From: Chloroflexota bacterium | GTDB lineage: Bacteria; Chloroflexota; Dehalococcoidia; Lucifugimonadales; UBA826 | Length of the DNA stretch: 33,539 bases | Reading direction: 5' to 3' | NCBI GenBank assembly: GCA_002728195.1 | Contig: PBWI01000021.1 | Coordinates: forward strand, 6,096 to 39,634 | Shown: one piece after another, positions 1 to 33,539 of the stretch | Position numbering within the stretch: the first letter of the stretch is position 1 | Layout of the letters: every line of letters begins with the position of its first letter | Translations under genes and position numbers: made by a program | The notes under the pieces: model-generated | What the model saw: the letters and a program-made list of their open reading frames with translations, nothing else | Databases searched by the model: none | What the model was told of the DNA's origin: nothing

Positions 1-315
1 GCATTACGAATAGCAGTAAATCAGGAATTTGAAAATATAAACACAGGTTTGTCAGCTGGTTTGGAATTACTTGCTGATAGAGGTAAATTTGTAGTTCTTA
101 CCTACCATTCTCTTGAAGACAGGATAGTGAAACAATTTTTTAAAAAAGAGTCACTAAATTGCATATGCCCAGTGAACATTCCTGTTTGCATCTGTGATCA
201 TAAATCACGACTTCGTATAGTCAATAAAAAAGTTAAAACTCCCAGCAGTGGTGAAATCCAGAATAATCCTAGAAGTAGAAGTGCAAAAATGAGAATAGTA
301 GAGAAAATAGTTTGA
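1..315 (+). CDS. rsmH: 16S rRNA (cytosine1402-N4)-methyltransferase RsmH, C-terminal part (5' truncated by window)
   Basis: The reading frame is open from the first base, so only the C-terminal ~104 residues are present. RsmH (MraW) N4-methylates C1402 of 16S rRNA using S-adenosylmethionine. What is visible is the hallmark C-terminal region: ALRIAVNQEF, then TYHSLEDRIVKQFF with the conserved HSLEDR block, and the terminal NPRSRSAKMRIVE. A Cys-rich insert (CICPVNIPVCICDHK) sits where many RsmH proteins also carry Cys pairs. The TGA stop overlaps the TTG start of ftsA by four bases, so the two are probably translationally coupled. Finding it immediately before ftsA marks a dcw-type division cluster. 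An internal ATG at 49 is not the real start, because homology continues upstream of it. Confidence 0.93.
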   Translation, partial: ALRIAVNQEFENINTGLSAGLELLADRGKFVVLTYHSLEDRIVKQFFKKESLNCICPVNIPVCICDHKSRLRIVNKKVKTPSSGEIQNNPRSRSAKMRIVEKIV

Positions 316-1568
316 CACAAGGTTTTGCGGACACTAATTCTGATTTAATAACTGTGATAGATGTGGGCACGACCAAAGTTTGCACGGTTCTAGCTCGTAA
401 ATCAAAAAAGGGTTTTCCAGAGCTTATCTCTTTTAGCAGTATTCCCTGTTCCGGCGTTAAAAGGGGAAATGTGGTTGATGCAAGTGTGATAAGTGATGCC
501 ATACGCCAAACGGTGAATGATATCCGGTCTAGTACAGGAATAGATGTCAAATCTGCCTATGTTGGTATAACAGGGTCTCATATTTCTTATGAGAACAGAG
601 TTGATTATTTCCCTACCATAGGACAGCAAGGTGTGGTCACTTTAGATGAGGTAGCTCAAATACCAGATATGGTATCTGAAGGTTTGCGTATACCGGGTAG
701 AAAGATTATTCATGCACTCCCTATGCATTATGCTGTAGATGGATTTGACGGCATAAAAAATCCTGTAGGTATGCATGTGTCGGGTTTGGAAGTTACCACC
801 CATCTAGTTACCGCTGATTCTTATTTTGCCGACAAGCTGGAAGATACGTTAAAGATGGCCGGTATGGACTTGAAACTGATGGTGAATGAACCGTATGCCA
901 GCGGTGAAGCAATATTGACCCAAACGGAGAAGGATGCCGGATCAGCTGTAGTTGATATTGGTGGTGGTACTACAGACATAGTTATTTTCAAAAATGGTAG
1001 TGCCGTGTACACGGGCAGCATACCTGTGGGTGGTTTTCAATTTACTAATGACGTTTGTTTGACATACAACGTTGCATTTTCTGATGCTGAGGAAGCCAAA
1101 ATAAAGTTTGGGAACACCGAACTTTCTGCCATAGATTTGACTGAAACGATTCCGGTTTCTCCTATCGGTTCGTCAGCAACTATAGAATTGAGGCGGAGAG
1201 ATCTTTGTCAGCTAATGAGGGAACGTGCGATGGAACTCATTCGGTTGATAGATTTAAAGTTGCAACAGGGTGGATTAAAGGAAAACCCTAATTCAATTGT
1301 CTATATAACCGGTGGGGCCTCACAATTACCAGGTTTTTACGAAATGGCTGAACAATTTATTCCGAATTGTGTTGTGAAAAAAGGATCCCCCGATTTTCTT
1401 ATGGGGATAACAGATGATTTAAGAAACCCTTGCTATGCTACTGCTATTGGAATGGTATTACATGCATTCGTTGTCGAAAGTTCTATGGAAAGACGATTAG
1501 GTATGAATGATAGTATTGAAAGCTCGGGATTATTGGGACGTATAAAAAAACTATTAAAGTTAGCCTAG
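312..1568 (+). CDS. ftsA: Cell division protein FtsA (actin-like, membrane tether of FtsZ)
   Basis: FtsA is a bacterial actin homologue that binds ATP, anchors FtsZ filaments to the membrane and recruits later division proteins. In the 418 residues I see the phosphate-1 motif VIDVGTTK (15-22), the SHS2/1C subdomain region (~85-160), phosphate-2 VDIGGGTTD (214-222), AEEAKIKFG (259-267) and the adenosine motif ITGGASQLPGF (332-342). The last ~15 residues (SGLLGRIKKLLKLA) form a short basic amphipathic helix, the usual membrane-targeting sequence. The start is TTG at 312, overlapping the rsmH stop as TTGA. The next in-frame starts would cut into the first phosphate loop, so TTG is the best choice. 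ftsZ follows 34 bp downstream. Unusually, no mur, mraY, ftsL, ftsI, ftsW or ftsQ genes lie between rsmH and ftsA. Confidence 0.95.
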   Translation: MTQGFADTNSDLITVIDVGTTKVCTVLARKSKKGFPELISFSSIPCSGVKRGNVVDASVISDAIRQTVNDIRSSTGIDVKSAYVGITGSHISYENRVDYFPTIGQQGVVTLDEVAQIPDMVSEGLRIPGRKIIHALPMHYAVDGFDGIKNPVGMHVSGLEVTTHLVTADSYFADKLEDTLKMAGMDLKLMVNEPYASGEAILTQTEKDAGSAVVDIGGGTTDIVIFKNGSAVYTGSIPVGGFQFTNDVCLTYNVAFSDAEEAKIKFGNTELSAIDLTETIPVSPIGSSATIELRRRDLCQLMRERAMELIRLIDLKLQQGGLKENPNSIVYITGGASQLPGFYEMAEQFIPNCVVKKGSPDFLMGITDDLRNPCYATAIGMVLHAFVVESSMERRLGMNDSIESSGLLGRIKKLLKLA

Positions 1569-1602
1569 GTTGTAAAGGGTATTTTGTTTTTCGGAGGCAA
1601 AC

Positions 1603-2673
1603 ATGACTACAAGTGGTAGAGAATTGGAAGGGGTAGCGCGTATTAAAGTTATTGGAGTAGGCGGCGGCGGTTCAAACGCGGTCTCTCGTATGTTTAGGGA
1701 AAGAATATCTGGTGTGGAATACATAGTAATGAATACAGATATTCAGGCATTACTTAAAAGTGATGTGCCGAACCGGATAAGAATTGGTGAACAGCTTACT
1801 CAAGGAATGGGTGTTGGGGGAGATCCTGACAAGGGTTCAGCATCTGCGGAAGAGAGCAGGGAAGAGATATATGATGTCATAAGAGACTCTAACATGGTTT
1901 TCATAGCTGCAGGAATGGGTGGTGGAACAGGTACAGGGGCAGCTCCAGTAATAGCAGAAATAGCTCAAGAAACTGGTGCTTTGACAGTAGGAGTTGTAAC
2001 CAGACCTTTCGCATTTGAAGGAATAAGAAGATCGAAGCAAGCTCAGGCTGGTATAGAAAAGTTACAAAACAATGTTGACACTTTGTTGGTAATACCTAAC
2101 CAGAGACTTAGCGTTATCTCTCAGGAAGAAGTAACAGCAGAAAATGCCTTTGGGTTAGCAGATGATGTTTTGAGATTAGGGGTTCAGTCAATAACGGAGC
2201 TTATAACCAACCCGGGTGATATAAACCTGGATTTTGCCGATGTGCAGAGCATAATGAAGGATGCAGGTCCGGCCTGGATGTCGATCGGCCATGCTTCTGG
2301 AGCGACTAGATCTAGAGATGCAGCACAAGAGGCAATTACAAATCCGTTGATGGACGTATCGATAGAAGGTGCCACCGGCGTTCTATTTAATATAACTGGT
2401 GGTAGTGATTTGAAACTCTCAGAACTACATGAAGCCGCTGAGGTCATTCAAAGAGTAGTTGATCCCGAGGCAAACATAATATTTGGGATGACTACAGATC
2501 ACAAAATGGAAAATGAAATCAAGATAACAATAATTGCGACCGGGTTTCCCACGACGGATACTTTGCTACAGAGAGATATGGCAAGGACAGTTGAAGCCGT
2601 GAATAAAGTGGAAATAAATGAAGATTCATTAGATCTTCCACCTTTTTTGAGGAGGGGTGGAGGAAATATTTAA
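1603..2673 (+). CDS. ftsZ: Cell division protein FtsZ (tubulin-like GTPase)
   Basis: FtsZ polymerises with GTP into the cytokinetic Z ring. The 356-residue protein has the N-terminal nucleotide-binding loop [10 protein letters not shown] (~18-27), the tubulin signature GGGTGTG (106-112), the T7 synergy loop [12 protein letters not shown] (203-214) that supplies the catalytic Asp to the next subunit, and a conserved C-terminal peptide [12 protein letters not shown]. That peptide normally docks onto FtsA, which fits the neighbour. A clear ribosome binding site GGAGG lies at 1593-1597, six bases before the ATG. The linker before the C-terminal peptide is very short compared with proteobacterial FtsZ. 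It is very likely cotranscribed with ftsA. Confidence 0.97.
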
Positions 2674-2875
2674 TGGCTGATTCGGAATAATTGGATTGAC
2701 GAAATAGGTTTTTGAAAATAGGAAACTTATCGAAGCTTCTAAATTGCAAAAGCGTCTTTTGTGAATTTTTGTTCAAATGTGTACTAAATGAGAGGTCCGT
2801 GCCTAACGTCGTAGTTCAGTACTAAAAATCTCGCAAAAATAATGGGTTCTACCCCTTGAGACTTTCCATCTGAAA
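2674..2875. other. Non-coding spacer between ftsZ and the nrdR operator
   Basis: About 200 bases follow ftsZ before the NrdR boxes, part of the longest gene-free stretch in the window (306 bases to the nrdR ATG). I see no open frame with protein-family character, no tRNA cloverleaf and no GC-rich hairpin followed by a T run. A TTGACG hexamer at 2696 lacks a convincing -10 partner. The segment probably contains the end of the ftsAZ transcript and the upstream part of the nrdR promoter. Confidence 0.4.
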
Positions 2876-2891
2876 CCTCAATATATAGCGT
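2876..2891 (+). promoter_or_regulatory. NrdR box 1 (operator upstream of nrdR-nrdJ)
   Basis: The 16-mer CCTCAATATATAGCGT matches the palindromic NrdR-box consensus ACACWATATATWGTGT at 13 of 16 positions by my hand alignment. It lies ~90 bases before the nrdR ATG and exactly 31 bp (about three helical turns) upstream of a second box, the tandem arrangement known for NrdR operators. It is expected to bind the nrdR product when its ATP-cone is loaded with (d)ATP, repressing the nrdR-nrdJ transcript. Confidence 0.75.
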
Positions 2892-2906
2892 AGCCTCACT
2901 GGAATA

Positions 2907-2922
2907 GCACGATTTATAGTGT
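2907..2922 (+). promoter_or_regulatory. NrdR box 2 (operator upstream of nrdR-nrdJ)
   Basis: The 16-mer GCACGATTTATAGTGT also matches the consensus ACACWATATATWGTGT at 13 of 16 positions, and it includes an intact right half ATAGTGT. It contains a TATAGT hexamer (2915-2920) that could double as a -10 element, but I could not find a good -35 at the right distance, so the exact promoter is unresolved. Its spacing to box 1 supports cooperative binding on one face of the helix. Confidence 0.75.
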
Positions 2923-2979
2923 GTTTACATATTTGTTAACCGTGTTAATTCCTTTTAGATTTTGGAGTTAGTAACATCT

Positions 2980-3534
2980 ATGTATTGTCCGTTTTGTAGT
3001 AATGAAGATTCGAGAGTTATTGATTCTCGAGATTCTGACGAGAGCATACGTAGGAGGCGAGAGTGTTCAACCTGTGGACTTCGTTTTACAACATATGAAC
3101 GAATACAGACGAGAGCTCTGATAGTAGTCAAACGAGACGGTAGGAGGGAAGAATTTAATAGAGATAAGCTATGGTCTAGTATGAAAAATGCCTGCGCAAA
3201 AAGGCCTCTACCAATAGGTAGTATTGAAAAAGCCATTGATGAGATTGAAGCTTATTTAGGTAATGCAGGTAGAGCTGAAATGCCTTCAAGAGCAATTGGC
3301 GAATTAGTGATGGATCGATTAAGGAATCTTGATAGGGTGTCATATATAAGATTTGCTAGTGTTTATAGGGACTTCAGGGATATAGAAAGTTTCAAAGAAG
3401 AAGTTGATGCATTGTTGGAACCAAAAAGAGAAGAAGAAAGCAGTCAATTGTCGTTTCTTAAAGATGATGAATTGACCCCGGTCGGACGTAGGAAAAGAGG
3501 AAGAAAACCTAAGAAGCCAACAGCACAAATTTAA
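2980..3534 (+). CDS. nrdR: Transcriptional repressor NrdR
   Basis: NrdR represses ribonucleotide reductase genes in response to ATP/dATP levels. It begins MYCPFCSNEDSRVIDSR, the standard N-terminus, and has a four-Cys zinc ribbon made from CPFC (3-6) and CSTC (~31-34) followed by GLRFTTYER. An ATP-cone domain (~49-139) opens with VVKRDGRREEFNRDKLW. At 184 residues it is longer than the usual ~150-160, the extra being an acidic then Lys/Arg-rich tail (GRRKRGRKPKKP) that may add DNA affinity. I chose ATG 2980 over an in-frame TTG at 2962 because the family starts almost directly at the first CxxC; GGAG at 2964-2967 precedes it at a rather long spacing. Two NrdR boxes upstream indicate autoregulation, and nrdJ is directly downstream. 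Confidence 0.93.
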   Translation: MYCPFCSNEDSRVIDSRDSDESIRRRRECSTCGLRFTTYERIQTRALIVVKRDGRREEFNRDKLWSSMKNACAKRPLPIGSIEKAIDEIEAYLGNAGRAEMPSRAIGELVMDRLRNLDRVSYIRFASVYRDFRDIESFKEEVDALLEPKREEESSQLSFLKDDELTPVGRRKRGRKPKKPTAQI

Positions 3535-3558
3535 AAATGAAGTTGAAAGATGTATAAT
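3530..3558 (+). promoter_or_regulatory. Candidate promoter for nrdJ
   Basis: A perfect TATAAT at 3553-3558 is preceded, with 17 bases between, by TTTAAA at 3530-3535 (4 of 6 matches to TTGACA), overlapping the nrdR stop. It would give a leader of ~80 bases before the nrdJ ATG. Near the predicted transcription start lies a small inverted repeat, ACAAAT (3563-3568) / ATTTGT (3578-3583). It does not match the NrdR consensus. nrdJ may therefore have its own promoter in addition to read-through from nrdR. Confidence 0.45.
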
Positions 3559-3642
3559 CCGTACAAATGTTCGTATTATTTGTTTGAATTGTTCTAGTTT
3601 TTTGAAAATATTTTAATACAGTTTTATTGAGGAGTAGTGTTA

Positions 3643-6129
3643 ATGACTCAAGGAGTAGTTTCAGGGGGGTCTTCAAACAGTGGTGATAGAGAAGAAATGA
3701 GAGAAGATGTAGTAAAGGCCTTGGAGTCAGTTGGGGTTTCTGGAGAGGTGGCTGCAGCGCTGACTAATACAATATTAGAGTCGGGTGAAATAGATGCGTC
3801 CGATGATCGGGTTCACAGTGATGGTTTAAGTCTTTCTGATAACGCTAGATTCATTATTGAAAAACGATATCTCCGACGAGATGATAATGGAGAGCCAATT
3901 GAAGACCCTGAAGGGTTATTTAGGCGGGTTTCAAGTGCTGTTTCATTAGGAGAACCTGAAGTAAAACAGGCAGAATATGAGCAAAAATACTATGAAATAA
4001 TGTCCACTTTAAAGTTTTTGCCTAATTCTCCAACTTTAGTAAATGCTGGTACCGGAAGAGGTTGTCTTTCAGCCTGTTTTGTGGTTTCTCCAGAAGATAA
4101 TATTCAATCTATAATGAAGGTTGCCAACGATGCAGCGATGATTGAAAAATGGGGTGGTGGTATTGGGTTTGGGCTTTCTGACTTGAGGCCAAAACAGGAC
4201 CGAATATCTACCACACATGGTCAGGCTTGTGGCCCAATTGCTGTGATGAAATTATTTTCTGCTGTTGGAGCTACTCTGACCCAAGGGGCATTTAGATTAG
4301 GTGCGCATATGGGGCAACTGATTATTAGTCATCCTGACATAAGGGAATTTATTCATTGTAAAGATGATGATGATACCCTTCAGAATTTCAATATATCTGT
4401 TCAAATAACTGATGATTTTATGAAAGCAGTTGAGAACGATGATGACTGGAACCTTATCAACCCAAGAGATACAGGTGACGGACCGACCAATGAGATACTA
4501 GGGACTGTTAAAGCACGTGAATTATGGGATGAAATAGCTGAATCAGCTTGGAAGACTGGAGATCCTGGAGTGGTTTTTGTGGACAGAGTTTGGGAGACTG
4601 CACCTAACCCTCAAATGGGCAAAATAAAGACTAGCAACCCATGTGGTGAAGAATTCTTGGAGAATTATGGGAACTGTTGTTTAGGGTCAATCAATTTGGA
4701 TGCTCACATAGCTGGGAATGATTTTGACTGGGAATCCTTGGAGGAAACCACGAGGACAGGAGTTCGTTTTCTTAATGATGTTATTGAAGTAAATTCGTTT
4801 CCACTACCAGTATTGCGCGAAGTAAATTTGGATACTCGTCGTATTGGATTAGGAGTCATGGGTTTCGCGGATGCTCTTGTACGAATGGGACTACCTTATG
4901 ATTCTCAAGAGGCCTATGATCTTGCCGATAAATTGGGAGGTTTTCTGAATCGTATTGCTTGGGACGAATCGGCTAAGGTTGCTGAGGAAAGGGGACCTTT
5001 CCCAGAGTATGAAAATTCTGCTTTGAAACAATGGGGAATGCCCCCTGTGAGAAATGCAAGTGTTGTGACTATTGCGCCAACAGGAACAATTAGTAGGATC
5101 GCCGGTTGTTCTAGTGGGATTGAGCCTCATTTTGCTTTGGCTTGGTGGTCCAACGTGTTGTGGGAAGATCATGAAGGGACGAGTTCTAGACTTTTGGATT
5201 CACCATCTTCAATTCTAGAGAGTTTGAAATCTGCTATTGGTACTGAGGAAGCTGCTAGGGAAGTTTTAACCCAAATTGTGGAAGATCCTGATAATGCCGA
5301 GAAAATTATGGGTGACCATGGTCTAGACTCTGCAGTTTATAGAACGTCAATGGGTGTCTCAGCTGAGGCTCATGTGAAAATGCAATCGATATGGCAAAAA
5401 CATGTAACTAACTCTGTTTCTAAAACAATTAATCTTCCGAATTCGGCTACTGTGCAGGATGTTAAAGACGCTTATAAGTTGGCCTGGGAGACCGGTTGTA
5501 AAGCAGTAACGGTATACAGAGACGGTTCTAAGTCTATGCAAGTTTTGGAAACTGGCAAGACAAAAGTGGAGGATGAGGATAACCAAGAAGATCACTTAAA
5601 GGTACCACGACAAAGACCTGTATCTGTTACCGGAGTCACTGATAGAGTAAGAACAGGTCACGGAACCATGTTTGTAAACATAACATTTGATGATCAAGGT
5701 CATCCCTTTGAAGTATTTGCGAATTTAGGAAAATCTGGAAGTAGTGACTCTGCGTATTTGGAAGCTATTGCAAGGCTGTCCTCAATGGCCTTGCGAGCTG
5801 GAATCGATCCTTCACAAATAGTAGATCAGTTAAGAGGTATTACCGACGTTCCGGTTTGGGATGGGGGTACTCTAGTAAGATCCGCGCCAGATGCGGTCGC
5901 TCTTGCTTTAAGCAGGCATATAGGTAATCTGAATGTTGGTTCTAATGTGATCGATAATGTAGCAAGTTCCGCACAATTGGGATTGTTTCCTTCTACAAAC
6001 AAAGAAAATGATCAGGAAAATAATTCCAATGTTGCTAGTGGTGCTAAATGCCCAGAATGCTCAGGTTATTTACTTCATCAAGAAGGCTGTTTGAGTTGCC
6101 CTGATTGTGGATACAATAAATGCGAATAA
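3643..6129 (+). CDS. nrdJ: Adenosylcobalamin-dependent (class II) ribonucleoside-diphosphate reductase NrdJ
   Basis: Class II reductases make deoxyribonucleotides with an adenosylcobalamin-generated thiyl radical and need no oxygen. The 828-residue protein contains FLPNSPTLVNAGTGRGCLSAC (first redox Cys), the active-site stretch NPCGEE (~332-337) followed by GNCCLGSINL, the substrate loop APTGTISRIAGCSSGIEPH, and a C-terminal redox tail CPECSGYLLHQEGCLSCPDC with paired cysteines for re-reduction. The first ~60 residues are a poorly conserved extension. ATG 3643 has a fine Shine-Dalgarno GAGGAG eight bases upstream; an in-frame GTG at 3637 would overlap that site and is less likely. It follows nrdR and is presumably its main target. 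No nrdA, nrdB or nrdD is present here. Confidence 0.95.
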   Translation: MTQGVVSGGSSNSGDREEMREDVVKALESVGVSGEVAAALTNTILESGEIDASDDRVHSDGLSLSDNARFIIEKRYLRRDDNGEPIEDPEGLFRRVSSAVSLGEPEVKQAEYEQKYYEIMSTLKFLPNSPTLVNAGTGRGCLSACFVVSPEDNIQSIMKVANDAAMIEKWGGGIGFGLSDLRPKQDRISTTHGQACGPIAVMKLFSAVGATLTQGAFRLGAHMGQLIISHPDIREFIHCKDDDDTLQNFNISVQITDDFMKAVENDDDWNLINPRDTGDGPTNEILGTVKARELWDEIAESAWKTGDPGVVFVDRVWETAPNPQMGKIKTSNPCGEEFLENYGNCCLGSINLDAHIAGNDFDWESLEETTRTGVRFLNDVIEVNSFPLPVLREVNLDTRRIGLGVMGFADALVRMGLPYDSQEAYDLADKLGGFLNRIAWDESAKVAEERGPFPEYENSALKQWGMPPVRNASVVTIAPTGTISRIAGCSSGIEPHFALAWWSNVLWEDHEGTSSRLLDSPSSILESLKSAIGTEEAAREVLTQIVEDPDNAEKIMGDHGLDSAVYRTSMGVSAEAHVKMQSIWQKHVTNSVSKTINLPNSATVQDVKDAYKLAWETGCKAVTVYRDGSKSMQVLETGKTKVEDEDNQEDHLKVPRQRPVSVTGVTDRVRTGHGTMFVNITFDDQGHPFEVFANLGKSGSSDSAYLEAIARLSSMALRAGIDPSQIVDQLRGITDVPVWDGGTLVRSAPDAVALALSRHIGNLNVGSNVIDNVASSAQLGLFPSTNKENDQENNSNVASGAKCPECSGYLLHQEGCLSCPDCGYNKCE

Positions 6130-6252
6130 GAGGATTAACTAGAAGAGCCTTTTAATTATTATTTGTTCAACTAGTGGTTTTGAAAATATCAGTCCATCTT
6201 TAAAAGTAGCTGATTTGCTGTTTGCTTTGAGATCTTAATAGGACATCAACTA

Positions 6253-7263
6253 ATGACTTATAGACCTTTTCTTGCTATCACTATGGGGGATTCAGCCGGT
6301 ATAGGGCCAGAAGTAGTGGCGAAGACACTCATAGACGAAAGTATTTATGGGAAATGTATTCCTTTCGTCATAGGAAATGCTGAAGCTATGTCCGCTGCAT
6401 TTAAATTAATAGGTTCAAATGTTTCAGTTAAAAAAATTACTTCCATCCAAAATATAGAGGCTAGCTCTGACAAGATTGATGTTTTAGACGAAGGAAATCT
6501 TGATTTCAGTAAAATAGATTATGGTCAAATTTCTGCTGAATCTGGGAAAGCTTCTGTTGATTGGATACTGAAAGCTGGTGAGTTAGCTGCCTCGGGTCAG
6601 GTGCAGGCCATAAGTACGGCACCGATCAATAAAGAGGCATGTAATCTGGCAGGTCATAAAGACATTGGGCATATGGAAATTTTCCAAAACCAGACTGGAG
6701 TAAGTCAGGTTGCTACTATGCTTATGACTGGAACCCTGAGAGTAGTTCACTTGACTACTCATAGGTCATTAAGAATAGCCTGTGACTACGTTACTCGCGA
6801 TAATGTGTTGGCGAAAATATCCTTAACAAATGATCATTTTAAGAAATGGGGGTTTACATCTCCGAGAATTGGGGTCGCTGCTCTAAATCCTCATGCCAGT
6901 GATGGTGGGTTATTGGGTGATGAGGAACATGTACAAATAGCACCAGCTGTTGAAGACGCTCGCTCTATGGGAATCGATGTCACTGGTCCTATACCGGCAG
7001 ACACAGTGTTCAATCAGAACATTGATGGCATGTATGACGTATGCATAGCTATGTACCATGATCAGGGTCATATTCCTATTAAAGTGCATGATTGGAAAAG
7101 AAGTGTAAGTGTGAATCTTGGTTTGCCATTTATAAGGACTTCTGTTGATCACGGCACCGCGTTTGATATAGCGGGAAAAGGGATCGCCGACCATATTAGT
7201 ATGATGGAATCTATTAACACTGCTGTCTCTTTAGTAAGTGATGGTAAATTGCCTGGAATATAG
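6253..7263 (+). CDS. PdxA-family 4-phospho-hydroxy-acid dehydrogenase (PdxA/PdxA2-like)
   Basis: This family oxidises 4-phosphorylated hydroxy acids with NAD+ and decarboxylates the product. PdxA does this in pyridoxal 5'-phosphate synthesis, PdxA2 in D-threonate or D-erythronate catabolism. The 336 residues start with TMGDSAGIGPEV (10-21), and the three metal-binding histidines fall at H170 (LTTHRSL), H214 (LNPHASDGG) and H269 (YHDQGH), with STAPINK (121-127) and TSVDHGTAFDIAGKG near the end. The YHDQGHIPIKV form, rather than YHDQGL, resembles PdxA2-type proteins, so a sugar-acid role is as likely as vitamin B6 synthesis. No pdxJ or DUF1537 kinase is nearby to decide. proC follows after 24 bp, so the two are probably cotranscribed. 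An AGGA lies a few bases before the ATG. Confidence 0.87.
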   Translation: MTYRPFLAITMGDSAGIGPEVVAKTLIDESIYGKCIPFVIGNAEAMSAAFKLIGSNVSVKKITSIQNIEASSDKIDVLDEGNLDFSKIDYGQISAESGKASVDWILKAGELAASGQVQAISTAPINKEACNLAGHKDIGHMEIFQNQTGVSQVATMLMTGTLRVVHLTTHRSLRIACDYVTRDNVLAKISLTNDHFKKWGFTSPRIGVAALNPHASDGGLLGDEEHVQIAPAVEDARSMGIDVTGPIPADTVFNQNIDGMYDVCIAMYHDQGHIPIKVHDWKRSVSVNLGLPFIRTSVDHGTAFDIAGKGIADHISMMESINTAVSLVSDGKLPGI

Positions 7264-7287
7264 GATAAAACTACTGAGGAATTAGTT

Positions 7288-8088
7288 ATGACGATATCTT
7301 TTATTGGTGGTGGAATAATGGCCGAGTCCTTTATAGCAGGAGTGCTAAAAGAGGGATTGTTTGGTTCAGATGAAATTTATGTAAGTGATCCCGCTCCTGA
7401 AAGACTAGAACACTTAACGACTACCTATAAAGTGAATTGTGTGGAGGGTAATTTAGATATTCTGAAACAGGATGGGAAGATCCTATTGGCTGTTAAGCCG
7501 CAAACTTTGCCGGAAATATACACAGAATTAAAGGGAAAAATATCCCCGGAGCGGTCCATAATATCGATCGTTGCCGGATGCAAATCTGACGACCTTTCCT
7601 CAGGGTTAGGGCATGATGCAATAATAAGAGTGATGCCAAATACCCCTTCACAAATAGGTAAAGGAATGTTGGTTTGGACTGCAAAAGACAAAGTTGAGGA
7701 GTCAGAGAAAAAGGAAATTTCCTCTATTCTTCAAACATTAGGTGAGGAATATTATGTGCACGATGAAAAATATATTGATATGGCCACAGCTTTGAGTGCT
7801 AGTGGACCTGCCTATGTTTTTCTGTTTATTCAATCTTTGATTGACGCTGGAGTATATTTAGGAATGCCCAGGGAAATGGCTAGGCACCTAGTGCTACAAA
7901 CTGTTTCAGGCAGTACGGATTTAGTTTTGGAAAGTGGTAATCACCCTTCTGTTCTCAGCGATATGGTCACTTCGCCAGGAGGAACCACTATAGAAGCTTT
8001 AGTTTCTATGGAGAATGATGGTCTGAGGGCGGCTTTAATAAATGGAGTAAGGGCGGCGTTTGATCGCTCAGTTGAGTTAGGAAATTGA
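7288..8088 (+). CDS. proC: Pyrroline-5-carboxylate reductase
   Basis: ProC performs the last step of proline synthesis, reducing 1-pyrroline-5-carboxylate with NAD(P)H. The 266-residue chain has the N-terminal Rossmann loop FIGGGIMAE (5-13), the conserved MPNTP (116-120), and the C-terminal dimerisation and substrate region: SASGPAYVFLF (~170-180) and MVTSPGGTTIEAL (216-228). Length matches the family (~270). A GAGG Shine-Dalgarno precedes ATG 7288. The TGA stop overlaps the TTG start of yggT in the sequence TTGA. The proC-yggT neighbourhood is widely conserved in bacteria, which supports both assignments. Confidence 0.95.
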   Translation: MTISFIGGGIMAESFIAGVLKEGLFGSDEIYVSDPAPERLEHLTTTYKVNCVEGNLDILKQDGKILLAVKPQTLPEIYTELKGKISPERSIISIVAGCKSDDLSSGLGHDAIIRVMPNTPSQIGKGMLVWTAKDKVEESEKKEISSILQTLGEEYYVHDEKYIDMATALSASGPAYVFLFIQSLIDAGVYLGMPREMARHLVLQTVSGSTDLVLESGNHPSVLSDMVTSPGGTTIEALVSMENDGLRAALINGVRAAFDRSVELGN

Positions 8089-8354
8089 GCATAGGGAGCT
8101 ATCTAGGAAACTTCCTGAATTTACTGGCAACTGTGCTTTATTTTGCGATATTGGCTCGAGTTTTGGCTTCCTGGTTTAATGTGTCACCTGGTAGTCCATT
8201 TATGCCTATTCTTAGGTTAATTTACGGTATCACTGAACCCATTATGGGTCCGATAAGGAAAATACTTCCAAGAACGGGCATGTTTGATTTTTCCCCTGTA
8301 GTAGCTTTGATACTGCTGCATTTTTTGAGGGTTTTTGCTGGAAAATTAGGTTGA
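8085..8354 (+). CDS. yggT: YggT-family small membrane protein
   Basis: An 89-residue integral membrane protein with two hydrophobic segments, roughly LNLLATVLYFAILARVLASW (12-31) and VVALILLHFLRVFAG (~72-86). Between them is the family-typical amphipathic PGSPFMPILRLIYGITEPIMGPIRK. YggT proteins have been linked to osmotic tolerance and to division or chlorophyll-complex placement in different lineages; a precise function is not established. It starts with TTG inside the proC stop (TTGA), leaving no independent ribosome site, so translation is probably coupled to proC. It converges on the SDR gene ending at 8419. Confidence 0.85.
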   Translation: MSIGSYLGNFLNLLATVLYFAILARVLASWFNVSPGSPFMPILRLIYGITEPIMGPIRKILPRTGMFDFSPVVALILLHFLRVFAGKLG

Positions 8355-8418
8355 ATTCTCAAAAATTCGACTGTGACTTTTTGCTATTCCAAGATAAACA
8401 GAAAATTATCTACGAAGA

Positions 8419-9177
8419 CTATGCATGTGCAAGTGCGCCACCGTCGATGAAGATTGTTTGTCCATTTACGAAATCACAAGAGTCAGAGGATAAATATACC
8501 AACATTTGTGTGAGGTCATTCGGATGCCCTCTTCTTTTGGAAGGTAGATATCGATCTAATAAATCTGGTTCTGTATCATCGGATTTTTCTTCAGTAGTAA
8601 GCCAACCTGCGCCAATACCATTGACTCGAATGCCATCGCGACCCCATTCCAGCGCTAAAGATGATGTTAACTGGTGTATCGCTCCCTCTGAAGCACATGG
8701 GATTACTGAATTCCAAAGACCTCTTACAGCTAGGTCAGAGGTCATATTTATAATGTGTCCCTTTTTGTTTTTGAGCATTGTTTGGCCGACTGATTGGCAT
8801 GCCAAAAACATAGATTTTAAATTGAAACCCATCAGAGTATCAAATTCAGATTCAGATACATCTTCAAATCTTTTCCCAAAATCGGCTTTGGCGTTATTGA
8901 CCAATATGTCAATGGTGCCAAATTCATCAACTATGTTTTGAATGGATTGATCAATTGACTCTTTAGACATAAGGTTGGTCGTTTTGGTAATGACTTTCCC
9001 ACCATTGCTAGAGGCCTTGTTTTTGGCGTTTTCCATGTCTGAATTCTCAGAACCCATTATCGCAATATCTGCACCTGCTTCAGTCAAAGCTGCAGCAAAA
9101 AATCCGGTCCACCCTCTTCGATCTGCACTTATTACAGCTTTTTTTCCTGTCAGATCCCATCCTTCTGGTGTGTCCAT
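8419..9177 (-). CDS. SDR-fold protein lacking the catalytic Tyr and Lys (pseudo-SDR)
   Basis: The chain aligns end to end with classical short-chain dehydrogenases (252 residues, C-terminal FVNGQTIFIDGGALAHA), but key motifs are broken. The cofactor loop TGxxxGxG reads SADRRGWT (17-24). NNAG reads NNAK (94-97). The catalytic Ser survives (NMTSD, S147), but 13 residues on, where Tyr belongs, is P160, and the Lys position is E164 (PCASEG). No Tyr or Lys occurs nearby to substitute. The frame is intact and the Ser-Tyr-Lys spacing is preserved, so this looks like a maintained non-catalytic relative rather than a decaying gene. It follows an intact SDR by 44 bp in the same direction, with AAGGAG before its ATG, suggesting an active/inactive heteromer. 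Confidence 0.85.
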   Translation of the reverse strand: MDTPEGWDLTGKKAVISADRRGWTGFFAAALTEAGADIAIMGSENSDMENAKNKASSNGGKVITKTTNLMSKESIDQSIQNIVDEFGTIDILVNNAKADFGKRFEDVSESEFDTLMGFNLKSMFLACQSVGQTMLKNKKGHIINMTSDLAVRGLWNSVIPCASEGAIHQLTSSLALEWGRDGIRVNGIGAGWLTTEEKSDDTEPDLLDRYLPSKRRGHPNDLTQMLVYLSSDSCDFVNGQTIFIDGGALAHA

Positions 9178-9221
9178 CTTCTATTAGCTCCTTAGATATA
9201 ACTATAGTATTTTCACTGAAT

Positions 9222-10028
9222 TTAAATTTCTAATGGTATTTCTGGGGCGTGAAGGGTAGGGGCGATTCCTCCGGCTAACCCACCTCCATCAATGGCGAAG
9301 AACTCACCATTCATATAATCGGAGGCACTTGATGCCAAATATACTGCTAAAGGGCCCATCTCTGAAGGTTTCCCTACTCTACCAATTGGTATAAACCTGC
9401 CCCGTTGCTTGGCTCTTTCGCTGTCTGGATCAGTGACCTCAGTGGGTATAAAGCCAGGTACTATACAGTTTGTTGTAATACCATATTTTCCCAAGCTTGT
9501 GGCCATCGCCCGAGTTAAATTAACAATTCCCCCTTTTCCTGCGGCATACATGTAATTGTCTCTGCCTCCTCTAAACCCAAACCCTGATGACACGTTAACG
9601 ATTTTACCGCCACCATTGTCAGCCATATGCTTTGATATCTCTCTTGAACAATAGAACGCTGTGGATAGATTGACATCAATACCTATTCTCCAGCTTTCAT
9701 CCGATATTTCCCAAATTGGTTTTGCTGAATCTTCTCTGACGATTCCTGCATTATTGAATAGCACGTCGACTTTCCCAAATTCAGCTAAAACTGTATTGAA
9801 TAATGCTTTGACTTCTGTTGTATTTGTTGCGTCAGTAGAAATCGCTAACGACTTTCTGCCTAAATCTCGAACCAGGTTTGATACCTCTTCAATGGGCTTC
9901 AGTCTTCTGGCAGCAATCACTAGGTTAGCTCCAGCTCGGGCCATAGCCAAACACATTTCTTTGCCGAGACCAGTACCGCCCCCAGTTATGACGACTGTTT
10001 TATCTTGCAACATCAGTTTTTCAAGCAT
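9222..10028 (-). CDS. Short-chain dehydrogenase/reductase (classical SDR, catalytically intact)
   Basis: A 268-residue NAD(P)-dependent oxidoreductase. The Rossmann loop TGGGTGLG (15-22), NNAG (92-95), catalytic Ser of NVSSGFG (S148), Tyr161 and Lys165 (YAAGK) are all present, and the C-terminal YMNGEFFAIDGGG is typical of 3-oxoacyl-ACP reductase-like SDRs. The Arg after the second beta strand (AARR, 39-42) suggests preference for NADP(H), as an inference. Substrate cannot be assigned. GGAG lies about eight bases before the ATG. It sits between birA (33 bp upstream) and a catalytically broken SDR (44 bp downstream) on the same strand, so the three probably form one transcript. Confidence 0.9.
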   Translation of the reverse strand: MLEKLMLQDKTVVITGGGTGLGKEMCLAMARAGANLVIAARRLKPIEEVSNLVRDLGRKSLAISTDATNTTEVKALFNTVLAEFGKVDVLFNNAGIVREDSAKPIWEISDESWRIGIDVNLSTAFYCSREISKHMADNGGGKIVNVSSGFGFRGGRDNYMYAAGKGGIVNLTRAMATSLGKYGITTNCIVPGFIPTEVTDPDSERAKQRGRFIPIGRVGKPSEMGPLAVYLASSASDYMNGEFFAIDGGGLAGGIAPTLHAPEIPLEI

Positions 10029-10061
10029 TTTGCACTCCTGAAATTAATAAGGACCAATTTA

Positions 10062-10820
10062 TCATAATAAGTGACTGTTATTTACCAGAGTCACCTCACC
10101 TGCATTTGCAGTGAAAATTGAATCATCTGAAAGGCGAATTAATAGACTCCCGTCTATAGTTACTGACTCAGCTATTCCTACCAAAGGTTTTTCACTTGGG
10201 TTTTGTCCAAATGATAGGCTCACTGTTTCTCCAATTGTGCTTAATTTTTCTGACCACTGGTCACGTAAAGATTCCCCATCAACAATTTTAGAATAATAAA
10301 AATCCAGGTTTTTTATGAGTGTTTTCAGAATTACTGAACGGCTTGTATATCGCCCCTTTTCATTTCTAAAAGATGTCGCTGTTTTTTCGATACCAATTTC
10401 CGATTTCACGTCCAGATTGACATTCAGACCAATTCCAACGATCGAAGATATTACTTTGTCACCTTCTATGATTGATTCCGTCAATATACCAGATATTTTT
10501 CTGCCGTTGATTTGAATATCATTAGGCCATTTGATGGCGGCTTTACAGTTCATGACTTGCTCGCATGTTGCTAATACAGCCATTGATGCGAACATGTTGA
10601 GATATTTTAATTCACCTTGGGTCGGTCTCAGGATAATGGACATCTGAATGTTTTCACCATTAGGTGATAGCCATTTTCTTTTAAACCTACCCCTGCCAGA
10701 ATCCTGATAGTTAGCGGATACAATAGTTCCACTTTCAGCTCCCTGGGCCGCAAGCTGCGCGCAAGCTTCCATAGTGGAATTAATTTTTTTCATATGGTGT
10801 ATTTTTTTGCCGATTTGCAT
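10062..10820 (-). CDS. birA: Biotin--protein ligase, single-domain type without DNA-binding domain
   Basis: Activates biotin to biotinyl-AMP and transfers it to the Lys of biotin carrier domains such as acetyl-CoA carboxylase. The catalytic domain shows INSTMEA near the N-terminus, the adenylate loop GRGRFKRKW (42-50) and KWPNDIQINGRKISGIL (97-113) with the catalytic Lys. A small SH3-like C-terminal domain follows (~205-250, VGIAESVTIDGSLLIRL). There is no N-terminal winged helix, so unlike E. coli BirA it should not act as a repressor. No Shine-Dalgarno precedes ATG 10820; a second Met (MKKINSTME, residue 10) is an alternative start. It is the first gene of a presumed operon with two SDRs. 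Confidence 0.92.
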   Translation of the reverse strand: MQIGKKIHHMKKINSTMEACAQLAAQGAESGTIVSANYQDSGRGRFKRKWLSPNGENIQMSIILRPTQGELKYLNMFASMAVLATCEQVMNCKAAIKWPNDIQINGRKISGILTESIIEGDKVISSIVGIGLNVNLDVKSEIGIEKTATSFRNEKGRYTSRSVILKTLIKNLDFYYSKIVDGESLRDQWSEKLSTIGETVSLSFGQNPSEKPLVGIAESVTIDGSLLIRLSDDSIFTANAGEVTLVNNSHLL

Positions 10821-10901
10821 TTTGTATATTCTAAGTTAGGAGTAGTTAAATGGCTTTTATTGAGAGTATTTAATATTAAGTTAAGTGCACCTAAGAAAAT
10901 G

Positions 10902-10927
10902 ATCATTATCCTCAGGTTGATAATGAT
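10902..10927. promoter_or_regulatory. Palindrome with GATAAT-type half-sites between birA and the ThDP enzyme
   Basis: A perfect 9-bp inverted repeat, ATCATTATC (10902-10910) and GATAATGAT (10919-10927), is separated by eight bases. The arms are the same words as Fur-box half-sites but in the opposite order (ATCATTATC first), so it is not a standard Fur box. Its place in a 223-bp divergent intergenic region suggests an operator for a dimeric regulator of either or both neighbours. Confidence 0.45.
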
Positions 10928-10992
10928 ATTTGTGCCAACTACAATGTGCCTTGAGTGGCTTTTGACGAGTGTGATGCTGAACCCTACCACAC

Positions 10993-11012
10993 TTATCAAC
11001 TGCTGGTGATAA
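10993..11012. promoter_or_regulatory. Second TTATCA/TGATAA palindrome upstream of the ThDP enzyme
   Basis: A 6-bp inverted repeat TTATCA (10993-10998) / TGATAA (11007-11012) with an 8-base centre. It shares the TTATC..GATAA words with the longer palindrome 88 bp upstream (centre to centre) and ends 17 bases before the GGAGG ribosome site. A related second operator is possible; chance is not excluded for six bases. Confidence 0.3.
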
Positions 11013-11043
11013 ATAGTTATTCTAATTTGGAGGATTCATTTTC

Positions 11044-12684
11044 ATGAAAGTGCTTGATGCAGTAGCAAGGATATTAAAAGCAGAGGGAATTGAGTGGGCA
11101 GGTTGCTTTCCGTCCAATAACTTGATCGAAGCGGTTGCTGAAGTTGGGATTAATCCGATCATGTTCCGCCAAGAGCGAGGAGCTGCGATGGCAGTTGATG
11201 GATTTAGCCGGATGAGAAACCGGGAAGAGTTTGGGGTTTTAATCACACAAGGTGGACCAGGTTCTGAAAATACCATGGGTGGTTTGGCTCAGGCTTACGC
11301 AGACAATGTTCCAATTCTGTATCTTCCAGGTGGTCCTGCTGTATCCGCGAGATCCGTAAAGCCAAATTTTTCACCTGCTAGGACTTATGAATCAGTTTCA
11401 GTATCTGCTGAAGTGCTGTTTCAACCCAATCAGGTAGCCTCCGTCATGCGGAGAGCATTTCATGCTTTGAGAAATGGAAGGCCAGGTCCTGTGATTGTTG
11501 AAATCCCTGCAGATGTAGGAGAGATGGAAGTTGATGATTCCGTGGTGTCTTCATACGCTCCTCCTAAAAGACATAGATTTGCCCCGGACCCAGCAGAGAT
11601 TAAGGAAGCTGTTAGATTGTTGCTAGCAGCAAAAAAACCTGTGATATGGTCTGGCATGGGAGTTTTGATGTCTGGCGCATCGCCTGAGTTAACTCAGTTG
11701 GCAGAGATAGCTCAAATTCCAGTTTATTGCACAATGCCAGGTAAGTCTGGCTTTGACCAAAGACATCCATTGGCCCTTGGGTCAGGAAGCTCTGCCACGT
11801 CCTTACAAGCAAGGACATGGCTCCAGGAATCGGATGTGTTATTTGGTGTTGGAACCAGCCTTACACGGACCAGCTACGGTCAGCCGATACCAGATGGAAA
11901 AGTAATGATACATAACACAGAAACCGTGGCTGACTTGAATAAGGATTTTAATGTTGATGTTGGATTAGTTGGCGATACGAAACTGACCTTAGCGATGATG
12001 ATAGAGGAGGCCAAAGCGCAGTTAGGTGGGGAAGACAGAAAAGGTTCCTCAGAACTCGCCGATCAAATTGCTGAAATCAATGATAAGTGGATGGCTGAAT
12101 GGAGTGATGCTCTTACCTCTAACGAGACACCGATTACTCCGTACAGGGTGATTGGGGAAATGATAAATGTGTTGGATCAAGAAAACAGTATCGTAACGCA
12201 TGACGCTGGTGCGCCCAGAGACATAATAATGCCTTTTTATCCAGGTACAGTGCCCCATAGCTATGTTGGTTGGGGTAAGACCACTCACTTGGGGTATGGA
12301 ATACCATTAATGACAGGTGTGAAAATGGCTTGTCCCGATAAATTCTGCATGAACATTATGGGCGATGGTGCATTTGGGATGTCAGGTTTAGATATAGAGA
12401 CATCCGTACGGTCTGGAGCACCTATAACAACAATTGTTTTGAATAATGGTGGAATGGCTACCTATCCAGGTGGGTATCCAACGGCAAGAGAGTCATTTGG
12501 AACAACATATATGACAGGTGATTACGCTAAAATCGCTGAGGGTCTTGGAGCTGTTGGGATAACTGTAACTAAGCCTGAGGAGATAGCCCCGGCATTGGAG
12601 CAGGCCAAGCAACTAAATGCAAATGGTAAAGCTGTGTTAATAGATGTTCACTCTAACATGGAAGCTCGAAGGTCAAATTTCTAG
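11044..12684 (+). CDS. Thiamine diphosphate-dependent enzyme of the acetolactate synthase / benzoylformate decarboxylase superfamily
   Basis: A 546-residue enzyme with the usual three domains: the N-terminal PYR domain with the ThDP-activating Glu in FRQERGAAMAVDG (E44), the central domain (~190-330), and the C-terminal PP domain with the cofactor motif GDG (440-442) ending in NNGG (from 467). It presumably decarboxylates or ligates 2-keto acids. No acetolactate synthase small subunit is adjacent, and the N-terminal GCFPSNNLIEA differs from the common FGVPG, so valine or isoleucine synthesis is not supported. Oxalyl-CoA decarboxylase, sulfoacetaldehyde or glyoxylate-type activities remain possible. 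GGAGG precedes the ATG, and a strong terminator follows, so it is likely monocistronic. It is divergent from birA. Confidence 0.88.
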   Translation: MKVLDAVARILKAEGIEWAGCFPSNNLIEAVAEVGINPIMFRQERGAAMAVDGFSRMRNREEFGVLITQGGPGSENTMGGLAQAYADNVPILYLPGGPAVSARSVKPNFSPARTYESVSVSAEVLFQPNQVASVMRRAFHALRNGRPGPVIVEIPADVGEMEVDDSVVSSYAPPKRHRFAPDPAEIKEAVRLLLAAKKPVIWSGMGVLMSGASPELTQLAEIAQIPVYCTMPGKSGFDQRHPLALGSGSSATSLQARTWLQESDVLFGVGTSLTRTSYGQPIPDGKVMIHNTETVADLNKDFNVDVGLVGDTKLTLAMMIEEAKAQLGGEDRKGSSELADQIAEINDKWMAEWSDALTSNETPITPYRVIGEMINVLDQENSIVTHDAGAPRDIIMPFYPGTVPHSYVGWGKTTHLGYGIPLMTGVKMACPDKFCMNIMGDGAFGMSGLDIETSVRSGAPITTIVLNNGGMATYPGGYPTARESFGTTYMTGDYAKIAEGLGAVGITVTKPEEIAPALEQAKQLNANGKAVLIDVHSNMEARRSNF

Positions 12685-12707
12685 ATCAAAACACCTTTGG
12701 TTTTTTG

Positions 12708-12737
12708 AGGGGGAGTCGGTAAGACTCCCCCTTTTTG
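12708..12737 (+). terminator. Intrinsic terminator after the ThDP enzyme gene
   Basis: A perfect 10-bp stem, AGGGGGAGTC (12708-12717) and GACTCCCCCT (12723-12732), has a five-base loop GGTAA and is followed by a run of five T (12732-12736). It starts 24 bases after the stop codon. It is the only textbook Rho-independent terminator I found in the window. Confidence 0.93.
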
Positions 12738-12784
12738 TTGGTAATATAAAAAAGAGAAATCATTGACAAGAAGTTAGCCGAGTT

Positions 12785-13405
12785 ATGAGATTAAATATTC
12801 AAACCAAAAGCAATGCAATGAAAGGGATTGCTATATTGATTTTGGCTGTTCTCATTTTTCTATTTGCTATATTTCTTGCTACTGGGCTTGCCAATAAGGC
12901 GTCCGCTACTGGTAGAAGCGGTGAGCAATTAATTGGCCGAAAGGCACCAGAATTTATCGCTGATAGTATCAATGGAAAATCAGTATCATTGTCTAACTAT
13001 CCTGGATCTCCAATCATATTGAATTTTTGGGCTTCTTGGTGCCCACCGTGTCGAGATGAGACTCCACACTTTGAGAAAATATGGAGGTTATATAAAGAAA
13101 AAGATGTGGTGGTAATTGGTATAAATGTCCAAGATGATATGGATAGTGCTAATGAGTATATTAATGAATTTGATGTCACCTTTATTAATGGAATGGATAA
13201 TAATGGAAGAATAATGGTGGATTATGGTGTAACAGGTTTACCGGTTACATTTTTTTTGGATCGTGAAGGTATGATTATAGGTAGATGGGTAGGTTCTATC
13301 GGTTTATCAAGCCTAGAATCAAGGGTGGAGGCACTAGAGAATGGTTCGTTTCCAACCCTATATGGGTCTGATAACAACGAAAGTGGATTTAGGAGCCTGA
13401 ATTGA
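12785..13405 (+). CDS. Membrane-anchored thiol-disulfide oxidoreductase, TlpA/ResA/CcmG type
   Basis: 206 residues with a single N-terminal transmembrane anchor (~13-33, GIAILILAVLIFLFAIFLAT) and an extracytoplasmic thioredoxin fold. The active site is FWASWCPPC (C85 and C89), and the cis-Pro loop is TGLPVTFFLD (P153). Such proteins keep cytochrome c or other exported cysteines reduced. A TTGACA hexamer at 12763-12768 would place a -10 over the annotated ATG, so translation might begin at the Met at residue 12 (12818); neither start has a good ribosome site. The stop overlaps the TTG start of the next gene (TTGA), coupling it to the alpha/beta hydrolase. No ccm or cytochrome genes are visible, so the client is unknown. 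Confidence 0.88.
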   Translation: MRLNIQTKSNAMKGIAILILAVLIFLFAIFLATGLANKASATGRSGEQLIGRKAPEFIADSINGKSVSLSNYPGSPIILNFWASWCPPCRDETPHFEKIWRLYKEKDVVVIGINVQDDMDSANEYINEFDVTFINGMDNNGRIMVDYGVTGLPVTFFLDREGMIIGRWVGSIGLSSLESRVEALENGSFPTLYGSDNNESGFRSLN

Positions 13406-14223
13406 CGGGAGAAAGATGCCCTCAAATAAAAATTAATCATGGTGGTATGCAATTAAATTGTTTGGAATGGGGTGACCGTTCCAATCCCCCTATGCTTTTG
13501 TTACATGGTTTACAAGATTGTGCTCGAAGCTGGGAAATATTTGCTCGATCTGTATCCGATGATTACTGGGTAGTTGCTTTGGACAGCAGGGGCCATGGTG
13601 ATAGTGATCATGTTCCCGGTCATTATTCCTTTGTAGATTATGTTTCTGATCTTGAAGTAACAATTTCGAATTTAAAGATGATCAATCCAATCTTGGTCGG
13701 GCATTCCGCTGGTGGCAGATACGCTTTTTCATATGCCGCCAGAAATAAGGACAAGGTGAAGGCATTGGTAATTGTTGATATAGATCCTGACTCAGTAAAT
13801 GAATCATCCGGTTCAATGTTTGAAAGATATAAAAATGAGTCAGACGAATGGGCTACTTTTCAAGATGTTGTAGATAGGCTCTGGTCACGACAACCATTGT
13901 CTTCGGAAGAAATGGTGAGATTTCAGGCTCAAGCAATGACAAAATCAAAACCAGATGGAGGCTGGATCTGGAAGAGAGACAGGAGTCTCGTATATGAATA
14001 TGAGAGACCTGATTTATGGTCATCGTGGAAAGAAGTGGAATGCCCCACAGTGATAATTAGAGGAAGACAGAGTACGCTTCTGACTCATGAAACTGCGGTA
14101 AAAATGAGGGAAGAGCTGCCCCAATGCAAATTGGCTGAACTTGAAGGTGGGGGGCACTGGTTTTACCAAGAATCCCCGGGAGCATTCGAGTCTACCGTAA
14201 AGTGGTTTTTAGAAACGCTTTAA
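13402..14223 (+). CDS. Alpha/beta hydrolase
   Basis: A 273-residue alpha/beta hydrolase-fold protein with oxyanion region LLLHGLQDCARSW (32-44), DSRGHGDSD (61-69), nucleophile elbow GHSAGG (100-105, Ser102) and catalytic His252 (GGGHWFY). The acid normally found in RGxxSDxL is replaced (GRQSTLL, Thr at that position). The third triad member may be an acidic residue after strand 6 (VDIDPD, ~125-130), or the enzyme has a modified triad. Substrate is unknown; esters or C-C bonded ring-cleavage products are typical of the family. It starts with TTG at 13402 inside the stop of the TlpA-like gene, with GGAG six bases upstream supporting that start. Confidence 0.87.
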   Translation: MTGERCPQIKINHGGMQLNCLEWGDRSNPPMLLLHGLQDCARSWEIFARSVSDDYWVVALDSRGHGDSDHVPGHYSFVDYVSDLEVTISNLKMINPILVGHSAGGRYAFSYAARNKDKVKALVIVDIDPDSVNESSGSMFERYKNESDEWATFQDVVDRLWSRQPLSSEEMVRFQAQAMTKSKPDGGWIWKRDRSLVYEYERPDLWSSWKEVECPTVIIRGRQSTLLTHETAVKMREELPQCKLAELEGGGHWFYQESPGAFESTVKWFLETL

Positions 14224-14235
14224 ATTTATCAGTCT

Positions 14236-15099
14236 TTACTTGCCAATAAAATTAGGTTTTCTTTTTTCAACAAATGCTTTCACACCTTCTTTGTGGTCAA
14301 AAGTCTGTCGTGCGATATCCTGTGCTGGTCCTGCGAGTTTTAAACTTTCTTCGAGGTTTGTATGTAATGACTCATGTATTAGTTTTTTTATCAGAGCCAT
14401 GGAGTAAGTAGCGCCAGAGGCTATCCTGTGTGCCAATTCAAGAGTCTCTTCCATTAACTTCCCATGTTCCGTGACTTTATTGACTATTCCTAGGTCCAAG
14501 GAATCTTCTGCGGAAAGTACATCTCCTGTGTATTGAAGCATAAAGGTTTTTCCCAATCCAATCATCCTTGGGAGTTGCCAACAGGAACCATCAGCTGGGA
14601 TTAATCCTCTTCTCACAAACATCTCAGAAAATTTGGCATTTTCAGAAGCAAATCTAATATCACAAGACAGAGCAATCCCCATTCCTAGACCAATTGCGGA
14701 TCCGTTTACAGCGGCGATGGAAGGTTTTTGTAGATTATGTAACCTTAGAGGGAAATAACGTACCCCTTCAATCAAGTCCCTCGGTCTTGCATTTGAGGCC
14801 GATTGCTTGTCCCACGCTTGGTTTAAAATATCCCATGGCGTGCTGTCCTCAGACAAGTCTGCCAATTGAGAAGATTCGTTGTCTTCATTCATTGTTTTCA
14901 CGTTTGCTCCAGAACAGAATGAGGGATCTGATCCAGTTAAGACGAGAGTTCTAAGTTCGGAAGATGACTCAAATCGATCTAATTCTTCCTCTAATTCCTC
15001 CATCATTTCTAATCCGATGGCGTTTCTTGTTTTGGGATCATGCATGGTTAGTATCAAGACGCCCTTCTCATTTTCAGATTTTACGTAGTTTCCGCTCAT
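14236..15099 (-). CDS. Enoyl-CoA hydratase/isomerase (crotonase) family protein
   Basis: A 287-residue crotonase-fold enzyme acting on acyl-CoA thioesters. Oxyanion-hole segments CSGAN (62-66) and NGSAIGLGMG (~132-141) are clear. Of the two catalytic carboxylates of mammalian enoyl-CoA hydratase, the first position is not a Glu (FVRRGL) and the second region reads IPADGS (D170). This points to an isomerase, hydrolase or other crotonase reaction rather than simple hydration. An acidic, low-complexity insert (~70-95) is unusual. GGAG precedes the ATG by five bases. It lies 40 bp downstream of the HypE-like gene on the same strand, and may be cotranscribed with it. It converges on the alpha/beta hydrolase. 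Confidence 0.87.
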   Translation of the reverse strand: MSGNYVKSENEKGVLILTMHDPKTRNAIGLEMMEELEEELDRFESSSELRTLVLTGSDPSFCSGANVKTMNEDNESSQLADLSEDSTPWDILNQAWDKQSASNARPRDLIEGVRYFPLRLHNLQKPSIAAVNGSAIGLGMGIALSCDIRFASENAKFSEMFVRRGLIPADGSCWQLPRMIGLGKTFMLQYTGDVLSAEDSLDLGIVNKVTEHGKLMEETLELAHRIASGATYSMALIKKLIHESLHTNLEESLKLAGPAQDIARQTFDHKEGVKAFVEKRKPNFIGK

Positions 15100-15139
15100 T
15101 TCTGCTCCAATTATTTGGTGGTTGATTGGTAGAGTTTAT

Positions 15140-16150
15140 TTATCTTTGACTGGCAAAAAACCTGGCAATTTCATCTGTATCAAATCTTGGTAGATCATCA
15201 ACGTCTTCATTTTCGCTTATTTTAAGGCCGTGATCCAAATTTTCCATAGATCCTATCTTAGTTGCGTTTATTCCGTGAGATTTCAAGTTTTTTATTATTG
15301 CAGAATCATGTTTTTCGGGGGCACATATTAGTAAAGACCCTGAACCTATCATTCCTAGTGTGTCAAGCTCCAATGCTTCGGAAAATATTTTGGCCTGAGG
15401 TATCTCAGGGATATATTCCCTTGTCACATGTATACCCAGATTAGAGGCGTATGCGAGTTCTGCAAGGCCTCCAGCGATTCCACCCTCTGTAATATCATGC
15501 ATGGCATTTATTTTTCCAGATTCAATTGCTATAGCGGCATCTTTAACTATGCTGATACCAGGCTTGTATATGAGGTTCCGTGATTTTTTTATTAGTTCAG
15601 TTGTGATGCCATTTTTCGTCAACTGGTTCTCTGCTTCATTGGCCAAAATCGCACAGCCTTCAATTGGGATAGCTTTGGTGAGGATGATTGAGTCTCCCAC
15701 TTTGGCTCCCGAAGATCTGATTTCTTTCCCCTTTTCGACTTCACCTAGCATTACTCCGGATATTAAAGGTCGATCAATCCCTGAGGTAATTTCAGTGTGG
15801 CCACCTATAACAGAAATATTTAGTTGATGGCATGCTTTTGCAATATCATCAAATATTTGATTTGCATCAATATGACTAAAGTTTTCTGGAAGAAGTATTG
15901 TTGCCATCATCCATTTTGCCTTACCTCCCATTACAGCAACATCATTCGCGTTTATGTTTACCGCATACCAACCGATCTTATCTGCTGTAAATGTGATTGG
16001 ATCTGTTGTTGCAATTAGGTAGCTTTCACCCATGTCTATCAGGGAAGCATCCTCCCCAGGCATGGGACCAGCAATAATTCGAGGATCCGATGTTTTAAAT
16101 CCACTCAAAACTTTTTCTAAATGTCTTATTGGTAGCTTACCTGCCTGCAT
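15140..16150 (-). CDS. AIR synthase-related / HypE-like ATP-binding protein (orphan)
   Basis: A 336-residue member of the PurM/SelD/ThiL/HypE superfamily. The N-terminal domain has PGEDASLIDMG (~29-39), ATTDPITF and IGWYAVNINANDVAVMGGKAKW (the conserved Asn-Asp block), then IGGHTEIT. The C-terminal domain has HDITEGGIAGGLAEL. These match HypE-like proteins, which dehydrate a carbamoylated cysteine in NiFe-hydrogenase cofactor assembly. It lacks the C-terminal PRxC cysteine that HypE needs (it ends FFASQR), and no hyp or hydrogenase genes are nearby, so that role is unlikely. An unidentified ATP-dependent phosphorylation or dehydration is the most that can be said. It is divergent from the HAD gene across 52 bp and heads a two-gene unit with the crotonase. 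Confidence 0.82.
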   Translation of the reverse strand: MQAGKLPIRHLEKVLSGFKTSDPRIIAGPMPGEDASLIDMGESYLIATTDPITFTADKIGWYAVNINANDVAVMGGKAKWMMATILLPENFSHIDANQIFDDIAKACHQLNISVIGGHTEITSGIDRPLISGVMLGEVEKGKEIRSSGAKVGDSIILTKAIPIEGCAILANEAENQLTKNGITTELIKKSRNLIYKPGISIVKDAAIAIESGKINAMHDITEGGIAGGLAELAYASNLGIHVTREYIPEIPQAKIFSEALELDTLGMIGSGSLLICAPEKHDSAIIKNLKSHGINATKIGSMENLDHGLKISENEDVDDLPRFDTDEIARFFASQR

Positions 16151-16202
16151 GATCCTAATCCACGAATAATCCCTAATATAAAGGTGATATTATAGCTGCG
16201 CT

Positions 16203-16910
16203 ATGATAAAAGCTATTTTTTTTGATCTGTATGGGACATTAGCTGGATTTAAGCCTTCACGGTATGAGATCCAATCGAAGGCCTGTTCTGACTTTAATAT
16301 CACTTTAACAGAGGACGGGGTTCTTAAAGGCTACGGGCGGGCGGATGCTTTCATGACAGAGCAGAATAAAACATATCCGCTGCGACAAATGTCGGAATAT
16401 GAGCGTTTTGGATTTTTTTGTGAATACGAGAAAAGGGTTATCGCGGGGTCGGGCGTAGATATAGACCTGAAGACTGCTGGTGAAATATGGAATACGGTGA
16501 GATCTATTCCATATGAAATGGCTATTTTTGATGACGTGTGGCCTGTTTTAGAGGAGTTGAAAACTAGTCGTTTTTCTCTGGGATTACTTTCGAATATGAA
16601 TAGGTTGGGAGGCGAGTTACTGGAGGAATTTAACCTTTCAAATTACATGACATTCGCTGTAACTTCTTTGGAAGCTGGAGTAGAAAAGCCAAATCCTTTG
16701 ATGTTCCAAAAAGCTATGGAGATTGCGGGAGTCTCAAAGCAAGAAGCACTTCATGTTGGAGATCAAATCGGGTCAGATATTGATGGGGCTGAAGCATCGG
16801 GTGTGCGTCCGATACTGATTGATAGAGATGGTAATCACTCCGATTTCACAAGGTGTGCAAAAATTTCCAATATGACTCAACTTTCAGATGTTATAGATGC
16901 CTTGTCCTGA
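16203..16910 (+). CDS. HAD-superfamily hydrolase
   Basis: A 235-residue haloacid dehalogenase-like protein with nucleophile motif FFDLYGTL (D8), motif II LLSN, motif III Lys in GVEKPNPLMF and motif IV VGDQIGSDIDGA. The residue two after the nucleophile is Tyr, as in 2-haloacid dehalogenases and some phosphatases, rather than the Asp of most phosphatases. A helical cap (~15-95) fits subclass I. Substrate is unknown; it may be a phosphatase on a small metabolite. It converges on mfd, the stops being only four bases apart, with no terminator between them. Confidence 0.88.
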   Translation: MIKAIFFDLYGTLAGFKPSRYEIQSKACSDFNITLTEDGVLKGYGRADAFMTEQNKTYPLRQMSEYERFGFFCEYEKRVIAGSGVDIDLKTAGEIWNTVRSIPYEMAIFDDVWPVLEELKTSRFSLGLLSNMNRLGGELLEEFNLSNYMTFAVTSLEAGVEKPNPLMFQKAMEIAGVSKQEALHVGDQIGSDIDGAEASGVRPILIDRDGNHSDFTRCAKISNMTQLSDVIDALS

Positions 16911-16914
16911 CTTT

Positions 16915-19900
16915 TTAGGCTGGCTCTGCTGATTTGATTAATTCGGATGACATTTTTGATTGAAATTCCCCTAATCTATCCACAGTTTCGACAAGTTTGC
17001 CTTCCCAGTTGCTACCTAGATCAGTTAGATTTGATCTTATTTGCATATTTCCAATAGTCCATTCCGAACCAATTAATTTTTGTAGTGCTATTCTCATTCC
17101 TCCTACTTCAAAAGGAAATTGAATTACTAATTTATCTCCTGTTTTTCTTATATATTCCATTCCAGTTGCAGATGATTTGATTTTTAGTCTCACGGTAAAT
17201 ATGAGATTGATTGCTTGCCATGGCAATGGCCCAAACCTGTCTTTTAATTCTTGTTCGAGAAAATCAGTTTCATTTATTGTTCGGCATTTGATTAATTTTT
17301 GATAAATATCCAGTCGTGATGGGAGATCCTCGATATAGTCTTGAGAAATTCCAGTGGGCATCCCTAAATCTATACTTACTGAACTAGGAGGTGGGAAGTT
17401 TACTTGATCACTTTCTTTAGAATCTTGGGATCGGAGGTCTTCAACAGCTGTCGCTAAAAGTCGGGTATAAAGTTCAAAACCTACTGCATGTATGTGGCCG
17501 CTTTGTTCGGCTCCTAAAATGTTTCCAGCCCCTCTAATTTCCAAATCTTTCATGGCTATTTTGAAACCTGAACCTAATTCTGTAGCTGAAAGCATTGCTT
17601 TCAACCGTCTTTCTGCCGATTCAGTCATACTTTGACTTTTGGGTATGAGGAGATAGGAATAGCCTCTTTTTGAGCTCCTTCCGATCCGTCCCCTCAATTG
17701 GTAAAGTTGAGCTAGACCAAATGAATCTGCACGATTAACGATCAAGGTGTTCGCATTTGGTATATCCAGTCCTGATTCTATTATGGTGGTACAAAGTAAT
17801 ACGTCAGTTTCTCCCTGTGAGAAGGTTGACATTGACCTCTCTAATTCCTTTTCTGACATTTGGCCATGGGCGATTCCGACTTTTGCGTCGGGGACGAGAG
17901 ACCTAATGTATTCAGACATATATTCAATGTTATAAACTCTATTGTGTAAGAAATACACTTGCCCTTGTCGGTCCATTTCTCTAAGAATTGCTTCCCTTAT
18001 AAGCTCGTCACCAAATTCAGAAACATAGGTTTTTATTGGTAACCTCTCTTCAGGAGCTGTTTCTATGGTGCTCATATCTCTTACTCCGGCTAGAGACATG
18101 TGTAAAGTTCTGGGTATAGGGGTAGCGGAGAGAGTAAGAATGTCAACTTGGCTTCGCATCTGTTTAAGTTTTTCTTTGTGTATTACCCCGAAACGTTGTT
18201 CTTCATCTATTATTACAAGGCCTAAGTCTTTGAATTTGACATCTTTTTGAACCAACCTATGTGTGCCGATACATATGTCAATGGTCCCATCTTTCAGTGC
18301 CTCCAGGGTTTGCTTCTGGGCTAGATTTGATTTAAACCTGCTCAGGACAGATAACTCCACAGGAAAAACTTTCATTCTTTCTAGGAAAGTCTCGTAGTGT
18401 TGCTGAGCTAACACTGTCGTAGGAACTAACACTGCCACTTGCTTACCATCCATTACCGTCTTGAAGGCAGCTCTTAAGGCTAGTTCTGTTTTACCGTAAC
18501 CTACATCTCCGCATATGAGCCTATCCATTGGTCTCTCAGATTCCATATCGTCTTTTATTTCTGCAAGTGTGGAAATTTGATCCACCGTTTCCTCATATGG
18601 AAATGATTCTTCAAGCTCGAATTGCCATTTTGTATCTGGACCAGTTGCGTGTCCTTTGGTGACTTGTCTTGCTGCATATATTGAGAGCAATTCCATAGCC
18701 ATTTCTCGCGTTGATTTTTCGACCCTTTCTTTTGTTCTAGACCATTCTTGTGTTCCTAATCTTGTCAGCGAAGGGGACCTGTCCATAGGAGCCACGTAAG
18801 GGGCCACTCTGTCTAAATGTTCCATAGGGACGTAAAGCTTATCTCCTTGAGCATACTGGAGAATCAAATATTCGTGGTTTCCAGACTCATCGTATTTACT
18901 ATCCGTACCAATAAATTTAGCTATACCATGCTCTACGTGAACTACGTAATCTCCTGGAGAGATTTCTTCAAAAAAGGTTTCTCGGGCGGCTTTGTTGGTT
19001 CTTTTGGCCCGCCTTTGCTTGGCTATACCGAATATTTCCTTGTCACCAAGTAAGGTTAGACGGTTTTTTGATGTATTGATTACAAATCCATCACCTATAT
19101 TTGCAGTATCAACACCTATTATTGATAGGGGGTCCAGATCATCTAATATAGCGGTTTCTTTTGGTTGGGAAGGACTTAGAGTTTTAAGAAGTTCTTTTAA
19201 CCTAGAGTGGTGAGAAGTGATGGCAATAACCTTATCTCCTCCATTTATGAATTCAGATGTATCTTCACATAATGTTTCCATATCCCCTTTATACAAAGGG
19301 GGCGAGCTAAACGGCATTGGGATAGTATTGCTGTTATCTAGATCTGAGGCTCCCCAAGGCATCAAGAACAAATTGTTTTTCAAGAGATGTATGGAGTTTT
19401 CTATTTCATCCCAAGGGATCCTATCGGTTGGAAAATTGATAGGAAGCTCGCCGCGATTTTCTTTTACTGTTCTCAATTGATTAGACCTTTCCTCAACATC
19501 CCACACAGAATTCATCGCATCTATGTTCCTATAGGCGATTAGCAACCCATTTTGGGGAAAGTAGTCCAATAAAGTTCCATGGTTGAAAAAACCGGCGTAC
19601 AAACCTAGTTCTTCAATTTGATGCCCTTTCGATAATTGATCTATTTCAGAACTGAACCGAGTGATTTCTTCTGGATTACACTGAGATAGATCTACATGGG
19701 AAAGTAGCCGGTCAAACTCATCTTCTGTGATTGATGTTGTCAAAGTTTCCTTAGCAGGGCTTATAGAAAACTGTTCCACAATATCTATTGATCTTTGTGT
19801 ACCCGGATCGAATGTCCTTATGCTGTCTATTTCATCACCCCAGAGTTCAACACGGTAGGGTACTTTTTCACCTATTGGGAATACATCTATAATTCCTCCT

Positions 19901-20442
19901 CTCCGGCTCGCTGTCCCAGGGTCTGAAACATTTGATTCAAAAGAGTAACCCATCTGCTGCCAGTATCTTGAGAGCTCTTCTAAATTTACTTTGTCACCCT
20001 GCGAATAAGTAGAACAATTTTCCTTAAATGATTGAGCTGAAATCGTTTTTTGGGAAAGAGCTGAAGCCGAAGTTACTATAAGTGATGGTTGAGATTTATT
20101 TCTGAAAAGATGATTTAGAGTATGCAGTCTTTCTTGTGTGGTTGAGAGGTCTTCCGTCAATCTTTCGAATGGCAATATTTCGCTTTCACTGAATCTTAAC
20201 GGTTGAGTTTCATTTTCTAGCCAGGCCGATAGGTGTTCATATAGACGTCTCGAATGTTCTGGAGTTGGGCAAACCAAAAGGATAGGTAGTTGTAATTTTT
20301 TCCATATGGATGCAGTGAGAAAAGGCACAGCCTCATCTATAACCTGAACTCGCGTACCAGATTTACCCTTTTCGATTTCAGACAACAATTCTCCATAATT
20401 GCTATCTGAATCCAAAATTTCTGTAATTTCTATAAGATTCAT
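16915..20442 (-). CDS. mfd: Transcription-repair coupling factor Mfd
   Basis: Mfd removes RNA polymerase stalled at DNA lesions and recruits UvrA. The 1175 residues show the family order: UvrB-like N-terminal region (~1-350) with ILPFERLTED, the RNA-polymerase-interacting CarD-like domain (~493-550, ISPGDYVVHVEHGIAKFIG), then the RecG-like translocase with Walker A GDVGYGKTE (645-653), DEEQRFG (746-752), LSATPIPRTL (~771-780) and the motif VI region QLYQLRGRIGRS. The C-terminal TRCF domain follows (~1020-1160). Length is close to E. coli Mfd (1148). No clear ribosome site precedes the ATG. It lies downstream of the MFS and thioredoxin-like genes, separated by a small hairpin. Confidence 0.97.
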   Translation of the reverse strand: MNLIEITEILDSDSNYGELLSEIEKGKSGTRVQVIDEAVPFLTASIWKKLQLPILLVCPTPEHSRRLYEHLSAWLENETQPLRFSESEILPFERLTEDLSTTQERLHTLNHLFRNKSQPSLIVTSASALSQKTISAQSFKENCSTYSQGDKVNLEELSRYWQQMGYSFESNVSDPGTASRRGGIIDVFPIGEKVPYRVELWGDEIDSIRTFDPGTQRSIDIVEQFSISPAKETLTTSITEDEFDRLLSHVDLSQCNPEEITRFSSEIDQLSKGHQIEELGLYAGFFNHGTLLDYFPQNGLLIAYRNIDAMNSVWDVEERSNQLRTVKENRGELPINFPTDRIPWDEIENSIHLLKNNLFLMPWGASDLDNSNTIPMPFSSPPLYKGDMETLCEDTSEFINGGDKVIAITSHHSRLKELLKTLSPSQPKETAILDDLDPLSIIGVDTANIGDGFVINTSKNRLTLLGDKEIFGIAKQRRAKRTNKAARETFFEEISPGDYVVHVEHGIAKFIGTDSKYDESGNHEYLILQYAQGDKLYVPMEHLDRVAPYVAPMDRSPSLTRLGTQEWSRTKERVEKSTREMAMELLSIYAARQVTKGHATGPDTKWQFELEESFPYEETVDQISTLAEIKDDMESERPMDRLICGDVGYGKTELALRAAFKTVMDGKQVAVLVPTTVLAQQHYETFLERMKVFPVELSVLSRFKSNLAQKQTLEALKDGTIDICIGTHRLVQKDVKFKDLGLVIIDEEQRFGVIHKEKLKQMRSQVDILTLSATPIPRTLHMSLAGVRDMSTIETAPEERLPIKTYVSEFGDELIREAILREMDRQGQVYFLHNRVYNIEYMSEYIRSLVPDAKVGIAHGQMSEKELERSMSTFSQGETDVLLCTTIIESGLDIPNANTLIVNRADSFGLAQLYQLRGRIGRSSKRGYSYLLIPKSQSMTESAERRLKAMLSATELGSGFKIAMKDLEIRGAGNILGAEQSGHIHAVGFELYTRLLATAVEDLRSQDSKESDQVNFPPPSSVSIDLGMPTGISQDYIEDLPSRLDIYQKLIKCRTINETDFLEQELKDRFGPLPWQAINLIFTVRLKIKSSATGMEYIRKTGDKLVIQFPFEVGGMRIALQKLIGSEWTIGNMQIRSNLTDLGSNWEGKLVETVDRLGEFQSKMSSELIKSAEPA

Positions 20443-20474
20443 ATACTGACTAGAATTTGATTAATAACAAATGA

Positions 20475-20494
20475 CCGGTCCCGTTGAGGGCCGG
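20475..20494 (-). terminator. Possible weak hairpin terminator upstream of mfd
   Basis: CCGGTCCC (20475-20482) and GGGCCGG (20488-20494) form a seven-pair stem with one bulged T and a five-base loop. On the minus strand it is followed by TCATTTGTTATT, which is T-rich but not a clean run. It could end the MFS/thioredoxin transcript before mfd or simply attenuate it. Confidence 0.4.
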
Positions 20495-20515
20495 CCTTCG
20501 AAAATAATCATATCA

Positions 20516-21427
20516 TTACTTACTGCTAATGAAATTATTTTGAATAAGGGCTGACTTGATTTCTTGATAAGTAGCTAATCCTTCAAATCTTTGCCTAACA
20601 ATTCCGTCTTCATCAACTAAGAATATCCATGGTTCACTAGGTAAATTCCAATCTTTAACAGCTTGCACAACACTGGCATTGGATAAATCTCCCTTTATAT
20701 CTGACGGATTTTCATAAATTTCGACATGTATAAACACCATTTGTTTGGAAAAATCTGCACTCAGTTTTTTTACAATATCCATTTGTGGGCCACATGTCCC
20801 TGTGGTGCAAAATGCGGGCGAGCCAAAAAGAATAAGGGAAAATAGTCCCTCATTTATAGATTCTTCAATAGAGTATTTATAGAACGGAGAGTGGGGATTT
20901 GGATCCGTCGTTAGTTCTTTCATATCGCCGGTAGAAGCTAGGGTAATGTTTCTTGACGGGTATGCTTTGTCCCCAACGATTGGCGCTAGACTTTTTTCGG
21001 ACACTTCTATAACAGAAGAAGTTTTTTTAATAAGTCCGTTAGATGCTTCGAACGTTACGCCGATTCCCCATTTGCCTGCCCTATCAAATGTGACTGAGCT
21101 TGTATAAACACCTTTATTACTTGAGGGCCACTTTTGGAATTTAGCCGCTAAGGTTTCTTTTAACAATGGATTTTTTTCATCTTGAAGAAAAAAAGTCTCA
21201 AGCCTAACCTCATCATTTTTAATGGGTCCAAATCCAGGTTCAATAATCCCGAAAGCTAATCTATGTGTTCCTATACTTAAATCACTAACTGCCAATGCAA
21301 TGCGAGTCTTTGTTGCAATAGATTCAGTTGCGATGTCCGTACCAGAACCTGCTGCTTGAACGCAGGAAATACTTAGGAAAAGTGTGAAGAAAATTAAAGA
21401 GTGAGTGTAAACCTTAAAAACTTTCAT
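20516..21427 (-). CDS. Exported thioredoxin-fold protein with CX4C motif, possible lipoprotein
   Basis: 303 residues beginning with a signal peptide (hydrophobic ~9-21). The signal ends SIS-Cys22, so it may be a lipoprotein, although the Leu is at -4 rather than -3. Residues ~40-145 look like an immunoglobulin-type beta domain, and ~165-300 is a thioredoxin-like domain: LILFGSPAFCTTGTCGPQM, then VFIHVEIYENP, and SEPWIFLVDEDGIVRQRFEG with the cis-Pro. The Cys pair is C207 and C212, a CX4C instead of CX2C, closer to SCO-like or redoxin variants than to TlpA. Its start lies one base after the MFS stop, so the two are almost certainly cotranslated. The role is unknown; a periplasmic redox or metal-handling partner of the transporter is one guess. 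Confidence 0.75.
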   Translation of the reverse strand: MKVFKVYTHSLIFFTLFLSISCVQAAGSGTDIATESIATKTRIALAVSDLSIGTHRLAFGIIEPGFGPIKNDEVRLETFFLQDEKNPLLKETLAAKFQKWPSSNKGVYTSSVTFDRAGKWGIGVTFEASNGLIKKTSSVIEVSEKSLAPIVGDKAYPSRNITLASTGDMKELTTDPNPHSPFYKYSIEESINEGLFSLILFGSPAFCTTGTCGPQMDIVKKLSADFSKQMVFIHVEIYENPSDIKGDLSNASVVQAVKDWNLPSEPWIFLVDEDGIVRQRFEGLATYQEIKSALIQNNFISSK

Positions 21428-21428
21428 A

Positions 21429-22736
21429 TTAAGGGGTTTCTACGGATCGAACTATTTCTAATGTAGGTGGCTTTGCAAAGAAGAAAAGTATTGTTGCTGC
21501 GAGGTATGCCATAACTGCAAATGCAAAAAGGTACATATAACCACCAGTGGCATCGTACATGATTGCGCCTATTATAGGTCCTAACCCTAATCCAATGATT
21601 TGAAAGGGCCCCATGATTCCCGATATTGATCCAAATGAATGTCTTCCGAAATAGTTTGCTATGAGCATTCCGCCAAGGACATTAAGACCACCGGTAGCGG
21701 CTCCCCATATAACTACACATGCGAAGCCTGGATATCCACCATCTATAAGAAGAAAAATTGATGTAACCACTAGACATATTGGCATTGCGCCTAGTACTAA
21801 TTTTCTGGGGGAATATATGTCTGACAAAAATCCCCATATTGGATTAGAAAATGCGTTCAGAAGAGTGCTCAATGTCCAGGCTAATGCTGCTATAGAGATG
21901 GGTAAACCAGACTCATGTAAATAAGGTACTAATTGGAACCCAATGGTGCCTGACGTAAGTATTATCAAGAATTCCGCCGACACTATTGCCCACAGTGTTA
22001 AAGTTTTTGCAGCTTCTCCCGCGGACCATATATGCGTGTCGGCATTAGCAACTTTTTTAGATAACATGACCGGTTCTTGACTTGACGATTTGCCTTGTTC
22101 TCCGTCTGGCAATAGTCCGATTGATTCAGGATCTTTTCGTATAAAAAGTAACAAAGGTAAGGTCAGGAAAATGGAATAAATTCCAAGTAATTTGTAGGCC
22201 ATACGCCAACTGGACCAAGCGCTTATAAGAGTGATTAGTTGTACATTTATGGCACCGAAGCAAGGCCTTGCCATCGATACTAGACCCAAGGCTAGATTTC
22301 TTCTTCTATCAAAAAAATTCACTGCCACTGTACGAGGCATCACTCCAATAAGAACAGGATTTCCTAAGCCTCTAGCAATGATGTACGCGGCATAGAAATG
22401 CCAGATAGCAGACATTCCTCCAATCCAGTAAAAACATATCCCGACTACCAAAGAGGTTAACGGCATAGCCAACCTAGGACCATGAGTATCGGCTATTTTC
22501 CCGAATACAGGCGTTAGCAGACCCGCAACCCAAGTTCCAATGGTTATTCCAAGTGCTATGGTGCTCCGATCCCAACCTGTGTCTTCAAAAATAAGAGTTT
22601 GAATTCCTGCAAGGGTCACTTGTGCTGAGCCCGAAGAGGCATAAGTGCCTAAGGCTCCTACTGCAATAACTATCCATCCGTAGTAGATAGTGGTTTTAGG
22701 CGTCCAGGATTGGGCCCTTTTTAACAATTCCATCAT
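21429..22736 (-). CDS. Major facilitator superfamily transporter, monocarboxylate/oxalate-formate antiporter-like
   Basis: A 435-residue polytopic membrane protein with about 12 hydrophobic segments. YYGWIVIAVGALGTY at the start, GWDRSTIALGITIGTW and the loop motif GKIADTHGPR resemble the monocarboxylate porter / oxalate-formate antiporter branch. A second loop signature GFLSDIYSPRK opens the second half. The ~20-residue polar linker around 220-240 marks the central cytoplasmic loop. The substrate is probably an organic anion. It is divergent, across 62 bp, from an enolase-superfamily sugar-acid enzyme and a UxuA homologue, which makes an aldonate a reasonable inferred substrate. The start could be either of two adjacent Met codons. 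It overlaps no gene but sits one base from the thioredoxin-like gene. Confidence 0.87.
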   Translation of the reverse strand: MMELLKRAQSWTPKTTIYYGWIVIAVGALGTYASSGSAQVTLAGIQTLIFEDTGWDRSTIALGITIGTWVAGLLTPVFGKIADTHGPRLAMPLTSLVVGICFYWIGGMSAIWHFYAAYIIARGLGNPVLIGVMPRTVAVNFFDRRRNLALGLVSMARPCFGAINVQLITLISAWSSWRMAYKLLGIYSIFLTLPLLLFIRKDPESIGLLPDGEQGKSSSQEPVMLSKKVANADTHIWSAGEAAKTLTLWAIVSAEFLIILTSGTIGFQLVPYLHESGLPISIAALAWTLSTLLNAFSNPIWGFLSDIYSPRKLVLGAMPICLVVTSIFLLIDGGYPGFACVVIWGAATGGLNVLGGMLIANYFGRHSFGSISGIMGPFQIIGLGLGPIIGAIMYDATGGYMYLFAFAVMAYLAATILFFFAKPPTLEIVRSVETP

Positions 22737-22761
22737 GAAATTCTAACACTGTGGATTCTTA

Positions 22762-22767
22762 TATAAT
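22762..22767 (+). promoter_or_regulatory. Candidate -10 element for the enolase-superfamily / UxuA-like pair
   Basis: A perfect TATAAT in the 62-bp divergent spacer, 31 bases before the ATG, with AGGAGA as the ribosome site downstream. No good -35 hexamer lies 16-18 bases upstream, so an activator may be needed or the match is chance in AT-rich DNA. Confidence 0.35.
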
Positions 22768-22798
22768 CTTTTAATGAAGCCCCTTTTAGGAGAGTCGA

Positions 22799-23914
22799 AT
22801 GAAAGTTTCGGATATTACGATTGAAGTTGTTGAAAGAGATTTACCTGATACTGGATTGGACTCAGACCTTGGAAGGTTCTCTGGCACCGTTCAGCAAGGA
22901 GTACTACGAATTTTCACTGATGAAGGGGTTGAGGGAAATTGCTTTCTTGGTGAATTTAGGAAAGGTTCCAAGGCTATGCATGACCCTATCTTGAGGGTTT
23001 TGAAGCCAGAATTGTTAGGAATGGAGGTTTCTAAAAGAGAGTGGTTGTGGAGTAGGTTACAGATATTGGCTGCACGTAAAGGAATAAATATGGCAGCATG
23101 GGCTCCTGTAGATATTGCGTTGTGGGACGCGGCCGGTAAAAGAGCAGAACTACCTATTCATGAGCTTCTTGGAAATCAAAGAAACGATATAAGTGCTTAC
23201 GCCACCTATCCACCTCGTCATCGAGATGCTGTTGGGTATGTGAATGAGGCAGAAGAAATTGTTGGTAGAGGATTCAGGGCATATAAGATTCATCCGGGTG
23301 TAATGGACACAAATGAAGTAATAAGAATGGTGTCTATGGTTAGGGATCGGGTAGGGCCTGAAATAGAACTTATGCTTGACCCAAATTGCGGATATGACTA
23401 TAGAAAGGCATTGTATATAGGACGAGCTTTGGATGAAAACGGGTTTTACTGGTATGAAGATCCCGTTTCACATTTTGATTTAGAGGCAATTAGCGACTTG
23501 AGTCGAAGGTTAGAGGTTCCGATATGTATGAGCGACCAGTCTGATAACCAATTTTATTGGGGTGCTAACGCAATTAGAACCAGATCCAATCGTTTAGTAA
23601 GAGGAACTACCGCGAAATTAGGGATAACTGGTCTTAAGAAATTATGTTCCATGGCAGAAGGATTTGGATATAACTGCGAGATTGGTACAGCTGGCAATTC
23701 ATTAATGAACATTGCCAATTTACATGTTATTTATTCAGTGCAAAATTGTGCCTACTATGAGTATTGGATGCCTACTGAAGCGCATCAATTTGGTCTAGTG
23801 GATGATGTTTCGCCTGATGAAAACGGGGTGATAGTGGCAACTGATTCTGCTGGATTAGGGTATCAAATTGATTGGGATTATATAGAGGACCATAAAATAG
23901 ACGTATTAAAGTGA
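22799..23914 (+). CDS. Enolase superfamily enzyme (mandelate racemase / muconate lactonizing type), atypical active site
   Basis: Enolase-superfamily enzymes abstract the proton alpha to a carboxylate using a Mg2+-stabilised enolate. In this 371-residue protein the capping domain (~1-125) is followed by the barrel, with KIH (K163, H165) on strand 2, metal ligands D194 (LMLDPN), E220 (YWYEDP) and D246 (CMSDQ), and K273 (TAKLGITG) on strand 6. The His normally ending strand 7 in mandelate racemase-type dehydratases is absent (NCEIGTAGNS). A Lys on strand 6 with D-E-D ligands recalls muconate-lactonizing or epimerase members, while KxH recalls acid-sugar dehydratases. Function is therefore open. 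AGGAGA precedes the ATG, and the UxuA-like gene follows 12 bp downstream. Divergent from the MFS carrier. Confidence 0.87.
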   Translation: MKVSDITIEVVERDLPDTGLDSDLGRFSGTVQQGVLRIFTDEGVEGNCFLGEFRKGSKAMHDPILRVLKPELLGMEVSKREWLWSRLQILAARKGINMAAWAPVDIALWDAAGKRAELPIHELLGNQRNDISAYATYPPRHRDAVGYVNEAEEIVGRGFRAYKIHPGVMDTNEVIRMVSMVRDRVGPEIELMLDPNCGYDYRKALYIGRALDENGFYWYEDPVSHFDLEAISDLSRRLEVPICMSDQSDNQFYWGANAIRTRSNRLVRGTTAKLGITGLKKLCSMAEGFGYNCEIGTAGNSLMNIANLHVIYSVQNCAYYEYWMPTEAHQFGLVDDVSPDENGVIVATDSAGLGYQIDWDYIEDHKIDVLK

Positions 23915-23926
23915 TTGGTGAATTGA

Positions 23927-24913
23927 ATGCATGTTGGAACACAACTTAAAGCCAGAAATGATGACGATTATCGAGTATTTTCTCAGCTCGGGGTAAATCA
24001 CATATGTGGATTCCCGCCGGGAGAGCCAAAAGACTGGAATGAACAATTATTAACAGAATATAGAGAGCACGTAGAATCTTTTGGCCTAAAGCTTGATTTT
24101 ATTCCTCTGCCGCTTAATTCACATGAAATATCTAATGCGGAAAACCCCAATATTATGTTGGGAAAATCTCCTGACAGAGATAGAGAAATAGAGATGATTC
24201 AAAATATCATCAGAAATTGTTCAATGGCAGGTATTCCCGCGGTTAAATATAATTTGACTCTGCTGGGTGTGGTAAGCACTGAGGATGAAAAATGGAGAGG
24301 TGGATCTACTACTAGAGCCTTTCGATATCACGATGCTGTGCAAGAGCCTCCGTTAACTTTGTCTGGTCCTACCACGGAAGACATGATGTGGGAAAGAATA
24401 GATTATTTTGTGCAATCTGTAGTGCCGGTAGCTGATGAGAATAAAATTCGTATGGCTTTACATCCCCACGATCCAGCTATGCCTAGGCCAGAAGGTTTTA
24501 GAGGGGTGGATAGGGTTTTAGGTAGCGTAGATGGATTAAAAAAATTCATTGGCTTACATCCAAGTGATTATCATGGACTGAATTTTTGCCAAGGAACAGT
24601 AACGGAAATGTTAGAGAATCCATCTGAGGAGATTTTCGATGTTATCAGGTATTTTGGGGAGCGTAAAAAGATATTTAATGTACATTTCAGGAATATCAAA
24701 GGCGGGTTTCTTGATTTCATAGAGACCTATATCGATGATGGTGATGTTGACATGAAAAAATGTGTCGATTTGTACGGAGAGCTAGGCTATCCGTATATGT
24801 TGATGCCCGACCATGTTCCTCATATGGCCGGCGAAAACTCAAAAATGGTGGGATTTGCGTACACGTATGGTTATATAAAGGGGTTGATCGATTCCTCGGG
24901 ATATGGGAAATGA
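23927..24913 (+). CDS. Mannonate dehydratase (UxuA)-like TIM-barrel protein
   Basis: A 328-residue protein of the UxuA / xylose-isomerase-like TIM-barrel superfamily. Recognisable metal-site elements are ALHPHDP (H179, H181), LNFCQGT (C221), NVHFRN (H253) and MPDHVPH (D295, H296), the same Cys-His-His-Asp set used by D-mannonate dehydratase, which converts D-mannonate to 2-keto-3-deoxygluconate. It is ~65 residues shorter than E. coli UxuA, so the exact substrate may differ. It follows the enolase-superfamily gene closely and is probably cotranscribed, giving two unrelated dehydratase folds in one unit. The ATG at 23927 has only a weak ribosome site. It converges on the rhamnonate-dehydratase-like gene with 19 bp between stops. 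Confidence 0.83.
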
Positions 24914-24932
24914 AAGATTTTATACTTGGCCC

Positions 24933-25979
24933 TTATAAAAGTTTTTCGTTTACCTTGACCCCAAATCCAGGATCCTCTGTTGGGGCAATATAACCGTCTG
25001 CAGCTACAGGTTCCCCTACCCAAATTTCGTCTCTGTTTCCATCTTTTGTACCAGGAAGTACCTCCGCCAAGTTATCACAATCCGAAGATACAATGAGGTG
25101 GAGACCCCAGACTTCTCCCCCTCTATGAGGGGCCACTGGTATCCCAAGTGAATGACCCATTTCCACTATTCGAATACCGGATGTTATACCCCCACACCAA
25201 GTGATGTCAGGTTGCCATAGACCTAAAGCTGAAGTTCTGGCGATTTCTTGATAGCCGTATTCAGTGAATTCGTGTTCGCCACCCGCAATTAATATTGGGG
25301 CTACTAACTCTCTTAGTTGAGACTGAGCATCAAGTGCGTCAGGGTTAACGACATCTTCAAACCAGTAAATATTAAAATTCTTTAAAGATTCCGACATCTC
25401 TAGGGTAGTTTCGAAACTCCACGACATGTAGGTGTCAATCATTAACAAGGCTTCTTGACCCAGTATATCTCTGGCATGACTGGCAGTAGAAACAGCTGTG
25501 TCAACATCTTTTTCGGATGTCCACCTATGTGGGAATTTATGGGCTGTAAAGCCCAATTCTGAATACCATTCAACATCTGTACCGGTTGCGTAAGATCTAA
25601 CAGAGTCTTTGTTTCGGGTTCCTATCAATGCATAAACAGGAGAGTTTTCAGCTTTTCCAAGAAGGTCCCACAGCGCAAGGTCCACTCCACTTAAGGCCAT
25701 TACTGCAATGCCTTTTCTTCCGTATGGGAGAGAAGCAGAATATAGCATGTCCCAAGTTTTTTTAATGTCTTCCGTATCGTTAATTTCTTTTCCTAAAAGT
25801 AGTTCCCGGAAGTGTTTGTTTACGACCTCAACTGATGCGACTCCACCGCCCCCATATCCGAGACCAACAATACCTTGGTCGGTTTCTACTCGAACAACTA
25901 TTTGCCAAAAGTGAGTACGCCAAGAAGGCACGACGTTTTTATAATTAGGATATATCGCCTTCACATCAGTAATTTTCAT
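24933..25979 (-). CDS. Enolase superfamily sugar-acid dehydratase, L-rhamnonate dehydratase-like
   Basis: A 348-residue enolase-superfamily protein with a complete dehydratase site. AHKFPHRW (K148) is on strand 2, metal ligands are D182 (LMIDTYMSW), E208 (YWFEDVVNPD) and E235 (GGEHEFTEYG), and the acid-base dyad is D258 (WQPDITWCGG) with H285 (VAPHRGG). The D-x-x-M-S-W, FED..NPD and GEHE signatures are those of the rhamnonate dehydratase branch. It is expected to convert an aldonate to a 2-keto-3-deoxy sugar acid. It is ~50 residues shorter than E. coli RhmD. Its 5' end faces the crotonase gene across 99 bp; its 3' end meets the UxuA-like gene. Confidence 0.87.
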   Translation of the reverse strand: MKITDVKAIYPNYKNVVPSWRTHFWQIVVRVETDQGIVGLGYGGGGVASVEVVNKHFRELLLGKEINDTEDIKKTWDMLYSASLPYGRKGIAVMALSGVDLALWDLLGKAENSPVYALIGTRNKDSVRSYATGTDVEWYSELGFTAHKFPHRWTSEKDVDTAVSTASHARDILGQEALLMIDTYMSWSFETTLEMSESLKNFNIYWFEDVVNPDALDAQSQLRELVAPILIAGGEHEFTEYGYQEIARTSALGLWQPDITWCGGITSGIRIVEMGHSLGIPVAPHRGGEVWGLHLIVSSDCDNLAEVLPGTKDGNRDEIWVGEPVAADGYIAPTEDPGFGVKVNEKLL

Positions 25980-26078
25980 GATTTTTTCCTAAATTTTTGT
26001 TCAGTACAGTTTTTATGTTGTTAGCTATCTAGAGCTATGATAACTTGACGGCAGGTAAACATTAAGAGGGGATTTCGT

Positions 26079-26870
26079 ATGGGATATGAATCTATATTAG
26101 TGGAACAAATGGGCAGGGTGGGGATTATAACTTTGAATAGGCCTGATTTTTTAAATGCTTTCAATGATGATCTTAATAGGGAGCTGAGGCTGCAAATTAG
26201 AGATTTTAACAATGATGATACAGTGGGATCCATAGTTATTACCGGGGCGGGTAGGGCTTTTTCAGCTGGTGCAGACGTCAGCAATTTCGAAGCGACCGCC
26301 CGAGGCGAATCAAGAAAAGCGGATGGTGAGACTGCCGCTTTTCCAAAATGGCCTATATTCATGAAAGAATCAAAACCTACTGTTTGTGCTATCAATGGAT
26401 ATGCTATAGGGATGGGGATAACTCTTCCTCTAGGGTGTGACATTAGATTAATGTCAGAAAGTGCCAAACTTTCCTTTCGATTTGCATACATAGGGCTTAC
26501 CCCCGAATTTGGTAGTACCACCCTTTTAAGTCAGACTGTCGGTATGTCCAAGGCCATGGAATTTATGCTAACAGGTAGATTCATTGAAGCAGATGAAGCC
26601 TTGGAGTCTGGACTAGTAAACCATGTATTTCCAGACGATCAACTATTGGACAAAGCTATTGAGCTGGCCGCTGCGATCGCTTTTAACCCCAAATGGCAAT
26701 TAAGTCAGATTAAACGGATGATGATAGAGCATCAACATAACGACGATATAGATCAAGTTATGGATATTGAGAGCAGATTTTTCAGTCAATCACAGCAAAC
26801 TGCAGCTCATAAGGAGTTTCTTACCTCATTTAGAGAAAAGAGGACCCCTGATTATCACAATTTATCATGA
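26079..26870 (+). CDS. Enoyl-CoA hydratase/isomerase family protein
   Basis: A 263-residue crotonase-fold enzyme of normal family length. The oxyanion hole is formed by FSAGAD (61-66) and NGYAIGMG (106-113). One catalytic acid is retained in LTPEFGS (E143), whereas the other position is Ala/Tyr (FAYIGL). Single-Glu members often isomerise or hydrate longer or aromatic acyl-CoAs. The tail ends in the usual FREKRTPDY. A GAGGGG ribosome site precedes the ATG. The class I amidotransferase-type hydrolase follows 12 bp downstream. Only about a quarter resembles the other crotonase at 14236-15099 by eye, so they are not recent duplicates. Confidence 0.88.
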   Translation: MGYESILVEQMGRVGIITLNRPDFLNAFNDDLNRELRLQIRDFNNDDTVGSIVITGAGRAFSAGADVSNFEATARGESRKADGETAAFPKWPIFMKESKPTVCAINGYAIGMGITLPLGCDIRLMSESAKLSFRFAYIGLTPEFGSTTLLSQTVGMSKAMEFMLTGRFIEADEALESGLVNHVFPDDQLLDKAIELAAAIAFNPKWQLSQIKRMMIEHQHNDDIDQVMDIESRFFSQSQQTAAHKEFLTSFREKRTPDYHNLS

Positions 26871-26882
26871 AGGATTCTTTAG

Positions 26883-27590
26883 ATGGCAGAATATAACACC
26901 CCAACCATAGGTCTTACATGTTCAGATTACGAAAGATCTGTACCTTATTCCGCCATGTTAGAAAAATTTGGAGCCTCGGTGAAGCTCATCACCCCATCGA
27001 ATTTTAACGGAGTGCCTGAAATAATCGACAATATTGACGGACTCATGTTAGCTGGGGGTGCTGACGTACACCCGAAACATTATTCTCAAGATGCTGATCC
27101 GAATTCTGGTTCATGGTATAACGAGGATTTGGATGAATTGGAATTACCTATATTGGAATCTGCTCTTAAGGCGGATTTGCCAATATTGGCAATATGCAGG
27201 GGGATGCAAGTACTAAATGTTTCAATGGGTGGATCATTAATTCAAAATATTGACGGCCACAATAGTGAAGAGATAGATGGAAAAGAACGACTTTCCAGTT
27301 ATCACAGAATTTTTCTTTCTCCCGGGTGTAAATTATCTGCAACTGTAGGGTCTGGAGGCTTTGTTCGGGTAAATCATCGCCACCATCAGGGAATAGGTGA
27401 AGCTCAAAAATCTGATAATCTCATGGCATCTGCTTGGTCAATGGAAGATGGGATAATTGAAGGACTTGAAAGTCCAAATCATAATTGGGTTCTGGGCGTG
27501 CAATTTCATCCAGAAAGGAGAGGGGAAATACCTCCGCATTTCGATAAATTGTTTGAAACTCTAGTTTTCAAAGCCTCATCCACAACATAA
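26883..27590 (+). CDS. Gamma-glutamyl-gamma-aminobutyrate hydrolase-like (peptidase C26) protein
   Basis: A 235-residue class I glutamine-amidotransferase-fold hydrolase. The catalytic Cys lies in AICRGMQ (C105), the His in GVQFHPE (H209) with Glu two residues on (E211). MLAGGADVHPKHY (55-67) and VNHRHHQG (163-170) are typical of the PuuD branch, which cleaves gamma-glutamyl-GABA in putrescine degradation. No other puu genes are present, so another gamma-glutamyl amide is possible. A weak AAGGA lies before the ATG at a long spacing. It probably shares a transcript with the upstream crotonase and ends just before the gyrA promoter region. Confidence 0.87.
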   Translation: MAEYNTPTIGLTCSDYERSVPYSAMLEKFGASVKLITPSNFNGVPEIIDNIDGLMLAGGADVHPKHYSQDADPNSGSWYNEDLDELELPILESALKADLPILAICRGMQVLNVSMGGSLIQNIDGHNSEEIDGKERLSSYHRIFLSPGCKLSATVGSGGFVRVNHRHHQGIGEAQKSDNLMASAWSMEDGIIEGLESPNHNWVLGVQFHPERRGEIPPHFDKLFETLVFKASSTT

Positions 27591-27598
27591 AGGGGTTT

Positions 27599-27643
27599 AA
27601 TAGTCACAAAACCACTACTTTTTGTGCTATAATTGTGACTATT
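27599..27643. promoter_or_regulatory. gyrA promoter region with repeated TTGTGnCTAT half-sites
   Basis: AATAGTCACAA (27599-27609) and TTGTGACTATT (27633-27643) form a perfect 11-bp inverted repeat around a consensus -10 TATAAT (27628-27633). A third, direct copy lacking one base, TTGTGCTAT (27622-27630), lies between them, one helical turn from the right arm. CACAAAA (27605-27611) can instead pair with TTTTGTG (27620-27626), so two mutually exclusive pairings exist. No good -35 is visible. The pattern suggests an operator for a repressor or activator of gyrA. Confidence 0.55.
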
Positions 27644-27675
27644 GGAAATTAGGATACTTTCCTTGTATCCTTTCC
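27644..27675 (+). promoter_or_regulatory. Hairpin in the gyrA leader
   Basis: AGGATAC (27651-27657) pairs perfectly with GTATCCT (27665-27671) over a seven-base loop. The stem is extended by GGAA (27644-27647) with TTCC (27672-27675), leaving a three-base bulge. It lies just downstream of the predicted transcription start and ~70 bases before the gyrA ATG. No T run follows, so it is more likely an mRNA 5' stabiliser or regulatory element than a terminator. Confidence 0.45.
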
Positions 27676-27742
27676 GTTTTGCAGGGACCGAAACCCAGTT
27701 ATATAGCTGTCGATGTAACTCTTTTGATTGGAGTAAAAAATT

Positions 27743-30274
27743 ATGACATCTAGTAAGTCTGAATTTGGATTTATAAAAACCACCTCAATAGTTGAAGAGA
27801 TGAGAAGTTCTTATCTCGATTATGCAATGAGTGTGATTGTCTCACGGGCATTGCCTGACGCAAGGGATGGTTTGAAGCCTGTCCAACGACGCATTTTATA
27901 TGCAATGCAAGACTTAGGGATGAGACCTGGATCAGGCTATAAGAAAAGCGCCAGACTAGTGGGAGAAGTTTTAGGAAAATGGCATCCTCATGGTGATCTG
28001 GCCGTATATGAAGCTATGGTTAGATTGGCTCAGGATTTCACTGTCAGGATGCCTTTAGTTGATGGGCAAGGTAACTTTGGCAGCATTGATAATGATCCTC
28101 CTGCTGCGATGCGATACACAGAGGCTCGATTGAGCCCTGTATCTGAAGCGATGCTAGCGAACCTTGATCAGGAAACAGTTGACTGGTCATTAAATTTTGA
28201 CGATACCTTAAGAGAACCAGTTGTTTTGCCGGCTAGATTGCCAAATTTATTAGTCAATGGTGCTTCTGGTATCGCGGTAGGTATGGCTACCAATATTCCC
28301 CCTCACAACCTGCGAGAGGTTTGTAATGCAGTTAACGCTTTAATTGATAACCCTGATGCCACATCAGAAGATCTTATGAAATATGTAAGAGCACCTGATT
28401 TCCCCACAGGGGGCACCATAATGGGGACCAGTGGTGCAAGGGAAGCCTACACTACTGGGAAAGGTCAAATCGTTGTTAGGGCTGTGGCGGAAGTTGAAGA
28501 GATGCCGAGGAATGCCAGTAGGATGCAAATAGTGGTGACTGAGCTTCCTTATCAAGTTAATAAGGCCGCGCTAGTAGAAAAAATAGCAACGTTAGCGAAA
28601 AATCGTAGGATTGAAGGTGTTTCTGAGGTAAGGGATGAATCTGATCGAGACGGCATGCGTATTGTCATAGAGCTCAGAGGTGGAGTGCAGCCGCAGGTAG
28701 TGCTGAATAATTTGTACAAACAAACGCCCCTTCAATCTTCATTCTCCGCTAATATGCTAGCTCTTATTGACGACATACCTAGGGTCATAACTCTCAAAAT
28801 AGCATTACAGCAATACATAAAGTTCAGGCAACAGGTAGTTAGAAGAAGATCTGAATTTGAGTTAAAAAAGGCAGAAGAAAGAGCGCATATTTTAGCCGGG
28901 CTTCGGATTGCCATAAGTAATCTCGATGAAGTCATTAAACTCATTCGGAATTCCCAAGATGTAGAGAATGCCAGAACCGAATTAATGTCAACTTTTGATT
29001 TAGATCAACCTCAGGCGCAAGCCATTTTGGATATGCAATTGAGACGTTTGGCTGCTCTGGAGAGAGAAAAGCTAGAACAGGAATATCAAGAACTTCAGGA
29101 GACCATTAAAGGGCTTCAAGAGTTACTTGGTGATGAAAGCAAGATACTGGATGTTGTTAAAGAGGAAACTGAGGAAGTTAAAAGTAAATATGGTGATAAA
29201 CGAAGGACCACCATCAGTCATGATGCATATGATCTCAGCCGTGAGGAATTAGAGGCTCATGAACAAATCGTAATTACTTTAAGCCAGGGTGGATACTTAA
29301 AACGTATTCAATCGAATACCTTCAGGCGTCAGCACAGGGGTGGTAGGGGTGTTTCAGGAATGAATACACGAGATGATGATCCGGTTAAAGAATTAATGGT
29401 TGTGGATAGTCATGATAAGTTAATGTTCTTTACCAATAAGGGGCGTGTTCTGTCCAAAATAGGTTATGAATTAAGGGCCGACCAAAGTAGAAACACCAGA
29501 GGTGTGCCGGTAGCCAACATAATAAATGTTTGGGACACAGAAAGCATAAGTGCCTTGATAAGTGTTGGTAAAAAACAGTACGAAGAATTTGAATATTTAG
29601 TACTGGGGACCAAGCAAGGTAGAGTAAAGCGGATCAATTTGGATGATGTAGAACATATTCGCCCGTCAGGTTTAATAATTATGAACCTAAAAGGTGAAGA
29701 TGAACTTGTTTCTGTCAAGTTGGCTAAGTCGGGGGATGACATCATTTTCATATCTGAGCAAGGTATGGGAATAAGATTCTCTGTAGATGATTTGCCGGTC
29801 CGCCGTAGGACTGCTGGAGGTGTGAAGGGAATGTCACTGAGAACCGGGGATAGGGTGGTTTCTATGGATGTTGGAAATGATGAAAGCAAGTTATTGGTGG
29901 TGAGTAAATTAGGGAGAGGTAAAGTAAATCCTCTTAGCGAATATAGACGTCAAGGACGTGGTGGCTTGGGACTGCGTGCATTTAAATTAACGAAAAATAC
30001 AGGGCTAATAGCAGACGCTCAAATAGTGGATGAAACTAACGAAGTATATTTGGTTTCAGAGAATGCTCAGGTTATGAGAACAGATTTGAGTGAAATAAGA
30101 AGTCTGACAGGACGGATAACTCAAGGCGTAACTATATTTAAACCTAGAGACGGTGACTCGGTATCGTCAATTGCCTGTGTGGGCGACTTTGAAATAGAAG
30201 ACGAGGAAGAGAGTTCAAAAGATACTAAGTCGAAACCATCCAAAAATGGTAAGAAACCAAAATCCAAGAAGTAA
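27743..30274 (+). CDS. gyrA: DNA gyrase subunit A
   Basis: GyrA is the DNA breakage-reunion subunit that introduces negative supercoils with GyrB. The 843-residue protein has the N-terminal [25 protein letters not shown], catalytic Tyr125 ([10 protein letters not shown]), a coiled-coil and C-gate region (~360-480) and a C-terminal beta-pinwheel. The pinwheel carries the GyrA-box-like QHRGGRG, which identifies gyrase rather than topoisomerase IV. The quinolone-pocket loop reads [10 protein letters not shown], with Leu86 where most susceptible enzymes have Ser and Glu90 where many have Asp. A Lys-rich tail ([15 protein letters not shown]) follows the pinwheel. GGAG lies nine bases before the ATG. 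The ~100-base leader has repeats and a hairpin. gyrB is not in the window. Confidence 0.96.
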
Positions 30275-30346
30275 TATTGCTGCCTAGAGGGTCTCGGTTG
30301 AATTATTTAAATTTGACCCCCTGACAGTGTGTTGGTCGGTTAACGG

Positions 30347-31261
30347 TTAGAACACTGCGATGGGATTTGCAGGAGATCCTGTTCCACCTTGTACGTATAG
30401 AGGGTTTATGGTCAACATGAATTCATAAGTCTCTTCTTCTGCACATGCTTCTGAAACCGGTTCCAAAAAAGCGTTGTCTACCAAGGCGACGCCGTATGCA
30501 AAAATAACCCCATGTACCGTCCAGGGAACCTCATATTCGTTGGGCGAGGCATCCATCATGTCCCAACCCAGTATTGAAATATCATTGTTTTTGACGAATG
30601 GTAAGCATGATGCATGCAGTCCTGGTCTTCCCTCTGGAGTGCCCCATCTACCATCATTATCTGAGGCATACTTATCACGTCCACTGTATACAAAAACTGC
30701 ATCGCCTGGCCGGATTTCAATTCCCTGCTCTTTCGCTATATCTTCCAATTCCCAACCATGTACAGGCTCTTCCAAGGTCACGTATGGTTTCCTTCTATGT
30801 TTGGGGACATCTAGAAGTATGCCTCGAGTTAAAATACCCTCTTTCCACTCATCTACTGTCCCAAAATTTGCACCGCCGAATTTGATCACGTCATCGTGGG
30901 TTTTACCTTCCCACATTCCATCTTTGTTCCACACATGGCATAAGGCGTCTATGTGAGTGGTGGCGGTCCCATGGTAGAAAACACCGTAATAATCCATGGC
31001 TGCACCACCGTTAAAAGGTCTTTCTTCTTTGTGCATGTAATGCTGGGCAGGTCTTGGATTGTCGCCCGCAGGGGTAACTGGTAAAGGTCGGCTAAGTGAT
31101 ACCGACCTGCCATTTCTAACAAGCGATATTGCCTCAAGTCGTTTTTCCCTAGTTATTAAATTTATGGCCCCGGCAGAACTTTTATCACCCCACCTACCCC
31201 AATTAGTATCTTTAAGATAGGAATCTACCTCTGACTTTGACGGTATATTTCTGCCGGACAT
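30347..31261 (-). CDS. Cyclase-family metal-dependent hydrolase (kynurenine formamidase-like fold)
   Basis: A 304-residue member of the cyclase family (Pfam Cyclase). The metal motif reads HGTATTHIDALCH (97-109), matching the H-x-G-T-H-x-D-x-P-x-H pattern of bacterial kynurenine formamidase with a small insertion. Downstream are the conserved PGDAVFVYSGR and a late HG (VPWTVHG). It is ~90 residues longer than KynB, like the larger cyclases seen in organic-acid degradation clusters, so a lactone or amide hydrolase is likely but the substrate is unknown. AAGGAG lies ten bases before the ATG. It follows the GarR-like reductase by 43 bp on the same strand and converges with gyrA. Confidence 0.82.
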   Translation of the reverse strand: MSGRNIPSKSEVDSYLKDTNWGRWGDKSSAGAINLITREKRLEAISLVRNGRSVSLSRPLPVTPAGDNPRPAQHYMHKEERPFNGGAAMDYYGVFYHGTATTHIDALCHVWNKDGMWEGKTHDDVIKFGGANFGTVDEWKEGILTRGILLDVPKHRRKPYVTLEEPVHGWELEDIAKEQGIEIRPGDAVFVYSGRDKYASDNDGRWGTPEGRPGLHASCLPFVKNNDISILGWDMMDASPNEYEVPWTVHGVIFAYGVALVDNAFLEPVSEACAEEETYEFMLTINPLYVQGGTGSPANPIAVF

Positions 31262-31304
31262 CCTAATATGGCTCCTTCTGAGAATTTGGAAGTATGAAAA
31301 TTTA

Positions 31305-32198
31305 TTAATCTGCTATGGTTACACCCGCAATATCCTCCATAAAATTAGCGATGGCTGAATGGTCAGCGTTTCCTTTTCCGTCGTTTATTAAAGATCCTAA
31401 AATCTGCTGCACCATTCCTGTTACCATTAACGGTACACCCACATCTTTTCCAGTCAATATTGCATTATGAAGGTCTTTTTGATGAAGAACTATTCGAAAA
31501 CCTGGGTCGAAATTTCCCTCTAACATCATTGGGCCTTTAGTGTTCATAACTGTACTACCCGCAAGACCTCCCTTTATAGCTTCAAATACAACCTTTGGAT
31601 CTATTCCAGATTTTTTAGCAAGAACTAGAGCTTCTCCCAAAGCAGCTATATTTCCGGCGACTATAATTTGGTTTGCGAGTTTTGTCGTGTTTCCTGCTCC
31701 ATGCCCTCCACATAGAACAATACTGCCTGACATTGCTGTAAGCATGTCATAGTTTTTGTCGAACACCTCTTTGTCTCCGCCTACCATAACGGCAAGTGTG
31801 CCTTCGATTGCACCAGTTTCTCCACCACTCACAGGAGCATCCAAAAAATTCACCCCTGCAGCATTGCATGATTCTCCTATCTTTTTTGAAGATGCAGGAG
31901 CGATGGAACTCATGTCTATTACTGTATCTCCTTCTGATGCGCCTTCTAACACACCACCCGGACCCAGGATAGCAGCTTCAGACTGAGGAGAGTCTGGCAC
32001 CATAGTTATAACTATGGAATTTTTTGACGCGACTTCCGCTGCAGATGAAGCCGGTGTCGCACCTTCGGTTGCCATTTCCTCAACTGCTTCAGCAACTATG
32101 TCGTAGACCGTTACCGCATAATCTGCTTTCATCAAATTTCTTACCATGGGTCTTCCCATTATTCCTAATCCAACAAAACCTATTTCACCTCGTGCCAT
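31305..32198 (-). CDS. 3-hydroxyisobutyrate / tartronate-semialdehyde reductase family dehydrogenase (GarR-like)
   Basis: A 297-residue beta-hydroxyacid dehydrogenase. The Rossmann loop is GLGIMGRPM (10-18), the substrate motif [11 protein letters not shown] (120-130) and the catalytic Lys K173 (GNTTKLANQ). [13 protein letters not shown] resembles tartronate-semialdehyde reductase (GarR/GlxR), which makes D-glycerate, but 3-hydroxyisobutyrate or related acids are also possible. Length matches the family. GGAG lies eight bases before the ATG, and a good sigma-70-type promoter lies ~95 bases upstream on this strand. It is the first gene of a unit with the cyclase. It is divergent from the RraA-like aldolase, whose relatives produce pyruvate, which fits shared hydroxy-acid metabolism. 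Confidence 0.9.
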
Positions 32199-32291
32199 TT
32201 TTATGTCTCCTTATCTACGTTTTGATATACAAAAACAGAATTGAAATTAGCTTTTTCTAACCTGAGTTCGATCTGGTTTGAACACAACCCA

Positions 32292-32319
32292 ATTATAGAC
32301 TTAGATGTCACTCGGTCAA
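32292..32319 (-). promoter_or_regulatory. Sigma-70-type promoter for the GarR-like / cyclase operon
   Basis: On the minus strand TTGACC (32319-32314) is followed, after exactly 16 bases, by a perfect TATAAT (32297-32292). The predicted start near 32285 gives a leader of ~87 bases before the GarR-like ATG. This is the best -35/-10 pair I found in the window. Confidence 0.7.
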
Positions 32320-32458
32320 CATCGGAGGTTGAATGGGATAGAGATGTAGATTTAAGTGGTTTTTTTAATTAACTAATGTCCATGCTTGTCTGTTATTATT
32401 CGCCTGTGTTTTCACCTTTGATAAATGAGCAATGAATAGCAACAATGGGAGTTGAAAA

Positions 32459-33151
32459 GTGTCTGAACTAACCCAAAGCGAATTTGATTCTGTCGCCAAT
32501 ATGCAAACCTGTGCAGTTTCCAATGCTATTGAGAGTTTTAATATCCGATCCAAAACAGAAGGATTCATGACTCCAAACATAAAAAGCATGTTCCCTGATA
32601 TGGGTACTATGGCCGGATTCGCTGTGACAGCAGTAATAAAAGCATCGACACCTGCTTCGGAGAATATGAATTATTCCAGAGTACAAATGGTTGATGAGGT
32701 GCTGAAAATTCCTGGCCCTAGAATAATGGTAATGAAAGATTTAGATCATCCAAACGTTATCGGATCATTTTGGGGTGAGGTCCAAAGTGCAATATTCAGT
32801 TCATTAGATTGTGTGGGTGTTGTTACTGATGGAGGGGTGAGGGATTTAGATGAAATGCAGGAATGGGGTTTCAATGCGTTTGCAACGACAGCTTTGGTTT
32901 CAAGAGCCAATGTACATCTGGTTGAAGCAAATATACCTGTTACCGTCGGTGGAGTTACTGTAAACCCTGGGGATCTTCTACTTGGAGATAAACATGGTGT
33001 AATTAGTATCCCTAAAGATATTGTGAAAGATTTACCTACAGCCATCGCTAAGGTGGAGGAAGGTGAAAAAGAAATTATAGATGTTTGCAAAGCGCAGGAT
33101 TTTTCACCAGAAAAACTAAAAGATATACTTCGCCAGAGATATGGTGGCTGA
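32459..33151 (+). CDS. RraA-like aldolase / 4-hydroxy-4-methyl-2-oxoglutarate aldolase family protein
   Basis: A 230-residue protein of the RraA/HMG-aldolase family. The core motif FSSLDCVGVVTDGGVRDLDE carries the family Arg128-Asp129, which binds metal and pyruvate enolate in the aldolases. GGVTVNPGDLLLGDKHGVISIP is the second family signature. Family members cleave 4-hydroxy-4-methyl-2-oxoglutarate or decarboxylate oxaloacetate, while E. coli RraA binds RNase E; an aldolase or decarboxylase role fits this neighbourhood better. The start is GTG 32459, supported by GGGAG (32447-32451) seven bases upstream. A D-2-hydroxyacid dehydrogenase gene begins 24 bp downstream, so the two are probably cotranscribed. 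Confidence 0.87.
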   Translation: MSELTQSEFDSVANMQTCAVSNAIESFNIRSKTEGFMTPNIKSMFPDMGTMAGFAVTAVIKASTPASENMNYSRVQMVDEVLKIPGPRIMVMKDLDHPNVIGSFWGEVQSAIFSSLDCVGVVTDGGVRDLDEMQEWGFNAFATTALVSRANVHLVEANIPVTVGGVTVNPGDLLLGDKHGVISIPKDIVKDLPTAIAKVEEGEKEIIDVCKAQDFSPEKLKDILRQRYGG

Positions 33152-33175
33152 GTAGATTAATGCAAGGAAAATAGA

Positions 33176-33539
33176 ATGGGTTCAACAAAGGTAGTTTTTT
33201 TAACGGGTCTTAAAGAGGAGTTGGTAGAAGAGGTTGTGTCATATTGTCCTGCTGACTATGACATTGTGGTGCTTGATAAATCATCCACAGAGGATCAGCG
33301 TATTGAAGAAGTTCGTGATGCTGACTTTTTGTTGTGTTATGGGCATGATCCTTCAGACGAAGTAATTAAATCCATGGAAAAATGTCGACTCGTACAGCTT
33401 TTAGCCGCCGGATATGACCGAATGAACCTTGATCTACTCACAGAACTTGAAATTCCTTGCGCCAATAACGGTGGGGCCAATTCGTGGGCTGTTGCAGATC
33501 AGGCCGTTCTTCTGATGCTTGCGATATATAAGCAGCTTT
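33176..33539 (+). CDS. D-isomer-specific 2-hydroxyacid dehydrogenase, N-terminal part (3' truncated by window)
   Basis: I translated this frame by hand from ATG 33176 (AAGGA seven bases upstream). It stays open to the end of the window, giving ~121 residues. The segment CRLVQLLAAGYDRMNLDLL followed by IPCANNGGANSWAVADQAVLLMLAIYK is the characteristic end of the N-terminal substrate-binding domain of D-2-hydroxyacid dehydrogenases (phosphoglycerate, glyoxylate and hydroxypyruvate reductases). The NAD-binding domain with GxGxxG and the catalytic Arg, Glu and His lie beyond the window, so substrate cannot be inferred. It probably forms a unit with the RraA-like gene. Confidence 0.85.
   Translation, partial: MGSTKVVFLTGLKEELVEEVVSYCPADYDIVVLDKSSTEDQRIEEVRDADFLLCYGHDPSDEVIKSMEKCRLVQLLAAGYDRMNLDLLTELEIPCANNGGANSWAVADQAVLLMLAIYKQL

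Follow-up and report, generated by a model that had tools for sequence, protein, structure and literature searches.

The window, by which we mean the whole stretch of 33,539 nucleotides analysed here, carries on its minus strand a pair of adjacent genes for short-chain dehydrogenases/reductases (SDRs), termed ACT (upstream) and PSE (downstream), with a GGAG-type ribosome site ahead of each. The features on which the analysis turns are the following.

8419..9177, minus strand: PSE, second gene of the pair, an SDR-fold protein of 252 aa lacking the catalytic Tyr and Lys and the cofactor motif (PF13561, E 4e-44)
8686..8700, minus strand: dead site of PSE, Pro160...Glu164 (PCASE)
9106..9129, minus strand: replaced cofactor loop of PSE, SADRRGWT, which the window's clade keeps as (S/T)ADRRGWT
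9178..9221, minus strand: the 44 bp separating ACT from PSE, including the ribosome-binding site AAGGAG at 9188-9193
9222..10028, minus strand: ACT, first gene of the pair, an intact classical SDR of 268 aa (PF13561, E 1e-52)
9534..9548, minus strand: catalytic Tyr161...Lys165 of ACT (YAAGK)
10062..10820, minus strand: gene for biotin-protein ligase (BirA), directly upstream of ACT (PF03099, E 2e-21)

Both proteins score far above the Pfam cut-offs for the classical SDR superfamily (PF13561/PF00106), and their best named family models are KduD-, FabG- and gluconate 5-dehydrogenase-like, none of them above its own curated cut-off. The translation of ACT contains every element of a catalytically competent classical SDR (TGxxxGxG and Ser-Tyr-xxx-Lys), with the cofactor motif TGGGTGLG and the triad Ser148, Tyr161 and Lys165. 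Ser-Tyr-Lys is kept in all 54 ACT homologues tabulated and the full cofactor motif in 53, in agreement with the perfect triad that the first-pass annotation had ascribed to the upstream gene. The same annotation had described the downstream protein as an SDR with exact Ser-to-Tyr spacing, Pro160 and Glu164 in place of Tyr and Lys, and a broken cofactor loop. The translation confirms each of these points, as Ser147 is retained, PCASE occupies residues 160-164 at the 13-residue spacing seen in ACT, and SADRRGWT stands where ACT has its glycine motif. A shifted triad of the FabI type (divergent SDR, Tyr-x6-Lys) was also considered and is excluded for PSE, since residues 147-190 of the translation hold no other Tyr or Lys.

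Each of the two proteins has specifically conserved sites of its own, namely Tyr126, Arg129 and a proline tail in ACT, and Asn156, Trp192, Arg209 and His251 in PSE, in which the motifs ADRRGWTP and RGLWNS are among those strongly conserved. Additionally, an Arg five residues past the catalytic Ser position (ACT153/PSE152) is nearly invariant in both (96% and 98%, respectively) but not in other SDRs; it is possibly a contact to CoA or to the subunit interface.

The BirA-ACT-PSE order recurs, with biotin ligase as a conserved neighbour at 24 loci and as the fixed upstream neighbour within the window's order, where histidine biosynthesis genes follow downstream in some relatives. In L040 (4418-13074), L135, L137, L050 and L181, these genes come after BirA-ACT-PSE with a gene of ~250 aa between, and by eye they are HisZ/HisS-like, HisG, HisD, HisC and HisB. 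Other neighbours in the window are PdxA, ProC and a TPP enzyme. The neighbours in the window are housekeeping genes for the most part and change from family to family, and the reading of a common pathway from them was therefore rejected; neither the biotin ligase nor the his genes of relatives name a pathway. Promoter and terminator scans gave counts at chance level.

The tandem, on the same strand and with ACT first, was found at 28 loci from 18 families in the 60 related genomes searched, as well as in further families of the Chloroflexota class and in one Syntrophales MAG. In profile searches of the 60 relatives, 30 had both genes, one had only PSE and 29 had neither. The ACT count of 30 genomes leaves out one weak match (G038), and PSE was likewise detected in 30 genomes; G026 was missed by the search, yet a divergent partner adjoins its ACT (L181), and it was therefore counted as having both. 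This linked presence gives a Fisher value of 5e-16 across the 60 relatives with shared ancestry ignored. Within the searched genomes of the genus, PSE orthologues of six further species lack Tyr and Lys, the exception being G006. The expectation that both genes would be kept side by side with the same substitutions held for the tandem and, within the genus, for the dead residues, whereas beyond the genus the substitutions are graded. The source genome itself (1.7 Mb, 110 contigs), presumed to belong to Dehalococcoidia and probably to the SAR202 clade, has about 40 SDR matches, a number that fits the SDR expansion reported from SAR202 (PMC5395668).

The graded nature of the loss emerged from a class-wide search with motif reading, which yielded 54 ACT proteins as well as 56 partners drawn from about 50 genomes, with rows picked by similarity and paralogues judged from searches only. 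The canonical cofactor motif TGxxxG[ILMV]G occurs in 0 of the 56 partners; Lys is missing from 45 and Tyr from 29, and no partner has lost Tyr while keeping Lys. In the remaining 11, Tyr and Lys both persist but the cofactor loop is already altered (for example LVIGVENGIG in L171 and IVAGNGRGWG in L149). Homologues of this kind had been named by the first-pass annotation as evidence against a dead subunit; they do exist, but as partners from the same tandem with a broken cofactor loop they represent graded loss and do not contradict it. On a tree inferred after exclusion of the catalytic and loop columns, the state of Lys changed at least four times and that of Tyr at least eight times, and among the sampled rows the order of loss is cofactor loop, then Lys, then Tyr. 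Tyr is replaced by A, P, F, L, S, T or V and Lys by Q, E, M, H, S or Y while other motifs stay fixed, a pattern of the kind expected after loss of chemistry. We lean, by a modest measure, towards a step-by-step conversion of one subunit of an SDR heteromer into a scaffold, repeated in this fixed order across the class while the active site of the partner was kept. A second tandem in G027 (L183 1-1724, G027:C7) has an ACT-type member with His and Glu for Tyr and Lys and without the cofactor motif, next to a member in which Tyr and Lys are kept and Ala replaces Ser; apparently, either the roles were exchanged or both members have degenerated.

The dN/dS values called for by the first-pass annotation speak for selection on the dead protein. 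Within the genus, Nei-Gojobori estimates were 0.04-0.13 for PSE and 0.02-0.09 for ACT, with weight placed only on the closer pairs because many synonymous distances were saturated; PSE is under purifying selection and not in decay. Decay through scattered stop codons in relatives, the other outcome that the first-pass annotation had foreseen, was not what the relatives showed: a broken frame occurs in one species only, G006 (L146 7719-8145), where just the last third of PSE lies between biotin ligase and ProC and no ACT is present, so that ACT and most of PSE were lost together by deletion. Apart from this truncated remnant, open frames in the other relatives, positions conserved across the family and a confidently predicted fold all run against relaxed selection, and a gene in decay is very improbable. 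The idea that the dead site is a sequencing or assembly artefact draws on the fragmented, MAG-like assembly from which the window comes; it is refuted by like residues in the six additional species from the genus as well as in the graded set beyond, and is left with next to no probability.

Sister clades and structural models add to this picture. In a bootstrapped tree against 28 other SDRs, ACT forms a clade with support of 100/100 and PSE one of 98/91, and the two are sisters (96/89), with rows selected by similarity and the Syntrophales row on a long branch. The outside set included BbsD, FabG and KduD, their letters taken from alignments; BbsD groups with FabG, outside both clades. Given the sister relationship and the outside position of BbsD, the pair most likely arose from one old tandem duplication separate from that of BbsCD. 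The AlphaFold model of PSE has a pLDDT of 95.3 and a pTM of 0.93 and aligns with FabG (4jro_B, VIA-align) over 237 residues at Z 35.4 and rmsd 1.5, and PSE is thus confidently predicted to adopt an SDR fold. In L039, the ACT and PSE orthologues share one frame with two TGA codons between them; reading these as Gly (table 25) gave a single chain of 533 residues with a read-through linker. It was folded with PSE rows only (six aligned rows), as mixed alignments placed ACT and PSE rows on the same half, and the resulting model has a pLDDT of 76 and a pTM of 0.81. Its best PDB match, across both domains, is the region of yeast MFE-2 that holds the tandem SDR domains (2et6; TMq 0.76, E 2e-31), followed by Chloroflexus malonyl-CoA reductase and then by single SDRs at E 2e-20. 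According to this model, ACT and PSE are able to pack in the manner of an established tandem SDR, but the model does not tell hetero from homo, as any SDR pair may come out as a dimer.

Clues to the substrate come from families and orders of the class other than those of the window, in which class III CoA transferases lie near the pair (L186, L190, L199, L140), as do enoyl-CoA hydratase (L188, L189, L201) and an acyl-CoA ligase (L188). On the Syntrophales contig (L086), the genes run CoA transferase, acyl-CoA ligase, the pair, acyl-CoA dehydrogenase and enoyl-CoA hydratase. These neighbours suggest an acyl-CoA substrate, and a hydroxyacyl-CoA dehydrogenase would be the simplest common role. 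In L201 (4849-5364), L189, L191 and L200, enoyl-CoA hydratase and the pair are also preceded by a gene for a protein of 170-230 aa whose resemblance to SDRs is confined to their N-terminal half; the L201 copy gave no Pfam hit.

Taken together, the conserved tandem, linked presence, purifying selection, sister clades, graded loss, partner-specific conserved sites, fold and fusion models and acyl-CoA neighbours make it likely that ACT and PSE are the catalytic and scaffold subunits of an obligate heteromer, most likely a 2+2 tetramer. In such a complex, ACT would bind NAD(P)H and carry out catalysis, and PSE, with its SDR fold and surfaces for oligomerisation retained but presumably neither binding cofactor nor performing chemistry, would make up the rest of the tetramer, possibly also shaping the entrance through which substrate reaches ACT. 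The complex would probably oxidise a 3-hydroxyacyl-CoA or catalyse the opposite reaction. After the single old duplication that gave rise to ACT and PSE, the heteromer would have become obligatory first, and only then would the second copy have lost the cofactor loop, Lys and Tyr.

Two other readings of an intact, selected PSE were weighed against the heteromer. PSE could be a free-standing non-catalytic SDR, such as a ligand sensor, chaperone or moonlighting protein, merely co-transcribed with ACT without a stable complex. One genome, G047 (L139 7702-8424), has a PSE-type gene without detectable ACT beside genes that by eye resemble those for phytoene synthase and desaturase, a carotenoid-like setting that favours independence. 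Elsewhere, however, the presence and loss of PSE are linked to those of ACT, which adjoins it in nearly all cases; G044 retains both genes although they lie on different contigs; and the two sister clades diverge in step, the identities between genomes being correlated at Spearman 0.81, a value that co-inherited genes would give too. We regard a free-standing role as unlikely. Less probable still is a working enzyme of unusual chemistry, with other catalytic residues or another cofactor. Ser147 is kept in most partners and the new motifs are strongly conserved, as an active enzyme might require, but the window protein has no Tyr or Lys near the site, the residues at the dead site vary widely, unlike those of a new active site, and not one partner has the canonical cofactor motif.

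Dead enzyme subunits are common, whereas preserved intermediate steps are rare. Among living relatives of the window's pair, the same working enzyme is accompanied by a partner that has kept Tyr and Lys, has lost Lys alone or has lost both. This graded series, the most useful part for specialists, allows one to test whether dependence on the heteromer precedes the loss of chemistry. Part of the SDR surplus in deep-ocean SAR202-like Chloroflexota may furthermore consist of structural subunits and not of separate oxidising enzymes; no report of catalytically inactive SDR subunits from SAR202 came up in the literature searched.

Several known systems share parts of this architecture. The (3R)-hydroxyacyl-CoA dehydrogenase region of yeast MFE-2 (2et6) likewise consists of two tandem SDR domains packed together, but it is eukaryotic, lies on one polypeptide, and both of its SDR domains are catalytic. 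The human mitochondrial ketoacyl reductase HSD17B8/CBR4 and the SCR-SCR2 hetero-oligomer (7dn1, by entry title) are heteromeric SDRs too; unlike PSE, the subunits of both are not known to be catalytically dead.

The closest parallel is BbsCD, reported as a heterotetrameric SDR with an inactive pseudoenzyme subunit (von Horsten et al., FEBS J 2021, as cited in PMC10818641). It was the model invoked by the first-pass annotation, which raised the possibility of an independent case; the intact and dead pair is indeed conserved and apparently independent, while the heteromer is reported for BbsCD and predicted for ACT-PSE. No BbsC or BbsD orthologues were found at E 1e-65 in 399 genomes from the order of a Ramlibacter genome, a result that is uninformative in having no positive control, and a plasmid search with the Syntrophales PSE returned, among the matches listed, ordinary SDR annotations only. 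BbsC (7pcs_A) ranks 40th for PSE with a score no better than those of ordinary SDRs, and the absence of 7pcs from the 50 VIA-align matches listed is not evidence against likeness. The differences are that BbsD falls with FabG, so ACT is not its orthologue; that the phylum is another and the window has no bss/bbs operon for benzylsuccinate beta-oxidation; and that the pseudoenzyme gene comes first in bbsCD, as far as primer names in PMC10818641 indicate, whereas the active gene comes first in ACT-PSE. Both systems nevertheless consist of tandem SDR genes for one active and one inactive subunit, set in CoA-linked beta-oxidation with CoA transferase, acyl-CoA dehydrogenase and enoyl-CoA hydratase, which for ACT-PSE are found in relatives. 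The best reading of these comparisons is that ACT-PSE resembles BbsCD in anatomy and CoA setting and probably had a separate origin.
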